Assembly: GCF_003172895.1 (NCBI RefSeq)
Contig: NZ_QGKL01000039.1
Span: 62,001 to 126,000 of the forward strand
Length of the DNA stretch: 64,000 bases
Source: Leucothrix arctica
GTDB taxonomy: Bacteria; Pseudomonadota; Gammaproteobacteria; Thiotrichales; Thiotrichaceae
Direction: 5' to 3'
A program made the position numbers and the translations under genes. Shown piece after piece: positions 1 to 64,000 of the stretch. Numbering within the stretch: position 1 is the stretch's first letter; every line of letters begins with the position of its first letter. The notes beneath the pieces were generated by a model that saw nothing but the letters and a program-made list of their open reading frames with translations, was not told the DNA's origin and searched no databases.

Positions 1-1400
1 CGAACCCTCACTTTGATGAGTTATATGCGATCTTAAATGGTGAGGTCGGTCTAGTTGAAGCGACCTTGCAGCACCTACTGATCAATCATTTAGAAGATGA
101 GCAGCCAGATGTTTTAGGGATCACCGTGCCTTTCCCCGGCAATATGCTGGGCGCATTACAAATGGCGCGTGCCTGTCGTGAGCACTCACCGAACACTCGC
201 ATTGTGTTAGGTGGTGGCTATGTTAATACCGAGCTGCGCAGCTTAAGAGACCCACGTATTTTTGAGTTTGTGGATTACATTATTTTGGATGATGGCGAGC
301 AGCCGCTGTTAACGCTGTTTGATCATCTTAAAAACGATACACCAACAGCAAACTTACACCGCACTTTCTTCCTAGAAAACGGACAAGTGCAGTACCAACG
401 TCAGAGTGACTTACCCGATATTCCACACGGCGAAATCGGTACGCCTGTTTACCAAGGCTTGCCATTAGAATCGTATTTGTCGCTGTGTGAAATGCTTAAC
501 CCAATGCACCGGATCTGGAGCGATGGCCGTTGGAATAAACTGACGATGGCGCATGGTTGTTATTGGACGCAGTGCAGTTTTTGCGATATCGGTTTGGATT
601 ATATTGGTCGATACGATGAAGCAGGCGCAGATATTATTGTTGAGCGCATGGAAAAGCTGATTGCTGAAACGGGTCAAACAGGTTTCCATTTTGTTGATGA
701 AGCCGCACCGCCAAAAGTTATGTTTGCGATGGCCAAAAAGATCATCGAAAAAGGCCTGACAGTCACGTGGTGGGGCAATATTCGTTTTGAAAAGACCTTT
801 ACCCCTGAGCGTTGTCAGCTGCTTGCAGACTCTGGTTGTGTAGCGATTTCAGGAGGCTTGGAAGTAGCGTCTGATCGTTTGCTCAAGTTAATGAAAAAGG
901 GAGTGACCGTCGAGCAAGTAGCGCGTGTGACCAAGGCATTTTCAGATGCAGGTATCTTGGTGCATGCTTATTTGATGTATGGATTCCCATCGCAAACCGA
1001 GCAAGAAACTGTTGAGTCATTAGAGTATGTGCGTCAGTTGATGAAGAATGAATGTATCCATTCGGCCTATTGGCATCGTTTCTCTGCAACGATTCACAGT
1101 CCTGTCGGGCAAAAACCTGAAGAATACGGCGTGACGCTATTACCGCCAGATGATGCACCGTTTGCCAATAATGATATTGAGTTTGTTGACCCTGTAAAAG
1201 CGAATCATGAGTTGATGGGGAAGGGCTTGAAGAAGGCGTTGTATAACTATATGCACAAGCTTGGTTTTGAACAACCTGTGACGTTTTGGTTTGATAAAAA
1301 ACTGGCGAAGCCAAAAACACCTGCTGACTTTATTGAGAAGGCGTTAGCTAACGTACCAAAAGAACGCAAGGTCATACCGATACAACAGAAAGCACAGTAA
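1..1400 (+). CDS. B12-binding-type radical SAM protein (5' end outside window)
   Basis: The frame is open to the left edge, so the true start lies upstream and the N-terminus is missing. The visible part begins inside a Rossmann-like cobalamin-binding type domain (a VLGITVPFP strand and a GGGYVNT loop). It continues into a radical SAM barrel whose cluster motif is GCYWTQCSFCD, spaced Cys-x4-Cys-x2-Cys (codons near 555-580) rather than the textbook Cys-x3-Cys-x2-Cys. The family generates a 5'-deoxyadenosyl radical from SAM, often for methylation or ring chemistry; the substrate here cannot be told. The C-terminus (about 60 residues) is Lys-rich. The base-off DxHxxG cobalamin motif is not in the visible part and may lie upstream, so cobalamin binding is inferred from family layout only. 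Confidence 0.85.
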   Translation, partial: NPHFDELYAILNGEVGLVEATLQHLLINHLEDEQPDVLGITVPFPGNMLGALQMARACREHSPNTRIVLGGGYVNTELRSLRDPRIFEFVDYIILDDGEQPLLTLFDHLKNDTPTANLHRTFFLENGQVQYQRQSDLPDIPHGEIGTPVYQGLPLESYLSLCEMLNPMHRIWSDGRWNKLTMAHGCYWTQCSFCDIGLDYIGRYDEAGADIIVERMEKLIAETGQTGFHFVDEAAPPKVMFAMAKKIIEKGLTVTWWGNIRFEKTFTPERCQLLADSGCVAISGGLEVASDRLLKLMKKGVTVEQVARVTKAFSDAGILVHAYLMYGFPSQTEQETVESLEYVRQLMKNECIHSAYWHRFSATIHSPVGQKPEEYGVTLLPPDDAPFANNDIEFVDPVKANHELMGKGLKKALYNYMHKLGFEQPVTFWFDKKLAKPKTPADFIEKALANVPKERKVIPIQQKAQ

Positions 1401-1422
1401 AACAGCGGTACTGGCGACTTTA

Positions 1423-1440
1423 TTCTATACTTTTATAGAA
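1423..1440. repeat. inverted repeat upstream of secreted protein gene
   Basis: Perfect 7-bp arms TTCTATA and TATAGAA separated by CTTT. It overlaps a TATACT hexamer (1426-1431), so it could be an operator-like site over a promoter. There is no T-run, so a terminator for the radical SAM gene is unlikely. Function is inference. Confidence 0.3.
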
Positions 1441-1457
1441 TATAGAAGGAGTCAAAT

Positions 1458-2090
1458 ATGAAGTTACACATTCCTCAAGTAGCCTTGCTAATTAGTCTAT
1501 TAGGCGCGAGCTTGCCCGCTCACGCTACCAGTAGCGCTTACGCTGATTTTTACATTCCTTATAAGCAGGTGCAGAGCGATTATACTTGCTTGAATCGCCA
1601 AACGATGGAGGCCGTTTTCGGTATCCCGCTGGCGAGTATTGTGAAAGGCGTTTTTGCAGAAACTAGAACCTACCACCAGTCTATGGTCGGGCCGGGTACT
1701 TACCAAAATATCAATCTGCTGGCTAATGAAACAACCGTACTAGACCCAGTACTGAACTTTGATCGCTTTAATGAGAGTGAAGTGTTTGATTACTCGTTTA
1801 CTCTCGATCTAGTAGCACTGAATACGGAAAACGGTGGTAGTGGAGCAGGACGACAAAAGACCATCGATACTGCCAAGCTAGCGATTATCGCCATAATAAA
1901 AACAGCTGAACTAACCCATAAGGAAGGCAAGTTTCGTGTGTGGATTAACTTTGAAAACTTGCCACTAGCGAATAATTTAGCCGGCTCGGTAGTGCACTCA
2001 GGTGGAACTGATTGGCCAAGTTGGCCATATACTGCATCTAGTCCTGTTTATCAGCAATATCTGAGTGAGGCGATTCACGAAGATTGTTAA
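1458..2090 (+). CDS. secreted protein of unknown function
   Basis: A 210-residue protein with a clear Sec signal peptide (about residues 1-23, ending ASLPAHA). The ATG is preceded by a strong Shine-Dalgarno AAGGAG seven bases upstream, which fixes the start. The mature protein has only two obvious cysteines, one near residue 44 and one as the very last residue (EDC-stop), which could form a disulfide in the periplasm. I recognise no family. The gene stands alone between the radical SAM gene and the hsdM gene, about 57 bp after the former. A 7-bp inverted repeat lies in the upstream gap. Confidence 0.75.
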   Translation: MKLHIPQVALLISLLGASLPAHATSSAYADFYIPYKQVQSDYTCLNRQTMEAVFGIPLASIVKGVFAETRTYHQSMVGPGTYQNINLLANETTVLDPVLNFDRFNESEVFDYSFTLDLVALNTENGGSGAGRQKTIDTAKLAIIAIIKTAELTHKEGKFRVWINFENLPLANNLAGSVVHSGGTDWPSWPYTASSPVYQQYLSEAIHEDC

Positions 2091-2185
2091 TGTTTTGATT
2101 GTGAGAGTTTTTATTTAGCCCTATTTAAAATCAGCGAAATTTGTTATTAATGAGACAAATAACTAAGCGGCTAGCAAGAGATAGA

Positions 2186-3697
2186 ATGATAAACACCTCA
2201 ATCAACCAAGACGAGATCAACAAAGCCGTCTGGAACGCCTGCGACACCTTTCGTGGCACCGTAGACCCATCGATTTATAAAGACTTCATCCTCACCATGT
2301 TGTTCCTGAAATACATATCAGACGTGCATCGTGACAAGGTCGCAGAGCTAACCGCTGAGTACGGTGACGTACCTGAGTTGATTGCGGAAATGTTAGCCAG
2401 CCAGTCATATAACATACCTAAAGGCTGCTCGTTTTGGGATGTGTATGACGCGCGTTACGAAGCAGGAAATGGCGAGCGGATTGATAAAGCACTACACGCC
2501 ATTGAAGAAGCGAACAGCAAACTCAAAGGCGTGTTTCAGGACATCAGCTTTAACACTGACAAGCTGGGTGATGAAAAGCAAAAAAACGACATACTACGTC
2601 ACCTACTAGAAGACTTTGGAAAGGACACGCTAAACCTTGCCCCAAGTCGTGTTGGCACGCTAGATGTCATTGGGAATGCGTATGAATACCTGATTAAACA
2701 CTTTGCGTCGAGCAGCGGAAAGTCAGCGGGTGAGTTCTACACCCCGCCTGAAGTCTCTGATTTATTATCGATTATCCTTGAGCCGCAAGAAGGCGACACC
2801 ATTTGTGACCCTGCCTGTGGTTCGGGTTCGCTGTTGATGAAGTGTGGTAAGCAGATACAGAAAAACTTCAACGGCTCAAAGAAATACGCGCTCTATGGTC
2901 AAGAAGCGATTGGCTCGACATGGTCGTTGGCAAAAATGAATATGTTTTTGCACGGTGAAGATAATCACCGTATCGAATGGGGCGACACCATCCGCAACCC
3001 TAAGCTGCAAGACAGTACGGGCGGCTTGATGCACTTCGACGTAGTGACTGCTAACCCGCCATTTAGTTTGGATAAATGGGGACACGAAGACGCTGCCGAT
3101 GATGTATATGGCCGCTTCCGTCGTGGAGTACCGCCTAAAACCAAAGGCGACTACGCGTTTATCTCGCACATGATTGAAACCCTCAAGCCAAACACTGGGC
3201 GTATGGGTGTAGTTGTACCGCATGGCGTGTTATTTCGTGCCTCTAGTGAAGGCAAAATTCGTCAGCAATTGATTGATGAAAACCTGCTGGATACGGTAAT
3301 TGGCTTACCTGAAAAACTGTTTTTTGGAACGGGTATACCTGCTGCGATATTACTTTTTAAAAAGAACAAAACTGATGACAAAGTGCTGTTTATTGATGCT
3401 TCTCGTGAGTTTAAGTCTGGCAAGAACCAAAACCTGCTGACCGCTGAAAATATCCAGAAAATTGTTGATACCTACCATGACCGTGAGAGCGTTGATAAAT
3501 ACGCTTATCTTGCCAATGTGGCGGAGATTCAAGAGAACGATTACAACCTCAATATTCCGCGCTATGTGGATACCTTTGAAGAAGAAGCTGAGATTGATTT
3601 GATGGCGGTGCGCAGTGAGCGATTGGCTTTGGAAGCTGAGTTGTCAAAGTTGGAAACGGAGATGAAGGGGTATTTGAAGGAGTTGGGTTATGAGTGA
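2186..3697 (+). CDS. hsdM: type I restriction-modification system DNA methyltransferase subunit HsdM
   Basis: N6-adenine methyltransferase subunit of a type I restriction enzyme; with HsdS it methylates the recognition site and with HsdR it forms the nuclease. From the ATG at 2186 (MINTSINQDE) the protein is 503 residues. It has the N-terminal helical HsdM domain (about 5-150), GEFYTP (182-187), SAM motif I DPACGSGSLL (208-217) and the catalytic NPPF (290-293). In-frame TTG (2141) and ATG (2150) codons lie upstream, but only the 2186 start gives the usual HsdM N-terminus. The 3' end overlaps the next gene by 8 bp, indicating translational coupling. The methylase core is intact, so modification activity is expected. 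Confidence 0.95.
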   Translation: MINTSINQDEINKAVWNACDTFRGTVDPSIYKDFILTMLFLKYISDVHRDKVAELTAEYGDVPELIAEMLASQSYNIPKGCSFWDVYDARYEAGNGERIDKALHAIEEANSKLKGVFQDISFNTDKLGDEKQKNDILRHLLEDFGKDTLNLAPSRVGTLDVIGNAYEYLIKHFASSSGKSAGEFYTPPEVSDLLSIILEPQEGDTICDPACGSGSLLMKCGKQIQKNFNGSKKYALYGQEAIGSTWSLAKMNMFLHGEDNHRIEWGDTIRNPKLQDSTGGLMHFDVVTANPPFSLDKWGHEDAADDVYGRFRRGVPPKTKGDYAFISHMIETLKPNTGRMGVVVPHGVLFRASSEGKIRQQLIDENLLDTVIGLPEKLFFGTGIPAAILLFKKNKTDDKVLFIDASREFKSGKNQNLLTAENIQKIVDTYHDRESVDKYAYLANVAEIQENDYNLNIPRYVDTFEEEAEIDLMAVRSERLALEAELSKLETEMKGYLKELGYE

Positions 3698-4538
3698 TGA
3701 ATTAACAGCAGGACAACGCTTCTTTGAGCAGTTGAAACAGACAGCTGATGATGGTGCAGAGTTTTGGTATGCACGTGCTTTATCAAAAGTTTTGGGCTAT
3801 GCAGAATTTCGTAATTTCTTACCTGTTATTGAAAAAGCAAAGCAGGCTTGTCAAAACAGTAACCATGAAGTAAATGACCATCTCGTGGAGGTGCACGAGA
3901 TGGTCAAGATTGGCTCAGGTGCAGGCCGAAAAATGAGTAGTTTTGCGCTGTCTCGATACGCTTGCTATCTGGTTGTTCAAAATGCTGATCCATCAAAACC
4001 AATTATTGCTGCTGCGCAAACTTATTTCGCTGTACAAACTCGTAGGCAAGAATTACAGGACAACGAGCAATTTGGTCAATTACAAGAAGACGAGAAACGC
4101 TTGTTTTTGCGAAATGAATTGAAAAAGCATAATAAGCAACTGGTCGATGCTGCTGCTAATGCTGGAGTTGAAGGGAATATAGACTTTGCGATATTTCAAA
4201 ACCACGGCTACAAAGGTCTATACGGTGGTTTGGATGCTAGGGGTATCCACAAGCGCAAAGGTTTGAAAAAATCCCATAAAATTTTGGATCATATGGGTAG
4301 TACCGAATTAGCTGCTAATTTATTCCGTGCTACGCAAACTGAAGAAAAACTGAAGCGCGATAACGTACAAGGTAAGAGACAGGCGAATGAAACTCATCAC
4401 GAGGTTGGCCTAACTGTGCGACAAACAATTGAGTCGTTAGGTGGAACAATGCCGGAAAACTTGCCCGTACCAGATGATAGCGTAAATCAGTTGGAACGAA
4501 AGCAGGCTAAAATCGCTAGCAAGAAAGGGAAGGGTTAG
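3690..4538 (+). CDS. dinD: DinD-like DNA-damage-inducible protein
   Basis: The 282-residue protein closely matches the layout of DinD (about 274 residues in E. coli): an N-terminal BRO/antirepressor-like domain (FWYARALSKVLGYAEFRNF near the start), a central GSGAGRKMSSFALSRYACYL segment, and a helical, charged C-terminal half. In E. coli DinD is SOS-induced and inhibits RecA-mediated strand exchange; that role is known for the family, not shown here. It overlaps hsdM by 8 bp and ends one base before hsdS, so it is translated as part of the restriction operon. I see no obvious LexA box immediately upstream, as expected for an internal operon gene. Confidence 0.85.
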   Translation: MSDELTAGQRFFEQLKQTADDGAEFWYARALSKVLGYAEFRNFLPVIEKAKQACQNSNHEVNDHLVEVHEMVKIGSGAGRKMSSFALSRYACYLVVQNADPSKPIIAAAQTYFAVQTRRQELQDNEQFGQLQEDEKRLFLRNELKKHNKQLVDAAANAGVEGNIDFAIFQNHGYKGLYGGLDARGIHKRKGLKKSHKILDHMGSTELAANLFRATQTEEKLKRDNVQGKRQANETHHEVGLTVRQTIESLGGTMPENLPVPDDSVNQLERKQAKIASKKGKG

Positions 4539-4539
4539 C

Positions 4540-5781
4540 ATGAATAATCTTGACCTAATCCAAGCAAGAGTTTCGGAAGTTCCTGAAGGGTGGGTGCTGT
4601 CAAAAGTAGCCGGTGCGCTTAATATTAGGAATAACTTTCGTAAGCCAATTAGTCAGGAGGTTCGAAGTCATATACAAGGTGATTATCCTTACTATGGGCC
4701 GACTAAGATTCAGGACTATATCTCCGAGTACGAGCAGGATGGTACTTATGCGTTAATTGGAGAAGATGGTGATCACTTCCTAAAGTTTTCAACTATGTCA
4801 CAGACACAGTTTATTTCTGGGAAGTGCACTGTTAATAATCATGCGCATATTATAGAAAGTTCTGACACTTGTGACTCTAAGTGGTTTTACAATTATTTCA
4901 AACATCGCGATATTACAAACTTTTTGTCGAGACAAGGAGCAGGACGTTTCAAGCTAAATAAAGCGACGCTTGAAAGACTGCCTATTCTCGTCCCACCACT
5001 CCCAGAACAACGCAAAATCGCCAAAATCCTCTCAACATGGGATAAGGCCATCGCCACCACTGAAAAGCTAATTGCCACCAGTAAACAGCAGAAAAAAGCG
5101 CTGATGCAGCAACTTTTGACGGGTAAAAAGCGTTTGGTGAATCCTGAAACGGGTCGGGTATTTGAGGGGAAGTGGGAAGAGGTGGAATTGGGCGAGGTTT
5201 CCTCGATATATGATGGTACTCACTCAACTCCTAAGTACGTTGAACAAGGAGTTCCTTTTTATAGTGTTGAGCATCTGACACGAGGTGATTTTTCCAAAAC
5301 CAAGTTTATTTCCGAGGAAGTATTCGCGAAAGAAAATAAAAGAGTAAAGTTGGAATGTGGTGATATTTTGATGACCCGAATAGGCGATATAGGTACCGCG
5401 AAGTGCCTTGACTGGGATGTACGAGCTTCATTCTATGTCAGCTTAGCGTTGATAAAAGCTAACCGCGAAAAGTTTGATTCTCAGTACATGGGGTATTACA
5501 TCAATAGTCATGAATTTCATAGAGAGTTGTACAAAAGGACGATCCATGTTGCTTTTCCTAAAAAAATTAACTTAGGAGAGATCAATAAATGTAGGGTGTT
5601 ATTTCCATCAACTCAGGAACAACAAAAAATCGCCCAAGTCCTAACCGCAGCAGACAAAGAAGTCGAACAGCTACAATTCAAGCTAGGCTATTTCAAACAA
5701 GAAAAAAAGGCGCTGATGCAGCAGTTATTAACGGGTAAGCGTCGGGTGAAAGTGGATACTGAGGCAGGTGCAGTCTTATGA
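4540..5781 (+). CDS. hsdS: type I restriction-modification system specificity subunit HsdS
   Basis: DNA-recognition subunit that sets the target sequence for HsdM and HsdR. The 413-residue protein has two halves, each a variable target-recognition domain followed by a conserved coiled-coil spacer. The first spacer runs from LPILVPPLPEQRKIAKIL to MQQLLTGKKRL (about residues 147-201), the second from FPSTQEQQKIAQVL to MQQLLTGKRRV (about 350-405). Both recognition domains look complete, so a bipartite target is expected. The gene starts one base after dinD ends. Its end reaches past the first possible upstream start codons of the macrodomain gene but not its likely ATG. The repeated spacers are also similar at DNA level, which can allow domain swapping. 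Confidence 0.93.
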   Translation: MNNLDLIQARVSEVPEGWVLSKVAGALNIRNNFRKPISQEVRSHIQGDYPYYGPTKIQDYISEYEQDGTYALIGEDGDHFLKFSTMSQTQFISGKCTVNNHAHIIESSDTCDSKWFYNYFKHRDITNFLSRQGAGRFKLNKATLERLPILVPPLPEQRKIAKILSTWDKAIATTEKLIATSKQQKKALMQQLLTGKKRLVNPETGRVFEGKWEEVELGEVSSIYDGTHSTPKYVEQGVPFYSVEHLTRGDFSKTKFISEEVFAKENKRVKLECGDILMTRIGDIGTAKCLDWDVRASFYVSLALIKANREKFDSQYMGYYINSHEFHRELYKRTIHVAFPKKINLGEINKCRVLFPSTQEQQKIAQVLTAADKEVEQLQFKLGYFKQEKKALMQQLLTGKRRVKVDTEAGAVL

Positions 5782-5824
5782 GCGCACGTTCTGTCCCAGT
5801 CAAAGTGTCTATCAGGGTGCCATT

Positions 5825-6277
5825 ATGATTACCTATCAAACAGGTAACATTTTGCACGATCAAGCAGATGCGATTATCAATACGGTGAATACGGTGGGTG
5901 TAATGGGCAAAGGCTTGGCGCTGCAATTTAAGAAAGCCTTTCCTGATAACTTTAAAGTATACAAAAAAGCTTGTGATGATCAGGTGCTTGAGACAGGTTC
6001 TGTCTTAGTCGTTTCGCTTAACTCAGTGAGCGCGCCGTTTTATATCTTCAACTTTCCAACCAAAGCGCACTGGCGTGGTAATTCTAAGCTTGAATATATT
6101 GAGCAGGGGCTTGATAGTCTTAAAGCTGAAGTGAGTCGCCTTGGTTTGAAATCGGTGGCAATACCTGCTTTAGGGAGTGGTTTAGGTGGGCTAGATTGGC
6201 TGCAAGTGGATAAACTAATACAGCAATCATTGGCTGAATTGCCAGAGATCGAATGGCGCGTTTATCCTCCACAGTAA
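5825..6277 (+). CDS. macrodomain protein resembling the DarG antitoxin domain
   Basis: A compact 150-residue protein that is almost entirely one macrodomain (ADP-ribose-binding/hydrolase fold). The ATG at 5825 is preceded by an AGGG about ten bases upstream and gives the canonical start MITYQTGNIL. The ADP-ribose-binding signature AIINTVNTVGVMGKGLA and the later loop PALGSGLGGLDW are both present. These match the DarG-like branch, in which the macrodomain removes ADP-ribose from DNA bases modified by the toxin DarT. Here the C-terminal DarG domain is absent and no DarT gene lies beside it, so the substrate is open. The gene begins 43 bp after hsdS and is probably cotranscribed with it. Confidence 0.85.
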   Translation: MITYQTGNILHDQADAIINTVNTVGVMGKGLALQFKKAFPDNFKVYKKACDDQVLETGSVLVVSLNSVSAPFYIFNFPTKAHWRGNSKLEYIEQGLDSLKAEVSRLGLKSVAIPALGSGLGGLDWLQVDKLIQQSLAELPEIEWRVYPPQ

Positions 6278-6346
6278 GCATAAAACTAATATATTGTTGT
6301 TATTGTAGTGCGTATATATAGCTGGTTTTACCTATATTTTTGATAC

Positions 6347-6352
6347 TATAAT
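6347..6352 (+). promoter_or_regulatory. perfect -10 box for leaderless hipA
   Basis: A consensus TATAAT ends six bases before the hipA ATG (6359), so transcription would start at or next to the A of the start codon. No Shine-Dalgarno sequence precedes that ATG. The -35 region is weak (TGGTTT near 6323 at 18-bp spacing). Both facts fit a leaderless transcript; this is inference from sequence. Confidence 0.5.
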
Positions 6353-6358
6353 GCCATA

Positions 6359-7666
6359 ATGGACAATCAATGCTTCTTACAGCTTTACCTAAACTACTCA
6401 TGGCAAGATGTCGCGAGCTTTAGTTTGTTCGATCCACCGTCGCGTGGTTGGCAAGCTAAAAACTATATCGCCTATACAACTAGTCATGCTATTAATCACC
6501 TAGAAAAGCGGGATGCACACGCGATTGCGTGGAACCTTCCTGTGACTTTAGACGCAACACAGTCAGAGCAATGGCCGGGTTTTGTGATGGATTTATTGCC
6601 GCAAGGATATGGCAGGCAGGAGCTATTGAGACAGTTGGCGCTATCGCCTAATGCTGGGCAAGGTGCGGATTGGTCGCTTCTGTTAGCGGGTGCAAGCAAC
6701 CCTATCGGTAATTGCAGAATTCGTGAAGCGCATGAGTGGTTGCAGTCTAAACGAACCAGCGAGCCTCAAGGTTTTACTCAGGAGGCTATTGCCACGCGAG
6801 GGGAGAGTTTTACAGAACACCTCGCGCAACACGGTTTATTCATCGCAGGTTCGTCTGGTGTACAGGGTGAGTGGCCAAAGCTGCTACTGACTCAGGATGC
6901 CAGTGGTTTGTTTTATCTGGACCATCAATTACCCGATGAGCAAGCGGTCGCACATTGGTTGGTCAAGTTTTCTCGCGGTGACCATCCTGTATTAAACAAC
7001 ATACTTAAGCTGGAATCTGTCTGGATGGAACTCGCCCAAATTTTGGGATTGCATGTGCATGAGTCTCTGATGCTAGATCAGCGCGCGCTGTTTATTAAGC
7101 GTTTTGACCGCGAATGCATCGCATCAGAAAAGTCGATAGTTGCTCGATATGCTCAAGAAAGTTTGTATTCATTGTGTGAACGCAGTGGCTTTGGTGCAAG
7201 ACTTTCACACAATGAAGTCTGTGAAAAGCTGGCTGTGGCCTGTACCGAACCACTAGAAACGATCATTGAATATTTAAAGCGTGATATTGCTAACGTTGCA
7301 TTAGGTAACACAGACAACCATGGTCGAAATACGGCTATTACGCGTAAAGAAGATGGTTGGGTTGGGCTGACGCCGTTATTCGACTTCGCTCCAATGGTGT
7401 TGCACTCTGACGGAATCGCCAGAACAACGCGTTGGGATGCGGATGATTTAGGTTTACCGAATTGGCAGTCTGTGGTTGCACAGGTCACAGAGGTAACAGG
7501 GTTGAGCGCTGTTCCTATCGTTCAGGCGCTACAGTCAATGGCTGAGCCAATGAGTCAGCTACCGAGTGAGATGAAACGCTTGTCTGTCGACGATGAGATT
7601 ATTACGCGCTTTCGTCAGCGGTGTGAAAGTATTGCCAACCAGCTTGAGGCACTCACGCATGGATAA
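6359..7666 (+). CDS. hipA: HipA-like serine/threonine kinase toxin
   Basis: A 435-residue HipA-family protein kinase. Visible kinase features in order: an ATP/P-loop region around residues 165-177 (SSGVQGEWPKLLL), a lysine in LVKFSRG (K203), FIKRFDR (245-251), the catalytic loop NTDNHGRN (317-324) and a metal-binding FDFAPM (341-346). The active site looks complete. In E. coli HipA phosphorylates glutamyl-tRNA synthetase and causes persistence; the target here is unknown. The N-terminal domain (about 1-110) is the usual HipA N-lobe extension. The gene precedes its HTH partner and overlaps it by 8 bp, opposite to the classic hipB-hipA order. It lies inside the type I restriction block. Confidence 0.88.
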   Translation: MDNQCFLQLYLNYSWQDVASFSLFDPPSRGWQAKNYIAYTTSHAINHLEKRDAHAIAWNLPVTLDATQSEQWPGFVMDLLPQGYGRQELLRQLALSPNAGQGADWSLLLAGASNPIGNCRIREAHEWLQSKRTSEPQGFTQEAIATRGESFTEHLAQHGLFIAGSSGVQGEWPKLLLTQDASGLFYLDHQLPDEQAVAHWLVKFSRGDHPVLNNILKLESVWMELAQILGLHVHESLMLDQRALFIKRFDRECIASEKSIVARYAQESLYSLCERSGFGARLSHNEVCEKLAVACTEPLETIIEYLKRDIANVALGNTDNHGRNTAITRKEDGWVGLTPLFDFAPMVLHSDGIARTTRWDADDLGLPNWQSVVAQVTEVTGLSAVPIVQALQSMAEPMSQLPSEMKRLSVDDEIITRFRQRCESIANQLEALTHG

Positions 7667-7946
7667 ACGTTATAACACCTTGTCGCCTCTCGAAGAGATT
7701 GAAATGCGTAAGGCATTGCTGGATGAGATTCGTGAGCAGCCGGGCATGTCGTTAATGACAGCTTTGCGAACCTTGCGAACACGGACACGTTTGACGGTTG
7801 CCGAATACTCGAAAATGACAGGTGTGGCGGAGCGTACGATTCAAAATATTGAAGCGGGTCGAAGCTGTCCTACGATAAAGACAGCAGACAAGCTACTAAA
7901 GCCTTTTGGGTTAGTTATGGGTGTTTGCTCTACAAAAAATCATTAA
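7659..7946 (+). CDS. hipB: HipB-like HTH antitoxin/repressor
   Basis: A 95-residue protein with a Cro/C1-type helix-turn-helix in its second half (SLMTALRTLRTRTRLTVAEY, then TGVAERTIQNIEAGRSCPTI). The start at 7659 (MDKRYNTL) has a GAGG about ten bases upstream and overlaps the hipA stop by 8 bp, so translation is coupled. Family knowledge says HipB binds HipA and represses the operon. The N-terminal 30 residues precede the HTH, whereas classic HipB has its extra tail at the C-terminus. Residues after about 88 form only a short tail. Confidence 0.85.
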   Translation: MDKRYNTLSPLEEIEMRKALLDEIREQPGMSLMTALRTLRTRTRLTVAEYSKMTGVAERTIQNIEAGRSCPTIKTADKLLKPFGLVMGVCSTKNH

Positions 7947-7999
7947 TCGTTTATTATGTCAGCACTGTATGTGAACCGTTAAATTAGATAGGTGCTGCT

Positions 8000-10900
8000 T
8001 TGACTACACTCGTTCCCAACTACAACGAAGAACACAGCGCCAAAATCCCCGCGCTAATGCTACTCACAAATCTCGGCTATCAGTTTATCCCACCAACAGA
8101 ATGCTCGGCACGTCGTGGCAGCTTATCAAATGTCGTCTTGCCTGATGTATTACAGGCTGTTCTGCAACAAAAAACCTTTTCATTTATGGGCAAGATGCAT
8201 CATTTGTCGAGTGCGGCGATTGATCGAATCGTTCAAGAGCTTGCAGCGCCAGCGATGAATGAAGGGTTAAAAGGCGCGAATGAAAAGCTCTACAACGCGT
8301 TCACTTATGGTGTTGGCGTGACGGAGTTTATTGACGGCAAAAAAGCTAACCCAACTATTCAGATTATTGACTGGGCAACGCCTGCGAATAACCAGTTTCA
8401 CTTTACCGAAGAGATGGAGGTTGAAAACACTAATGGCACGGGTAAGCGTATTCCTGATGTTGTTTGTTTTGTAAATGGTTTGCCGTGGGTAGTGATTGAG
8501 GCGAAGCGTCCTGACTCGTCTAAAGCGGGTAAGCCGACTGTTCTGGAAGGTGTGTCACAAACTATTCGTAATCAAAAGGTCGATGAAATCCCGCATTTGT
8601 TTGCTTACAGCCAGTTGGTGTTATCGGTAAGTGGGCGTGATGGTTTGTATGCGACTTGTGGTACGCCAAGAAAGTTTTGGGCGAAGTGGAAGGAAGAGCT
8701 TATTCCTGAAAGCGAGTTTGTGGCGCTAAAAAATAAGTCATTAACACCGTTACAGTTAGATCTTATTTTTGATCATCGCCCAGCGTCAGTACGTGCGGAG
8801 TATATGTCTCTTGCGGCTGGAGGTGACTTGGTGGTGTCAGAGCAGGATCGCTTGCTGGTGTCATTATTACGTCCCGATCGTTTGTTGGATATGGCTAAGC
8901 TATTCACGCTATTCGACCAGAAAGCGGGAAAGATTGTTGCGCGTTATCAGCAGTTCTTTGGTATCAAAGCGCTCATTGAGCGAGTGACTTCGTTTGACGA
9001 GAAGGGTGCTCGCGAAGGGGGTGTTATTTGGCATACCACGGGGTCGGGTAAGTCGTTCACTATGGTGTTTTTGTCGAAGGCGCTGATTTGGATTGAGGCG
9101 TTGGCGAAGTGCCGTGTGATTGTGGTGACTGACCGTGTGGATTTGGAAGGTCAGTTGGCGCGTACGTTTGCATCGGGTGGCGCGTTGACAGACAGAGATA
9201 AGAAAGATGCGATGGCGACCACGGGTAAGCGGTTGGCAGAGCAAATCGGTAAGGGTAATGAACGCATTATCTTTTCGATTATCAATAAGTTTGGTTCTGC
9301 GATTGAGTACCCTGAGTGCTTTAACGATAGCGCTGACATGATTGTGCTGGTGGATGAGGGGCATCGTAGTCAAAACGGTGAAAATAATATTCGTATGAAG
9401 CAGGCGTTGCCGAAAGCTGCGTATGTTGCGTTTACGGGTACGCCGTTGTTGAAGGATGATAAGACAGAAAACAAGTTTGGGAAGATTATTCACTCTTACA
9501 CCATGCAGCAGGCGGTGGAAGATAAAACGGTGACGCCTCTGTTGTATGAGGAACGTATTCCTGAGCTGAGTACTAACGACAAGGCGATTGATGCGTGGTT
9601 TGACCGTATTACTGACAAGCTGTCGGCAAAGCAGCGTACAGATTTAAAGCGTAAGTTTGCGCAGAAAGGGCAGGTCTACCAAACCGAAGGGCGTTTGGCG
9701 TTAATTGCTTATGATATTTCAGATCACTTTCAGAACTTTAAGCAGCAGGGTTTGAAAGGTCAGTTGGCTTGTGACTCTAAAGCGTCTGCCATTCACTATA
9801 AAAATGCCTTGGATAAGATTGGCAAAGTCACTTCTGTGGTGGCGATGTCTGCATCTGATACACGGGAGGGACATGATTCGGTAGATAAGGAAAGTACCGA
9901 TGTTGTGCAGAACTGGTGGAAAGAAAATGTTGGGAGTCAGGATGAGAAGACTTACACCCAGGAGATCATTGCTGCGTTTGGTGAGGCTGACGGCCCAGAC
10001 CTGATGATTGTGGTGGATAAGCTGTTAACGGGTTTTGATGAGCCAAAAAATACCGTGCTGTATATCGATAAGCCGTTGAAAGAGCACAACCTGATTCAGG
10101 CGATAGCGCGAGTGAATCGTTTGCATGAGAAGAAGCAGTTTGGTTACCTAATTGATTATCGAGGTATTTTGAAAGCGCTGGATGCGACGATTGCGGATTA
10201 TCAAGAATTGGCTGATCGCACGTTGGGTGGCTTTGATGCGGATGATTTGCAGGGCTTATATAGCAGCATGGAGACTGAGTATAAAAAGTTGCCGGGCTTA
10301 TATAGTGAGTTGTGGGCGATTTTTGATGGTGTTCAAAATACGGCTGATGGTGAAGCATTGCGGCAAGCCTTAGCTCCTAAAATTGATACGATTGACGGGC
10401 AGTTGACGGATACTAACCAGAAGAAGCGCGAAGACTTTTACAGTGTGCTGTCTGCGTTTGCTAACTGTTTGAAAGTGGCGTTACAGTCTGCAACGTACTT
10501 TGAAGATAAGAGCTTTGATGATAAGCGTGAGGGTTATAAAAAGACCTTGAAGTCGATGTCTGATTTGCGCAGGCAAGTGCGAGCGGATGCTGAGGAAACG
10601 GTGGATTATGATGAGTATGCAGACAACATTCGCGCCATGTTGGATAAGCATATTGGTGGCGTGAAGATTGAAGAGCCAGAGGGAGTATATCTGGTTGGTA
10701 ATATGGGTAAAGACGTTAAGCCTGACGAGATGAGTGATGATGAGGCGCGTAATAAGAAGGATGTGATTTCTGGGCGTATTACTAAGTCCATTGAGCAAGA
10801 CCTAGCAGATGACCCGTATGCGCAGGAATATTTTTCTAAGTTACTAAAGCAGGCGATTGAGCAGGCTAAAGAGATGTTTGATGCGCCTGTGAAGCAGTAT

Positions 10901-11266
10901 TTGTTGTTTGCTGAGTTGGAAGCGCAAGTTGTTGCTCGTGAGGTTAAAGACTTGCCGATGGATCGTTTTGCGGGGCTTGATCCTAAAATTAAGCGTCATG
11001 TTCAGGCGTATTACGGTTTATTCCCTCGTCACTTGGGTGAGGAGCATGATATTTCTGAGAATGAGTGCTTTGCGTTGGCAGTCATGATTGATGAAGTGGT
11101 GATGGCATTGGTAGCTGAGTATTCTATTAACCAGTCGGAACTTGAAAAGCAAGTGTCGAGTAAGTTATTACCTGACTTGTTTAAGGCGTGTGGAATTGAA
11201 AAGGCTAAGTTGATTATTGCGGATGTGATTCAGGTTATTCGTTTAGGTGTGTCGGGCAAGTATTAA
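8000..11266 (+). CDS. hsdR: type I restriction enzyme endonuclease subunit HsdR
   Basis: Motor and nuclease subunit of the restriction enzyme, 1088 residues and apparently intact. The nuclease motif is PD (152-153) with E-A-K (167-169). Walker A is TTGSGKS (346-352), the Walker B box is DEGHR (452-456, instead of DEAHR), then TGTP (479-482) and helicase motifs LLTGFDEP and QAIARVNR. The likely start is a TTG at 8000 preceded by AGGTG; the next ATG would remove 19 residues. A 53-bp gap follows hipB, so hsdR may have its own promoter. It overlaps the next gene by one base (TAATG). It is separated from hsdMS by the macrodomain and hipAB genes. Confidence 0.95.
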   Translation: MTTLVPNYNEEHSAKIPALMLLTNLGYQFIPPTECSARRGSLSNVVLPDVLQAVLQQKTFSFMGKMHHLSSAAIDRIVQELAAPAMNEGLKGANEKLYNAFTYGVGVTEFIDGKKANPTIQIIDWATPANNQFHFTEEMEVENTNGTGKRIPDVVCFVNGLPWVVIEAKRPDSSKAGKPTVLEGVSQTIRNQKVDEIPHLFAYSQLVLSVSGRDGLYATCGTPRKFWAKWKEELIPESEFVALKNKSLTPLQLDLIFDHRPASVRAEYMSLAAGGDLVVSEQDRLLVSLLRPDRLLDMAKLFTLFDQKAGKIVARYQQFFGIKALIERVTSFDEKGAREGGVIWHTTGSGKSFTMVFLSKALIWIEALAKCRVIVVTDRVDLEGQLARTFASGGALTDRDKKDAMATTGKRLAEQIGKGNERIIFSIINKFGSAIEYPECFNDSADMIVLVDEGHRSQNGENNIRMKQALPKAAYVAFTGTPLLKDDKTENKFGKIIHSYTMQQAVEDKTVTPLLYEERIPELSTNDKAIDAWFDRITDKLSAKQRTDLKRKFAQKGQVYQTEGRLALIAYDISDHFQNFKQQGLKGQLACDSKASAIHYKNALDKIGKVTSVVAMSASDTREGHDSVDKESTDVVQNWWKENVGSQDEKTYTQEIIAAFGEADGPDLMIVVDKLLTGFDEPKNTVLYIDKPLKEHNLIQAIARVNRLHEKKQFGYLIDYRGILKALDATIADYQELADRTLGGFDADDLQGLYSSMETEYKKLPGLYSELWAIFDGVQNTADGEALRQALAPKIDTIDGQLTDTNQKKREDFYSVLSAFANCLKVALQSATYFEDKSFDDKREGYKKTLKSMSDLRRQVRADAEETVDYDEYADNIRAMLDKHIGGVKIEEPEGVYLVGNMGKDVKPDEMSDDEARNKKDVISGRITKSIEQDLADDPYAQEYFSKLLKQAIEQAKEMFDAPVKQYLLFAELEAQVVAREVKDLPMDRFAGLDPKIKRHVQAYYGLFPRHLGEEHDISENECFALAVMIDEVVMALVAEYSINQSELEKQVSSKLLPDLFKACGIEKAKLIIADVIQVIRLGVSGKY

Positions 11267-12042
11267 TGACGTCGATCAGTGCTACTGAGCAGAACGATGA
11301 AGAGTATAGCTTTGTCTATGGTGATGAGGCGGTTACTTATGGCGTAGTTCGTAAGTCTGTTGTGGAAGGTAAAAAACGCAAAATAGCGATTAAAGTTCAT
11401 CCTAGTTGTGAGGTGGTGGTCAATGCGCCTGACGATGCGGAGCGGTCAGAGGTTCATGAAGCGATAATGAAGCGCGCGAAATGGATTTGTGAAGCGTTGC
11501 AGGAGTTTCGTACACAGCAGGCTTATGTGCAGTCTAAGCATTATGTAAGTGGCGAGGTGCAGTTTTATTTGGGCAGACGTTATGTGCTGAAAGTCGTGGA
11601 AGACGAAGCGGCTGTGCCAATGGTGAAAATGCAGCGTGGCAAGTTGTTGGTAACGCTTAAACGTTTTGATGAGCGTAAAGGTGGCTATACTAAAGTGATG
11701 GTTAGGCAGTGGTATCATTTACGGGCAGAGCGGGTTTTTCATGAGCGTTTAGCTGCTTTGTTACCGAAGGCAACTTGGGTAAAAGGAATTCCTAGTTTTC
11801 GTGTGTTGCCGATGAGTAAGCAGTGGGGAAGTTGTTCGGCAAAGGGCAGTCTGATGTTAAACCCGCATCTGATTAAAGCGCCAAAGGAGTGTATTGATTA
11901 TGTGATCTTGCATGAGCTTTGTCATATTGCGGAGTACAACCACAGTGAACGCTTTTGGCGTTTACTGAGTAGCGTGATGCCGCAATGGCAGGATGTAAAA
12001 AGCCGTTTGGATGGTATGGCGGAGTTGTATTTAAACGAGTGA
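11266..12042 (+). CDS. YgjP/DUF45-type zinc metallopeptidase
   Basis: A 258-residue protein of the YgjP-like (M48/WLM-related) family. The zinc motif HELCH is followed by AEYNHSERFW, with the third ligand expected in this NHSxxFW segment, a family hallmark. The upstream MSKQWGSCSAKG strand is also conserved. Genes of this type are often found beside hsdR, but their role in restriction systems is not established. Its ATG overlaps the hsdR stop by one base, so the two are translationally coupled. The protein has no signal peptide and should be cytoplasmic. Confidence 0.85.
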   Translation: MTSISATEQNDEEYSFVYGDEAVTYGVVRKSVVEGKKRKIAIKVHPSCEVVVNAPDDAERSEVHEAIMKRAKWICEALQEFRTQQAYVQSKHYVSGEVQFYLGRRYVLKVVEDEAAVPMVKMQRGKLLVTLKRFDERKGGYTKVMVRQWYHLRAERVFHERLAALLPKATWVKGIPSFRVLPMSKQWGSCSAKGSLMLNPHLIKAPKECIDYVILHELCHIAEYNHSERFWRLLSSVMPQWQDVKSRLDGMAELYLNE

Positions 12043-12111
12043 AAATTCGATCCAAAGACTAATTTAGGGGCTGAGTAAGACTTCAGGCAGACATACTAGC
12101 CCCACTGAGGT

Positions 12112-12130
12112 CTGTATTATGACAATACAG
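12112..12130. repeat. inverted repeat at the 3' end of the NIPSNAP gene
   Basis: Perfect 7-bp arms CTGTATT and AATACAG with the 5-base loop ATGAC, covering the stop codon of the leftward gene. It lies between convergent genes. No T-run follows, so it is at best a weak terminator. Confidence 0.25.
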
Positions 12131-12422
12131 GTCTAAGGAAACTACGCTCAAAGCGTGTTATACATTTTGTTTCTTTTGCGTAATTAATAGCAGCTTGGCT
12201 ATCGGCATCGTTAGCCACCTTTTCTTTATATTGCTCATAAGCGGCAAAACTAGGGAAGCTCACCAAGGCTAAACCAATATCGCCAGTGCTCTCAGAAGGT
12301 AAGAAATAACCGTGATGCTGTCCGCCAAGTCTATTAACGATGGCAATCCATAATTTGGCATAATGTTCAAATTCATTTATTTTTTCTGCGTCTATCACAT
12401 AGCTTAACTGGCATGTAATCAT
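12117..12422 (-). CDS. NIPSNAP-family protein
   Basis: A 101-residue protein, the size of a single NIPSNAP/dimeric alpha-beta barrel domain. Typical features are the N-terminal strand MITCQLSYVID, an EFEHYAKLWI helix, GGQHHGYFLPSE, and the C-terminal YAKETKCITRFERSF. Members form ferredoxin-like dimers; a biochemical role is not defined. It is monocistronic, faces the restriction block end-to-end and is divergent from egtB. An AGGA precedes the ATG (read leftward). Confidence 0.75.
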   Translation of the reverse strand: MITCQLSYVIDAEKINEFEHYAKLWIAIVNRLGGQHHGYFLPSESTGDIGLALVSFPSFAAYEQYKEKVANDADSQAAINYAKETKCITRFERSFLRPVLS

Positions 12423-12725
12423 GATTCATTCCTCTTGTTTTTTATTTGCAAAGCAAATAAGGCCGATGGTTCGGTGTGTTATTAAAGGTAGCAGTAAATT
12501 TACTACCATTGCCTCGATAGCATCCATCAAGGAGCGCGCATTCTAGCATGCACATCTCCATAAAAGCCCCACAGATTGTTATCATCTATACCCCTGATAA
12601 CGCTATGGGCTTAACAAGTCACGTTCAAAATCCTATTACTATTTGCCAATTAATGATGAACTCGTTACGCTTCGACGGTAGTTTAAAGAGTACGCATAAT
12701 AAACATTAAGCAAAATAAGGCAGCG
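12423..12725. promoter_or_regulatory. 303-bp divergent intergenic region between NIPSNAP gene and egtB
   Basis: It contains no credible gene. It holds two palindromes: TTATTTGC/GCAAATAA around AAA (12442-12460), and AGTAAATTTACT (12493-12504) set inside a GGTAG/CTACC pair (12487-12507). Both sit nearer the leftward gene, where they could be operators. A CATAAT hexamer about 30 bp before egtB may be its -10 box. Regulator identity is unknown. Confidence 0.4.
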
Positions 12726-13886
12726 ATGAAAAAGAACCTTACACAAGCGTATCGCGATGTTAGGCAATACACAGAGCAACTTTGCAAACCACTCAATGTT
12801 GAGGATTACGTCCCTCAAGCCGTTGATTATGCGAGTCCACCAAAGTGGCACTTGGCGCATGTAACGTGGTTCTTTGAAACCATGATTTTACAAAAACACC
12901 TCGAAGGCTATGAGGTATTTAACGAGTCGTTTAACTTCTTATTTAACAGCTATTACCAAACCATTGGTAAGCGTGCAATGCGTGCTGAGCGCGGTGTGAT
13001 GACACGCCCAACTGTGGGTGAGGTTTACCAATACCGCCAGCATGTTGACGTTTATATGGCAGAGCTACTGGCTGGTGAGGTTTCACAAGAACTTGAAGAC
13101 TTAGTGGTGTTGGGACTTAACCACGAACAACAACATCAAGAGCTACTGATTACTGATTTAAAGTATGTTTTGGCGTTGAATCCAATGGCACCCGTCTATC
13201 GTAAAGATAGCAACCTAGTGGCTGATCACAATGCTGACTCGGAGTTTGAGTGGTTGTCATTTGGTCAGGGCGTGCATTCAGTTGGTTATCAAGGCAACGG
13301 TTTTTGTTTTGATAATGAGCAGTCCGTTCACAATACCTATATTCAATCATTTGAAATCTCGACGAGCTTGGTCACCAATGGTGAATACCTAGCGTTCATG
13401 AAAGCAGGTGGTTATGAGAACTTTAATCACTGGCTAGATGAAGGCTGGGCGTGGGTAAATAAATTCGAAGTAAAGTCGCCGCTGTATTGGCAAGAGGTTG
13501 ATGGCGAGTGGTTTTACTACACGCTAGCAGGTTTACAGCCTGTTGATCCTGACGCGATTTTAAGTCATGTGTCTTTCTACGAAGCGAATGCGTTTGCACA
13601 GTGGAAAGGTTGCCGCTTACCGACTGAGTTTGAGTGGGAAGTGGCCGCGCCAGGTTTAGACTGGGGCAAGCGCTGGGAGTGGACAAGTTCTGCTTATTTA
13701 CCTTATCCGAACTTTGCGATTAGCGAAGGCGCGGTGGGTGAGTACAACGGCAAGTTTATGGTTAATCAAATGGTATTGCGTGGTGCGTCGGTAGCAACGT
13801 CTGAAGGTCATAGTCGTTTAAGTTACCGCAACTTTTTCCACCCTTACTTTCAGTGGCAATTTTCAGGGATACGACTCGCAAAATGA
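12726..13886 (+). CDS. egtB: ergothioneine synthase EgtB (iron-dependent sulfoxide synthase)
   Basis: Couples a thiol donor to trimethylhistidine (hercynine) using Fe(II) and oxygen. The 386-residue protein has the N-terminal DinB-like four-helix domain with candidate iron ligands His45 (WHLAHVTWF), His133 and His137 (LNHEQQHQEL), then a C-terminal formylglycine-generating-enzyme/sulfatase-modifying domain (GCRLPTEFEWEVA). There is no fused methyltransferase, which separates it from OvoA. It ends in an ATGA overlap with egtD. No egtA or egtC gene is nearby, so the sulfur donor (gamma-glutamylcysteine or cysteine) cannot be decided here. Confidence 0.88.
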   Translation: MKKNLTQAYRDVRQYTEQLCKPLNVEDYVPQAVDYASPPKWHLAHVTWFFETMILQKHLEGYEVFNESFNFLFNSYYQTIGKRAMRAERGVMTRPTVGEVYQYRQHVDVYMAELLAGEVSQELEDLVVLGLNHEQQHQELLITDLKYVLALNPMAPVYRKDSNLVADHNADSEFEWLSFGQGVHSVGYQGNGFCFDNEQSVHNTYIQSFEISTSLVTNGEYLAFMKAGGYENFNHWLDEGWAWVNKFEVKSPLYWQEVDGEWFYYTLAGLQPVDPDAILSHVSFYEANAFAQWKGCRLPTEFEWEVAAPGLDWGKRWEWTSSAYLPYPNFAISEGAVGEYNGKFMVNQMVLRGASVATSEGHSRLSYRNFFHPYFQWQFSGIRLAK

Positions 13887-14842
13887 ATTCACAATTTGCC
13901 GCAGATGTTGATGCGGGCTTGAGTAAATCAAGCAAGACACTTCCTTCTAAGTACTTTTACGATAAGAAAGGCGATGAGCTGTTTATGCAGATCATGGCTT
14001 TACCTGAGTATTATTTAACGCGTGCCGAACTTGAGATTTTTACCGAGCAAACACCACTGTTAATTGATGCGTTGGGGATGAATAAGTCGCAGCATTTCGA
14101 GTTAATAGAGATGGGTGCGGGTGATGGTAGTAAGACTAAGTTCTTACTGAAGGGATTACTTGATCAAGGTTATGACTTTGATTATCTGCCGATTGATATC
14201 TCGGGGAATGTGCTTGAACACTTAGTTGAGACTTTGCAGCCTGAGCTGCTGAGCTTATCTATCAAAGCACAGCAGGGTGATTACTTTGAAATACTGAAGA
14301 CGCTTAAAGACAGTCATGCACCTAAGGTTGTGCTGTTTTTAGGGTCAAATATTGGTAATCAGAGCGACGAGCAAGCCGCTGCATTTATGTATAGCCTAGG
14401 TGAAAACTTAGCGCCGGGTGATCGCGTAGTACTGGGTGCTGACTTGATTAAGCCTGTTGATGTTGTGCTTCCCGCTTATAACGATTCACAGGGTGTTACT
14501 AAGGCGTTTAACCTGAATTTGCTGACGCGTATTAACCGTGAGTTGTCGGGTGACTTCGATGTAAGTCAGTTTGAGCATGCGCCTGAGTACACGGAAGAAG
14601 AGGGTATTGCCAAGAGTTTTATCCAGAGCAAAGTAGACCAGACGGTAACAATTGGCGCGATTGGGCAAACTTATTCGTTTAAAGCGGGTGAGAAAGTTCA
14701 CGTAGAGATCTCGCGAAAATATAATAAGAAGGTGCTGGCGGGTATTTTGAAAGATACGGACTTTAATCTGGTTAACACCTTAAAAGACAGTAAAGCCTAT
14801 TATGGTGACTTTATTTTGGAGCGAAGTGCTTCTGAGTCGTAG
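13883..14842 (+). CDS. egtD: L-histidine N-alpha-methyltransferase EgtD
   Basis: SAM-dependent enzyme that trimethylates histidine to hercynine, the substrate of EgtB. From the ATG at 13883 it has 319 residues; a GTG 30 bases upstream is less likely because the 13883 start forms an exact ATGA overlap with egtB. Features include the N-terminal LPSKYFYD segment, SAM motif EMGAGDGSKT (76-85), and the later FLGSNIGN loop. The length is normal for EgtD. Order egtB-egtD with overlapping codons argues for one transcript and matched synthesis of the two enzymes. Confidence 0.88.
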   Translation: MNSQFAADVDAGLSKSSKTLPSKYFYDKKGDELFMQIMALPEYYLTRAELEIFTEQTPLLIDALGMNKSQHFELIEMGAGDGSKTKFLLKGLLDQGYDFDYLPIDISGNVLEHLVETLQPELLSLSIKAQQGDYFEILKTLKDSHAPKVVLFLGSNIGNQSDEQAAAFMYSLGENLAPGDRVVLGADLIKPVDVVLPAYNDSQGVTKAFNLNLLTRINRELSGDFDVSQFEHAPEYTEEEGIAKSFIQSKVDQTVTIGAIGQTYSFKAGEKVHVEISRKYNKKVLAGILKDTDFNLVNTLKDSKAYYGDFILERSASES

Positions 14843-14905
14843 ATTGTGATTCTTTGTCGCTAGGTTATAATTAGCGCGAATTATTTATCAATAAAGGTTC
14901 CCCTG

Positions 14906-15472
14906 ATGCCGTTGTCGACAGCAGTCAAAAGAAAAGAAATGCACACGCGTGTGGTCACGTGTAAAGGTTATTTGCGTGAAGATGATCTTTGGGATATCGA
15001 AGGTAACATGGTCGATACTAAGCCTTATCGGTTTGGGAATATCGATCGCGGCGGGCATATTGAAGCTGAAGAGCCACTTCACGGTATGTGGGTGCGCTTG
15101 ACGATTGACGACCAGATGAAAGTACATGCAGCTGAGGCAGTTATTGATTATTCGCCTTATAGTCATTGCCCGAAAATAACACCTGACTATAGTAAGCTTG
15201 TTGGTCTTTCTCTAGGCTTGGGCTGGAATAAAACCGTTAGAACGTTAATGCGTGGGACAGCAGGTTGTACGCACCTTACTGAGTTGCTCGGGCCGATGGC
15301 AACGACGGCTTTTCAGACTGTTTTTAGTGGTCGTAGCGAAGGAACAAAGCAAGGTTTTGACCTTGAAGAACGATCTTACGAGCGTCCAGTAATGCTAAAT
15401 ACTTGCCATAGTTTTGCGACATCTAGTCCTGTTATCCAAAGAGACTTTCCGGATTACTACGAAGAAGGTTAA
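14906..15472 (+). CDS. DUF2889-family protein
   Basis: A 188-residue cytoplasmic protein of the DUF2889 family. Recognisable parts are the beta-rich start MHTRVVTCKGYLREDDLWDI, the middle DMWVRLTIDD-like strand (here GMWVRLTIDD), and the conserved cysteine-containing segment GTAGCTHLTELLGPM. Function is unknown. AAAGG lies eight bases before the ATG. It follows egtD by 63 bp in the same direction and might share its transcript. Confidence 0.8.
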   Translation: MPLSTAVKRKEMHTRVVTCKGYLREDDLWDIEGNMVDTKPYRFGNIDRGGHIEAEEPLHGMWVRLTIDDQMKVHAAEAVIDYSPYSHCPKITPDYSKLVGLSLGLGWNKTVRTLMRGTAGCTHLTELLGPMATTAFQTVFSGRSEGTKQGFDLEERSYERPVMLNTCHSFATSSPVIQRDFPDYYEEG

Positions 15473-15497
15473 CAACAAAGTATTAATAATCAACTAC

Positions 15498-15527
15498 TTG
15501 TTAAGGGTTGGTTAATAGGCGTATTAT
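15498..15527 (+). promoter_or_regulatory. candidate promoter of the secreted metalloprotease gene
   Basis: TTGTTA (15498-15503) and TATTAT (15522-15527) are 18 bp apart, 37 bp before the start codon at 15564. The match to sigma-70 is moderate. Confidence 0.35.
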
Positions 15528-15563
15528 AACCCCATCAATTCACAGGGGTCTGGGGTAAATAAT

Positions 15564-17648
15564 ATGCTAACAATAAAATGGGCTCGTATTGCCGCTTTTT
15601 GTGCACTAAGTGCGACTGCGGTAATACCTGTAACGGCAGAGGATCTAATCACCAATCCTTGGCTGGATATACCTACGACATTATCCGCTAGAGTCGACTT
15701 AGAGAGTACTGATAATAAAAATGTACTCGCACTGTCGAGTCGTCAGCTTACTGCTGACCTTGTTAGCTTGTCTACTCAGCTGCTGCAAAGCAGTGATTTC
15801 ACGTTTCCAATTCCGTTACCTGATGGCTCATTTGCAAATTATCGTTTTGAGCGTTCATCTGTCATGGCGGCATCACTTGCTGAAAAATATCCAGCCATCC
15901 AAACATTCACCGCAACAGATGTTAGTAACTCCAGTAACACGGGTCGTTTTGATATAACACCTAAAGGCTTTCATGGGATGTTTCAACATGAAGGGCGTTG
16001 GGTGTTTATTGACCCTGAGCTACGAACGCGCAACGATCAGTACATCTCATACTATGGTGATAATGCTGTGCCTTTGACGGCGCGACGTATTGATACTGTT
16101 TTTAAGAGCACAAGCTCAGCACTGTTAGCCCGTACTGAAACTGCTGTTCGAGCAATCGCGGGTGATGTTAAGCGAACTTATCGTCTAGCGATGAGTGCTT
16201 CCGCAGAGTATGTAGCGTTTCATGGCGGTACAAAAGCTGATGGGTTGGCTGCTATTGTGACGATGCTAAATCGAGTAAATGAAGTCTTCGAACGTGATCT
16301 TGCGATTGTTTTTGAGCTAGTTGCAGATAATGATGCTGTGATTTTTACCGATGCAACGACAGATCCATTTAATAATGACGATGATGACGTGGAAGTCAAT
16401 GCTCGCGTTTTATCTGATGCAATAGGTGACGATCAGTTTGATATCGGTCATGTGTTAAATACCGGAGGCGGTGGATTAGCGGCTTTAGGTGTTTGTGACC
16501 CAGGGCTTAAAGCATTAGGAATGACAGGAACGGACACGCCGACAGGAGATGCTTTTTATATTGACTATGTCGCTCACGAGTTAGGTCATCAGTTAGGGGC
16601 AAATCATTCCTTTAACGGAACTAATACATTTTGTCGTGGTAACCGAAATGCTGAAACAGCATGGGAGCCAGGCAGTGGGACTAGTATTATGAGCTATGCT
16701 GGAATTTGTGGTGACCAAGATGTTCAGTTTAATGCGAGCGCTTTTTTCCATATTGGTAGTATTGAAGAAATTACCGCATTTACGACAGAAGCCGGCTGTG
16801 GTCTAGAGTCTACTCTTGAAAATACAGCGCCAGCAGTTGATGCCGGTTCCGATTACGTTATTCCTTCCAATACGCCTTTTAAATTGTCGGGAGTTGGTAG
16901 TGATGAAGACGGTGATACGCTGAGTTATATCTGGGAGCAGTTAGATATCGGTGCGGCATCGAATAGCCTAGAAACAATGATTGATGATGGAACACGCCCG
17001 TTATTTCGTTCATGGGAACCTGAAGATATTGCGGACAGGTACTTCCCTAGTTTGCAGGATGTATTGGTCGACTTCGGGTATACCTCAGTGGGTGAAGCAT
17101 ACCCAAATACCAACCGTGACATGACTTTCCGTTTAACTGCGAGAGATGGCAAAGGTGGCGTTTCAACGGATGAGACGATTGTGACTGTCAGCCATGGTGC
17201 AGAGCCTTTTAGAGTAACAGCGCCTTTGTTTGGTGATGAATTTACGGGTGGCGATGAGCTGCTGATCCGGTGGGATGTGGCGGGGACGGATGTTGAGCCG
17301 TTTAACTGTGGCTCGGTAGAAATTTTGTTGTCTGATAATGCTGGCATTAGCTTTGACCATATACTAACCGCAAGTACCGCCAATGATGGCGAGTTTGGCT
17401 ATACCTTACCGGACGAAAGTATGAGTGATGCACGAGTGATGGTTAGTTGCCTAGGTAATATATTTTTCGCGGTAAATGATGGTGGCTTTCAGGTTGTAAC
17501 GACTGGGATAAGGGGGTCTCTTGATGCAGAGGCTGCTACAGAAGTTGAAGCAGAATCAGAATCAAAGTCTAGCGGAGGAGGAAGTTTCTCTTGGTTGCTA
17601 CTCCCGCTACTATTACTAGCTACCCGCCGACTCAGCCGCTTTAGATAA
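15564..17648 (+). CDS. secreted reprolysin-like metalloprotease with GlyGly-CTERM tail
   Basis: A 694-residue exported zinc protease. A signal peptide spans about residues 1-25. The catalytic motif HELGHQLGANH fits HExxHxxGxxH with ligands His338, His342 and His348, followed by a Met-turn (SIMSYAG) typical of metzincins. A PKD/cadherin-like beta domain follows (about 425-545, DAGSDYVIPSNTPFKLSG), then a further beta-rich region. The tail is Ser/Gly-rich (SSGGGSFS), hydrophobic (WLLLPLLLLA) and basic (TRRLSRFR): a GlyGly-CTERM signal, known to be cut by rhombosortase in species with type II secretion. No rhombosortase gene is in the window. Its end overlaps soxB by 8 bp, tail to tail. Confidence 0.88.
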   Translation: MLTIKWARIAAFCALSATAVIPVTAEDLITNPWLDIPTTLSARVDLESTDNKNVLALSSRQLTADLVSLSTQLLQSSDFTFPIPLPDGSFANYRFERSSVMAASLAEKYPAIQTFTATDVSNSSNTGRFDITPKGFHGMFQHEGRWVFIDPELRTRNDQYISYYGDNAVPLTARRIDTVFKSTSSALLARTETAVRAIAGDVKRTYRLAMSASAEYVAFHGGTKADGLAAIVTMLNRVNEVFERDLAIVFELVADNDAVIFTDATTDPFNNDDDDVEVNARVLSDAIGDDQFDIGHVLNTGGGGLAALGVCDPGLKALGMTGTDTPTGDAFYIDYVAHELGHQLGANHSFNGTNTFCRGNRNAETAWEPGSGTSIMSYAGICGDQDVQFNASAFFHIGSIEEITAFTTEAGCGLESTLENTAPAVDAGSDYVIPSNTPFKLSGVGSDEDGDTLSYIWEQLDIGAASNSLETMIDDGTRPLFRSWEPEDIADRYFPSLQDVLVDFGYTSVGEAYPNTNRDMTFRLTARDGKGGVSTDETIVTVSHGAEPFRVTAPLFGDEFTGGDELLIRWDVAGTDVEPFNCGSVEILLSDNAGISFDHILTASTANDGEFGYTLPDESMSDARVMVSCLGNIFFAVNDGGFQVVTTGIRGSLDAEAATEVEAESESKSSGGGSFSWLLLPLLLLATRRLSRFR

Positions 17649-19368
17649 CGCCCATATTATCTTTAACGCCTTTAAGTTTGGGAGTGTTTAGTTCGACACT
17701 CCCAATCGTTTTCTTATCTTTGAGGTAGCCTGCGACAACATCCCAAATTGGTTTATTGTCAGGCACGTTCTCTTGCACACTTGCCCAGCCTGCAACAGGG
17801 TATTCCTTTTTCGCATCTAGCGACGTTCCATTCAGCGCTAAGTCAGATACTCGTTTGCCCATCTTTTCAGTAGGGTCAAACGTAAACTGCAAACCACCTA
17901 CACGCACCATATCCCCACCTTGCTGGTAATAAGGGTCAGGATTAAATAAGTTATCAGCCACGTCTTCCAGTATTTCTTTGATAAGTTCACCGCTTAGCAA
18001 GTTACGAGTCACCGTGCCATAGGTAATGGCGGTTTGGTCGGCAACATGCTCAAAGGTAATCGGTTGCCCCGGCAATACACTGGTACCCCAGCGGAAGCCA
18101 GGGGAGAAGGCGATTGGTGTATCTAATCCTTCCATCAGTGAATTACAAATCAGTTGATCAAAAGTCCCGTTAAAATTACCGCGGCGATAGAGAGTGTCAT
18201 CGCAGACAGCAAGCTCTTCAGCGAGTTGCTTTTGGTAGGGCGCACGGACTTTTTCAATCAGTGCAGTCATGCCTTTATCTGGCTCGATTAAGTTTGAGAA
18301 AACAGGCAGTAGCTTGTAGCGATAGTCAGTGACTTTACCGCCTTTGACTTCAAGGTCTAGTACGCCGAGAAACTTACCGTTAGAGCCTGCATTTGTGACT
18401 AGTGTCTTACCGCCAGAGTTTTCGACAATGATTGGTTTAGCAATGCCGTCATGAGTATGGCCACCCATGATTGCATCGATACCTGTGACGCGAGAGGCAA
18501 GTTTTAAATCAACGTCCATACCGTTATGGGATAATAAAATAACCGCTTGAGCACCTTTGCCACGAGCCTCATTAACCATCTCTTGCATACGTGCTTCACG
18601 AATACCGAAACTCCAGTCAGGAACAAAGTGGCGGGGGTTAGCAATGGGGGTGTAAGGGAAGGCTTGCCCAATAATAGCAATCGGTACGCCATTCATTTCT
18701 TTAATGACATAAGGTTCGAAGACAGGTTCTTCAAAGTCATTAGTAATGATGTTTTGTGCGATGAAATCAATCTTGCCACTGAAGTCATTTTCGATGATTT
18801 CTAGCGCGCGGTCAGCACCATAAGTCATATCCCAATGTGATGTCATAATATCTACGCCTAACTCAAGCTGAGCATCAACCATGTCTTGTGCATTAGTTTG
18901 TAGTGCAGTCCAAGAACCTTGCCATGTATCGCCACCATCGAGTAACAAAGCCCCCGGACGCTGAGCGCGTACTTTGTCGACGAGTGTTTTTAAGTGGGCA
19001 AAACCGCCAACCTTTCCGTACTTCTTCGATGCTTCAATAAAGTCTAAAGAGGTAAATGCGTAAGCATCTAGTGATCCTTTATCAATGCCAAAGTGCTTTA
19101 AGTAATGTTCACCCACAAGGTGTGGCGGTTGGTTTTTCATTGCGCCGATACCAAGGTTAATACTTGGCTCGCGAAAATAAATAGGGTTAAGCTGTGCGTG
19201 ACAGTCGGTGTAGTGCATCACAGATACATTACCGAAAGGCGCTAATTCGTAGGGGTCACTGGGAGAAGTGGTGGTGATTTTATTACTGGCAGAAGCAGTA
19301 TTGAGTTGAAAACCGGCGGCGCTGGCAACGGCTAACATTTGTAAAAACTCTCGACGATTTAAGCTCAC
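17641..19368 (-). CDS. soxB: thiosulfohydrolase SoxB
   Basis: Periplasmic dimanganese enzyme of the Sox pathway that releases sulfate from the sulfur carrier SoxYZ. The 575-residue protein starts at a GTG with GAGGA nine bases upstream. A twin-arginine type signal (NRREFLQMLAVASAAG) directs export. Metal-site motifs of the 5'-nucleotidase superfamily are visible: MHYTDCHAQL, LLDGGDTWQGS, ILLSHNGMD and MGGHTHDG. The SoxB-specific N-terminal region and length fit. No other sox gene is adjacent. Its 3' end overlaps the metalloprotease gene by 8 bp. Confidence 0.93.
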   Translation of the reverse strand: MSLNRREFLQMLAVASAAGFQLNTASASNKITTTSPSDPYELAPFGNVSVMHYTDCHAQLNPIYFREPSINLGIGAMKNQPPHLVGEHYLKHFGIDKGSLDAYAFTSLDFIEASKKYGKVGGFAHLKTLVDKVRAQRPGALLLDGGDTWQGSWTALQTNAQDMVDAQLELGVDIMTSHWDMTYGADRALEIIENDFSGKIDFIAQNIITNDFEEPVFEPYVIKEMNGVPIAIIGQAFPYTPIANPRHFVPDWSFGIREARMQEMVNEARGKGAQAVILLSHNGMDVDLKLASRVTGIDAIMGGHTHDGIAKPIIVENSGGKTLVTNAGSNGKFLGVLDLEVKGGKVTDYRYKLLPVFSNLIEPDKGMTALIEKVRAPYQKQLAEELAVCDDTLYRRGNFNGTFDQLICNSLMEGLDTPIAFSPGFRWGTSVLPGQPITFEHVADQTAITYGTVTRNLLSGELIKEILEDVADNLFNPDPYYQQGGDMVRVGGLQFTFDPTEKMGKRVSDLALNGTSLDAKKEYPVAGWASVQENVPDNKPIWDVVAGYLKDKKTIGSVELNTPKLKGVKDNMGVI

Positions 19369-19420
19369 AGTATTTAATCCTCACAATGCGCGACAGTTAG
19401 ACCTGTCTAGTATGCGGGAG

Positions 19421-19426
19421 ATTATA
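19421..19426 (-). promoter_or_regulatory. candidate -10 box of soxB
   Basis: Reads TATAAT on the minus strand, about 53 bp upstream of the GTG start. At 17 bp spacing the -35 position reads TTAGGT, a poor match. The predicted leader contains a small GACAG/CTGTC hairpin (19392-19407). Confidence 0.4.
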
Positions 19427-19469
19427 CGCGAAGTTATTCTTTTACCTAACGGAGTCTATATTTATACAT

Positions 19470-19500
19470 CCCCTCAAACTTAAGTGAATAAGTGGAGGGG
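19470..19500. repeat. imperfect hairpin between DUF3461 gene and soxB
   Basis: Outer arms CCCCTC and GAGGGG, inner arms ACTTA and TAAGT, with a small bulge. Eleven base pairs in all. It lies 23 bp past the end of the leftward DUF3461 gene and upstream of the soxB promoter, so it may end the first transcript, although no T-run follows it. Confidence 0.35.
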
Positions 19501-19522
19501 GGCGTGGTCTACTATGAGCTAA

Positions 19523-19912
19523 TTAAAGCTTCTTTAGCAGTGTACGAATTTCTTCGTGAGCAGAAGCAATTTCTTGCTCTAGCTGTGATAAGCGCTCAAG
19601 TGCGTGCTCTTTCATGTCAACAACCGATTTGTGAGCACTAACAATACTATCCAGCTCGGCAATAGCAGCTAATAAGAATGGTGAGATCTCATTAACCTGA
19701 CTTGTTGGGTTATTACGATCGCCTGTAGCTATCATTTTCGCCGAACGGCCAAAGCGGAAAGTTTTACGCTCAGGCAGGAATGAACCTTTCTTACGCTCAT
19801 AGAAAATCTTTAAGACATCAATGTTGCCTTCAATGTGTAGTGTGTAGTGCTTGATTTGCTCTGGACGTGTTACATCCATTTCCGTGAGTGATGGGTACTG
19901 ATCTTGACTCAT
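19523..19912 (-). CDS. DUF3461-family protein
   Basis: A 129-residue protein matching the DUF3461 family in size and layout: an N-terminal YPSLTEMDVTRPEQIKHYTL, then a small beta region (DVLKIFYERKKGSFLP, KTFRFGR), and a C-terminal coiled coil (about 80-129) ending LKKL. No function is known. It has no signal peptide or membrane segment. It reads toward soxB, 154 bp away, and is divergent from the glycosidase-like gene. Confidence 0.75.
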   Translation of the reverse strand: MSQDQYPSLTEMDVTRPEQIKHYTLHIEGNIDVLKIFYERKKGSFLPERKTFRFGRSAKMIATGDRNNPTSQVNEISPFLLAAIAELDSIVSAHKSVVDMKEHALERLSQLEQEIASAHEEIRTLLKKL

Positions 19913-20098
19913 GTTTTCCTCTCAGGTGTTGTTATTAGAAGTTTTTACCTATTGTAAGCAATTAATTAGCTTCTGTCAGTGAGGTTTTTCTTTAACAAAA
20001 GAATCACGCCTTAAATTTGGCTATAGATGCATTTCATGGCAATATCCGTTTATCAGATTAATTTAAAAAAAGAATGCTATAAAGGCTCGGAGAGATTC

Positions 20099-22318
20099 AT
20101 GCAAATAAACAAGATGTTATTGATGCCCTTACTAACGGCAGCCCTGTTATTAGGGGTCGTTTCGCAGGCTGCGGCACAATACACACCAAACCCAAGGCTA
20201 GGGTCAAATGTTGGTAGTGCAGACAAGCTGACCGCGTCAGTGGCATTCACCGATATATTTAAAAGTTCGACGGGTTGGTACACATCTTGCGAGTTTGATT
20301 GGCGCACTAAGCAGGGGATAGACCCTGACTGTACTCAGAAAAATGCGTTTCATACGCGAGAAAAAGACTTACTAGACTTAGATGCTAATGGTTGGGTTCG
20401 TTCGCTACCCACGCCAGAGCAAGCGCCAATATTTACTAGTGTAACTGCTAGTTGGTCATTACCCGAATCATTTCCACTAGGTCGTTACGTTGTGCTTTAT
20501 GAAGGACAAGGTACCATCAAGTTAACGGGTGATTTGAAAGTTGTCGGGGATCATCAAGGCCGCATGGCATTTGATTTGTTATCAGCAAAGCGTAATTTGC
20601 GGTTAAATATTTCAAAAATTAACCCTGCAAATCATTTACGTAATTTAAAAATCGTTCCCATTCAGAATGAAGCTAATCATCGTAGACAGATCTTTAGTAA
20701 AGACTATGTTGCAAGAATGCGCCCACTTCATGTAATACGTTTTATGCCGTGGTCTAACCCACGTGGTAATGATGTTGTTGAGTGGCAAGATCGTGCACCT
20801 ATTGATACGTCACACTTCACCGGCCCTAAAGGTGTCCCTGCGGAGCGTATGGTTGATCTAGCAAATGCGACGGATGTTGCACCATGGATTAGTGTTCCCT
20901 ACAAAGCGTCTGACGACTACATGCTTCAATACGCACGTATGGTTAAGAATCGTCTACGCCCAAATCAAAAAGTGTACCTTGAGTACTCAAATGAAATGTG
21001 GAATGTAATATTTCCCGGTACGACTTATGCAGCACGTAAAGCTGACGTACTTTGGAAGTTTCCGTACAAAGAAAAGAATGCTTATCAGCGTCGTGTATCA
21101 ATGGCTGCTAACTGGTACGCAAAACGTACGGTTGAGATGTGTCAGATTTGGAAGAAAGAATTTGGTAATCAAAGCGGTCGTATTGTTTGTATCCTAGCGT
21201 CTCAGTCTTCTGCGCCTTGGGCTGGTAAAGAAACACTAGATTGTCCGTTATGGAAAGAGGCGGGTGGTTGTGGTCGTCACGTTGATGCTTATGCGATTGG
21301 TCCATACTTCGGTGACTACATTGCCCGTAAGGAGCACCGTGAGACAGTAAAGAGCTGGTTGCGTGATCCTGATGGTGGTATGAATCGCTTGTTCACTGAG
21401 ATTGAAAGCGGTGGTCAGGTTGATAAGAAAACTGACGGTGGTTCGATTGCGCTGACGATGAATTCTTATGTTAAGCAAAATGTGAAGCTCGCTGAAAAGT
21501 ATGGTTTGCCCCTGATGGCTTATGAAGCTGGTCAGCATTTGATTCGTTTTGATCCGCCACACACGGTTAAAGACCCCGCAGTATTGAACTTGTTTATGAG
21601 TGCGCAAAAGCACCCACGTATGCGTGATGCTTATAACCGTTACCTACAAGCATGGAATCAAGAAACAAAGGGTGGCTTGATGGTGCATTACTACGGTATT
21701 GGTAAACCAACACCGAAGAACTTCTTTTCGATGCTAGATCATTCTCGTCAGGCTAGTACGCCTAAGTATCAAGCGTTGATGGATTACCTTGGTACGCCTT
21801 CTACTTATAAGCCGCCAGTTCGTCGCGCAGCTGTAGCGCCAGTTGTTACTCGTGCTCCAGTCGCTAGAGCCGCTGCACCAGCTGCTCCTGTGTATAGAGC
21901 ACCGGTGCAGCAACAACCTGTTGCTAGAGCGCCAGTTCAACAGAAGCGAGCGCCAGTGGCTCGTGCACCCGCAGGTGTACCGTTGAGTGGTCAAGGTCTA
22001 CGAGGCTGGGCTATCACTTCAACAAGTGCTATCTCTCCTGCAATCAAGCTGCATCAAGGTAGGAAGAACGAGTTATCTATCTTGTGGAGCTTCGCGACCC
22101 AGCGTCTGACAGGTCGTGATTTCTTCCATATCTTCGCGATTGATAATCGTGGTGGTCGTAAATTGCTAATGAAGCAAACGACTCAAGATATGCGTGAAGT
22201 AGGTAACATGGCGCAGATTTATGTTGAAGATATTAGTCGTTATGTGGGGCCGCCAATACGTTTACAAATTGAAGTAAGCCCTGGCGTACAAGCTGTGATT
22301 GAAGACGTAAGCTTCTAA
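20099..22318 (+). CDS. secreted glycosidase-like / cellulose-binding-type protein
   Basis: From the ATG at 20099 (GGAG about ten bases upstream) the protein has 739 residues; codons upstream in frame lack a signal sequence. Residues 1-26 form a signal peptide. The large N-terminal part (about 30-575) resembles TIM-barrel glycoside hydrolase-like proteins, with a YLEYSNEMWN segment whose Asn298-Glu299 recalls the acid/base pair of clan A hydrolases. A low-complexity linker rich in Ala, Pro, Val and Arg (about 575-625) follows, then a beta-rich C-terminal domain of about 110 residues. Substrate and activity are unknown; an exopolysaccharide role is a guess. A perfect 19-bp terminator hairpin follows. 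Confidence 0.75.
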   Translation: MQINKMLLMPLLTAALLLGVVSQAAAQYTPNPRLGSNVGSADKLTASVAFTDIFKSSTGWYTSCEFDWRTKQGIDPDCTQKNAFHTREKDLLDLDANGWVRSLPTPEQAPIFTSVTASWSLPESFPLGRYVVLYEGQGTIKLTGDLKVVGDHQGRMAFDLLSAKRNLRLNISKINPANHLRNLKIVPIQNEANHRRQIFSKDYVARMRPLHVIRFMPWSNPRGNDVVEWQDRAPIDTSHFTGPKGVPAERMVDLANATDVAPWISVPYKASDDYMLQYARMVKNRLRPNQKVYLEYSNEMWNVIFPGTTYAARKADVLWKFPYKEKNAYQRRVSMAANWYAKRTVEMCQIWKKEFGNQSGRIVCILASQSSAPWAGKETLDCPLWKEAGGCGRHVDAYAIGPYFGDYIARKEHRETVKSWLRDPDGGMNRLFTEIESGGQVDKKTDGGSIALTMNSYVKQNVKLAEKYGLPLMAYEAGQHLIRFDPPHTVKDPAVLNLFMSAQKHPRMRDAYNRYLQAWNQETKGGLMVHYYGIGKPTPKNFFSMLDHSRQASTPKYQALMDYLGTPSTYKPPVRRAAVAPVVTRAPVARAAAPAAPVYRAPVQQQPVARAPVQQKRAPVARAPAGVPLSGQGLRGWAITSTSAISPAIKLHQGRKNELSILWSFATQRLTGRDFFHIFAIDNRGGRKLLMKQTTQDMREVGNMAQIYVEDISRYVGPPIRLQIEVSPGVQAVIEDVSF

Positions 22319-22330
22319 GATCTAGTTTGA

Positions 22331-22374
22331 CAGACACAAAAAAGCCGACTGATATGTCGGCTTTTTTGTGTCTG
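22331..22374. terminator. bidirectional rho-independent terminator
   Basis: Perfect 19-bp inverted repeat around the loop TGATAT, with core AGCCGAC/GTCGGCT flanked by A-runs and T-runs on both strands. It lies between the convergent glycosidase-like and SseB-like genes and can serve both. Confidence 0.9.
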
Positions 22375-22399
22375 TGTATTCTAACTATTCGTTATGCAT

Positions 22400-23185
22400 T
22401 TAGTGCAACTTCGATGCTTCTGAGCGATAGAACGGTTCTACCTGTTCAGTCAAGAAGTTACTAATGTCTGGGTCTTCATCATTGATAGTGAAAAAGTCAA
22501 ACATCTCGAATGGGCTGTCGTTTTCTGACTCAGGGATTCTTTCAGCAATGGATGCAATTGTCTCGTCCAAGTCGCCCGTACCCAGTATGCCCACTAATAA
22601 ATGCGGCTCTGGGTCTTCAGATGGCTCATGAATGACGGCAAGGTAAGCCATCTCAACTTCCGTATAGTCTTTCAGTATCTCTGTGAGGGTCTTCACTAGC
22701 CCTTCAGGCTGTTTAGCCAATGAGTCTAGGTAGATGCCGTTATCGTCAATTTCATCTGCGTCTAGTAACTCGTCAGCGTTATTAACTGTGTCGCTTCCAA
22801 GTAGAGAAACGACATCTTCAGGAGAGAACTCCATGCCGAAATCTGTATTTGGGTTTAACACCATTGGAATGCCTAGCGTCATACGAAATAGCGCTTCCGT
22901 AGGTACTTCCAAATAAGGCTCATCTTCTGGGATGACTTTCTGTAGTGTTTGAAGTGAGGTGAAGAATGGAATCACTGGGCTTTTATCTTCATCACTTTCC
23001 CAGTGATTAATCATTAACTCGTCATCTTCGGTCAGTACAAACTCAGGGTCTGTAATGTCACCTGCTGGTGTGCCTAAAATGAAAACACGAGACTCCATCA
23101 TTAGCTTATAAAAGCTTTCGACTTTCTCTTCATCAATGGCCGCTTGGTGTAAGGCTTGCTCTAATGCATTAGCAGGTAGCAACAT
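22400..23185 (-). CDS. SseB-family protein
   Basis: A very acidic 261-residue protein with the two-part SseB layout. The N-terminal domain (about 5-125) starts LEQALHQAAIDEEKVESFYKL and includes FILGTPAGD, VIPFFTSLQTLQ and a MGMEFSPEDV-like segment (here FGMEFSPEDV). The C-terminal domain (about 150-260) includes EVEMAYLAVIHEP and PFEMFDFF. SseB in E. coli was named for effects on serine sensitivity; its mechanism is not settled. It is monocistronic, 66 bp from znuA in the same direction, and ends near the shared terminator. Confidence 0.8.
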   Translation of the reverse strand: MLLPANALEQALHQAAIDEEKVESFYKLMMESRVFILGTPAGDITDPEFVLTEDDELMINHWESDEDKSPVIPFFTSLQTLQKVIPEDEPYLEVPTEALFRMTLGIPMVLNPNTDFGMEFSPEDVVSLLGSDTVNNADELLDADEIDDNGIYLDSLAKQPEGLVKTLTEILKDYTEVEMAYLAVIHEPSEDPEPHLLVGILGTGDLDETIASIAERIPESENDSPFEMFDFFTINDEDPDISNFLTEQVEPFYRSEASKLH

Positions 23186-23251
23186 GGTAGGTATCCTGAT
23201 ATTTCTTTGTGTATTTATGGGGGCAGTGATTATTGATCATCAGTGCCGACA

Positions 23252-24241
23252 TTATTTTTTTGTTGTCGTATGAGTTAGGCATTCTACTAACTGTTTCGCG
23301 GTGTAGTCTAGTAAGGCAGGATAAGCTTGCTTAGATAGCTTGATTTGTCTGCCCATAGGGTCTATTTCGGTGGTGTTAACGTCAATATCTTCTGTTAACA
23401 CACGTAAGGTCTTTAATTTAAAGCCCAACTCGGTGACGATGCAACGAACATTGCTATCCGTAATCGTCTGTCGAGCCTTCGATAATGCTTTAGCGCTTGG
23501 CTTTAAACGTTCTTGTAACGTAATACTGTCGAGCTGGTTTAGCCCATAATGATTCGTAAAATACTGCCATGCATCATGCATCACCAAAAAAGGCATCTCT
23601 TTAATCGGTGCAAGCGTTTCAATAATCGCTTTGTCAGTTTCCGAGATCGAGTCAATTAACTGTTGAGTATTAGACTCATAGCTTTCTTTGTTGCTAGGGT
23701 CGATAGCAATAATTCTATCGCGAATGTTGGCCGCAATTAAGACAGCATTGCTTGGGCTAAGCCATAGGTGGTAGTCAGTATCTTCGGCTTTAAGCTGTTC
23801 ATGATCTTCATCATGATGGTGTTCGTCTTCATGAGAGGACTCTTTCTCGTGAGCATCTTCGTCATGCTCAGCTTCTTCATGATCATTATGATCATGGTTA
23901 GCACTGAGTAGTGTTAATCCTTTGACGGTAGAAAGTGTGACTAGTTTCTCTAAATCGAGACTTCGCATGCTCTTTTCGAGAAATGTTTCCAAGTGGTCAT
24001 CAATGCGGATCACTAGGTCGGCTTTGTTTAAAAGACGAATTTCCGATGGCTTCAAGCTGTATTGGTGCGGTGACGCAAAATCAGGAATAAGCTGTTTAGT
24101 TTCAACATTATCGCCCGTAATAGCGACAACTATGGCTTGAATCGGCCTAATTGTAGAGACGATAAGTGGTTTTTCTTCAGCCATAGCTAGCGAGCTAGAC
24201 AGTGCTGCAATCACAGCAAAAAAGAGTACAATGCGTTTCAT
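23252..24241 (-). CDS. znuA: zinc ABC transporter substrate-binding protein ZnuA
   Basis: Periplasmic zinc receptor, 329 residues, cluster A-I type. A signal peptide (about 1-21, ending LAMA) starts at the ATG at 24241. After a conserved N-lobe (STIRPIQAIVVAI, DFASPHQYSLKPSE, the latter giving the first metal His) comes a His/Asp/Glu-rich loop of about 35 residues (HDHNDHEEAEHDEDAHEKES), a hallmark of zinc-specific members. Further ligands are expected in DYHLWLSP and in FLVMHDAWQYF. It is divergent from znuC with a one-base gap, so its promoter must lie within znuC coding sequence. Confidence 0.93.
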   Translation of the reverse strand: MKRIVLFFAVIAALSSSLAMAEEKPLIVSTIRPIQAIVVAITGDNVETKQLIPDFASPHQYSLKPSEIRLLNKADLVIRIDDHLETFLEKSMRSLDLEKLVTLSTVKGLTLLSANHDHNDHEEAEHDEDAHEKESSHEDEHHHDEDHEQLKAEDTDYHLWLSPSNAVLIAANIRDRIIAIDPSNKESYESNTQQLIDSISETDKAIIETLAPIKEMPFLVMHDAWQYFTNHYGLNQLDSITLQERLKPSAKALSKARQTITDSNVRCIVTELGFKLKTLRVLTEDIDVNTTEIDPMGRQIKLSKQAYPALLDYTAKQLVECLTHTTTKK

Positions 24242-24242
24242 T

Positions 24243-25001
24243 ATGAAAGACTCAGATAAAATATTAGCGACATTAAAACATGTAAGCCTAGCGCTGGAGA
24301 AGAGACAAATTCTTCAGGATATTAGTATCACGCTTGAGGCTGGTAAGGTATTGACCATTATCGGGCCAAATGGTGCGGGTAAATCGACACTATTACGTAT
24401 TTTATTGGGGCTACAAAAGCCCGATGCGGGAGAGGTGACACGCAAACCGGGATTACGTATTGGTTATGTGCCACAGTCCATAAGCATCGAAAGTACCTTG
24501 CCATTAACCGTGGCGCGTTTTGTGGCGCTTGGCGGAAAGGGTAATGTCAAAGAGGTTTTAGCTGAGTTGCGAATTGCGCATTTGGCAAAATCAGCTATTC
24601 AGTCAATCTCAGGCGGTGAGTTTCAGCGAGTACTGTTGGCGCGTGCGATTATGCGTAAACCAGACTTATTAGTGCTAGACGAACCTGCTCAAGGTGTCGA
24701 TGTTATGGGGCAGGGTGAGCTATATGATCGTATCTCTACATTGCGTCAGCGTTATGGTTTTGGTGTCATCATGGTGTCGCATGACTTACATCTCGTGATG
24801 GAAAAGACCGATCAGGTAATTTGTTTGAATCAACATATTTGCTGTCATGGTGTACCAGATGATGTGAGTCGTCACCCAGAATACAAAAGACTGTTTGGCG
24901 ATATGCCAGATAGTGGTCTAGCGGTGTACACCCATAATCACGACCATGCTCACGACTTACAAGGTAACGTGGTTCACAGTAAGGATTGTGATCATGGATG
25001 A
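24243..25001 (+). CDS. znuC: zinc ABC transporter ATP-binding protein ZnuC
   Basis: ATPase of the ZnuABC importer, 252 residues from the ATG at 24243; an in-frame ATG at 24231 would add four residues and overlap znuA. Visible motifs: Walker A GPNGAGKST, the signature ISGGEFQRV, Walker B LLVLDEPAQG and the H-loop VSHDLH. The C-terminus is His-rich (HNHDHAHD), common in this family. The stop overlaps znuB by 8 bp. A Zur repressor normally controls these genes, but I could not identify a convincing Zur box. Confidence 0.93.
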   Translation: MKDSDKILATLKHVSLALEKRQILQDISITLEAGKVLTIIGPNGAGKSTLLRILLGLQKPDAGEVTRKPGLRIGYVPQSISIESTLPLTVARFVALGGKGNVKEVLAELRIAHLAKSAIQSISGGEFQRVLLARAIMRKPDLLVLDEPAQGVDVMGQGELYDRISTLRQRYGFGVIMVSHDLHLVMEKTDQVICLNQHICCHGVPDDVSRHPEYKRLFGDMPDSGLAVYTHNHDHAHDLQGNVVHSKDCDHG

Positions 25002-25785
25002 GTTCATTATTCGTGCGATGATCGCCGGTTCACTCGTCGCAGCAGTAGCAGGATTGCTGGGTGTGTTTGTTGTTTGGCGCAGAATGGCTTTCTTCGGTGA
25101 TACCTTGTCGCACTCCGCATTGCTCGGTGTTGCAATAGGCATGTTATTGAATATCGGGTTTATGGTGGGTGTCGTTGCTTCGACGTTGTTAGTCGGTATC
25201 ATTCTATTTCTTTTTCAACGCCAACAGCGTGTCAGTAACGATGCTTTATTGGGGATTCTCGCACACAGCGGACTCTCACTAGGTTTGATTGCGTTGAGCT
25301 TTGTACAAACACAAAACGTGAATGTAGAAGAGTGGTTGTTTGGTGACGTACTGTCAGTCACTTGGGATGATGTGACTTGGATTGCCTTGACCTTAGTATT
25401 GGTCGTTGGAGTGATGGCTTGGCTTTGGCGCCCACTGTTGACATTAACCGTCGACGAAGAGTTAGCTAGAGTAGAAGGTGTTAATGCCGGGCTCGTTAAT
25501 TTGGTCTTTGTCGGTCTAGTCGCGCTATTGGTTGCCACGGCAATGCAGGTGGTTGGAGCGCTATTAATTACCGCTTTGTTGATCATTCCAGCATCGGCCG
25601 CTCGAAGCTTTGCTAAGACGCCAGAGCAAATGGCTTTGTTTGCTGCGGTGATTGGTGTTGTCTCAGTGTTTATCGGTATTACTGCATCGCTTCTTTTAGA
25701 TACGCCCGCTGGCCCATCGATTGTATTCTCATCTGCAATGTTGTTCTTTATGAGTCAAATAACGAGAGTGCTAAAAGCAGCATAA
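24994..25785 (+). CDS. znuB: zinc ABC transporter permease ZnuB
   Basis: Membrane channel subunit of the zinc importer, 263 residues from the ATG at 24994 (MDEFIIRAMIAGSLVAA), with about seven to eight hydrophobic segments. The family segment FFGDTLSHSALLGVAIG and the later VGALLITALLIIPA are clear. The start overlaps znuC by 8 bp, so the two are coupled. A strong terminator follows directly after the stop. Confidence 0.93.
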   Translation: MDEFIIRAMIAGSLVAAVAGLLGVFVVWRRMAFFGDTLSHSALLGVAIGMLLNIGFMVGVVASTLLVGIILFLFQRQQRVSNDALLGILAHSGLSLGLIALSFVQTQNVNVEEWLFGDVLSVTWDDVTWIALTLVLVVGVMAWLWRPLLTLTVDEELARVEGVNAGLVNLVFVGLVALLVATAMQVVGALLITALLIIPASAARSFAKTPEQMALFAAVIGVVSVFIGITASLLLDTPAGPSIVFSSAMLFFMSQITRVLKAA

Positions 25786-25786
25786 T

Positions 25787-25817
25787 AAAAAAGGCACCGG
25801 ATGTGGGTGCCTTTTTT
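25787..25817. terminator. bidirectional rho-independent terminator after znuB
   Basis: Perfect 12-bp arms (six A plus GGCACC, and GGTGCC plus six T) around a short loop. It lies between convergent znuB and the DUF1501 gene. Confidence 0.9.
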
Positions 25818-25823
25818 AAGATT

Positions 25824-26996
25824 TTATACGAACTGTATCGGTCTGTGTTGCGTTCCCCATGGGCTAGGGCGCTTCCACCAACGTTGAGCGACTGTTGCGT
25901 AAACCTGGCGGAAGTCTATTTCGTGAGATAAATCACCCTTCACTAAGTCTTCAGCTTTCAGGCTAGGGGTCTTACCATACAAGCCGCCGTTAATTGAACC
26001 ACCCAGAACTAAATTCACTGAGCCGGAGCCGTGGTCAGTTCCACCGCTATTGTTTTCTTGAACACGTCGTCCAAACTCAGAATAAGTTACGACCATAACG
26101 TTGTTCCAAAGCTTGTGGTGCTTCATTGAACGAACGAAAGCATCTAAGCCTTGGCTGAGGTGGTGCATACGGTTGTTGTGCGTATTGCGTTGATTTGCGT
26201 GCGTATCAAAGCCATCTAGCGTTACTTTGTATACGGGCAAGTGAACACCATTGGTGATCATGCGATCAACTTGTTCAAGGTTGCGGCCAAATGAGCTGTT
26301 TGGGAAGTTGATGCTAGAGGGTCTAGCGTTCTTAAGCTTTTCTTCTAACATTTTAGCGGCAAGGTTGATTTGATTTTGAACACCTAGCATATGACTCAGG
26401 GCATCATTATCTGCATGATAGATTTCTTTATTTAGATATTTGGTTTGAGTAAGAAACTCTTCACTGTTCATCATTGCAACAGAGCGACCTTGCTCTCCTG
26501 CCATAGGGCCTAGGTTATTATCTCCAAGTACGATGCCATTGAGCTCATACTTGTGGTTTTTTAGTGCCTGCGATATCCAACCTTCGCTGCCTTTTCCTGA
26601 GGTATTACCCGTTTCCCACACATCAGCAGAGTGAAAGTGTGAGCGGCTAGCATCTTTGTAACCAACACCTTGTACCCAAGCCATATCCCCTTCTTTCCAC
26701 AAGTTCATCAGTGGCTTCAGGTATGGGTTGATACCCATATCTCCCTCTAAATGGAGAGAGTTTTTGATGGCAATATTAGGACGTAGTTTGTAATACAGCT
26801 CGTCCTCAAAAGGGACTAGCGTGTTGAGTCCATCATTACCGCCTTTTAATTCGACCATCAAAACAATGCGGTCAGGGCGCTGCAATGATTTATTTAATTT
26901 CTCAATGTCAGACGATGCTGCGTTGGCATATACGCTAGGCGCTAGACTAGCAAGTGATGTAAGGCTAGCGTACTGAGTAAACTCTCGACGATTCAT
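25824..26996 (-). CDS. DUF1501-family secreted protein
   Basis: A 390-residue exported protein of the DUF1501 (alkaline-phosphatase-like superfamily related) group. The N-terminus is twin-arginine-like (MNRREFTQYASLTSLASL) and ends in an Ala-rich cleavage region. Core segments include VLMVELKGGNDGLNTLVP, GVGYKDASRSHFHSADVWET, and near the C-terminus VVTYSEFGRRVQENNSGGTD followed by HGSG. These Asp/His-rich stretches resemble a metal-binding phosphatase site, but activity is unproven. It follows the DUF1800 gene by 30 bp, the usual pairing. Confidence 0.88.
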   Translation of the reverse strand: MNRREFTQYASLTSLASLAPSVYANAASSDIEKLNKSLQRPDRIVLMVELKGGNDGLNTLVPFEDELYYKLRPNIAIKNSLHLEGDMGINPYLKPLMNLWKEGDMAWVQGVGYKDASRSHFHSADVWETGNTSGKGSEGWISQALKNHKYELNGIVLGDNNLGPMAGEQGRSVAMMNSEEFLTQTKYLNKEIYHADNDALSHMLGVQNQINLAAKMLEEKLKNARPSSINFPNSSFGRNLEQVDRMITNGVHLPVYKVTLDGFDTHANQRNTHNNRMHHLSQGLDAFVRSMKHHKLWNNVMVVTYSEFGRRVQENNSGGTDHGSGSVNLVLGGSINGGLYGKTPSLKAEDLVKGDLSHEIDFRQVYATVAQRWWKRPSPWGTQHRPIQFV

Positions 26997-27026
26997 AATA
27001 GTTTTGATTCCTGGGCGAGAAGTAAG

Positions 27027-28313
27027 TTACTTAAGTTGATAAGCAGGGTCAGTCACTAGCGCTTTAACTAAGCGTAGTTTTCCTGGTGTGGTTGGTAGCG
27101 CTAGTGCCGGTTTACGGGCGAGTAGCCATTCAACGACTTTACTTCCTTCAGTGTCAGGAAGTTTCTGTGCTACTTGAGCAGATGTTGGAGTGTGACGTGT
27201 TAGCTTCGTTAATAGCGACGTTCTAACCAGTAAAGTCTGTGTGTCGATCCATTGCTTACCACCCGGCCAGCCTTTTACATTTGGAGGGTCTAGCAAGTCT
27301 TGGCCTAACAGCTGAGTCACACGCACTAGCTCATCAGCTTTAGGGTGAGCGTAAGGAAGCGACCTCAGTGTGCCGATAACCAAATCAACAGGTGATTTAA
27401 TTAATCCGCCACGATACTTGGCATCCCAAAACTCATTACTATTTAAAACTTCTTTAAGTAGCGTTGTAATATGATAGTTCGATGCTCTAAATACGTTGCC
27501 CCATTTTCGAATTGTTGCTGCTGGTGCTTTGTTATGACTGACGTATTCGTGCCAAAATTTCTCTGCAATATGTTCTGCTGTTCTGTGTTCTTTTAGAAGT
27601 ACATCTATAACGTCGTCGCCACTTTTGACCCACTTGTTAAGAAAGCGAACGCGTTTACCGGCATTCTCCTTTGCATCATAAACGAAAACACCTTTGTCTC
27701 TATCTGCGCCCCAGCCTGTGAAGGCAATAGCGGCTGCTTTGATGTCTTTTTCTGTGTAGTGTCCGCGACCCAGTGTAAATAACTCTAGCAATTCGCGGGC
27801 AAAGTTTTCGTTTGGTTTGCCTTTCTTGTTTAGCGAGCCATCTAGATAAACGAGCATGGCAGGATCACGAGAGATTTTGCGTAGCATCACAGCAAAGTTG
27901 CCCATTGCATTATCGCGCAATAGTTGGTTTTGCAGGTGCATTATTTGAGGTTGTTGGACTTTACTAAATGATGAGGTGAAGTGATTGTGCCAGAAGAGGG
28001 TCATGCGTTCTTGGACGGGGGCTTTTGTCGTCAGTAGGTGATTAATCCACCACTTTTTTAACAAGCCTGACTCAGACCCCATCTGTAGTCGCGCATCACG
28101 TTTACCCTTATTGCTGTGGTTAGACATGCGCATGATATTTGACCATGGCGTCATAGCAGGTAAAGGGGGAGGTGTGTTATCTATCTGCTTTAGCAGGACG
28201 TTGATAGCGTCAGCCCGAGAGCGTCCATTAACTTCATCTACGAGGTGCCACTCTTGACCAAGAGCAGACCGTGCGACTAAATGCCGTGCGTCAGAAAAAT
28301 TGAGCCTTTGCAT
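27027..28313 (-). CDS. DUF1800-family protein
   Basis: A 428-residue protein of the DUF1800 family, always or nearly always encoded upstream of a DUF1501 gene, as here. Typical segments are DARHLVARSALG at the N-terminus, WWINHLLTTKAPVQERMTLFWHNHF, NENFARELLELFTLG, and DPPNVKGWPGGKQWID. Function is unknown; the pair is thought to act on the cell surface or in the periplasm. I see no clear signal peptide on this member, unlike its partner. Confidence 0.88.
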   Translation of the reverse strand: MQRLNFSDARHLVARSALGQEWHLVDEVNGRSRADAINVLLKQIDNTPPPLPAMTPWSNIMRMSNHSNKGKRDARLQMGSESGLLKKWWINHLLTTKAPVQERMTLFWHNHFTSSFSKVQQPQIMHLQNQLLRDNAMGNFAVMLRKISRDPAMLVYLDGSLNKKGKPNENFARELLELFTLGRGHYTEKDIKAAAIAFTGWGADRDKGVFVYDAKENAGKRVRFLNKWVKSGDDVIDVLLKEHRTAEHIAEKFWHEYVSHNKAPAATIRKWGNVFRASNYHITTLLKEVLNSNEFWDAKYRGGLIKSPVDLVIGTLRSLPYAHPKADELVRVTQLLGQDLLDPPNVKGWPGGKQWIDTQTLLVRTSLLTKLTRHTPTSAQVAQKLPDTEGSKVVEWLLARKPALALPTTPGKLRLVKALVTDPAYQLK

Positions 28314-28560
28314 TAGCTTCCTTACTAAGTCCAGCGTTTAAATAACGTATAAGAGACTTGTTATTGTAATTATCTTTGCTCTTTTCAATAGAAAAGAATG
28401 CCCTTAACTTCGGTAATGCGTTAGTGAATTGAGAAGGTAAAGACATTAAATACAAACATTACCCCTCATCAACTATTGATGAATGTTATGTGCTTAAAAA
28501 ATCTGGTTAATTAGTAATCTTAACCCCCCATTCGCACAAGAATATAATCACAAATTAATT

Positions 28561-28860
28561 ATGAATTCAAGTTACGTAGATGAACTAGAAAGGCAGTTAT
28601 CAGACTTTTCAGCTGATTGGGAAGAGGCACTAAGGAAGCGCGTCATTGCTTGGCGTGTGCGATTATTGATCGGTGTTGTATTGTCACTAATTGTACCTTG
28701 GTTGTTTCCTAGTCTTTTTTGGGTGTGGTTAATTGTATTGGGTATGTCAGCAGGGTCCTTGTTTTCATTACTAAAAAGTAATGCAAAGATGCGAAAACAT
28801 ATGAACTCTTGCCGTGAACACATTCGAAATGCGCGTATTCGAGAAGACTTTACTTCTTAA
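28561..28860 (+). CDS. small membrane protein of unknown function
   Basis: A 99-residue protein with an amphipathic N-terminal helix (about 1-30), two adjacent hydrophobic segments (about 33-50 and 52-70) separated by a short Pro-containing turn, and a basic C-terminal tail. This suggests a membrane hairpin with both ends in the cytoplasm. The start lacks a strong Shine-Dalgarno sequence. No family recognised. It precedes typA by 100 bp, with a likely typA promoter in the gap. Confidence 0.55.
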   Translation: MNSSYVDELERQLSDFSADWEEALRKRVIAWRVRLLIGVVLSLIVPWLFPSLFWVWLIVLGMSAGSLFSLLKSNAKMRKHMNSCREHIRNARIREDFTS

Positions 28861-28921
28861 GTCTTTTCAGATAATAGCGACTCTTTAAAGATTAATAGTG
28901 TAGTCAGACCTTAAGTATGGG

Positions 28922-28927
28922 TATAAT
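28922..28927 (+). promoter_or_regulatory. candidate -10 box of typA
   Basis: A perfect TATAAT preceded by GGG, 33 bp before the GTG start of typA. No good -35 hexamer is visible. Confidence 0.45.
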
Positions 28928-28960
28928 CCGCGCCAATTAATCTTGTTTTGAGTAAAAGTC

Positions 28961-30778
28961 GTGATTGAGAATTTAAGAAATATTGCCATCATCGCTCACG
29001 TTGATCATGGTAAAACTACGCTTGTTGATAAGCTGTTACAGCAGTCTGGTACTCTGGGCGATCGTGCGGAAGTTGTTGAGCGCATGATGGACTCCAATGA
29101 CCTAGAGAAAGAGCGTGGTATCACGATTCTCTCGAAGAACACTGCTTTGCGTTGGAATGACTACCGTATCAATATCGTTGATACACCTGGTCACGCCGAT
29201 TTCGGTGGTGAGGTTGAGCGTGTATTGTCGATGGTTGATTCAGTATTGCTACTGGTTGACGCTGTTGATGGTCCGATGCCTCAGACTCGTTTCGTAACGT
29301 CAAAAGCATTCGCGATGGGCTTCAAGCCAATCGTTGTAATCAATAAAATTGACCGTCCAGGCGCGCGTCCTGATTGGGTTCTAGATCAAACGTTTGAATT
29401 GTTTGACAACCTAGGCGCAACAGATGAGCAGTTAGACTTCCCAGTTGTTTACGCTTCAGCGCTAAACGGCTACGCAGGTCTTGATGCTGATATTCGTGAA
29501 GGCGATATGACTCCACTGCTGCAGGCAGTTGTTGATAACGTATCTCACCCAGATGTTGATCCTGATGCTCCTTTCCAGTTACAGGTGAGCTCACTTGATT
29601 ATAACGCTTACGTAGGTTTGATCGGTATCGGTCGTATCAAGCAGGGTAAGGTTACTAAGAACACTAATGTTAAAGTTATCGATACTGAAGGTAAGATCCG
29701 TAACGGACGTATTCTTCAGCCGCTAGGCTTTAACGGTCTTGATCGTGTAGAAGTAGACCAGGCTCAAGCCGGTGATATCATTGCTTTCACAGGAATGGAT
29801 AAGCTGAACATCTCAGACACTTTGTGTGATCCTGAGAATGTTGTAGCGCTACCGCCTTTATCTGTTGATGAGCCAACAGTAAGCATGACGTTCAGTGTAA
29901 ATAACTCACCTTTCGCAGGTAAAGAAGGTAAGTATGTTACTTCTCGTAACATCAATGATCGTCTTCATGAAGAGTTGTTGCATAACGTTGCGTTGCGCGT
30001 AGAGCCAACTGAAGATCCTGAGAAGTTCCAGGTTTCTGGTCGTGGTGAATTACACCTTGGTATCTTGATCGAAACGATGCGTCGTGAAGGTTTTGAGTTA
30101 TCAGTTTCTCGTCCTCAAGTAGTTGTACGTGGTGAAGGTTCAGATCGTGAAGAGCCTTACGAAGCATTGACTGTTGACGTTGAAGAGACTCATCAGGGTT
30201 CTGTTATGGAGAAGCTTGGCGAACGCCGAGGTGATCTAACTAACATGGTGCCAGATGGTAAAGGTCGTGTACGTTTGGAATATGTTATTCCTTCACGTGG
30301 TTTGATCGGTTTCCAAACTGAATTTATGACACTGACTTCTGGTACTGGTTTGCTTTACCATACATTTGATCACTACGGTCCTTACCGTAATGAAAAGATT
30401 GGTCAGCGTAGTAACGGTGTATTGGTTTCAAGTACTTCTGGTAAGGCACTTGCATACGCACTGTTCAACATCCAAGAACGTGGTAAGTTGTTCTTAGGTC
30501 ATGCTGAAGAAGTTTATGAAGGTCAGGTTCTAGGTATTCATAGTCGTAACAGTGACTTAGTTGTTAACCCAACTAAAGCTAAGCAGTTGAATAACATTCG
30601 TGCTGCTGGTACTGATGAAAACTTGATTCTTGTTCGCCCGATTCGCATGACACTTGAGCAGGCGCTTGAGTTTATTGATGATGATGAGTTAGTTGAAGTA
30701 ACGCCTTTGAGTATTCGTATTCGTAAGCGTTTCTTGAATGAGAACGAGCGTAAGCGTATGACACGCGCAGGTGCTTAA
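28961..30778 (+). CDS. typA: ribosome-associated GTPase TypA/BipA
   Basis: Translational GTPase that binds the ribosome like EF-G and helps growth or ribosome assembly under stress. The 605-residue length is typical. It starts at GTG ([17 protein letters not shown]). G motifs are AHVDHGKTT (G1), RGITI (G2), [14 protein letters not shown] (G3) and NKID (G4). EF-G-like domains II, III and V follow, then the TypA-specific C-terminal domain ([10 protein letters not shown] to the end). It is monocistronic with a perfect TTCG-loop terminator. Confidence 0.96.
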
Positions 30779-30797
30779 TTGCCCAGTTACATGATGT

Positions 30798-30827
30798 AAA
30801 AAAGGGAAGCTTCGGCTTCCCTTTTTT
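30798..30827. terminator. bidirectional rho-independent terminator after typA
   Basis: Perfect 13-bp stem (six A plus GGGAAGC, and GCTTCCC plus six T) capped by the stable tetraloop TTCG. It serves typA and possibly the convergent relA, whose stop is about 60 bp away. Confidence 0.92.
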
Positions 30828-30888
30828 GTGTCTGTTATTTGGTGAAGTGTGCTGAGCGTTATGTGCTAGCTAGATGGTTTCAGGTGTT

Positions 30889-33045
30889 TTACTGACTGTA
30901 GCGTCGAGCGTCGAAGACATTATGCATCTGTGAGATTTTGTCTAAAAGCTCTGATAGTTGAGTAACATTTCTGATTTGAATGCTAAACATCAAGAACGAG
31001 GTCAGTTCAGTTGATCCGCGACGAGTCGATATGTTCGTTACATTGACCTGCTCTTTAGCTAGGATCGCTGCGACATCGCTGAGTAGCCCAGGTTGGTTTA
31101 GTCCGTGAATCTGGATGTCAACTTTATAGCTTGTATCCTCTTCGCCCCAGTCTGCTTCAACTAGTCGTACTACTTGATCGGGCGTTAGATTGCCCTCATT
31201 GATATTGGGGCAGTCAGTACGGTGTATTGCAATGCCGCGCCCCATCGTTATGTAGCCAATGATTTCATCACCCGGGACTGGTTTGCAGCAGTTAGCAGTG
31301 TCAACTAAGAGGTTATTAACGCCACGAATTTGTATGCCTTGGCCTTTGCCTTGGTCTTTGAGTTTTATGTGGCGGAAGCGAACTTCTTCCTCTACGTGTG
31401 AGTCATCTAGTGCGTCGGTTAGTTGTGTGGCGCTAATATCTCCGCGGCCAAGAGCAATGAGTAATTCGTTTTCAGTTTGCTGTCTGAAGCGTTTGCAAAG
31501 TACAGAGAGTTCAATGCGTTTGATTCCTAGGCGCTGCTGCTCTTGTTCGAGAACTGCAAGGCCGTCATCACGGTTCTTATCATGATCTTGCTGGCGAAAC
31601 CAGTGTTTGATCTTGCCTCTAGTGCGTGAAGAGCCAGTATAGCCAAGTGATGTCTTTAGCCATTTTCGGCTAGGACGCTCGTTCTTACCTGTCAGGATTT
31701 CAACTTGTTCGCCATTACGTAGCTGGTAATTTAATGGCACTATTTTTCCGTTAACTTTAGCGCCTTGGCAGCGGTGGCCAACTTTGGTGTGGATTGCGTA
31801 GGCGAAATCAACCGGTGTAGAGCTTTTGGATAAGTCTAGTATTGTGCCCTTTGGCGTCAGTACAAAGACGCGATCGTGGAAGATTTCAGACCTGAAATCC
31901 TCTAGTAACTCATCGTCTTTGTCTTCGTTATCCAGAAGTTTTCTAAGCGATGAAACTGCCTTCTCCATCGCAGTATCATTGCTTCCACCTTCTTTGTAGC
32001 GCCAATGAGCGGCTACGCCAAGCTCAGCATAAGTGTGCATTTTGCGTGTACGTATTTGTATTTCAACGTACTTACCATCAGGGCCAATAATGACGGTGTG
32101 TAAAGACTGATAGCCGTTAGGTTTTCGGTTGTTGATGTAGTCATCTAGCTCTTCTGGAACATGTTTCCAGTGCATGTGAACTAATCCGAGAATTTCATAG
32201 CATTGGCGAACATTCTCAACAACAACACGTACTGCGCGTAAATCATATAATTGGTCGATTGTTAGGTTTTTTTGCTGCATCTTTTTCCAGATGCTATAGA
32301 TGTGCTTTGGTCGTCCGTAGACTTCCGCTTCAATGCTCTCATCGCGAAGAACGGATTGAAAGTCGTTAGTAAAGCGTTCTAGGTAAGCTTCTCGTTCAAT
32401 GCGCCTATCATCTAGTGATTTGGCAATTTTTTTATAGGTGCTAGGTTCTAGGTAATGAAATGAGCGATCTTCCAATTCCCATTTTAGCTGACTGATACCC
32501 AATCGGTTTGCAAGAGGAGCAAATATATCCATTGTCTCCTGAGCGATAGCTGTGCGTTCCAGTGGGTCGGCATTGCTAAGTATTCTCAGGTGGTTTAGTC
32601 GCCAAGCTAGCATAACTAGTACGGCGCGGACATCGTCAACCATTGCTAGCAGCATTCTACGAAGTCTTTCAGCTTGCTCTGGTTGGGTCATTGCCTCGCC
32701 AGGGCTTGGCGGTTTGAAATTCTGTAGCCATTGAACATTCTTAACTAGATTGGCGATTTTAGCTGAGAATTGCTTTTCGATTGATTCGAGGGTGTAGTTG
32801 TCTTTAAGTCTACAGTCGCAAAGTAATGTTGCGATAATGGTAGGTTGGTCAACTTGAAGTGATCTTAGTGTGTCTGCAACTTCCAATGCGCAAGGTTGTG
32901 ACTCATCTTTTTCACCCACAGCGTTAATAGCATTGATGATCGTTGCTAGTTTCTCTCTATCGTCTGTGTTGTCAGATATGCACAAATGGTTAACCCATTG
33001 TGCTGAGTCGCGCTGGCTAGTGTCGCTCTGTAGGCTATGTTGCAT
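30889..33045 (-). CDS. relA: (p)ppGpp synthetase RelA
   Basis: GTP pyrophosphokinase making (p)ppGpp in amino-acid starvation. The 718 residues hold, in order, a pseudo-hydrolase HD domain (about 30-190), the synthetase domain (about 235-380: YDLRAVRVVV, NGYQSLHTVI, EIQIRTRKMH), a TGS domain (DRVFVLTPKGTILDL) and a C-terminal ACT domain (QPGLLSDVAAILA). The hydrolase HD signature is lost: where Rel/SpoT have HDxxED the sequence reads LLCDCRLKDN. This points to RelA rather than SpoT. A SpoT should exist elsewhere in the genome. It is monocistronic. Confidence 0.93.
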   Translation of the reverse strand: MQHSLQSDTSQRDSAQWVNHLCISDNTDDREKLATIINAINAVGEKDESQPCALEVADTLRSLQVDQPTIIATLLCDCRLKDNYTLESIEKQFSAKIANLVKNVQWLQNFKPPSPGEAMTQPEQAERLRRMLLAMVDDVRAVLVMLAWRLNHLRILSNADPLERTAIAQETMDIFAPLANRLGISQLKWELEDRSFHYLEPSTYKKIAKSLDDRRIEREAYLERFTNDFQSVLRDESIEAEVYGRPKHIYSIWKKMQQKNLTIDQLYDLRAVRVVVENVRQCYEILGLVHMHWKHVPEELDDYINNRKPNGYQSLHTVIIGPDGKYVEIQIRTRKMHTYAELGVAAHWRYKEGGSNDTAMEKAVSSLRKLLDNEDKDDELLEDFRSEIFHDRVFVLTPKGTILDLSKSSTPVDFAYAIHTKVGHRCQGAKVNGKIVPLNYQLRNGEQVEILTGKNERPSRKWLKTSLGYTGSSRTRGKIKHWFRQQDHDKNRDDGLAVLEQEQQRLGIKRIELSVLCKRFRQQTENELLIALGRGDISATQLTDALDDSHVEEEVRFRHIKLKDQGKGQGIQIRGVNNLLVDTANCCKPVPGDEIIGYITMGRGIAIHRTDCPNINEGNLTPDQVVRLVEADWGEEDTSYKVDIQIHGLNQPGLLSDVAAILAKEQVNVTNISTRRGSTELTSFLMFSIQIRNVTQLSELLDKISQMHNVFDARRYSQ

Positions 33046-33272
33046 GAGTCAGAGTTTTCTAATGTTGGTTGTTAGTTTAACGCAGGCATGTTACCGAACG
33101 TAATTATTGGTTAACACTTTTAAACAGGCGTGTTGATAATAGCATTTTTATGATTGTTCCGCCTTACAAGTCGATATTTGGCGGCTATGTCATGCCTAAG
33201 TGATAGTCTTGTTTATATATTAACAAAAATCGTACTGGAGTGCTTGTTCACTAATTGTTTTTTGTGTTTATA
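33046..33272. other. intergenic region between uvrD and relA
   Basis: AT-rich 227 bp without a credible gene. A small palindrome TGTTTA-TAT-TAAACA (33265-33279) overlaps the uvrD stop codon. It must hold the relA promoter, but I cannot pick one with confidence. Confidence 0.4.
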
Positions 33273-35450
33273 TTAAACAGGTTGAAGTTTCGCATAGGCT
33301 AGTACCAGCCATTTACTACCTGAACTTTCAAAGTTCACTTGGACTCTTGCGTGGCTCCCCGAGCCTTCAGTGTCCGTGATCACTCCTATGCCGAATTTAG
33401 AGTGCTCAACAGCTTGTCCAATATGTAGCCCATCTTCACTTTTGGGTTCAAAGTTGTTTGTTATCGGGCGGCTGGTGGGTGCCCATGAGGATTTTGCAGC
33501 AACGGGCCTAACGCGCTCAATCAGACGGTCTGGGATTTCATGAATGAAGCGTGACGGTACGCCGTATTGGGTTGTACCATAAAGGCGACGCTGTTCGGCA
33601 AAAGACATGATTAGTTGCTTTTCCGCGCGAGTGATGCCCACGTAGCAAAGTCTTCTTTCTTCTTCCATTCTACCTAGGTCTTCGCTGGACTGTTGGCTTG
33701 GAAATAAACCTTCTTCTAAGCCGACTAAAAAGACTAGTGGAAACTCAAGGCCTTTAGCCGAGTGAAGTGTCATTAATTGAACGCAGTCATCGCCAGCTTT
33801 GCTTTGACTGTCTCCTGCCTCTAACGAAGCATGAGATAAGAATGCCGATAAGAAATCCATATTTGCATGTTCATCTTCTGGTTTGTAGATAAAACCTTGG
33901 GCTGCTGCAACCAATTCATTCAAGTTTTCAATGCGAGCTTCACCTTTGTCGCCTTTATCTTTGTGTAGATAGTGCGGCTTTAGTTGTGATGCCCGAATGA
34001 CTTGGTCAACTTGCTCTTCGAGGGTAAGTCCCGAAATGTTGTCTGCCATATCGTTGATTAGTTGAGTGAAGCCACTGATTGCATTCCCTGCTCGTGCGGT
34101 AAAGTGGTTTGACTTCAGTAGGGAGTCTGCTGCTTGCCATAGAGATAAGCCTTGGTCTCGGGCGTGGTCGCGTATAATGCTAGCTGTTTTGTCGCCGATG
34201 CTACGAGGTGGTTGGTTAATTATGCGGTCGAAAGATGGGTCATCGTGACGGTTTGCACTAAGGCGAAGGTAGGCGAGTGCGTCTTTGATTTCTGCGCGTT
34301 CAAAAAATCGTTGACCACCATAAATACGGTAGGGGACACTTGATTCAATTAATTGGCTTTCAAAGATACGTGATTGCGCATTCGAACGATAAAGAATGGC
34401 GCACTCTTGGTAGCTATTACCTTGGTCTAGCCATTGTTTGATGCGAGATACGGTATAGCGAGCTTCGTCATATTCATCATTTGCTGCGTAGAGGTGGATT
34501 AGTTCGCCGTCGCCTGCGTCCGTCCATAAGTTTTTGCCAAGTCGGCCGTTGTTATTACTAATAAGTGCATTGGCCGCTTTGAGTATATTTCCAGATGAGC
34601 GATAGTTTTGCTCTAATCGAACAGTATTGGTATCTGGGAAGTCGCGAGTGAAGTTTTGGATGTTTTCAATCTTTGCCCCGCGCCAGCCGTAAATTGATTG
34701 GTCATCGTCGCCCACTGCAAAAGGGGGGGTTGTGTCACCGGCAATTAGGCGCAACCAGCCGTACTGAAGAGTATTTGTATCTTGGAATTCGTCGACTAGT
34801 AAGTGACGAAATCTTCTGCGGTATTGTGCAAGCAGTTCAGGGTTGTCTCTAAGTAGTTCGAGGGAGCGAAGCAGGAGTTCTGCAAAGTCCACGACGCCTG
34901 ATTGTTGGCAAGTGGTTTCGTAAGCTTGATAAATATCACGCAAAACAGACGTTTGTGGGTCGCCCTTGTCTTCAATGTTTTGTGAACGCTCGCCTTTATC
35001 TTTGCAGGAGTTGATGTACCACTGGCTTTGGCGCGCTGGCCATGTGCCTTCGTCAAGCCCCATGTTACGACTGACACGCTTAACGATACGCAGCTGGTCG
35101 TCACTATCAAGGATTTGAAAAAGTTGAGGGAGTTTGGCTTCTTGCCAATGTCTTCTCAATAGTCGGTGGGATAAGCTATGGAACGTTCCTACCCACATAC
35201 CCGCCATCGGGTTTCCAAGGAGTTGTTCAATACGGCCTCGCATTTCTGCTGCTGCTTTATTGGTAAATGTTACCGCTAGTATGCTAAATGGGGAGCAGTC
35301 TTCGACTTGTATAAGCCACGCTATGCGGTGAACAAGTACACGAGTTTTTCCGCTTCCTGCTCCTGCGAGCACTAATGTGGGTGTGGCCGGAGATGATACG
35401 GCTTCGCGTTGCGGTTTATTTAAATCGTCGAGCAAGTGAGATACGTCCAT
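33273..35450 (-). CDS. uvrD: DNA helicase II UvrD
   Basis: 3'-5' SF1A helicase of nucleotide excision and mismatch repair. The 725 residues match UvrD length. Visible motifs: N-terminal LNKPQREAV (Q motif), Walker A GAGSGKT, TFTNKAAAEMR, Walker B LLVDEFQDTN, GDDDQSIYGWRGA, LEQNYRS and LMTLHSAKGLEFP. The C-terminal extension ends with GQAVEHSKFGIGVI, a segment typical of UvrD/PcrA and absent from Rep. I see no clear LexA box upstream, although E. coli uvrD is SOS-regulated. Confidence 0.94.
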   Translation of the reverse strand: MDVSHLLDDLNKPQREAVSSPATPTLVLAGAGSGKTRVLVHRIAWLIQVEDCSPFSILAVTFTNKAAAEMRGRIEQLLGNPMAGMWVGTFHSLSHRLLRRHWQEAKLPQLFQILDSDDQLRIVKRVSRNMGLDEGTWPARQSQWYINSCKDKGERSQNIEDKGDPQTSVLRDIYQAYETTCQQSGVVDFAELLLRSLELLRDNPELLAQYRRRFRHLLVDEFQDTNTLQYGWLRLIAGDTTPPFAVGDDDQSIYGWRGAKIENIQNFTRDFPDTNTVRLEQNYRSSGNILKAANALISNNNGRLGKNLWTDAGDGELIHLYAANDEYDEARYTVSRIKQWLDQGNSYQECAILYRSNAQSRIFESQLIESSVPYRIYGGQRFFERAEIKDALAYLRLSANRHDDPSFDRIINQPPRSIGDKTASIIRDHARDQGLSLWQAADSLLKSNHFTARAGNAISGFTQLINDMADNISGLTLEEQVDQVIRASQLKPHYLHKDKGDKGEARIENLNELVAAAQGFIYKPEDEHANMDFLSAFLSHASLEAGDSQSKAGDDCVQLMTLHSAKGLEFPLVFLVGLEEGLFPSQQSSEDLGRMEEERRLCYVGITRAEKQLIMSFAEQRRLYGTTQYGVPSRFIHEIPDRLIERVRPVAAKSSWAPTSRPITNNFEPKSEDGLHIGQAVEHSKFGIGVITDTEGSGSHARVQVNFESSGSKWLVLAYAKLQPV

Positions 35451-35643
35451 TGGCTAATTGTAACTTTCTCAGGCTATTGTGGCTACGTTCTTGCGGTACT
35501 TTTTGATGGTGGAGTTAGTCGGTGACGGGTTGATGTTACGAAAATCATTGCGGCGCAACCAGAGTGTTTGAAAAATAAATGCAGAGAGCTATTTTCCTAT
35601 ATAATTAGTGGTTATTAATGAATCATATTGAAGGTGAATAAAA

Positions 35644-36084
35644 TTGTTGAAAAGTTGCTCTCATCTGATTCAACGCAGTATCGTTTGGGTTCGTTATTTA
35701 AGGCGCATTAAGTATGTAAAATATGGTTTTTTTGCCATGCTGGTTATGCTGCTATTAATAGGGCTTAGGGTTGCTACTCAGTCGAGCAACCTCCCAGAAA
35801 GTTTGAACTTGAGTGATAAGTTTATTCATTTTTTTGTATTTTTTTGCTTTACCTTTCTGGCGGACTTGGTTTCTTCACGAGAGCCCTTTTGGTTTTGGAA
35901 GGCATTACCACTAGCTGCTTATGGCTTCGGTGTTGAGGTGTTGCAGTACTTTAGTCTGGATCGGAGTTTCTCGTTAATGGACGCATTGGCTGATTTCTCA
36001 GGGATATTAGTTTATTGGTTGTTAAAGCAGTTGATATATATGATTGCTCAAAGGCGTTCTGCCTCAGCTCAGTCAAAGATATAG
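35644..36084 (+). CDS. VanZ-like membrane protein
   Basis: A 146-residue integral membrane protein with four hydrophobic segments and the VanZ-like motifs LSDKFIHFFVFFCFTF and AYGFGVEVLQYF. The start is a TTG at 35644 with AAGGTG eight bases upstream; a second TTG follows immediately. VanZ-like proteins are linked to teicoplanin resistance in enterococci, but most proteobacterial members have no known role. It precedes the ATP synthase operon by about 200 bp and is separated from it by a promoter. Confidence 0.75.
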   Translation: MLKSCSHLIQRSIVWVRYLRRIKYVKYGFFAMLVMLLLIGLRVATQSSNLPESLNLSDKFIHFFVFFCFTFLADLVSSREPFWFWKALPLAAYGFGVEVLQYFSLDRSFSLMDALADFSGILVYWLLKQLIYMIAQRRSASAQSKI

Positions 36085-36193
36085 GGTTGTTTGTTTACTT
36101 GGTTTTTACGGGTCGTGTCGGTAATTGTCTAGATAAGAAATAATATAGGAGGGGTTTGCTTGAGACTTTATGTAGCTAGGTCTTATAGTGTTG

Positions 36194-36222
36194 TTGACCG
36201 CTACAAGGTGAGTCTTTATACT
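36194..36222 (+). promoter_or_regulatory. sigma-70 promoter of the ATP synthase operon
   Basis: TTGACC (36194-36199) and TATACT (36217-36222) with the ideal 17-bp spacing: ten of twelve bases match consensus. The predicted start near 36229 gives a leader of about 52 bases before atpI. Confidence 0.7.
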
Positions 36223-36280
36223 GCGCTGACTATTTAGAACGATAAGATTACTAAGTGTTGATACAGGGCGGAGAAAGCAG

Positions 36281-36634
36281 TTGCAAAGGTTAATAATCAT
36301 TCAAGCTGGTCTTGTGCTATTTGCAGCGATTGGGTCATTTTTCTATTTTGGTAGTCACGCGGTATCAGCGACGATATTCGGTGGTGTGATTGCAATGGTA
36401 AATACTGTTCTCCTTTCTAGACGTTTGAATGCAGCTAGCGACCTAGCTGAAAATAATCCAAACGCAGGCGCTCTCACTCTCTATTTGGGCGTTATTCAAC
36501 GTTTTGTTTTTACACTAATCATGTTCGCAGTCGGTATTAAGGTATTGAACTTAGTGCCACCAATAGCGATTATCGGCGGTTTTGCGGTAGCGCAATTAGG
36601 ATTTATGATTTGTGGCTCTACTCAGAAAAAATGA
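36281..36634 (+). CDS. atpI: ATP synthase subunit I (AtpI)
   Basis: A 117-residue membrane protein with four hydrophobic segments, located first in the atp operon as usual. The FGGVIAMVNTVLLSRR segment and the spacing of helices fit the family. AtpI helps c-ring assembly or magnesium supply but is not a stable part of the enzyme. The likely start is TTG at 36281, with GGAG eight bases upstream; no ATG is available near the N-terminus. Confidence 0.8.
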   Translation: MQRLIIIQAGLVLFAAIGSFFYFGSHAVSATIFGGVIAMVNTVLLSRRLNAASDLAENNPNAGALTLYLGVIQRFVFTLIMFAVGIKVLNLVPPIAIIGGFAVAQLGFMICGSTQKK

Positions 36635-36686
36635 GTAAGCGGCAAGTTAAGCAAGAATTTTTTAACTTTTTAAAGGTGGGTAGGTT

Positions 36687-37550
36687 GTGAGCGAAAGTAA
36701 TGCGCCAGCAATTTCAAACCCTGTTGAGTACATACAGCACCATTTGCAAAATTTAAGCATTGGAGGCCAGCCAGAAGCTTTGGTTGATTTCAGTGTGTTT
36801 TTTGTAGATATATTTTTGGTGACTGTCGCGCTTGCAGGGGTGTTTGCATTTGTAGCATATAAAGTAGGTCAAAGTCTGGATCCAGATAAACCTACTGGTA
36901 TGCAAAATATTTTAGAAATGATTGTTGAGTTTGTTAATCAGCAAGTTAAAGATATTTTCCCGAGTGCAGATCAGTGGGTTGGTCCATTAGCAATTACTAT
37001 CTTTGTGATGGTTATTCTAATGAATGCTATGGATATTATTCCAGTTGACTTGTTGCCTAGTTTGATCGCTGGTATAGCAAGTATTTTTGGTGCAGATCCA
37101 CATCACGTTTATTTTAAAGTAGTACCTACTACTAATCTCGATACTACATTCGCTCTAGCGCTTATGGTGTTCTTGTTGATTATGTACTACAACATTAAGA
37201 GTAAGGGTTTTGCTGGGTACCTTATGGTATTCCTAACTCATCCATTCGCGGCAGAGACGCCATGGGTAAAAGTTATCCTTGCTCCAGCAAATATCATGAT
37301 GACAATTATTGAAGAGCTTGCTAAACCCATTAGTATGGGGCTTCGATTATTTGGGAACATGTTTGCCGGTGAATTATTATTCCTGCTTATCGCCCTACTG
37401 GGTGTGGGCTGGGCAATGCCAGGACAGATCGTTCTTGGTTCGGTATGGGCTATTTTCCATATTATGGTTGTTTTGCTACAAGCTTACATCTTCATGCTAC
37501 TGACTATTATCTTCCTAGGTATAGCAAGTCAAAGCAGTGAAGATCACTAA
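36687..37550 (+). CDS. atpB: ATP synthase F0 subunit a
   Basis: Stator subunit forming the proton half-channels, 287 residues, starting at GTG. About six membrane helices. The essential arginine is Arg220 in ISMGLRLFGNMFAGEL, and the final helix contains LLQAYIFMLLTIIFL. Proton-type features agree with the c subunit. Second gene of the operon, 52 bp after atpI. Confidence 0.96.
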   Translation: MSESNAPAISNPVEYIQHHLQNLSIGGQPEALVDFSVFFVDIFLVTVALAGVFAFVAYKVGQSLDPDKPTGMQNILEMIVEFVNQQVKDIFPSADQWVGPLAITIFVMVILMNAMDIIPVDLLPSLIAGIASIFGADPHHVYFKVVPTTNLDTTFALALMVFLLIMYYNIKSKGFAGYLMVFLTHPFAAETPWVKVILAPANIMMTIIEELAKPISMGLRLFGNMFAGELLFLLIALLGVGWAMPGQIVLGSVWAIFHIMVVLLQAYIFMLLTIIFLGIASQSSEDH

Positions 37551-37599
37551 AGTTTTTTGTTTTAAATTTTTTATTATTTTTATTTTTTAGGAGTTCACT

Positions 37600-37884
37600 A
37601 TGGATGCTTCAGTAGTATCTGAAATCGTATCAGCAACAGCAATGGTTGTAGGTATCGTTCTAGCAGCAGCTGCACTAGGTTCTGCATTAGGTTGGGGTTT
37701 AATCTGCTCTAAGTTCATCGAAGGTATCGCACGTCAGCCAGAGATGCGTTCTCAGCTAACGGGTCAGATGCTTTTCGCTGGTGGTTTGATGGAAGCATTC
37801 CCAATGATCGTATTGGGTATTTCAATGTGGTTTATCTTTGCTAACCCTTTCCTTGCATCAGCTGCAACGGCAATCGCGGGCTAA
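37600..37884 (+). CDS. atpE: ATP synthase F0 subunit c
   Basis: Two-helix proteolipid of the rotor ring, 94 residues. The polar loop is ARQPE (44-48), and the ion-binding carboxylate is Glu65 (GGLMEAFPMI). Ala66 follows the Glu, and Trp32 sits where sodium-type rings have Gln, so coupling to protons rather than sodium is the likely reading. AGGAG lies eight bases upstream of the ATG. Confidence 0.96.
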   Translation: MDASVVSEIVSATAMVVGIVLAAAALGSALGWGLICSKFIEGIARQPEMRSQLTGQMLFAGGLMEAFPMIVLGISMWFIFANPFLASAATAIAG

Positions 37885-37937
37885 TTGCTCTTTGCAATGT
37901 TAGAAGTTTTGAAACTTAACATTCGGAGTAAGTAATT

Positions 37938-38408
37938 ATGAATGTCACAGCTACCCTATTTGGACAGCTAATAGTATTTACTGTCCTAATTTGGTTCATC
38001 AAACAGTACCTGTGGGAACCTGTCATCACTGCGTTAGAAGATCGAAAGACGCGTGTTGCAGAGGGCTTGGCAGCTGCTGAAGAAGGTCATAAGTTTGAAG
38101 AGCAAGCGCAAAAGCAAGTTGAAGAAGAGCTGGGTGCAGCTAAGAATCAATCTGCTGAGTTAATTGCTCAGGCGCAGAAGCGCGCATCTGAAATCGTTGA
38201 AAAAGCTAAGGCTGACGCAACGGAAGAAGCGAATCGTATTAAGTCAGCTGGTGAAGCTGAATTAACGATGGAGCGTAGCCGAGCGACTGAAGAACTTCGT
38301 TCGCAAGTTGCTACATTAGCGATAAGCGGTGCTGAAAAGATCCTAGGTAAGGAAATTGACAGTAACGTACACGCTAAAGCACTAGCTGAACTGGCCGCAA
38401 AAATCTAG
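37938..38408 (+). CDS. atpF: ATP synthase F0 subunit b
   Basis: Peripheral stalk protein, 156 residues, the usual length. One N-terminal membrane helix (about 5-24, LFGQLIVFTVLIWFIKQYLW) is followed by a long charged coiled coil (about 35-130) and a short C-terminal delta-binding segment (SGAEKILGKEID). Only one b gene is present, so the stalk is a homodimer. Confidence 0.95.
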   Translation: MNVTATLFGQLIVFTVLIWFIKQYLWEPVITALEDRKTRVAEGLAAAEEGHKFEEQAQKQVEEELGAAKNQSAELIAQAQKRASEIVEKAKADATEEANRIKSAGEAELTMERSRATEELRSQVATLAISGAEKILGKEIDSNVHAKALAELAAKI

Positions 38409-38419
38409 GTGGTGCCAAA

Positions 38420-38953
38420 ATGTCTGAATTGACAACTGCTGCACGTCCTTATGCTAAAGCTGTATTCGAAATCGCAGAGGCAACTGGTTCTTTAGACTCA
38501 TGGTCTGAACAACTAGGTCTCATGGCGTCGATTGTCGCTTCGGAAGATTCAGCTTCATTGCTGGATAATCCTAAAGTAAGTACTTCACAAAAAATTGACT
38601 CGTTCGTTGAATTCGCCTCAGGTGATTTGAACGAACAAAGTGTCAATCTTCTGAAGTCGCTTGGTGAGAACAATCGTTTTGTATTACTTCCAGATGTAGC
38701 TTCTCTTTTTGAAGAGCTTAAGTCTGAGTCTCAAGGTGAAGTAGAGGGTGAGTTAATCGCCGCTGCTAAAGTTAACCAAGAGCAAGAAGATGCAATTGTC
38801 GCAGCGTTAGAAAAGCGTTTGGGCCGTAAAGTAAAGCTCGTTACCAAAATTGATGAAACCCTATTGGGCGGCGCGGTTATACGCGTTGGCGATTTGGTAA
38901 TTGATGGTTCGCTACAGGGTCGCTTTCAAACTTTGAAATCGAACCTTAGCTGA
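38420..38953 (+). CDS. atpH: ATP synthase F1 subunit delta
   Basis: Links the b stalk to the top of the alpha/beta hexamer. The 177 residues show the N-terminal six-helix domain (ARPYAKAVFEIA, then SLDSWSEQL) and the conserved C-terminal part (KLVTKIDETLLGGAVIRVGD, then DGSLQGRFQTLK). Spacing of 11 bp from atpF and 17 bp to atpA fits one polycistron. Confidence 0.95.
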   Translation: MSELTTAARPYAKAVFEIAEATGSLDSWSEQLGLMASIVASEDSASLLDNPKVSTSQKIDSFVEFASGDLNEQSVNLLKSLGENNRFVLLPDVASLFEELKSESQGEVEGELIAAAKVNQEQEDAIVAALEKRLGRKVKLVTKIDETLLGGAVIRVGDLVIDGSLQGRFQTLKSNLS

Positions 38954-38970
38954 TATAGAGGAATATCTAA

Positions 38971-40512
38971 ATGCAACTGAACCCAACTGAAATCAGTGAT
39001 CTGATCAAGAAGCGTATTGAAAGCTTCGACGCAGATACTGAAGCAAGAACAGAGGGTACAATCGTATCGGTTATGGACGGTATCGTTCGTATCCACGGAC
39101 TTGGCGAAGTAATGTCAGGTGAAATGATTGAATTCTCGACAGGCACATATGGTTTGGCGCTTAACTTAGAGCGTGATTCTGTTGGTGCTGTAGTCTTAGG
39201 TGACTACAAAGGTATTAAAGAAGGTGACACTGTTAAGTGTACTGGTCGCATCCTAGAAGTACCTGTTGGTCCAGAGCTAATGGGTCGCGTTGTCGACACA
39301 TTGGGTCAACCAATTGATGGTAAAGGCGCGATTGAAACTACTTTGTTCGGCCCAATCGAACAAGTTGCTCCGGGTGTAATCGACCGTAAATCGGTAGATG
39401 AGCCAATGGAAACAGGTATCAAAGCACTAGATGCAATGGTTCCTGTTGGACGTGGTCAGCGTGAGTTGATCATTGGAGACCGCCAGACTGGTAAGACTGC
39501 TATCGCTATCGATGCAATCATCAATCAGAAAGGTAAAAACGTTAAGTGTATTTACGTAGCAGTTGGTCAGAAGGCTTCTTCTGTTGCTGGTATCGTACGT
39601 AAACTTGAAGAATACGGCGCAATGGATTACACAATCGTTGTCGCGGCTAACGCTTCTGACCCTGCATCTATGCAGTATCTTGCTCCGTACGCTGGTTGTG
39701 CGATGGGTGAATACTTCCGTGATCGTGGTGAAGATGCATTAATCATCTATGATGATTTGACTAAGCAAGCATGGGCTTACCGTCAGGTATCTCTATTGCT
39801 ACGTCGTCCGCCAGGTCGTGAAGCTTATCCTGGAGATGTTTTCTATCTTCACTCTCGTCTACTAGAGCGTTCTGCTCGAGTTAACGCTGACTATGTTGAG
39901 CGTATGACTAATGGCGAAGTGAAAGGTAAGACAGGTTCTTTGACGGCTTATCCAATCATCGAGACTCAAGAGGGTGATGTTTCTGCATTCGTTGCAACAA
40001 ACGTTATCTCTATTACCGATGGTCAGATCTTCCTAGATACAGATTTGTTTAACTCAGGTAACCGTCCTGCGATTGATGCTGGTTTGTCAGTATCTCGTGT
40101 AGGTGGTGCCGCTCAGACGAAAATCATCAAGAAACTTGGTGGTGGTGTACGTCTTGATTTGGCTCAGTACCGTGAATTGGCAGCATTCTCTCAGTTTGCT
40201 TCTGATCTTGATGAAGGTACTCGTAAGCAGATTGAACGTGGTCAGCGTGTTACAGCGCTAATGAGTCAAGCTCAATACTCTCCATTATCGACTTCGGAAC
40301 TAGGTTTGGTGCTATTCGCAGCAAACGAAGGTTTCCTTGATGATATCGAAGTAGCAAAAGTCGGTGACTTTGAAGCAGCGTTGCGTTCTTATGCAAATGC
40401 TGAAAAATCAGAGTTCATGACTTCAGTGAATGAGTCGGGTAAGTACAACGACGAGATTGCTGCTGAAATGCGTAGCTTGATTGAAGATTTTAAATCCAAA
40501 AGTACTTGGTAA
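38971..40512 (+). CDS. atpA: ATP synthase F1 subunit alpha
   Basis: Non-catalytic nucleotide-binding subunit of the hexamer, 513 residues, the standard length. Walker A is GDRQTGKT (169-176). The alpha-specific segments [20 protein letters not shown] and [14 protein letters not shown] are present. No truncation or missing residues seen. Confidence 0.97.
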
Positions 40513-40527
40513 CGGGAGGAACGTCCC

Positions 40528-41391
40528 ATGGCAGGTCTAAAGGAAATACGATCTCAGATTGGTAGTATTCAAAATACCAAAAAGATCACTAAAGCAATGG
40601 AAATGGTTGCTGCGTCCAAGATGCGTCGTGCAAAAGAGCGAATGCAAGAATCTCGCCCTTATGCAGATAAAATGCGACAAGTTGTAGGACATTTGGCGAA
40701 TGGTCACCTCGAATATAAGCATCCTTATACGGTTGAACGTGAAGATGTAAAACGAGTTGGTTATATTATTATTTCATCAGATCGCGGTCTGTGTGGTGGA
40801 TTGAACGGTAATTTGTTCAAGAAAGCATTTCAGGACATAGCGAAATGGAAAGAGCAGAACGTTGAGATCGATATTGCGGTTCTTGGCGGTAAGGCACTTT
40901 CGGCATTTCGTCGTTATGGTGTTGTAGCAGAAAATACCCAATTGGGTGATAAGCCTTCTCTTACCGATATTATCGGTACGATTAAGGTGATGCTTGACGC
41001 TTACGAAGAAGGCCGAATTGATCGTCTGTTCTTGGTGGAAAATAAATTCGTTAACAGCATGACACAATCGCCACAAGTAACTCAGCTAATACCTGTTGTT
41101 GCTTCTGAGTCAGAAGATGATGTCCAGACACATTGGGATTATCTTTATGAGCCAGAGTCTGAAGTGGTTATTGATAAGTTAATGACACGTTACATTGAGT
41201 CATTGGTTTATCAGGGTGTCGTCGAAAATATCGCCTGCGAAATGTCGGCGCGTATGGTTGCTATGAAGAGTGCATCTGATAATGCAGGAAATATTATCAA
41301 TGACCTTAAATTAGCTTACAACAAGGCGCGTCAGGCTTCGATTACTCAGGAAATTTCCGAGATCGTTTCAGGTGCTGCAGCGGTTGGTTAA
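40528..41391 (+). CDS. atpG: ATP synthase F1 subunit gamma
   Basis: Central rotor shaft, 287 residues. The N-terminal helix ([20 protein letters not shown]), the core [15 protein letters not shown], and the C-terminal helix with [17 protein letters not shown] are all characteristic. GGGAGG lies ten bases upstream of the ATG. Confidence 0.96.
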
Positions 41392-41410
41392 ACCGCTAGC
41401 GACTGACTGA

Positions 41411-42826
<1,416 letters not shown>

Positions 42827-42841
42827 TAGTGGAGTAATATC

Positions 42842-43267
42842 ATGGCTACAACTATACGTTTGGATGTGGTGAGTGCTGAAGGTGAGCTGTTTTCTGGGCA
42901 TGTGCAGGAAGTTTCTGTTCCAGGAGAGATGGGCTCAATGGGTATTTTGCCGAACCATAGTCAGTTAATTGCGACTTTGAAGCCAGGTGAACTCAACTAT
43001 AAAACAAGTGACGGTGTTTCATCGTTATTTGTTGCTGGTGGAATTGTAGAAGTACAGCCAACTATCGTTACGGTATTGGCTGACTCCGCGGTCCGCGCTG
43101 AAGACCTTGATGAAGCCGCTGCGGCGGATGCAATTCAAGGTGCTGAAGATGCTCTAGCGGGTAAAGATCCAGAAGATATGGATTATGCTGCTATTCAAGC
43201 AGAGTTAGATGCTGCTAAAGCACAGATGGAAATGATTCACCGCATAGGAAAAACACTGAGAAGTTAA
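42842..43267 (+). CDS. atpC: ATP synthase F1 subunit epsilon
   Basis: Rotor foot and inhibitory subunit, 141 residues. The N-terminal beta sandwich (LDVVSAEGELFSGHVQEVSV, GSMGILPNHSQLIA, LFVAGGIVEVQPTIVTVLAD) is followed by a C-terminal helical hairpin (about 85-141) of full length, so epsilon inhibition is possible. Last gene of the operon, followed by a terminator. Confidence 0.95.
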   Translation: MATTIRLDVVSAEGELFSGHVQEVSVPGEMGSMGILPNHSQLIATLKPGELNYKTSDGVSSLFVAGGIVEVQPTIVTVLADSAVRAEDLDEAAAADAIQGAEDALAGKDPEDMDYAAIQAELDAAKAQMEMIHRIGKTLRS

Positions 43268-43290
43268 TTCTAAGTGGTTAGAGTAAAAAC

Positions 43291-43318
43291 AAAAAGCGGC
43301 CTTTGGGTCGCTTTTTTT
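43291..43318 (+). terminator. rho-independent terminator of the atp operon
   Basis: Stem of five A plus GCGGCC paired with GGTCGC plus five T (one G-U pair), loop TTTG, ending in seven T. It lies 24 bp after the atpC stop. Confidence 0.88.
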
Positions 43319-43411
43319 ATGAACGTAGCATAAATAAAGATTTTTATGCTGCTACTTATCGTATATTTAGGCATATAAACAAAAAAACCGTATCTTTACC
43401 GCACCTTTTTT

Positions 43412-43440
43412 TTGAATGTAGCTTGATTTAATACTATACT
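43412..43440 (+). promoter_or_regulatory. sigma-70 promoter of the repeat lipoprotein gene
   Basis: TTGAAT (43412-43417) and TATACT (43435-43440) at exactly 17 bp. The predicted start near 43447 gives a 74-base leader. This separates the gene from the atp operon. Confidence 0.6.
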
Positions 43441-43520
43441 TGCGATGCGGATAAACAATAATATATAGATCGTTTGTTCAATCTAAATCTACGCAGTTAA
43501 CTAGTTAAAGGATGTATTAC

Positions 43521-44486
43521 ATGAAAATCAAACATCAACTCTCGGTTGCAACTTTGGTGATGGCTGGTGTCTTCGCTACAGGTTGCTCTCAGCAAGTTGT
43601 AGAAGGCGGCTCACAAGTTGCTGGTGGCGCACAAGTAGCTGGTGGTCAGCAAGTAGCTGGTGGTCAGCAAGTAGCTGGTGGCGCACAGGTAGCTGGTGGT
43701 CAGCAAGTAGCTGGTGGTCAGCAAGTAGCTGGTGGTCAGCAAGTAGCTGGTGGCGAGCAAGTAGCTGGTGGTCAGCAAGTAGCTGGTGGTCAGCAAGTAG
43801 CTGGTGGTCAGCAAGCAGCTGGTGGTCAGCAAGTAGCTGATACTCAAAACACTGTTACTGTTCCTCCTGCTCCAGTAATGGTTGAGCCTAAGCCAGTAAT
43901 GGTTAAGCCTAAGCCTGTTGTTAGATCGGCGGGTAATTGTCACGGTCATGCTCCAACTAAGTTGAGCAAGACTGTACGTCATTGTCACAAAAACCCAACT
44001 GGTAAGCATTACCAGAAAGGTAAGACAATGTCTAAGCCTGCAGTTAGAACTGTAACTCGTGTTGTAGAGAAGAAAGTATACGTACCAAAAGTTGTATACA
44101 AGCAAGTACCTAAGATTGTTTACAAAGAGAAAGTTGTATACAAGCCGGTATATGTTAAGACTCCTATGAAGGCTGCACCTAAGAAAGCTGCTCCTACTAA
44201 TCGCTGGTGTCATAGTCATCCTGCTAATAGCATGACTAAGAGTGTTAGTCATTGTCACAAGTATAACCAAAGAAACCACAGCCATTCTTACGGCGCTAAG
44301 AAAGCAGCTCCAGCTCCACGCTATGTTGCTCCTAAGCCAGCGTATGTTGCTCCAGCTACGAAGGCAGTAGATGTATTTGCTCTTCAGACTAAGCTGAAAG
44401 CTAAAGGTTACTACAAAGGCCCAATCGACGGCGTTGTAGGCAAAGGTACTCGTGCAGCTCTAAACCAGTTCATGCAGAACCGTTAA
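43521..44486 (+). CDS. hexapeptide-repeat, Cys/His-rich putative lipoprotein with peptidoglycan-binding domain
   Basis: From the ATG at 43521 (AAAGGA eight bases upstream) the protein has 321 residues. The N-terminus is a lipoprotein signal ending FATGC, with Cys22 the likely lipidated residue. Residues 31-108 are thirteen tandem hexapeptides close to QQVAGG. Then come a Pro/Lys linker, a motif GNCHGHA...TKLSKTVRHCHK (139-157), a basic Val-Tyr-Lys-rich stretch (180-215), a second copy CHSHP...TKSVSHCHK (230-247), and a C-terminal PG_binding_1-like domain (283-321, LQTKLKAKGYYKGPIDGVVG). The doubled CHxH/HCH motif suggests metal or heme binding; that is inference. The protein is probably envelope-anchored at both ends. 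No described family recognised for the whole. Confidence 0.8.
   Translation: MKIKHQLSVATLVMAGVFATGCSQQVVEGGSQVAGGAQVAGGQQVAGGQQVAGGAQVAGGQQVAGGQQVAGGQQVAGGEQVAGGQQVAGGQQVAGGQQAAGGQQVADTQNTVTVPPAPVMVEPKPVMVKPKPVVRSAGNCHGHAPTKLSKTVRHCHKNPTGKHYQKGKTMSKPAVRTVTRVVEKKVYVPKVVYKQVPKIVYKEKVVYKPVYVKTPMKAAPKKAAPTNRWCHSHPANSMTKSVSHCHKYNQRNHSHSYGAKKAAPAPRYVAPKPAYVAPATKAVDVFALQTKLKAKGYYKGPIDGVVGKGTRAALNQFMQNR
43611..43844 (+). repeat. thirteen 18-bp tandem repeats within the lipoprotein gene
   Basis: In-frame 18-bp units close to CAGCAAGTAGCTGGTGGT, 234 bp in all, encoding QQVAGG with Ser, Ala or Glu at the first position in some copies and a degenerate final copy. High identity at DNA level implies recent expansion and possible copy-number variation between strains. 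Confidence 0.95.
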
Positions 44487-44533
44487 TTAGATTGACACAT
44501 TTATTAATGTGTAACTCTGATTAGTTAGAGTCT

Positions 44534-44572
44534 AAAGTGGGATTGAGGGCTAACTTCAATCCCATTTTTTTT
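44534..44572 (+). terminator. rho-independent terminator after the repeat lipoprotein
   Basis: Stem with core TGGGATTGA/TCAATCCCA, extended by A-T and one G-U pair, followed by eight T. A second small hairpin (ACACATT/AATGTGT, 44494-44511) precedes it. Confidence 0.85.
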
Positions 44573-44660
44573 GCATATGAAATAATTTTATAAAGAAAAA
44601 ATAATTAAACAGTAAGCTACTGATTAATCATATTTAGAATAAAGTTGGAATGTAGAACTT

Positions 44661-45908
44661 ATGGATAAGAAAATAAAGAGTTGCATCATTAACGGTATTC
44701 TACTGATTGCTATGGTGTTCGGTGCAACAGCAGATGCATCCGTATGGAAAGCAAAAAATACTTGGGATGAGCGTTGGGAAAACAACTATCGAGCCTGGGT
44801 AACCCGTTACTGGAACGAAGAGTTTTTCATGGATGAGAAAAAACCTTTGTACTACAAATTTGAACATGATTGTGCTGATGCTGTTTACGCTATGCGTTTA
44901 ATATTTGCATATGAGCACAGGCTGCCTTTTGTTATGAGTAATCCTTCTAAAAAAGGAAAATTCATTAGTAACAGAAGTACTAGATGGGACAAGCTTCCAG
45001 AGTCAAAGCGTGTTCGCAAATTCATGGATTATGTGGCTAACGTTGGAAGTACTGTGTCTCTTAAAAAAGATACTTATCCAGTAGCTATGAGTGATATTAA
45101 ACCTGGTGATGTATACGTCGCTCCCGGTGTTCACTCTTATACAATTGTTGATATTACTGATGCTGGTGTAGCAGAGGTGGTTTATTCAACAACTCCTAAG
45201 GCAGCTAGATTTTTGGACCGTATTGAGTCCTTTCCTTTCTATGTACCTGAGGATATGAAGAACTTTAGTGATGGCTATCGTCGGTTTATTCAGCCTCAAA
45301 ACATGACGAAAGCGATAAAGGATCAGCCAGGATATAGTATAGAGCAATTTACAATTGCTAAGTCTGTTAAGCAGAACTATGTACGATTCACTGATATTTT
45401 ATCCAGTGCATTAGGTAAGCGCAAAGAAACGGCTTCGGAGAAATCATTACGTTTAATGATAGCTTTATGCCAGTACGCCAATGACCGAAGTGTTTATGTT
45501 TACGATGCTCTTTGGTATTTACAGAAGATCCGTAAAGGTGGCAGGCAGTGCATGAATCGTTTTGAGTACGATAGTTACTCTACACCATCACGCGACAGAC
45601 GTTTAAAAGCGTTCTTTAATGCTATTGGTGAACATCATGTGAAGACCAAAGGACAGTCTCCTAATAGCCAAGCCCAGCAGTGGACTAATACGTTGTTTTC
45701 TCAAACAGATCCTACGCCAGCACAAAAGAAGCAGATAAATAATTTTTGTATGGTGCAGATGAGTTTAGGTGAAAATTACTTTATGCCATTACGCGAATTG
45801 CGAAAAAATATTTTTGCAGGAACTGTTTCATCAAACCCTAATGCACCATTAGAGTATCGCTGGGGCATTGTGCCAAAGCCTTATCAGTCGTCTTGTAAAA
45901 CATATTAA
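44661..45908 (+). CDS. secreted protein with NlpC/P60-like (papain-fold) N-terminal half
   Basis: A 415-residue protein with a signal peptide (about 1-27, ending ADAS). The segment FEHDCADAVYAMRLIFAYEH places a Cys (71) at the start of a helix, and GVHSYTIVDI (His158) follows a DIKPGDVYVA strand. This order, D-Cys-A-helix then Pro-Gly-Asp strand then His, is that of NlpC/P60 and CHAP cysteine peptidases or amidases that cut peptidoglycan. The assignment is inference. The C-terminal 240 residues are helical, with scattered Cys, and match nothing I know. It follows the repeat lipoprotein, which has a peptidoglycan-binding domain, so a shared envelope role is plausible. Confidence 0.65.
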   Translation: MDKKIKSCIINGILLIAMVFGATADASVWKAKNTWDERWENNYRAWVTRYWNEEFFMDEKKPLYYKFEHDCADAVYAMRLIFAYEHRLPFVMSNPSKKGKFISNRSTRWDKLPESKRVRKFMDYVANVGSTVSLKKDTYPVAMSDIKPGDVYVAPGVHSYTIVDITDAGVAEVVYSTTPKAARFLDRIESFPFYVPEDMKNFSDGYRRFIQPQNMTKAIKDQPGYSIEQFTIAKSVKQNYVRFTDILSSALGKRKETASEKSLRLMIALCQYANDRSVYVYDALWYLQKIRKGGRQCMNRFEYDSYSTPSRDRRLKAFFNAIGEHHVKTKGQSPNSQAQQWTNTLFSQTDPTPAQKKQINNFCMVQMSLGENYFMPLRELRKNIFAGTVSSNPNAPLEYRWGIVPKPYQSSCKTY

Positions 45909-45926
45909 ATCTAGAAAAAGTAATAC

Positions 45927-45982
45927 AAGTGGTTAACGTCTGTTAACCACTTTCCCTTCAAATTAACGCTTTATCGTTAATT
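45927..45982. repeat. two tandem perfect hairpins upstream of glmU
   Basis: First: 11-bp arms AAGTGGTTAAC and GTTAACCACTT, loop GTCT (45927-45952). Second: 8-bp arms AATTAACG and CGTTAATT, loop CTTTAT (45961-45982). Both share a TTAACG core. The first could end the preceding transcript, but only a short T-stretch follows. An operator role before glmU is the alternative. Confidence 0.5.
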
Positions 45983-46065
45983 CATAGAATATAGTCACCT
46001 ACGAGGTTTCTATCTGTTCTACTAGTGTTATCTTAAAGCTAATTAATTAAAAATAAGTTCTTAAA

Positions 46066-47445
46066 ATGAAAATCAAATCTATTATTCTAGCTGCAGGTAA
46101 AGGCTCACGAATGCGCTCTGATTTACCCAAAGTCATGCATAAGATTGGCGGGAAATCGATGCTACATCATGTGATTGACACTTGTAAAGAAGCAAAATCA
46201 GACGATATTGTGATCGTTGTTGGACATCACGCTGAAGTCGTCATAGAGAGTGTCACAGATAATAATGTGAGTTGGGTTTACCAAAATGATCAGTTAGGAA
46301 CTGGACATGCGGTTATTCAAGCAATACCAAATATTGATGACAATGATGTGGTCTTAATTGCTTACGGTGACGTTCCACTAGTACGGTCTGAAACACTTAA
46401 GCCTCTATGTGAATGCATCGGTGACTACGATTATGCGTTATTGACGACTAAGTTGGAAAAACCAACTGGTTATGGTCGCATTGTACGTGATAGCTCTTCT
46501 GGTGAGATCATTGAAATAGTAGAAGAAAAAGATGCATCAGACGAAATTAGAAAAATAGATGAAGTAAATACGGGGATAGTTGCAGCAAAAGGAAAGCAGT
46601 TGAAACGCTGGTTATCTATGTTGACTGCAGATAATGCCCAAAAAGAATATTATTTAACTGACTGTGTTGCTCATGCTGTTAGCGAAGGAGCTGCGATAAC
46701 ATCTGTACTCTGTATGGATCCGGTTGAAATACAGGGTGTTAATAATCGTCAACAACAAGCTGAGCTTGAAAGAGGCTACCAAGCACGTCAAGCAGAAGGT
46801 CTGATGGTTGCAGGTGCTACTTTACTTGATCCACAAAGGGTTGATGTAAGAGGTGAGGTGACAGTTGGTAAAGATGTGATCATTGATATTAATGCGGTCT
46901 TTATTGGAAATGTGCACCTTTCTGACGGTGTAAGTATTGAAGCAAACTGTGTCATTAAAAATAGTAGCATCGGTGCTAATACGACTATCAAACCTAATTC
47001 CGTTATCGACGATGCTGAGATTGGAGCTTTATGTGATATAGGGCCTTTTGCACGTATACGTCCTGATACTGTTTTGAAGGACAGTGCTAAGGTTGGTAAC
47101 TTCGTAGAGATTAAGAAAAGTACGGTTGGTGAGGGAAGTAAAGTCAGTCACTTAAGCTACATTGGTGATACCGAAATGGGTGCTAATGTAAACATCGGGG
47201 CAGGTACAATTACTTGTAATTACGATGGTGTAAATAAGTTTAAAACAGTCATAGGCGATGATGCATTTGTAGGATCAGATAGTCAGTTGATTGCTCCTGT
47301 TACTATAAAAGCAGGTGCAACAATAGGTGCTGGTTCAACGATCACACAAGACACACCTGAGCACACTTTAACTTTATCACGCTCAAAGCAAGTCAGTATA
47401 ACTGGCTGGAAGCGTCCAACAAAACTAACAAACAAGGATAGCTAA
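46066..47445 (+). CDS. glmU: bifunctional UDP-GlcNAc pyrophosphorylase / GlcN-1-P acetyltransferase GlmU
   Basis: Makes UDP-N-acetylglucosamine for peptidoglycan and LPS. The 459 residues show the N-terminal uridyltransferase domain (LAAGKGSRMRSDLPKVMHKI, then QLGTGHAV and AYGDVPL) and the C-terminal left-handed beta-helix of hexapeptide repeats (GANVNIGAGTITCNYDGVNK), ending in TGWKRP. It is one base upstream of glmS, and the two act in the same pathway. Confidence 0.96.
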   Translation: MKIKSIILAAGKGSRMRSDLPKVMHKIGGKSMLHHVIDTCKEAKSDDIVIVVGHHAEVVIESVTDNNVSWVYQNDQLGTGHAVIQAIPNIDDNDVVLIAYGDVPLVRSETLKPLCECIGDYDYALLTTKLEKPTGYGRIVRDSSSGEIIEIVEEKDASDEIRKIDEVNTGIVAAKGKQLKRWLSMLTADNAQKEYYLTDCVAHAVSEGAAITSVLCMDPVEIQGVNNRQQQAELERGYQARQAEGLMVAGATLLDPQRVDVRGEVTVGKDVIIDINAVFIGNVHLSDGVSIEANCVIKNSSIGANTTIKPNSVIDDAEIGALCDIGPFARIRPDTVLKDSAKVGNFVEIKKSTVGEGSKVSHLSYIGDTEMGANVNIGAGTITCNYDGVNKFKTVIGDDAFVGSDSQLIAPVTIKAGATIGAGSTITQDTPEHTLTLSRSKQVSITGWKRPTKLTNKDS

Positions 47446-47446
47446 T

Positions 47447-49285
47447 ATGTGTGGAATAGTAGGAGCAATGGCTCAGCGTGATGTAATTGGAATTCTTGTA
47501 GAAGGTTTACGTCGACTAGAATATAGAGGTTATGACTCCGCTGGTGTAGCAGTCATTAACCATGACCGTATCGTAGAACGAACGCGTGCATTGGGTAAAG
47601 TCGCAGAACTAGAAACTAAGCTTGCTGAGGCGCCAATTTTTGGTAGCGCTGGTATCGCGCATACTCGCTGGGCAACGCATGGTGAGCCTGCTGAACGAAA
47701 TGCTCACCCTCATATTAGTAATGACCGTATTGCTGTTGTACATAACGGAATCATAGAAAACTACGAGCCGTTACGCGAGGAACTGATTGCGTTAGGTTAC
47801 AACTTTGAGTCTGAAACGGATACAGAAGTAGTTGTTCATTTGATTGATACACTGCTTAAGCCGGGTGTTAGTCTGCTTGAAGCAGTGAATCAAGCGACTA
47901 AAAAACTACGCGGTGCATACGCTCTTGGCGTTATAGCAAACGACGATCCTGAGCATTTAATCGCAGTACGCCAAGGAAGTCCTTTAGTACTGGGTCTTGG
48001 TATTGGTGAGTATTTTATTGGTTCTGATATCCAAGCATTACTTCCAGTAACCAATCGCTTTATTTATCTAGAGAATGGCGATAGCGTCGACATGACGCTT
48101 GCTGGTTTTACAATTTTTGATGAATCTGGTTTAGTAGTTGAGCGTCCGATCAAAGAGTCTTTAGCAAGTTCGATGGATTCAGATTTAGGTGAATATCGTC
48201 ATTTCATGCTCAAAGAAATCTATGAGCAGCCAGCTGCAATACAAAACACTTTGGCCGGTCGAGTTGAGTTAAGTGATTTAAGGAGCTGTATTTCAGGTGA
48301 TAAAGAACTACTTGAAAAAGTATTCAATGAGATTCGTGAAGTTCAAATTATAGCGTGTGGTACAAGTTATCATTCAGGTTTGACAGCACGCTATTGGATT
48401 GAAAGTCTGACTGACTTACCCTGTAATGTTGAAGTCGCTAGTGAGTATCGCTACCGTCGTCAACCGAAGCGTGATGGTGTGTTATTTATTACTATCTCGC
48501 AGTCAGGTGAGACTGCTGATAGTTTAGCTGCGCTTGAAAAAGTGAAGCAGGAAGGGTGTTTAGCAACACTGACTATCTGTAATGTTCCAGAGAGCTCATT
48601 AACTCGAGAGTCCGACTTCTCGTTAATGACTGTTGCTGGACCTGAGATTGGTGTCGCATCTACTAAGGCATTTACAACGCAACTGGTTGCGCTTCAATTG
48701 TTAACCATCTGTCTTATGCAGCGTGATCCAAAGAACGAAGCTAAGTCGCTAGAGATGCTAACTAACCTAAAACGTTTACCGGCAATTGTTGAGCAAGTAC
48801 TTCAGCAGGACGACATGATCAAAAAGATGGGCGAGGCGTTTATTGATAAGCATCATGCGTTGTTCTTAGGTCGTGGTGATTTATATCCGATTGCGATGGA
48901 GGGTGCGTTAAAGCTTAAGGAAATCTCTTATATTCATGCTGAAGCATACCCAGCAGGTGAATTAAAGCATGGTCCATTAGCGTTGGTAGATTCGGAAATG
49001 CCGATTGTTGCGGTAGCTCCTAACACTAATCTTCTAGAGAAACTGAAGTCAAATCTTGAAGAGGTTCGTTCTAGAGGTGGTGTGTTGTATCTATTTGCGG
49101 ATGAAAAAGCTGAAATTACTGAGCAAAGTAACATTCACATTATTCGAGTACCTGAAATTCCAGAAAGTCTAATCCCTATTGTTTATACGATTCCGTTACA
49201 ATTACTGTCATACCATGTGGCTGTATTTAAAGGAACGGATGTTGATAAACCACGAAACCTTGCTAAGTCTGTTACTGTCGAGTAA
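47447..49285 (+). CDS. glmS: glutamine-fructose-6-phosphate aminotransferase GlmS
   Basis: First enzyme of amino sugar synthesis, converting fructose-6-phosphate and glutamine to glucosamine-6-phosphate. The 612 residues begin MCGIVGA with the catalytic Cys2. The glutaminase domain (RRLEYRGYDSAG, HTRWATHGEP) is followed by two SIS domains (CGTSYHSG, SQSGETADS) and the conserved C-terminus DKPRNLAKSVTVE. The start codon is two bases after the glmU stop. I see no glmS ribozyme, which would be expected only in Gram-positives. Confidence 0.96.
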   Translation: MCGIVGAMAQRDVIGILVEGLRRLEYRGYDSAGVAVINHDRIVERTRALGKVAELETKLAEAPIFGSAGIAHTRWATHGEPAERNAHPHISNDRIAVVHNGIIENYEPLREELIALGYNFESETDTEVVVHLIDTLLKPGVSLLEAVNQATKKLRGAYALGVIANDDPEHLIAVRQGSPLVLGLGIGEYFIGSDIQALLPVTNRFIYLENGDSVDMTLAGFTIFDESGLVVERPIKESLASSMDSDLGEYRHFMLKEIYEQPAAIQNTLAGRVELSDLRSCISGDKELLEKVFNEIREVQIIACGTSYHSGLTARYWIESLTDLPCNVEVASEYRYRRQPKRDGVLFITISQSGETADSLAALEKVKQEGCLATLTICNVPESSLTRESDFSLMTVAGPEIGVASTKAFTTQLVALQLLTICLMQRDPKNEAKSLEMLTNLKRLPAIVEQVLQQDDMIKKMGEAFIDKHHALFLGRGDLYPIAMEGALKLKEISYIHAEAYPAGELKHGPLALVDSEMPIVAVAPNTNLLEKLKSNLEEVRSRGGVLYLFADEKAEITEQSNIHIIRVPEIPESLIPIVYTIPLQLLSYHVAVFKGTDVDKPRNLAKSVTVE

Positions 49286-49297
49286 CGGAGTTCTGTC

Positions 49298-49534
49298 ATG
49301 AAGGCTGTTAGAGTACTTTACTTTGCCAGCCTTCGTGAATTAGTTGGAAAATCTGAAGATAGCTTTGCAATAGAAGTGCCGATAACCGGAGAGTCTCTTT
49401 GGTGTATCTTAAATAAGGGTATAGACTTACCAGAGTCGTCTTTGTTGGCAATTAATCATGAATACGCAGATCTGCAAACAAACATTCATGAAAATGACGA
49501 AGTAGCTTTTTTCCCACCTGTTACAGGAGGGTAG
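49298..49534 (+). CDS. moaD: molybdopterin synthase small subunit MoaD
   Basis: A 78-residue ubiquitin-like sulfur carrier ending FFPPVTGG; the terminal Gly-Gly becomes the thiocarboxylate that gives sulfur to the molybdopterin precursor. It starts 12 bp after glmS and ends 4 bp before moaE, so it belongs to the same transcript. The other moa genes are not in the window. Confidence 0.9.
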   Translation: MKAVRVLYFASLRELVGKSEDSFAIEVPITGESLWCILNKGIDLPESSLLAINHEYADLQTNIHENDEVAFFPPVTGG

Positions 49535-49538
49535 GAAA

Positions 49539-49994
49539 ATGAATAGTATTAATATTCATGAAGGCAGTTTTGATCCATGGCACGAGATTATTTCCTTTCA
49601 AAATAATAACCTCAACGGCGTAAAAAGTTACGGTGCGACGGCTAGCTTCGTAGGCACTATGCGTGATTTCAATGAAGGCGATGATGTTGTTGAGATGGTG
49701 CTTGAGCACTATCCCTTAATGACTCAGAAACAACTTGAAAGCATCGTTGAGTTGTCTATAGAAAAGTGGCCAGTTCAGCACGTTCTATTAAGTCACAGAG
49801 TGGGTTTGATTCAACCCTCTGACCCTATTGTGCTTGTTGTTGTTTGGTCTGCACATCGTGCTGCTGCATTCGATGCGTGTCGCCATATTATGGAAGAGCT
49901 CAAACATAAAGCACCTTTCTGGAAAAAAGAAAGTTTGCTCAGTGGTGAGTCGCGCTGGGTGTCAGAAAATACGCCTGACACCCGCGATAATTAA
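49539..49994 (+). CDS. moaE: molybdopterin synthase catalytic subunit MoaE
   Basis: Catalytic partner of MoaD, converting precursor Z to molybdopterin. The 151-residue protein shows GATASFVGTMRDFNEGD, the VLEHYPLM strand, a HRVGLIQP loop, AHRAAAFDACRHIMEELK, and the active-site KHKAPFWKKE-type tail (here LKHKAPFWKKE). Length is normal. It ends three bases before a convergent gene, so the 3' ends are tight. Confidence 0.93.
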   Translation: MNSINIHEGSFDPWHEIISFQNNNLNGVKSYGATASFVGTMRDFNEGDDVVEMVLEHYPLMTQKQLESIVELSIEKWPVQHVLLSHRVGLIQPSDPIVLVVVWSAHRAAAFDACRHIMEELKHKAPFWKKESLLSGESRWVSENTPDTRDN

Positions 49995-49997
49995 AGC

Positions 49998-50477
49998 TTA
50001 TTGAGCATTAATCCATTGTCCATTAACTAGGCAAGCTTTACCTTGAACTCGCTCAGGTTGGCCCCCCATATCAACAAGCATCGTATAGTTACGGCACTGT
50101 GTTGGTGCTTGGTTTACTGTTGCTTGGTAGCTTTGGGTAGGAGTAAATGCGTAATTTGCGCCAGTGGTACTATTGTTCCAACGTACTTGACGGTTATCAG
50201 GTGTGTTGTTCATTGCAGTATCAACATAAGACTTGTCTGAACTGTCAAGGTTGCGCCCTAGTGTTGCGCCTAGGTAACCACCAAGAGCAGCACCTAGTAA
50301 TTTAGTGACTCGACGACCATCACCCTTACCAAATTCACCACCAACCGCGCTACCAATGACTGCGCCAACAACTGCACGTGTCTCGCCATCAGTCATTCCT
50401 GTCGCGGCACAGCCACTTAGGATAACGGTTGCGCTAATAGAAGCAGCTAACAGTGTTTTTGAAAGTACTTTTTTCAT
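49998..50477 (-). CDS. 17-kDa-antigen-like glycine-zipper lipoprotein
   Basis: A 159-residue envelope protein. The signal peptide ends LSGC, with Cys22 the likely lipidated residue. A glycine-zipper region (about 36-77, VVGAVIGSAVGGEFG and LLGAALGGYLGATLG) can pack in the outer membrane. The C-terminal 80 residues form a beta-rich domain with a Cys pair (QCRNYTMLVDMGG, GKACLVNGQW). This layout is that of the 17-kDa surface antigen/RcnB-like group. Exact role unknown. Confidence 0.82.
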   Translation of the reverse strand: MKKVLSKTLLAASISATVILSGCAATGMTDGETRAVVGAVIGSAVGGEFGKGDGRRVTKLLGAALGGYLGATLGRNLDSSDKSYVDTAMNNTPDNRQVRWNNSTTGANYAFTPTQSYQATVNQAPTQCRNYTMLVDMGGQPERVQGKACLVNGQWINAQ

Positions 50478-50575
50478 GTTTATCCTTAATCAAATAAAAG
50501 TTTATAAATACATAGACTCGTGAGATTTATAATAGTTTCTATTTTATCGAACAGTTACGTGCTGTTTTTTAAATA

Positions 50576-51940
50576 TTATCCAAACTCTGGTGAATAAATA
50601 TCAGGAGAGAATGAGTCAAAACGAGTGTACTTACCTTGGAAGGTTAGTCTAATGGTACCAATAGGGCCATTACGCTGTTTACCAATGATAACTTCTGCCA
50701 TACCTTTGTCAGGTGAGTTTTCATCATAAACTTCATCACGATAGATGAACATAATGATATCCGCATCCTGCTCGATTGCACCAGACTCACGAAGGTCAGA
50801 CATGATTGGTCGTTTATCTGGGCGCTGCTCAAGACTTCGGTTTAGCTGAGAAAGGGCGATAATTGGGCACTTCAATTCTTTTGCCAAACTCTTCAATGAT
50901 CGTGATATTTCAGAAACCTCGTTAGTACGATTTTCTGATTTACCTGCGGTTTGCATCAACTGAAGATAATCGATAACGATCACGCCTAATTGCCCGTGTT
51001 CACGTGCTAAACGTCTAGTCTTAGCTCGAATGTCTGTAGGTGTTTGGCCACCCATGTCATCGATAAATAGCTTAGTCTTTGAAAAGGCTTTAACTGACAT
51101 GGCGACACGGGGCCAATCCTCTTCACGTATTTTACCGGTACGAATATCAGTCAATGGCACTCGGCCATTAGATGCAAACATACGTAAGATCAGCTGCTCA
51201 GCGGGCATCTCCATACTAAAAATTACAACGGGTTTGTCCGCTAGAGCGACACTCTCGGCAATATTCATTGCAAAGGTTGTTTTACCCATTGCTGGTCGAC
51301 CGGCAACAATAATAAGGTCACCTGCATTTAGCCCTGAGGTTTTTTCATCAAGCTCGGGATAGCCTGTTGCGGTACCGGTGATGCTACCTTCAGTTTCCGC
51401 TAAGTATTGGATCTTATCCAGGCTGGCTTTTAGTAGTTCTTTGATTGGCACAAAACTTTCTGATTTAGTACCTTGCTCTGCAATTTGGAAGACACGTTTT
51501 TCAGCTTCATCTAGTAGTGCACGGCTATCTTGATCACCACCATTATAAGCAAGGTCCGCAATGTCTGTACCGACGCTAATTAACTGACGTAATACCGACT
51601 TTTCGCGAACAATATTGGCGTATGCATGTATATTCGCGGCACTTGGAGTGTCTTTTGCTAACGTACCAAGGTAGGTAGAGCCACCGGCATTTTCCAGCTG
51701 AGAGCGTTGTTTAAGCCATTCGGAAAGGGTAATCCAATCAAGAGGCTGGCCGTTTTCAGCTAGCTCTACAATTGATCGAAAAATCAATCGATGATCTTGT
51801 CTGTAGAAGTCGCCCTCAGACACTTTGTCGGCAACAATATCCCATGCTCGATTATCGAGCATCAGTCCGCCTAAGACTGACTGCTCGGCTTCAATAGAAT
51901 GGGGGGGGACGCGTAGCGAATCAAAACTTTCATTATCCAT
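50576..51940 (-). CDS. dnaB: replicative DNA helicase DnaB
   Basis: Hexameric 5'-3' helicase at the replication fork, 454 residues. The N-terminal domain (PPHSIEAEQSVLGGLMLD) is joined by a linker helix to the RecA-like domain with Walker A GRPAMGKT, Walker B VIVIDYLQLM and the arginine-finger segment SDLRESGAIEQDAD. No intein. A run of eight C on the coding strand (51901-51908) lies in codons near residues 11-14. The upstream SPOR gene ends 21 bp before, in the same direction. Confidence 0.95.
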   Translation of the reverse strand: MDNESFDSLRVPPHSIEAEQSVLGGLMLDNRAWDIVADKVSEGDFYRQDHRLIFRSIVELAENGQPLDWITLSEWLKQRSQLENAGGSTYLGTLAKDTPSAANIHAYANIVREKSVLRQLISVGTDIADLAYNGGDQDSRALLDEAEKRVFQIAEQGTKSESFVPIKELLKASLDKIQYLAETEGSITGTATGYPELDEKTSGLNAGDLIIVAGRPAMGKTTFAMNIAESVALADKPVVIFSMEMPAEQLILRMFASNGRVPLTDIRTGKIREEDWPRVAMSVKAFSKTKLFIDDMGGQTPTDIRAKTRRLAREHGQLGVIVIDYLQLMQTAGKSENRTNEVSEISRSLKSLAKELKCPIIALSQLNRSLEQRPDKRPIMSDLRESGAIEQDADIIMFIYRDEVYDENSPDKGMAEVIIGKQRNGPIGTIRLTFQGKYTRFDSFSPDIYSPEFG

Positions 51941-51961
51941 ACGCGATAGTGTAAACCGAAA

Positions 51962-52399
51962 TTAACCTTCGCGATACACGACAAAACTGTCTCTAACGTA
52001 AGGACTTCTTTTATAGCGTCTTTTAATTTTATCGTTGATTGCTGTAGCTTCATCTCGGCTATACGGGCCAAGTCTCACTAAGTAAAGAGGGCTGCCACGC
52101 TGGTCGGTTTCCACAATAAAAGCAGAGTAGCCATCGGTTGCAAACTTATTCATTACCTTCTTTCCTTCAGCCAGACTCGTTGTTGCGACGACCTGTACAC
52201 CAAATCCTGCATAGTCATCAGTGAAGGGGTTAATATTTTTAATAGGGCTAGTAATGGAAGCTGTACTTAAACCGAAAAAGTTTCTGTCTTTGACGTATCT
52301 ATAAGCAAGTGCCAGCAATACTATCGCCACAATGATCATTAGTACCTTTGACGCGGCTATTCCGCGTTGGCGAGACGGTGGGTTTCTAAGTATTGACAT
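51962..52399 (-). CDS. membrane-anchored SPOR-domain protein
   Basis: A 145-residue protein with one N-terminal membrane helix (about 17-37, SKVLMIIVAIVLLALAY) after a basic start, a short periplasmic linker and a C-terminal SPOR-like domain (about 68-145: GFGVQVVATTSLAEGKKVMN, then PLYLVRLGPYSRDEA). SPOR domains bind denuded glycan strands at the division septum. Topology N-in, C-out. It probably shares a transcript with dnaB, 21 bp downstream. Confidence 0.75.
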   Translation of the reverse strand: MSILRNPPSRQRGIAASKVLMIIVAIVLLALAYRYVKDRNFFGLSTASITSPIKNINPFTDDYAGFGVQVVATTSLAEGKKVMNKFATDGYSAFIVETDQRGSPLYLVRLGPYSRDEATAINDKIKRRYKRSPYVRDSFVVYREG

Positions 52400-52523
52400 G
52401 ACTGCTTTCCATAATTTTGATTATCGTCAGGACTTCAGTGTCCTATATAACCGTTTATGATAGTACATGGTCTTCGTCGCGTATACCGTCTGTCTGCTTC
52501 TTAGTGATTAATTTATATGCACG

Positions 52524-52943
52524 TTATGTTAGGTTCATTATCAATAGGATAAAGCCGAATAGGCTAAGAAGTAAACCAGTTGCAATGATCATAATGCGCG
52601 GAATTACGGAGCCTTCTTCGGTTTCATTTCCCATCATCATCACATTTTCATAGGCTTCTTGGTTGATAGTCTTATTAGTGTCTCGATTAAAAAACTTATT
52701 ATAAGAACTAAAATCTAGACTGAAGCTTTCCTTCTCTTCAAGATGAGATAATGTATCAATCAATGGCAGCTCACGCTTATGCATTGGATTCATTGCCTTA
52801 ACATTCTGATTTTCATCAAGAACAGTCGCGCCAGAAACAGTACGTGAAATGCCTGTTTCATCAGTAATATGGTAAGTCCACATTCCTTTTTTCGGAGATA
52901 TGGTTTGTTTGACTATTTTGTCAACAGTGAATGTTTTTATCAT
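52524..52943 (-). CDS. C-terminal tail-anchored membrane protein of unknown function
   Basis: From the ATG at 52943 (MIKTFTVDKI) the protein has 139 residues; ATG 53000 and TTG 53021 are further in-frame starts and none has a good Shine-Dalgarno, so the start is uncertain. The body is soluble and beta-like (about 1-110), followed by a single hydrophobic segment at the very end (IPRIMIIATGLLLSLFGFIL). No family recognised. It is separated from the SPOR gene by 124 bp and from the CDF gene by about 100 bp. Confidence 0.55.
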   Translation of the reverse strand: MIKTFTVDKIVKQTISPKKGMWTYHITDETGISRTVSGATVLDENQNVKAMNPMHKRELPLIDTLSHLEEKESFSLDFSSYNKFFNRDTNKTINQEAYENVMMMGNETEEGSVIPRIMIIATGLLLSLFGFILLIMNLT

Positions 52944-53120
52944 CGCCAGAGCATCCAAGTTATGATTATTATTTGTTAGCACAGGATGTAATAGGTGCAT
53001 GGATATTCTACAAGTTGGCAAGGCTAATCGGAATCCTCATCCGATAAGCGTAACCAACTTAGTATTATTCATGTAACCAGTGCTTATAAACGTATCATTT
53101 TTTAGGCGTTTTAATGTTTG

Positions 53121-54257
53121 CTACTGAGTGTGGCTAATGCGAATACTCCGTACATCAGTGATTTTATCGCATGATTTAGTGATGTTACTGACTTGTTCTG
53201 AACTTGGTTTTTGGTCGAGGTTGATTTCTATTTCTATTTTTCCGTCTAGATAATGCAGGGTGACATCGCTAGGTAAAAAAGTTAAATCGACAGATGCGAA
53301 CGCTGTTGTTATCTGAGATAAAATACTCGTACGATCAGCTAAGTCTTTTGATGGCGCGGCTGTTTCATCATCCTCAGGGTCGATATGAACAACTATATCG
53401 CTAACTTCATCGTATTCCTGGTGGATTTCAGTCATTACCGTCTCAGCAATATGATGTCCTTCAGACACGCTGATGTGAGGCGCAACTTGAATGTGCACAT
53501 CGACTAATACGTTATTGCTCATTTTTCTAGTACGAAGCATATGCACGCTTTGCACGCCTGTTATACCGGCAATGGTATTTTGCATGGCCTCAACTTTGTC
53601 ACTATCCCAAGCAGTATCAACCAACTCCATAGCGCTATCTAAAATGAGTTTCGCACCCATATAAAAGATCAGTGTTGCTACTGCTATCGCCGCTAGTGCA
53701 TCAAGCCATGGAATCGAGAAAACAACACTCGCAGTTACACCAATAGCCACTATGACAGAAGAGATCGCATCGCTACGGTGGTGTAGGGCATTTGCTTTAA
53801 GTAGACGTGAGTTTACTTTTTCTCCAGCACGAAGGGTGTAGTGATAAAGCCCTTCTTTACAAAGAATTCCGAATAGCGCTAACAAAATAGCGAGTTGGCT
53901 AGGCTGCATTAGGGTTTCTGGGTTTAGCAGGCGCTGAATAGCACTTAAGGCAATACCAACCGCTACACCTGAAAGTGCTAACCCAAGAACAACGGTGGCA
54001 ATTGTTTCAATACGTTCATGACCATAAGGGTGGTCATCATCGGGATCTTTACTGGCCATTTTTGCGGCAATCAACACGACAAAGTCAGTCACTAAATCCG
54101 ACAGGGTATGAAAGCCATCCGCAATGAGTGCTTGTGACTGTGCTAGGAGACCGCCGACTATCTGAGCGAAGGCCAGTATCAAGTTAACAATGGAGCCAAC
54201 CAGCGTAACTTTTTGCGTTACGCGGTAGCGTTGTTCTTTAGTGTAGCTTTGCTTCAA
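53121..54257 (-). CDS. cation diffusion facilitator (zinc/cadmium-type) transporter
   Basis: A 378-residue CDF exporter. Six hydrophobic helices span about residues 12-210, followed by a cytoplasmic metal-sensing domain (ITGVQSVHMLRTRKM, then DVHIQVAPHISVSEGHHIAE) and an extra C-terminal region of about 80 residues. The transport site reads HTLSD in helix 2 and HHRSD in helix 5; HxxxD in both helices is the pattern of zinc/cadmium members. The PYGHERIE loop is conserved. The start is a TTG overlapping the stop of the BolA-like gene (TTGA), so translation is coupled. Confidence 0.88.
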   Translation of the reverse strand: MKQSYTKEQRYRVTQKVTLVGSIVNLILAFAQIVGGLLAQSQALIADGFHTLSDLVTDFVVLIAAKMASKDPDDDHPYGHERIETIATVVLGLALSGVAVGIALSAIQRLLNPETLMQPSQLAILLALFGILCKEGLYHYTLRAGEKVNSRLLKANALHHRSDAISSVIVAIGVTASVVFSIPWLDALAAIAVATLIFYMGAKLILDSAMELVDTAWDSDKVEAMQNTIAGITGVQSVHMLRTRKMSNNVLVDVHIQVAPHISVSEGHHIAETVMTEIHQEYDEVSDIVVHIDPEDDETAAPSKDLADRTSILSQITTAFASVDLTFLPSDVTLHYLDGKIEIEINLDQKPSSEQVSNITKSCDKITDVRSIRISHTQ

Positions 54258-54490
54258 GCGACTTCCTCAGGCGTTAAGGCAGTAATAGTTAAGGCATGAA
54301 GCTCACCAGAAACAATGGCCTCATTAACTGCTTTGTAAACAAGTTGGTGACGTTTTAATTTGCTCAAATCAGCAAAAGCAGCGCTGACAACAGTGGTTTC
54401 ATATTTATAACCGTCGCCAGAAACCGTTACTTCAACGCTATCAAATGCTTCTGAAATAAGGGCTTCAACTGCTTCGTTACTAATGCTCAT
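54254..54490 (-). CDS. ibaG: BolA-family protein (IbaG-like)
   Basis: From the ATG at 54490 (MSISNEAVEALI) the protein has 78 residues, the size of IbaG/BolA. The class II KH-like fold is seen in VEVTVSGDGYKYETTVV and KLKRHQLVYKAVNEAI, with the conserved His near HALTITALTPEE. BolA proteins pair with monothiol glutaredoxins to handle iron-sulfur clusters; IbaG is linked to acid stress. It is coupled to the CDF transporter gene by a TTGA overlap. A palindrome GTTCCG-T-CGGAAC lies upstream (54513-54525). Confidence 0.85.
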   Translation of the reverse strand: MSISNEAVEALISEAFDSVEVTVSGDGYKYETTVVSAAFADLSKLKRHQLVYKAVNEAIVSGELHALTITALTPEEVA

Positions 54491-54512
54491 GGTTTTATCT
54501 TCCTGTATTGGG

Positions 54513-54525
54513 GTTCCGTCGGAAC
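54513..54525. promoter_or_regulatory. palindrome in the bolA-CNB divergent region
   Basis: GTTCCG and CGGAAC around a single T, 22 bp upstream of the ibaG-like ATG. A perfect TATAAT for the rightward gene lies at 54564-54569. The palindrome could be an operator; no regulator identified. Confidence 0.3.
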
Positions 54526-54589
54526 GGACATAATGACGCATTATATCTTTTTTAATCCTGACGTATAATGTTTATCCTTCTAGACTTAA

Positions 54590-55090
54590 ATGGATATTCG
54601 CATGGACGCCCAATTACAAGCATTGGCGGATAAAGTAATCGATACTAGTCCCAAGTTTTGTGCAGCGCTTACGCGTGATGAGATAGAGAAGTTTGTAACC
54701 TTTACACGTTTCAAAGATGTTTCAGGCGATGAAATATTGTATGAAGTGGGTTCTATAAGTGATGAGTTCTATTTAATCGTTGGTGGTGAAGTCATTTTAT
54801 ATCGAGATGAGCTGGGTGAAGAAATTGAGGTTGGGCGCTTAAGTTCGGGGCAATTAACCGGCCATATGTCTTTTTTCGATCGTGAGCCACGCACAGTGCG
54901 TTTACGTAGCGGTAAAAATGGTGTTCAGTTATTAGCTATTTCTAGACCTATGTATAAGCGGTTATGTATTGAGCACCCATACATTAGCGTCAACCTTGTT
55001 GAATATGTTGTTTTGAGTCTCGATAGTCTACTCAGAAGTTCCAGTAGAGAGATTTCATCGCTTTATAAAAAGTTAAATTCTCCAAGTTGA
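54590..55090 (+). CDS. stand-alone cyclic-nucleotide-binding-domain protein
   Basis: A 166-residue protein that is essentially one Crp-like cyclic nucleotide-binding beta-roll (about 20-135: FTRFKDVSGDEILYEVGSIS, then EFYLIVGGEVILY and GHMSFFDREPRTVRLRSG). The phosphate-cassette position reads MSFFDREPRTVRL, which keeps the acidic-to-Arg order of cassettes but with unusual spacing. There is no helix-turn-helix after the C-helix, so it is not a DNA-binding regulator. Starts at ATG 54590 or 54602. It heads a run of five same-strand genes. Confidence 0.75.
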   Translation: MDIRMDAQLQALADKVIDTSPKFCAALTRDEIEKFVTFTRFKDVSGDEILYEVGSISDEFYLIVGGEVILYRDELGEEIEVGRLSSGQLTGHMSFFDREPRTVRLRSGKNGVQLLAISRPMYKRLCIEHPYISVNLVEYVVLSLDSLLRSSSREISSLYKKLNSPS

Positions 55091-55147
55091 ACAATGCTTG
55101 AAAGCAAAGGTCGTAGTGTTTAATTATTCCGCAAACTTGGTCTTGGT

Positions 55148-56227
55148 ATGTTAGCCGATATTCTATACGGTCTTTTGTTATTTGTGTGTGCGCTAGCTGT
55201 CATCGGTGTGTTTAGACATATTCGTAGTTTGAGGCGTTCCAACAGTATTCCTTCTGAGCAGCTGTTTATACTCATGTTTGTTTTGCTGTTAGGTGTCTGC
55301 TTGGGTTATTTGTTATTGAATAGCCAAATTAATAAATTAGACCTTGTTGAAGATGATCAAGGTCATACCGAAAAACAAGTATTTATTGAGAAGCTGTACC
55401 CGCCTTTAGTACTGAGTCAGGACCATCTCAACAACCAAGTAACAAGCCTTAAAAGCTTACAGAAACAGATTGTAGCGTTACGTGATGAGCATCCTCAGCA
55501 GAAGGAAAGGCTACAGTTTAGCTACTCTGTTTGGAGTCGTGAACGCAAAGAGTTGGTTATCCTCAAATCAGACCTTGATAAAGCGGTTCATAGGGCGTGG
55601 TCATATCGCAAGACTAAGGATAATAGTTTTGTTGAGAATAAATTTAGCCGTGAAGCTGTGGATTGGGATAAGGCAATAAAAAGTCGCCTTAGTGAGTACC
55701 AAGAAAGTCAACTTCAAGTGACGAACTCGATGCTTGATAATGTCATGTTGCAACGCCAAAACTTATCAGAACTAGTCATTGGAAATAAGGTTATTGCCAA
55801 GGCTAATGCTACCTTGACTCAATCCGCTTTCTCTATCGCTACAGTGGATAAGTTGGTTGAGGCGTTAGCGATCAGATCTCCGAAGCGAGTGGCTTTGCTG
55901 GAATCAATGACTCAAGCAATTAGTGTGGCGATCCAGAAGCGTCGGGAAGTGAGAAACTATGCACTGGATAAGCCTAATTTACAGACAGCGCTACAACGCG
56001 TAATGGATGACTGGTTTGCTTTAGAGAGACGCTCTATTTATTACCGGGATCAAGTATTGCACGCTGTTCAAGCCGACTACTTAGCGCGTATTCTTGGCGT
56101 TAATCAGCGTGATAATCAGATTGTTCGACTAGAGCGTGAGATAAATAAAGTGCTGCCGGTTTTGCTCAATAAGCTCAAAGCGTCCAACGTAAATCTGGAA
56201 AAAAGTTACCAACTTTCACCTAGTTAA
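55148..56227 (+). CDS. coiled-coil membrane protein of unknown function
   Basis: A 359-residue protein with two N-terminal membrane helices (about 4-20 and 37-57) and a long, charged, predominantly helical cytoplasmic or periplasmic part (about 70-359) with several coiled-coil stretches. No enzymatic motif recognised. It starts 57 bp after the CNB gene and 29 bp before the first ybjQ gene, so it is likely part of the same operon. Confidence 0.65.
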   Translation: MLADILYGLLLFVCALAVIGVFRHIRSLRRSNSIPSEQLFILMFVLLLGVCLGYLLLNSQINKLDLVEDDQGHTEKQVFIEKLYPPLVLSQDHLNNQVTSLKSLQKQIVALRDEHPQQKERLQFSYSVWSRERKELVILKSDLDKAVHRAWSYRKTKDNSFVENKFSREAVDWDKAIKSRLSEYQESQLQVTNSMLDNVMLQRQNLSELVIGNKVIAKANATLTQSAFSIATVDKLVEALAIRSPKRVALLESMTQAISVAIQKRREVRNYALDKPNLQTALQRVMDDWFALERRSIYYRDQVLHAVQADYLARILGVNQRDNQIVRLEREINKVLPVLLNKLKASNVNLEKSYQLSPS

Positions 56228-56256
56228 ATTAAACAACCGTTTTGGAGAATTCGTAC

Positions 56257-56571
56257 ATGCTGATATCAAATCTTGAAGTGATTCCTGACCGTAAAGTGAC
56301 CAAGCATTTGGGGCTTGTGCAGGGGAGTTCTGTTCGTTCTAAGCACGTTGGTCGTGACATCATGGCAAGTGTGAAAAATCTATTTGGCGGGGAGTTGGTT
56401 GGCTATACGGAGTTATTAAGTGAGTCTCGCGAAGAGGCGATGGACCGTCTCAAGCAACAAGCAGAGTCAATAGGTGCTAATGCGATATTGAACGTGCGTT
56501 TTTCGACGTCCAGCGTTGCCCAAGGTGCTGCGGAAATTTATGTTTATGGTACTGCTGTAATATTGGAGTAA
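56257..56571 (+). CDS. YbjQ-family (DUF74) protein
   Basis: A 104-residue member of the YbjQ/UPF0145 family, a pentameric beta-rich fold. The ATG at 56257 has GGAG eleven bases upstream. Family segments are VQGSSVRSKHVGRDI, FGGELVGYTELL, SREEAMDRLKQQA, GANAILNVRF and IYVYGTAVIL. Function unknown, sometimes labelled heavy-metal-binding. It precedes a second, membrane-anchored copy. Confidence 0.85.
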   Translation: MLISNLEVIPDRKVTKHLGLVQGSSVRSKHVGRDIMASVKNLFGGELVGYTELLSESREEAMDRLKQQAESIGANAILNVRFSTSSVAQGAAEIYVYGTAVILE

Positions 56572-56577
56572 TTCTGT

Positions 56578-57045
56578 ATGATTTTTCAAATCCTACTTAT
56601 TCTCGTTTTATTGATATTAGGCTATTTTGTCGGCTCTCATCTCGAGAAAAAACATTATCAGTCGATCATAAAACGTGAAGAAATGCTCCGAGATATCCCC
56701 GCTGTTGCAAGTAAAATACTTCCGCCAGGTTCGGAGAACTTCAATCAAGTGTTGGTTATGGGGAATGTCACCATATCGGTCGATTATTTCAAACGATTCT
56801 TAGCAGCTTTGCATAACTTTTTTGGTGGTCGAGTCACGTCCTATGAGTCACTGCTTGACCGTGCACGTCGCGAAGCTATCTTAAGAATGAAAGAAGAGGC
56901 GGCAGTCCTTAAAGCCACGCTGGTGCTCAATATAAAGTATGAAACCGCCTCGATCTATAAAGGTGGTGGTAAGGCAATTGGTTCTGTCGAGGTGCTTGCC
57001 TATGGTACGGCGATGATTCCTAAGGCAAGTATTGATGCAGTATGA
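56578..57045 (+). CDS. membrane-anchored YbjQ-family protein
   Basis: A 155-residue protein with an N-terminal membrane helix (about 2-20, FQILLILVLLILGYFVG) joined to a YbjQ/DUF74 domain (about 55-150: FFGGRVTSYESLL, ARREAILRMKEEA, LVLNIKYETAS, VEVLAYGTAMI). It is a paralogue of the preceding gene with an added anchor. It starts 6 bp after it and overlaps the M48 protease gene by 11 bp. Confidence 0.82.
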   Translation: MIFQILLILVLLILGYFVGSHLEKKHYQSIIKREEMLRDIPAVASKILPPGSENFNQVLVMGNVTISVDYFKRFLAALHNFFGGRVTSYESLLDRARREAILRMKEEAAVLKATLVLNIKYETASIYKGGGKAIGSVEVLAYGTAMIPKASIDAV

Positions 57046-57868
57046 AAACCCAAAGATACCAGAAGGTATTAATGTAACTAAAGTACACCCGTTAAAAACC
57101 TTTGCGATTTTAGTTTCAGGGCTATTAGTTATGTTGCTAGTAGGTGCTTGGTTGTTAGGCTTTGGTGGTGGGTATCTTGCGAGTAAAATCCCATATTCGC
57201 AAGAACAGCGCATAGCAGATAGTTATGAAGGTGATGCTGGGCTTGAGCAGACAGAGTTACTCCGCTATCTCCAGGCGTTGGCTGACAAGCTTAGTCAGCA
57301 AATGAATTTAGAAGACGGAATGGATATTACTATCCATTATGTTGATGAAGGAGTCGATAACGCTTTTGCGACCATTGGTGGTCATATTTTCTTATATCGT
57401 GGCTTGCTTGAGAAGCTTCCACATGAGAATGCCTTGGCGATGTTAGTCGCTCATGAAATTGCGCATGTAAAGCACCGAGACCCAATCGTTTCTATTGGGC
57501 GTGGTGCTGCGATTTCAGTCGGGATGAAATTGCTATTGGGGGATGCTAGTCCTAGCTTGCTCGGGAATGCAGGACTGTTAACTCAAATGCGCTTTGGTCG
57601 GGATATGGAAACTAAAGCTGATCAAGCTGGCTTGGTTGCGGTAAATACTATTTATGGTGGTGTGACAGGCGCATTGGCACTTTTCGAGATTCTTGATGGA
57701 ATTGAAGATAATGGTTTAGTTAAATCACCTGAATTTTTATCGACACACCCGGCAAGTGAAAATCGCTTGGATGAATTAAGAGAAATTGCCAACCGCAATG
57801 GTTGGAGTATGGATAACACTCCGGTGCCTTTTCCAGAGTTTTTTAATCGAAGCTTGTTACTTAGGTAG
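57035..57868 (+). CDS. M48-family membrane metalloprotease
   Basis: A 277-residue zinc protease, starting at ATG 57035 (AAGG nine bases upstream). One membrane helix lies at about residues 22-47. The catalytic HEIAH motif (140-144) is in VAHEIAHVKHRDP, and the third ligand is expected in the GRDMETKADQAGL segment, with STHPASENRLDEL near the C-terminus as in BepA/LoiP-type proteases. It ends the five-gene run and overlaps the anchored YbjQ gene by 11 bp, so they are coupled. Confidence 0.85.
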   Translation: MQYENPKIPEGINVTKVHPLKTFAILVSGLLVMLLVGAWLLGFGGGYLASKIPYSQEQRIADSYEGDAGLEQTELLRYLQALADKLSQQMNLEDGMDITIHYVDEGVDNAFATIGGHIFLYRGLLEKLPHENALAMLVAHEIAHVKHRDPIVSIGRGAAISVGMKLLLGDASPSLLGNAGLLTQMRFGRDMETKADQAGLVAVNTIYGGVTGALALFEILDGIEDNGLVKSPEFLSTHPASENRLDELREIANRNGWSMDNTPVPFPEFFNRSLLLR

Positions 57869-58398
57869 CTTTTTTGCTAATTAGACTCCGATAAGTACAG
57901 CTTGCCTCCTATTACGGGCCATTGATCGCTTTTGTTACCGTTGGGACTTTTTGGGTTATAAATACGCTTTGGAATATGGGATAGTTACCCTACTAGCCAC
58001 AAGGGCATAGCTTCTTAATTAGCTAGATTAAAAATAAATTTTCGGTGAAGGAATGAAAGTAACGTTTATATCCCCCTAAGACGTTATCTGCTCGACCTTC
58101 TCACGTGTTACGCGAATTATTAATTTCATATTGCCACAAATCTAAATATATATTTGGGTGTCACAAGCGCACCTGTTACCCAGTTTACTGTTGTTAGACC
58201 CCTAGAGTTCCTATGGACTCGTTTTTACATTAAGGTGCCCCCCTTTGTGTATACCTTGAGTCAGGCCTTTTTGGTCTGGCTTTTTTTATGTCTAATACAG
58301 TAAATCTAGCTGGGGTATTTAGACCAAAAACAAACCTCTTGTGTTAATATTCTTGTTTATTGGCAATTCTGCCAACCGACAGTTTAAGTGAGGTTTCC
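57869..58398. ncRNA. 530-bp gene-free region, possible small RNA or long 3' leader
   Basis: No open frame of credible length on either strand. A rho-independent terminator (58260-58288) lies nearly 400 bp after the M48 gene, too far for an ordinary 3' end, so either the operon has a long untranslated tail or an independent RNA ends there. A possible promoter TTGTTA-N19-TATAAA (57932-57962) precedes it. It does not match 6S, tmRNA, RNase P or SRP RNA signatures that I know. Confidence 0.3.
58260..58288 (+). terminator. rho-independent terminator upstream of rnd
   Basis: Arms AGTCAGGCC and GGTCTGGCT (nine pairs, two G-U) around TTTTT, followed by seven T. Confidence 0.85.
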
Positions 58399-59544
58399 GT
58401 GTATCAATATATTGACACTCAACAGGCACTGACAGACTTTGTAGCTCAAATTCGGTCATGTGAATGGATTGTGATTGATACCGAATTTATTCGCGAAAAA
58501 ACCTATTACCCGCAACTTTGTTTGATTCAAATTGCAGCGGGTGAGCATATGGCGTGTATTGATCCCATTGCCATTGAGGATTTGTCAGAGTTAGATGTCA
58601 TTTTCCATGACCCTAAGGTGGTGAAGGTGTTCCATGCCGCTCAGCAAGATCTAGAAATTCTGTATTACAGAAGTGGCAAAGTACCAGCACCGATTTTTGA
58701 TACTCAGCCTGCTGCTTCAATTTTAGGTGTTGGTGAGCAAATTGGTTACGCTGGCTTAGTCGAAAATTTACTGGGTGTGTCTTTAGCTAAAGCTGAGTCG
58801 CGTACAGATTGGTCTAAGCGCCCGCTAAGTAAAGCTCAGCTGGAGTATGCGATTGACGATGTACGTTACCTACAACAGCTATATCCGGTTATATTGGAAA
58901 AGCTGAAAGAAGGTGGTCGTACTAATTGGCCAAGTCGTGATTTCGATCGTTTAACAAATTCTGATACTTACCAGTTAAATTCAAGAACTCGCTGGCAAAA
59001 GGTTAAAGGTTTACAAAACTTAAACCGCCAACAACTTTCAATTTTACGAGAGTTGGCCGCGTGGCGTGAAGAAGAAGCGGCTAAGCGAAATCGCCCAAGA
59101 CGCTGGATTGTTGCTGATGAGATTCTAGTCGATTTAGCGCGATTACAACCATCGGACCTTGATGGTGTTCAAGCTATTCGTGGTTTAAATTCAGACCAAG
59201 CAAAGCGTTATGCAGAGATTTGGTTTGACTGCATGATTGCTGGTCGTGAAGCGCCTGAAAGTGAGTGGCCAGAAATGAAGCGTCGTATGAAGCCTTCGCT
59301 TGATATTGATATTTTAGCTGACTTATTAATGGTGGTGATTCGTTTAGAGGCTGAAAAACAAGGAATCACTGTGTCGGCAATTGCGAGTAAAAAACAAGTT
59401 GTTACCATGCTTCAAGAAGGTCGCAGTACGTTGTCGGATGATTGGCGTGGTGAGTTGGTCAATGAAGCGATTGCTAGTGTGCGTGAGCAACAATCAGTGT
59501 TGACTGTGATTGATGGTAAAGCACAGTTATTAACAAATTCATAA
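58399..59544 (+). CDS. rnd: ribonuclease D
   Basis: 3'-5' exoribonuclease of tRNA maturation, 381 residues from the GTG at 58399 (VYQYIDTQQAL), preceded by GAGG. A TTG at 58360 would add 13 atypical residues. The DEDD exonuclease residues appear in DTEFIREKTYYP, the AAQQDLEIL segment and YAIDDVRYL (Tyr/Asp pair), followed by an HRDC domain (about 205-290) and a helical C-terminus. It is 12 bp from aroC. Confidence 0.93.
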   Translation: MYQYIDTQQALTDFVAQIRSCEWIVIDTEFIREKTYYPQLCLIQIAAGEHMACIDPIAIEDLSELDVIFHDPKVVKVFHAAQQDLEILYYRSGKVPAPIFDTQPAASILGVGEQIGYAGLVENLLGVSLAKAESRTDWSKRPLSKAQLEYAIDDVRYLQQLYPVILEKLKEGGRTNWPSRDFDRLTNSDTYQLNSRTRWQKVKGLQNLNRQQLSILRELAAWREEEAAKRNRPRRWIVADEILVDLARLQPSDLDGVQAIRGLNSDQAKRYAEIWFDCMIAGREAPESEWPEMKRRMKPSLDIDILADLLMVVIRLEAEKQGITVSAIASKKQVVTMLQEGRSTLSDDWRGELVNEAIASVREQQSVLTVIDGKAQLLTNS

Positions 59545-59556
59545 TTAGAGTTAGCT

Positions 59557-60654
59557 ATGTCTGGAAACAGTTTCGGAAAATTATTTACAGTGACTTCCTT
59601 CGGTGAGAGTCATGGTTTGGCAATTGGTTGTATTGTGGACGGTTGTCCTCCAGGTATGGCGCTGACGGAGGAAGATATTCAAGGTGATTTGGATCGTCGT
59701 CGTCCGGGTACAAGTCGTCATACGACTCAGCGTCGTGAGCCAGATGCTGTGCAAATTTTGTCGGGTGTATTTGAAGGTAAAACAACAGGCGCGCCAATTG
59801 CCTTAGTGATTAACAATGTTGATCAGCGTTCAAAAGATTATTCTAATATTTTAGATCGTTTTCGTCCTGGTCACGCTGACTATACGTATTATAAAAAATA
59901 TGGTTTCCGCGATTATCGTGGTGGTGGTCGCTCTTCTGCGAGAGAGACAGCCGTTCGTGTTGCCGCTGGTAGTATTGCGAAGAAATATTTATTAGAGCGC
60001 TGTGGTGTTCAAGTTCGAGGTTACTTGTCTCAGCTTGGCCCGATTAAAGCTGAAAAGTTTGACTGGGAAGAAGTAGAGCGTAATCCGTTCTTTTGTCCAG
60101 ATGTAGATAAAGTAGAAGAAATGGAAAACTACATGGATGCTTTGCGTAAAGAAGGCAATTCTATTGGTGCGAAAATTTCGGCTATTGCAACGGGCGTGCC
60201 TGTTGGTTTAGGTGAGCCTGTATTTGATCGCTTAGATGCGGACTTAGCTCACGCGATGATGAGTATTAATGCTGCAAAAGGTGTTGAAATAGGTGCGGGC
60301 TTTGATTGCATCACTCAAAAAGGAACGGAGCATCGTGATGAGATTACGATGGAAGGTTTCTTAAGTAATCATGCTGGTGGCGTGTTGGGTGGTATTTCTT
60401 CGGGACAAGATATTATTGTTCACACGGCATTTAAACCAACATCAAGCATGCGTTTGCCAGGCCGAACAGTTGGGCTTGATGGGCAACCAAAAGAAGTCAT
60501 TACAAAAGGTCGTCATGATCCTTGTGTTGGTATTCGAGCAACACCTATTTGTGAAGCAATGCTTGCGATTACATTAATGGATCACTTGTTAAGACATCGT
60601 GCTCAAAATGCTGATGTGACTACTGAGTTACCTGATATTCCTGCACAGGCATAA
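59557..60654 (+). CDS. aroC: chorismate synthase
   Basis: Last shikimate-pathway enzyme, making chorismate from EPSP with reduced flavin. The 365-residue length is standard. Signatures include [19 protein letters not shown], the [14 protein letters not shown] loop, [15 protein letters not shown] and the C-terminal [17 protein letters not shown]. It follows rnd by 12 bp and ends at a terminator. Confidence 0.97.
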
Positions 60655-60688
60655 TAAGTAAGACTTATATTATTTGTTTTGTAGGTAT

Positions 60689-60729
60689 AAAAAAAGCCCC
60701 TTGATATTTAGCATATCACGGGGCTTTTT
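60689..60729. terminator. bidirectional rho-independent terminator after aroC
   Basis: Seven A then GCCCC pairs with GGGGC then five T, extended by GATAT/ATATC with one mismatch, loop about five bases. It lies between convergent aroC and pilD. Confidence 0.88.
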
Positions 60730-60740
60730 CGTAGGCTGCT

Positions 60741-61625
60741 TTATGAAAGGCCGTAATAAGTGTGCATCGCGACTAGTATCTCATCTCGCCAAATCATCCC
60801 AATCAATCCAGCAAGTGCCAGCCAAGGCCCGTAAGGAGTAGGGTGGCTATCTTTCTGTTTACGCATTTTCATCATGATAATCCCTATGACGGCACCCAGA
60901 AGAGCAGATGCAAAAATAGTAAAGGGTAGAATTTGCCAGCCACCCCATGCGCCAAGTGCAGCCAGAATCTTAAAGTCACCAAACCCCATGCCTTCTTTTT
61001 TCGTTAATAGCTTAAATAGCTGATAAACAATCCATAACGACATATAGCCGACAATCGCACCTAGCACTGCTTCATGTAGACTGATAAACAGGTTGTTGTA
61101 GTTAGCGATTAAACCTAGCCACATGAGCGGTAATGTTAGGCTGTCTGGTAATAGCATTGTCTTGGCATCAATCATTCCTAGTGTGATCAATGTCCAAGTG
61201 AGTATTAGTAGACTCATCATTTGCCAGCCATAGCCAAACTTCCATGCGATCAACATAGATACTAATGCTGTTGCAATCTCGACAAGAGGGTACTGGATTG
61301 ATATACCCGTTTTACAACCTTTGCACTTTCCTTTAAGGAGCAAGTAACTAAGCACCGGAATATTCTCTAGCGAAGAAATTTTGTGGTTGCAGGTTGGACA
61401 AATAGAGCGAGGAACAAATAAGTTAAAACGTTCTCTTTCTTTGGGTACAAAGTCAGGGTTGTCTTGATTTATGTGAGCATCACACTCGTCATCCCACTCA
61501 CGCTCAAGCATGACTGGGATTCTATAAATAGCAGCATTAAGAAAGCTACCAATGAGTAATGAAAAAATACCAACAACAATAATCAGAAACACAGGATATT
61601 GCTGAAGGATTGCAAGTAGTTGCAT
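60741..61625 (-). CDS. pilD: prepilin peptidase / N-methyltransferase PilD
   Basis: Cleaves and N-methylates type IV prepilins and type II secretion pseudopilins. The 294-residue polytopic protein has the zinc-type cysteine pairs CPTC (76-79) and CKGC (101-104), and the two catalytic aspartates Asp153 (GMIDAKT) and Asp217 (GFGDFK). About seven hydrophobic helices. Follows pilC by about 90 bp. Confidence 0.95.
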   Translation of the reverse strand: MQLLAILQQYPVFLIIVVGIFSLLIGSFLNAAIYRIPVMLEREWDDECDAHINQDNPDFVPKERERFNLFVPRSICPTCNHKISSLENIPVLSYLLLKGKCKGCKTGISIQYPLVEIATALVSMLIAWKFGYGWQMMSLLILTWTLITLGMIDAKTMLLPDSLTLPLMWLGLIANYNNLFISLHEAVLGAIVGYMSLWIVYQLFKLLTKKEGMGFGDFKILAALGAWGGWQILPFTIFASALLGAVIGIIMMKMRKQKDSHPTPYGPWLALAGLIGMIWRDEILVAMHTYYGLS

Positions 61626-61714
61626 GCGAAAAGTCCCCTAGTCACGCGGTAACGTGGTGATACAATTAATATCAGGCCTGAAAGACCTGATAAGTTTTAG
61701 TGTGTCGTTTGCTG

Positions 61715-62944
61715 TTAACCAACAACGGCGCCCAGCTTGAAAATTGGTAAATACATCGCAATAACAAGTCCACCAACAATGACACCAAGAACAGCCATAA
61801 CTAAAGGCTCTATTTGTTTAGATAATGTATCAACTAAATCATCAACTTGCTCTTCAAAGTAGTCAGCCACTTTATTGAGCATTTCTTCTAGTCGTCCAGA
61901 CTCTTCACCAATTTTGGTCATTTGAACAACCATGCTTGGGAAGCGTTGAGACGTTAACATAGAGGTGTTTAATTGCACACCTTTTGAAATGTCATCTTTG
62001 ATCTGTAGCGTTGCATTAGCAAACAAGCGGTTGCCTGTACTGCCGGCAACAGAGTCCATAGCTTCTACCATAGGAACACCAGCTGCGAACATTGTTGATA
62101 GGGTTCTAGAAAAGCGGGCTATAGCCGACTTCTCTATAATAATGCCCATGACAGGTATTTTTAATACAACAGTATCAATAAGCACATTGAACTTTTCTGA
62201 TCGTAGCTTTGCTTGCTTAAATGCAAAGCCTATGACTACCACTCCTAAAATCGGTTGCCACCATGACGATTGCAACCATTCAGACAGGCCAATAACCCAT
62301 AGGGTAAAGGCTGGTAAGTCGGCACCAAAGCCATCAAAGATACTTTGGAATTGTGGGATAACAAATATCAACATGATTGCAGATACTACTAAAGCCATAA
62401 TTAACACCATGATTGGATACATCATGGCCTTTTTAACTTTGGCTTTCATCGATTCGGTTTTTTCTTTGTAAGTGGCTATTTTTTCTAGCATATCTTCAAG
62501 TGCACCAGAGTGTTCACCGGCTTTTACTAGGCTTACAAATAAATCGTCAAAGTGTTTAGGGTGATAACTTAGTGCTGTTCCCAAGTCTGCACCGCTTTCT
62601 ATATCTGAGCGAAGTTTTTTGATCAAGGTTTGCATTGCAGCATTCTCATGACCATTGCCAATTAGCTCTAAGGATTGCACAAGAGGTATACCAGAGCGCA
62701 TCATTGCAGTAAGTTGTCTAGCAAAGTGTGCGATATCGGCAGGTTTAATTGTCCCCCCCATTAGTGGCTTACGCTTAGGTTTTATCCATTTAGGATTAAT
62801 GCCTCGACGTCTCAATGTTGCACGTAGCATGTTGGCATTAGCCGACTGCTCCTCACCGCGAACTTTTACGCCAGCCTTATTCTTTCCCTCCCAAATAAAC
62901 GTAGGAACTTCTTTCGGAGCAGAGCTTTTTGCTAGTGTTGCCAT
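61715..62944 (-). CDS. pilC: type IV pilus inner-membrane platform protein PilC
   Basis: Assembly platform for pilin polymerisation, 409 residues. Two T2SSF domains are visible, each a helical bundle ending in a membrane segment, with AHFARQLTAMMRSGIPLVQ and ARFSRTLSTMFAAGVPMVE, and an LVKAGEHSGALEDML / MTKIGEESGRLEEML pair. Three membrane helices overall. It starts two bases after the pilB stop. Confidence 0.95.
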   Translation of the reverse strand: MATLAKSSAPKEVPTFIWEGKNKAGVKVRGEEQSANANMLRATLRRRGINPKWIKPKRKPLMGGTIKPADIAHFARQLTAMMRSGIPLVQSLELIGNGHENAAMQTLIKKLRSDIESGADLGTALSYHPKHFDDLFVSLVKAGEHSGALEDMLEKIATYKEKTESMKAKVKKAMMYPIMVLIMALVVSAIMLIFVIPQFQSIFDGFGADLPAFTLWVIGLSEWLQSSWWQPILGVVVIGFAFKQAKLRSEKFNVLIDTVVLKIPVMGIIIEKSAIARFSRTLSTMFAAGVPMVEAMDSVAGSTGNRLFANATLQIKDDISKGVQLNTSMLTSQRFPSMVVQMTKIGEESGRLEEMLNKVADYFEEQVDDLVDTLSKQIEPLVMAVLGVIVGGLVIAMYLPIFKLGAVVG

Positions 62945-62946
62945 AA

Positions 62947-64000
62947 TTAATCCTTAGTCACTCGTTCGACTTCGTCTATTGTAGTAATACCTTCGCGTAC
63001 TTTTTCGAGGGCTGATTGTCTGAGGTCGCTGATGCCTTCTGTTTGTGCAAGTGCAGCAAGTTCAATAGCATTTCCGTTTTCCATTACCAGTTTTTCCATA
63101 TTTTCAGAGATGGGCATAACTTGGTAAATACCGACTCGACCTTTATATCCATTCGAACATTGTCCGCAGCCGACAGCCTCATATATCGTTAACGTATCAA
63201 GCTCACTTTCCTCAAACCCCATCTGGGTAAGTGTGTCATGTGGAATGTCAGCAGGACGTTTGCAGTGTTTGCATAGGCGTCGTCCAAGTCGCTGAGCAAC
63301 AATTAAATGTACTGTTGAAGCGATATTAAAAGGCGGGATACCCATGTTTAAAAGACGGGTCAATGTCTCAGGCGCACTGTTGGTATGTAGTGTTGATAGA
63401 ACCAAATGACCTGTCTGTGCCGCTTTGATTGAGATCTCAGCAGTAGGTAGGTCTCGTATCTCACCAACCATAATTATGTCGGGATCTTGACGAAGGAAGG
63501 CGCGAAGAGCGCTAGCAAATGTGAGTCCGACCTTCTCGTTAATATTTACCTGATTAATGCCCGCTACCTGAATTTCGGCAGGATCTTCAGCGGTTGAAAT
63601 ATTCTTCTCTGAAGAGTTAAGTAAGTTCAAGCAAGCATAGAGGCTTACGGTTTTACCACTACCTGTTGGGCCTGTAACGAGAACCATTCCGTCAGGTACT
63701 GAGATAGCCTCTAGTAAATCTGACTTTTGCTTAGGGCTAAAGCCTAGGTTCTCGATACCTAATGATGCAGTATCCGAATCTAAGATACGCATAACGATCT
63801 TTTCACCGTATAGCGTTGGTAATGTGTTTACACGAAAGTCGATGAACTTATCTTCGCCCATTTGAAAGTGAATACGGCCATCTTGTGGGATACGTCTTTC
63901 CGATGAATTAAGCTCTGACATCACTTTGATTCTAGAGGTCAATTTACGAGAAATGCCCTTTGGCGGCATACTAACAACCTGCAAGATGCCATCTATTCTA
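62947..64000 (-). CDS. pilB: type IV pilus assembly ATPase PilB (5' end outside window)
   Basis: Hexameric ATPase that drives pilus extension; the N-terminus lies beyond the right edge and the frame stays open to the last base. Visible C-terminal ATPase parts: a RIDGILQVV strand at the window edge, [10 protein letters not shown]-type region, Walker A GPTGSGKT, the Asp box (AEDPAEIQ), Walker [10 protein letters not shown], and the His box (STLHTNSA). Two CxxC pairs (CKHC, CGQC) form the zinc site typical of PilB/GspE. The Walker A sequence is intact. Confidence 0.95.

Follow-up and report, generated by a model that had tools for sequence, protein, structure and literature searches.

A lipoprotein of Leucothrix arctica with two copies of a histidine module bearing alternative cysteine pairs, encoded beside a predicted cell-wall hydrolase

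L. arctica is a filamentous bacterium of the sea, and the window analysed here is a 64,000-nucleotide stretch of its genome (contig NZ_QGKL01000039.1, positions 62,001 to 126,000 of the forward strand). One of its genes encodes a lipoprotein with two copies of a small extracytoplasmic histidine module on which no Pfam or NCBIfam model scored over its cut-off. Among the module copies collected from related genomes, two different cysteine pairs are nearly mutually exclusive around a largely constant set of histidines, and the lipoprotein gene is commonly followed by a DUF4846-like gene whose product is predicted to be a cell-wall hydrolase. The reading that we favour, at just short of an even chance, is that the protein is a tether or scaffold between the outer membrane and the wall, with disulfide-held His clusters and a grip on peptidoglycan, that works beside this predicted enzyme. 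The module offers a natural experiment in disulfide exchange, its gene order ties it to a predicted wall hydrolase and, if its histidines bind metal, it would add a novel type of metal site in the periplasm.

Layout of the lipoprotein

From the N- to the C-terminus, the protein consists of a signal peptide, hexapeptide repeats, a Pro/Lys linker and a CHGH...HCHK segment, followed by a Val-Tyr-Lys stretch and by a CHSH...HCHK segment that an Ala/Pro linker joins to a PG_binding_1 match. The features of the gene and its surroundings are as follows.

43521-44486 (+): lipoprotein gene, 321 aa (ORF translation; orthologues at the same place in relatives)
43521..43586 (+): signal peptide to lipobox Cys22 (FATGC, Ser at +2; pattern match)
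43611..43826 (+): twelve xQxxGG hexapeptides, an 18-bp tandem repeat (copy number differs among relatives)
43938..44015 (+): first His module, with Cys140/155 and a reduced third His pair (leave-out profile E 1.3e-6)
44043..44162 (+): basic Val-Tyr-Lys linker (from the translation; least conserved part against Leucothrix pacifica, 57% identity)
44208..44297 (+): second His module, with Cys230/245 and all three HxH pairs (leave-out profile E 5.5e-17)
44370..44471 (+): PG_binding_1 segment cut short to profile positions 4-37 of 57 (Pfam E 7e-7)
43291..43316 (+): terminator-like hairpin and U-run after atpC (-15.2 kcal/mol, z -4.5; missed by the pattern scan)
44534..44568 (+): terminator-like hairpin and U-run after the lipoprotein gene (-20.9 kcal/mol, z -5.4; also in the pattern scan)
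44661..45908 (+): conserved DUF4846-like neighbour, 415 aa (below the Pfam cut-off; invariant Cys71, GD 149-150 and His158)

Much of this layout had been described in an earlier note made from the letters alone. The lipidated cysteine that it named corresponds, by pattern, to Cys22 of a bacterial lipobox, and the basic Val-Tyr-Lys stretch is present in the translation. It had counted thirteen hexapeptides; the repeat stands, but the strict xQxxGG units number 12 (xQVAGG in 11 of them, QQAAGG in the other), with degenerate VVEGG and QQVAD units at their ends, and TRF reports an 18-bp unit x 12.6 (score 371). The doubled motif, said to start with CHxH and to end with TKxVxHCHK in both copies, is also there, except that copy 1 ends in SKTVRHCHK. 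The PG_binding_1-like tail was recovered as a C-terminal match to PF01471 over the gathering score (29.8 bits, cut-off 23), though the protein ends after 34 of the 57 profile positions, and because of this short span we treat wall binding as putative. The same short form terminates the proteins of many relatives. The strong promoter claimed for the gene was not borne out: its candidate, TTGAAT-17-TATACT, scores 9 of 12, and there were 5 promoter-like sites compared with 3.2 (sd 1.9) in shuffles.

The closest named match to the lipoprotein is from L. pacifica, with whose orthologue it shares an identical first 24 aa; repeat and module numbers differ among orthologues. The lipoprotein is under purifying selection. 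Counted as uncorrected changes per site against the L. pacifica orthologue, pN and pS were 0.09 and 1.10 in module 2, 0.19 and 0.65 in module 1, 0.08 and 0.40 in the wall-binding end and 0.33 and 0.50 in the Val-Tyr-Lys linker.

Two other proteins of the L. arctica genome are built of repeats and a PG_binding_1 domain. The first (L010:1873-3570 (+), contig C25) is a 565-aa lipoprotein that shares its QVAGG-type repeats with the window lipoprotein and has PG_binding_1 at full length (47.4 bits), but in which no His module was found; N-termini like its own occur in other Leucothrix genomes. The second (L013:2316-3707 (-), contig C39) is a 463-aa secreted protein with PAxYxTV-type repeats and PG_binding_1 at its end.

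The histidine module and its distribution

The CHxH...HCH segment is part of a module of ~36 residues, xHxHP-A-[N or IPxC]-xTxSxxHxHK...HxHxY[SG]x, whose cysteines we name C1 (in CHxH), C2 (in PxC), C3 (in HCH) and C4 (in YxC). Module 1 of the window has Cys140 and Cys155 with His 141, 143, 154, 156 and 163, and module 2 has Cys230 and Cys245 with His 231, 233, 244, 246, 253 and 255. The doubled motif has relatives, as the earlier note had proposed to find out: from loci of several searches and 40 further fetched regions, 226 copies (223 distinct) were collected in 96 ORFs, a collection that is not exhaustive, since two of the searches contributed only some of their matches. A profile of 31 rows was used after removal of five (both window copies, one from L. 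pacifica, one from locus L015 and the copy in the L. arctica A2M described below), with two copies from an SH3 protein of the same genome still inside it. Over the six frames of the window it found copy 2 (E 5.5e-17) and copy 1 (E 1.3e-6), the next best match having an E-value of 0.27. The doubled module in the window lipoprotein is not a chance match.

The module was matched in 51 of 63 genomes of the family Thiotrichaceae and in 8 of 8 genera. In a sample of the class, 4 of 369 genomes matched, three of them in the family (L. arctica included) and one outside it by a partial match; the genomes without a match were not broken down by family. In a sample of the phylum, the single match among 398 genomes was L. 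arctica itself. Other phyla were covered by a peptide-pattern scan, which distant copies would escape. The match outside the family (G181, L081) is partial, lies in a 715-aa frame and was read as spurious; its copy is nevertheless counted among the 223 distinct modules and among the 41 modules without Cys discussed below. The module seems largely confined to one bacterial family.

Between one and six modules occur per ORF, separated by basic or Pro-rich linkers, and their hosts are lipoproteins with or without a wall-binding end, SH3-domain proteins and alpha-2-macroglobulins (A2Ms). When the 96 ORFs were sorted by crude patterns, the lipobox pattern being a loose one, 50 combined a lipobox with a KxxGxYxG-like motif, 24 showed just the lipobox, 3 just the motif and 16 neither, the other 3 being A2Ms. 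One host in the L. arctica genome is a secreted SH3_3 protein (L011:2877-4127 (-), contig C37; E 9.4e-13) with five His modules, the first of which has a C2-C4 Cys pair and the other four no Cys.

A comparison of the module with PDB chains gave no match at E up to 10. Beside HxsA (see below), the only family overlap was a weak one with the urease accessory protein UreE (12.9 vs 361 bits, E 0.07, residues 181-259). An AlphaFold model of module 2 with the wall-binding end was poor (pLDDT 60.3, pTM 0.21); it places strands at residues 4-6 and 17-19, beside C1 and C3, and was not counted as evidence. In the parts of the literature that our searches covered, we saw nothing on this module or these lipoproteins, or on peptidoglycan-binding domains in A2M bait regions.

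Gene neighbourhood and the DUF4846-like neighbour

The gene order in the window is atpC, the lipoprotein gene, the conserved 415-aa ORF, glmU and glmS. Synteny was counted in 27 relative loci (L043-L069), leaving out a Clostridium locus (L070) matched over residues 276-320 only. The 415-aa ORF lies downstream in 20 of the 27, being cut by the locus end in two of these (L049 and L059), and atpC lies upstream in 16, all of which also have the 415-aa ORF. The 7 loci without the neighbour include L062, which has no sequence downstream of the gene; other module lipoproteins without it are those of L051, L060 and L067 and, next to other genes, L057, L061 and L063. In L069, where the 12-kb locus showed no atp or glm gene, the lipoprotein gene and the 415-aa ORF stay adjacent; the ORFs before the pair are, by look, what we take to be dnaK-, dnaJ- and dapB-like genes. 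For L066 and L068, there is too little upstream sequence to judge the context.

Three further observations concern these loci. The lipoproteins of L051, L060 and L067 are paralogues that carry the module and lie at another housekeeping locus, next to genes that by look are aroQ-accB-accC-like. L068 has two tandem module lipoproteins (629-1928 (+)) directly before the DUF4846-like gene. L048 is titled Aquificaceae and has the atp-lipoprotein-glm order of Leucothrix and Cocleimonas, with an AtpD piece that is 87% identical; it was kept in the count and is probably a mislabelled bin.

The neighbour of the window lipoprotein matches DUF4846 below the cut-off (28.9 vs 37 bits), and all 19 aligned members match this family at E up to 0.01. 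Cys71, G149-D150 and His158 occur in this order and are invariant in 19 of 19. A published study suggests that DUF4846 might be an NlpC/P60-like wall enzyme, based on its kept GD motif (PMC10318531). We predict from these residues that the neighbour is a papain-like cell-wall hydrolase of the NlpC/P60 type. In a structural model of the neighbour (pLDDT 64), Cys71 stands at a helix start and His158 at a strand start, both in parts of low confidence. With this model, Foldseek gave no match at E<=0.001, VIA-align matched mostly residues 244-407, and the proteins listed by both programs were mostly helical, with none recognised as papain-like.

Outer-membrane lipoproteins can serve wall enzymes as activators or positioners, as NlpI does for MepS and LpoA and LpoB do for penicillin-binding proteins. 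The window lipoprotein could likewise activate or position a peptidoglycan enzyme, with the DUF4846-like neighbour as its client, a reading that is compatible with the tether or scaffold and that we consider possible, if on the unlikely side. It is favoured by the adjacency of the two genes in 20 of 27 loci, which persists in L069 where no atp or glm gene was found nearby. However, the lipoprotein gene has a terminator-like hairpin before it and another after it, so that a transcript shared with the neighbour is not evident and separate transcription units are likely, and paralogues of the lipoprotein occur without the neighbour.

Cysteine pairs and conserved histidines

The cysteines of the module come in pairs. 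Of the 223 distinct modules, 21 have C1 together with C3, 2 have C1 without C3 and 200 have neither; C2 occurs with C4 in 160, C4 occurs without C2 in 2, and both are missing from 61. The two pairs are nearly mutually exclusive, with a single module (L039) having both. The number of cysteines is even in 219 of the 223 (none in 41, two in 177, four in 1); two modules have one and two have three. Neither the last loop of the module nor the three residues before C1 were found to hold any other Cys. The two C1-only modules (L111, L168) may be paired too, because each has a further Cys a few residues before the module. Because related copies are taken as separate in these counts, Fisher values for them are not probabilities. 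In a thinned set of 46 less similar modules, the counts (both/mixed/neither) were 7/0/39 for C1-C3 and 26/1/19 for C2-C4, and a first collection of 72 copies, gathered by an HxH...HxH pattern, gave 21/0/51 and 47/0/25 with no exceptions.

The six histidines are kept in 225, 225, 226, 226, 216 and 226 of 226 aligned copies, figures that, like the pair counts that follow, are inflated since the copies were picked by a profile that rewards His. All three HxH pairs are present in 213 of the 223 modules overall: in 160 of 160 of the C2-C4 type, in 40 of the 41 without Cys and in 14 of the 23 with C1. Copy 1 of the window has also lost the third HxH pair. The earlier note had seen the Cys and His together as possible metal ligands and had named homologues without conserved Cys and His as evidence against this. 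By this standard the cysteines are not supported as conserved ligands, with C1 in 23 and C3 in 21 of the 223 modules and gain or loss in pairs, and the histidines are conserved. Cysteines gained and lost in pairs point to disulfides, and two alternative disulfide staples that would hold a largely constant His cluster fit these sequences better than Cys metal ligands do. The window protein has the rarer pair (C1-C3) and belongs to a type in which the third His pair is often incomplete. The histidines of the module are plausible metal ligands, although the poorer retention of their third pair in this type speaks against it.

Proposed function

The earlier note had suggested a link between the outer membrane and the cell wall, which we keep as the simplest reading of a lipobox combined with a peptidoglycan-binding-like end. 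The lipid anchor would place the lipoprotein in the outer membrane, a location that we assume from the Ser at +2 by the Lol rule, and the flexible QVAGG linker would extend it into the periplasm. There it would display two small modules with five or six His each and one predicted disulfide each (Cys140-Cys155 and Cys230-Cys245), while its last ~35 residues would grip peptidoglycan. The His clusters would probably be sites for a divalent metal, whose binding would stiffen or gate the module, and the whole tether or scaffold would work alongside the predicted wall hydrolase of the adjacent gene.

The module might instead be purely structural, a disulfide-stapled, His-rich spacer without metal that sets the length or stiffness of an outer-membrane/wall tether. 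The varying number of modules per ORF, their basic or Pro-rich linkers and the differing repeat and module numbers among orthologues agree with this. We nevertheless think it unlikely, as the strongest conservation is that of the histidines and not of the staple, and a mere spacer need not retain paired His over eight genera. That Cys and His together form the zinc or copper site of a periplasmic metal buffer, with the Cys as reduced ligands, is improbable: Cys does stand beside His in both CHxH and HCH, C3 accompanies C1 in 21 of 23 modules and the third His pair is often reduced in this type, as if Cys replaced His, but C1 and C3 are missing from 200 of 223 modules, most of which have the other coupled pair at different places instead, 40 of the 41 modules without Cys keep their His pairs, each of the two C1-only modules has a further Cys near it, and the periplasm is oxidising.

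Alpha-2-macroglobulins with a module or wall-binding segment

The L. arctica genome also carries the module in an A2M (L114, contig C33:364373-369493, minus strand, a 2029-aa frame). It was found with the lipoprotein as query at E 2.4e-11 and with the module profile, of which this copy was one row, at E 4.9e-13. Its MG2, A2M and bMG10 matches exceed their cut-offs and, as in Type I A2Ms, it has a thioester motif, CTEQ; A2M_BRD (22.6 vs 22.7 bits) and TED (19.7 vs 22) fall just short of theirs. The insert, which contains one CHTH...HCHK module and VEKRVYK and VDVFAQQSKIK stretches like those of the lipoprotein, comes after the A2M_BRD match (640-776) and ahead of the A2M domain (944-1031), just before RKNFNE. 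By comparison with the E. coli A2M, this would be the position of the bait region, the loop with which such a protease trap senses proteases; we infer the exact mapping, the PDB alignment of the L. arctica A2M not covering the insert stretch.

A close A2M (E up to 1e-30) occurs in 12 of 63 family genomes, L. arctica included. Ten distinct A2Ms cover the bait position, all with CxEQ kept; three have the module (L114, L119, L124) and four have a wall-binding segment (L118, L119, L120, L124). The Pfam scan covered seven of these A2Ms (all except L116, L121 and L122), and three of the four segments are over its cut-off, L118 scoring 20.4 vs 23 bits. By eye, only a remnant of the wall-binding segment is left in L117 and the L. 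arctica protein, L116 has no more than an ERRVY stretch that is doubtful, and there is nothing in L115, L121 and L122. In a 33-row tree the inserts did not group: that of L. arctica fell with Leucothrix lipoproteins (80/95 support), L119 with L124, and L120 and L118 elsewhere. The tree requires 4 changes and has long branches in three of the five A2M rows; a single origin of the inserts may still hold.

Since the bait position of bacterial A2Ms can hold a wall-binding-like segment, the location and release of the trap become testable. We raise, as an improbable speculation, that the family shuffles a mobile cassette of His module and wall grip between the tether and the A2M bait loop, so that a bait loop gripping peptidoglycan would keep the periplasmic trap parked on the wall until it is released and armed, when the bait is cut or when wall or metal is lost. 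If true, the A2M trap would be a sensor of wall integrity and proteases, and the swap of two alternative disulfides in one module, with L039 having both pairs, would be an observable staple exchange in evolution.

Comparison with known systems

Two candidate relationships were rejected. The lipoprotein matches the His-Xaa-Ser repeat protein HxsA (TIGR03979) at 36.2 bits over residues 231-319, under the curated cut-off of 121.65 bits; the wall-binding end alone gives 38.8 bits and the module alone no match, and the radical SAM partner HxsB has no match over its cut-off in the L. arctica genome (best 27.1 bits, cut-off 370). Of the heme binding that the earlier note had entertained, the c-type was dropped together with kinship to c-type cytochromes, the translation of the lipoprotein containing no CxxCH.

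Lipoproteins and secreted proteins with PG_binding_1 (PF01471) share with the window protein a signal peptide, a low-complexity linker and a C-terminal match over the gathering score, but the window protein differs in a domain cut to ~35 residues and in His modules unmatched in the Pfam and NCBIfam scans. NlpI with MepS, and LpoA and LpoB, which we take to be outer-membrane lipoprotein partners of wall enzymes, resemble it in the flexible linker and in a lipoprotein beside a predicted wall enzyme; for the window protein, gene order is what suggests the partner relation. The L. arctica A2M shares MG2, A2M, bMG10 and CTEQ with the Type I A2M of E. coli (YfhM) and differs from it at the bait position, which holds a lipoprotein-like module and a wall-binding-like remnant and, in some relatives, a fuller segment.
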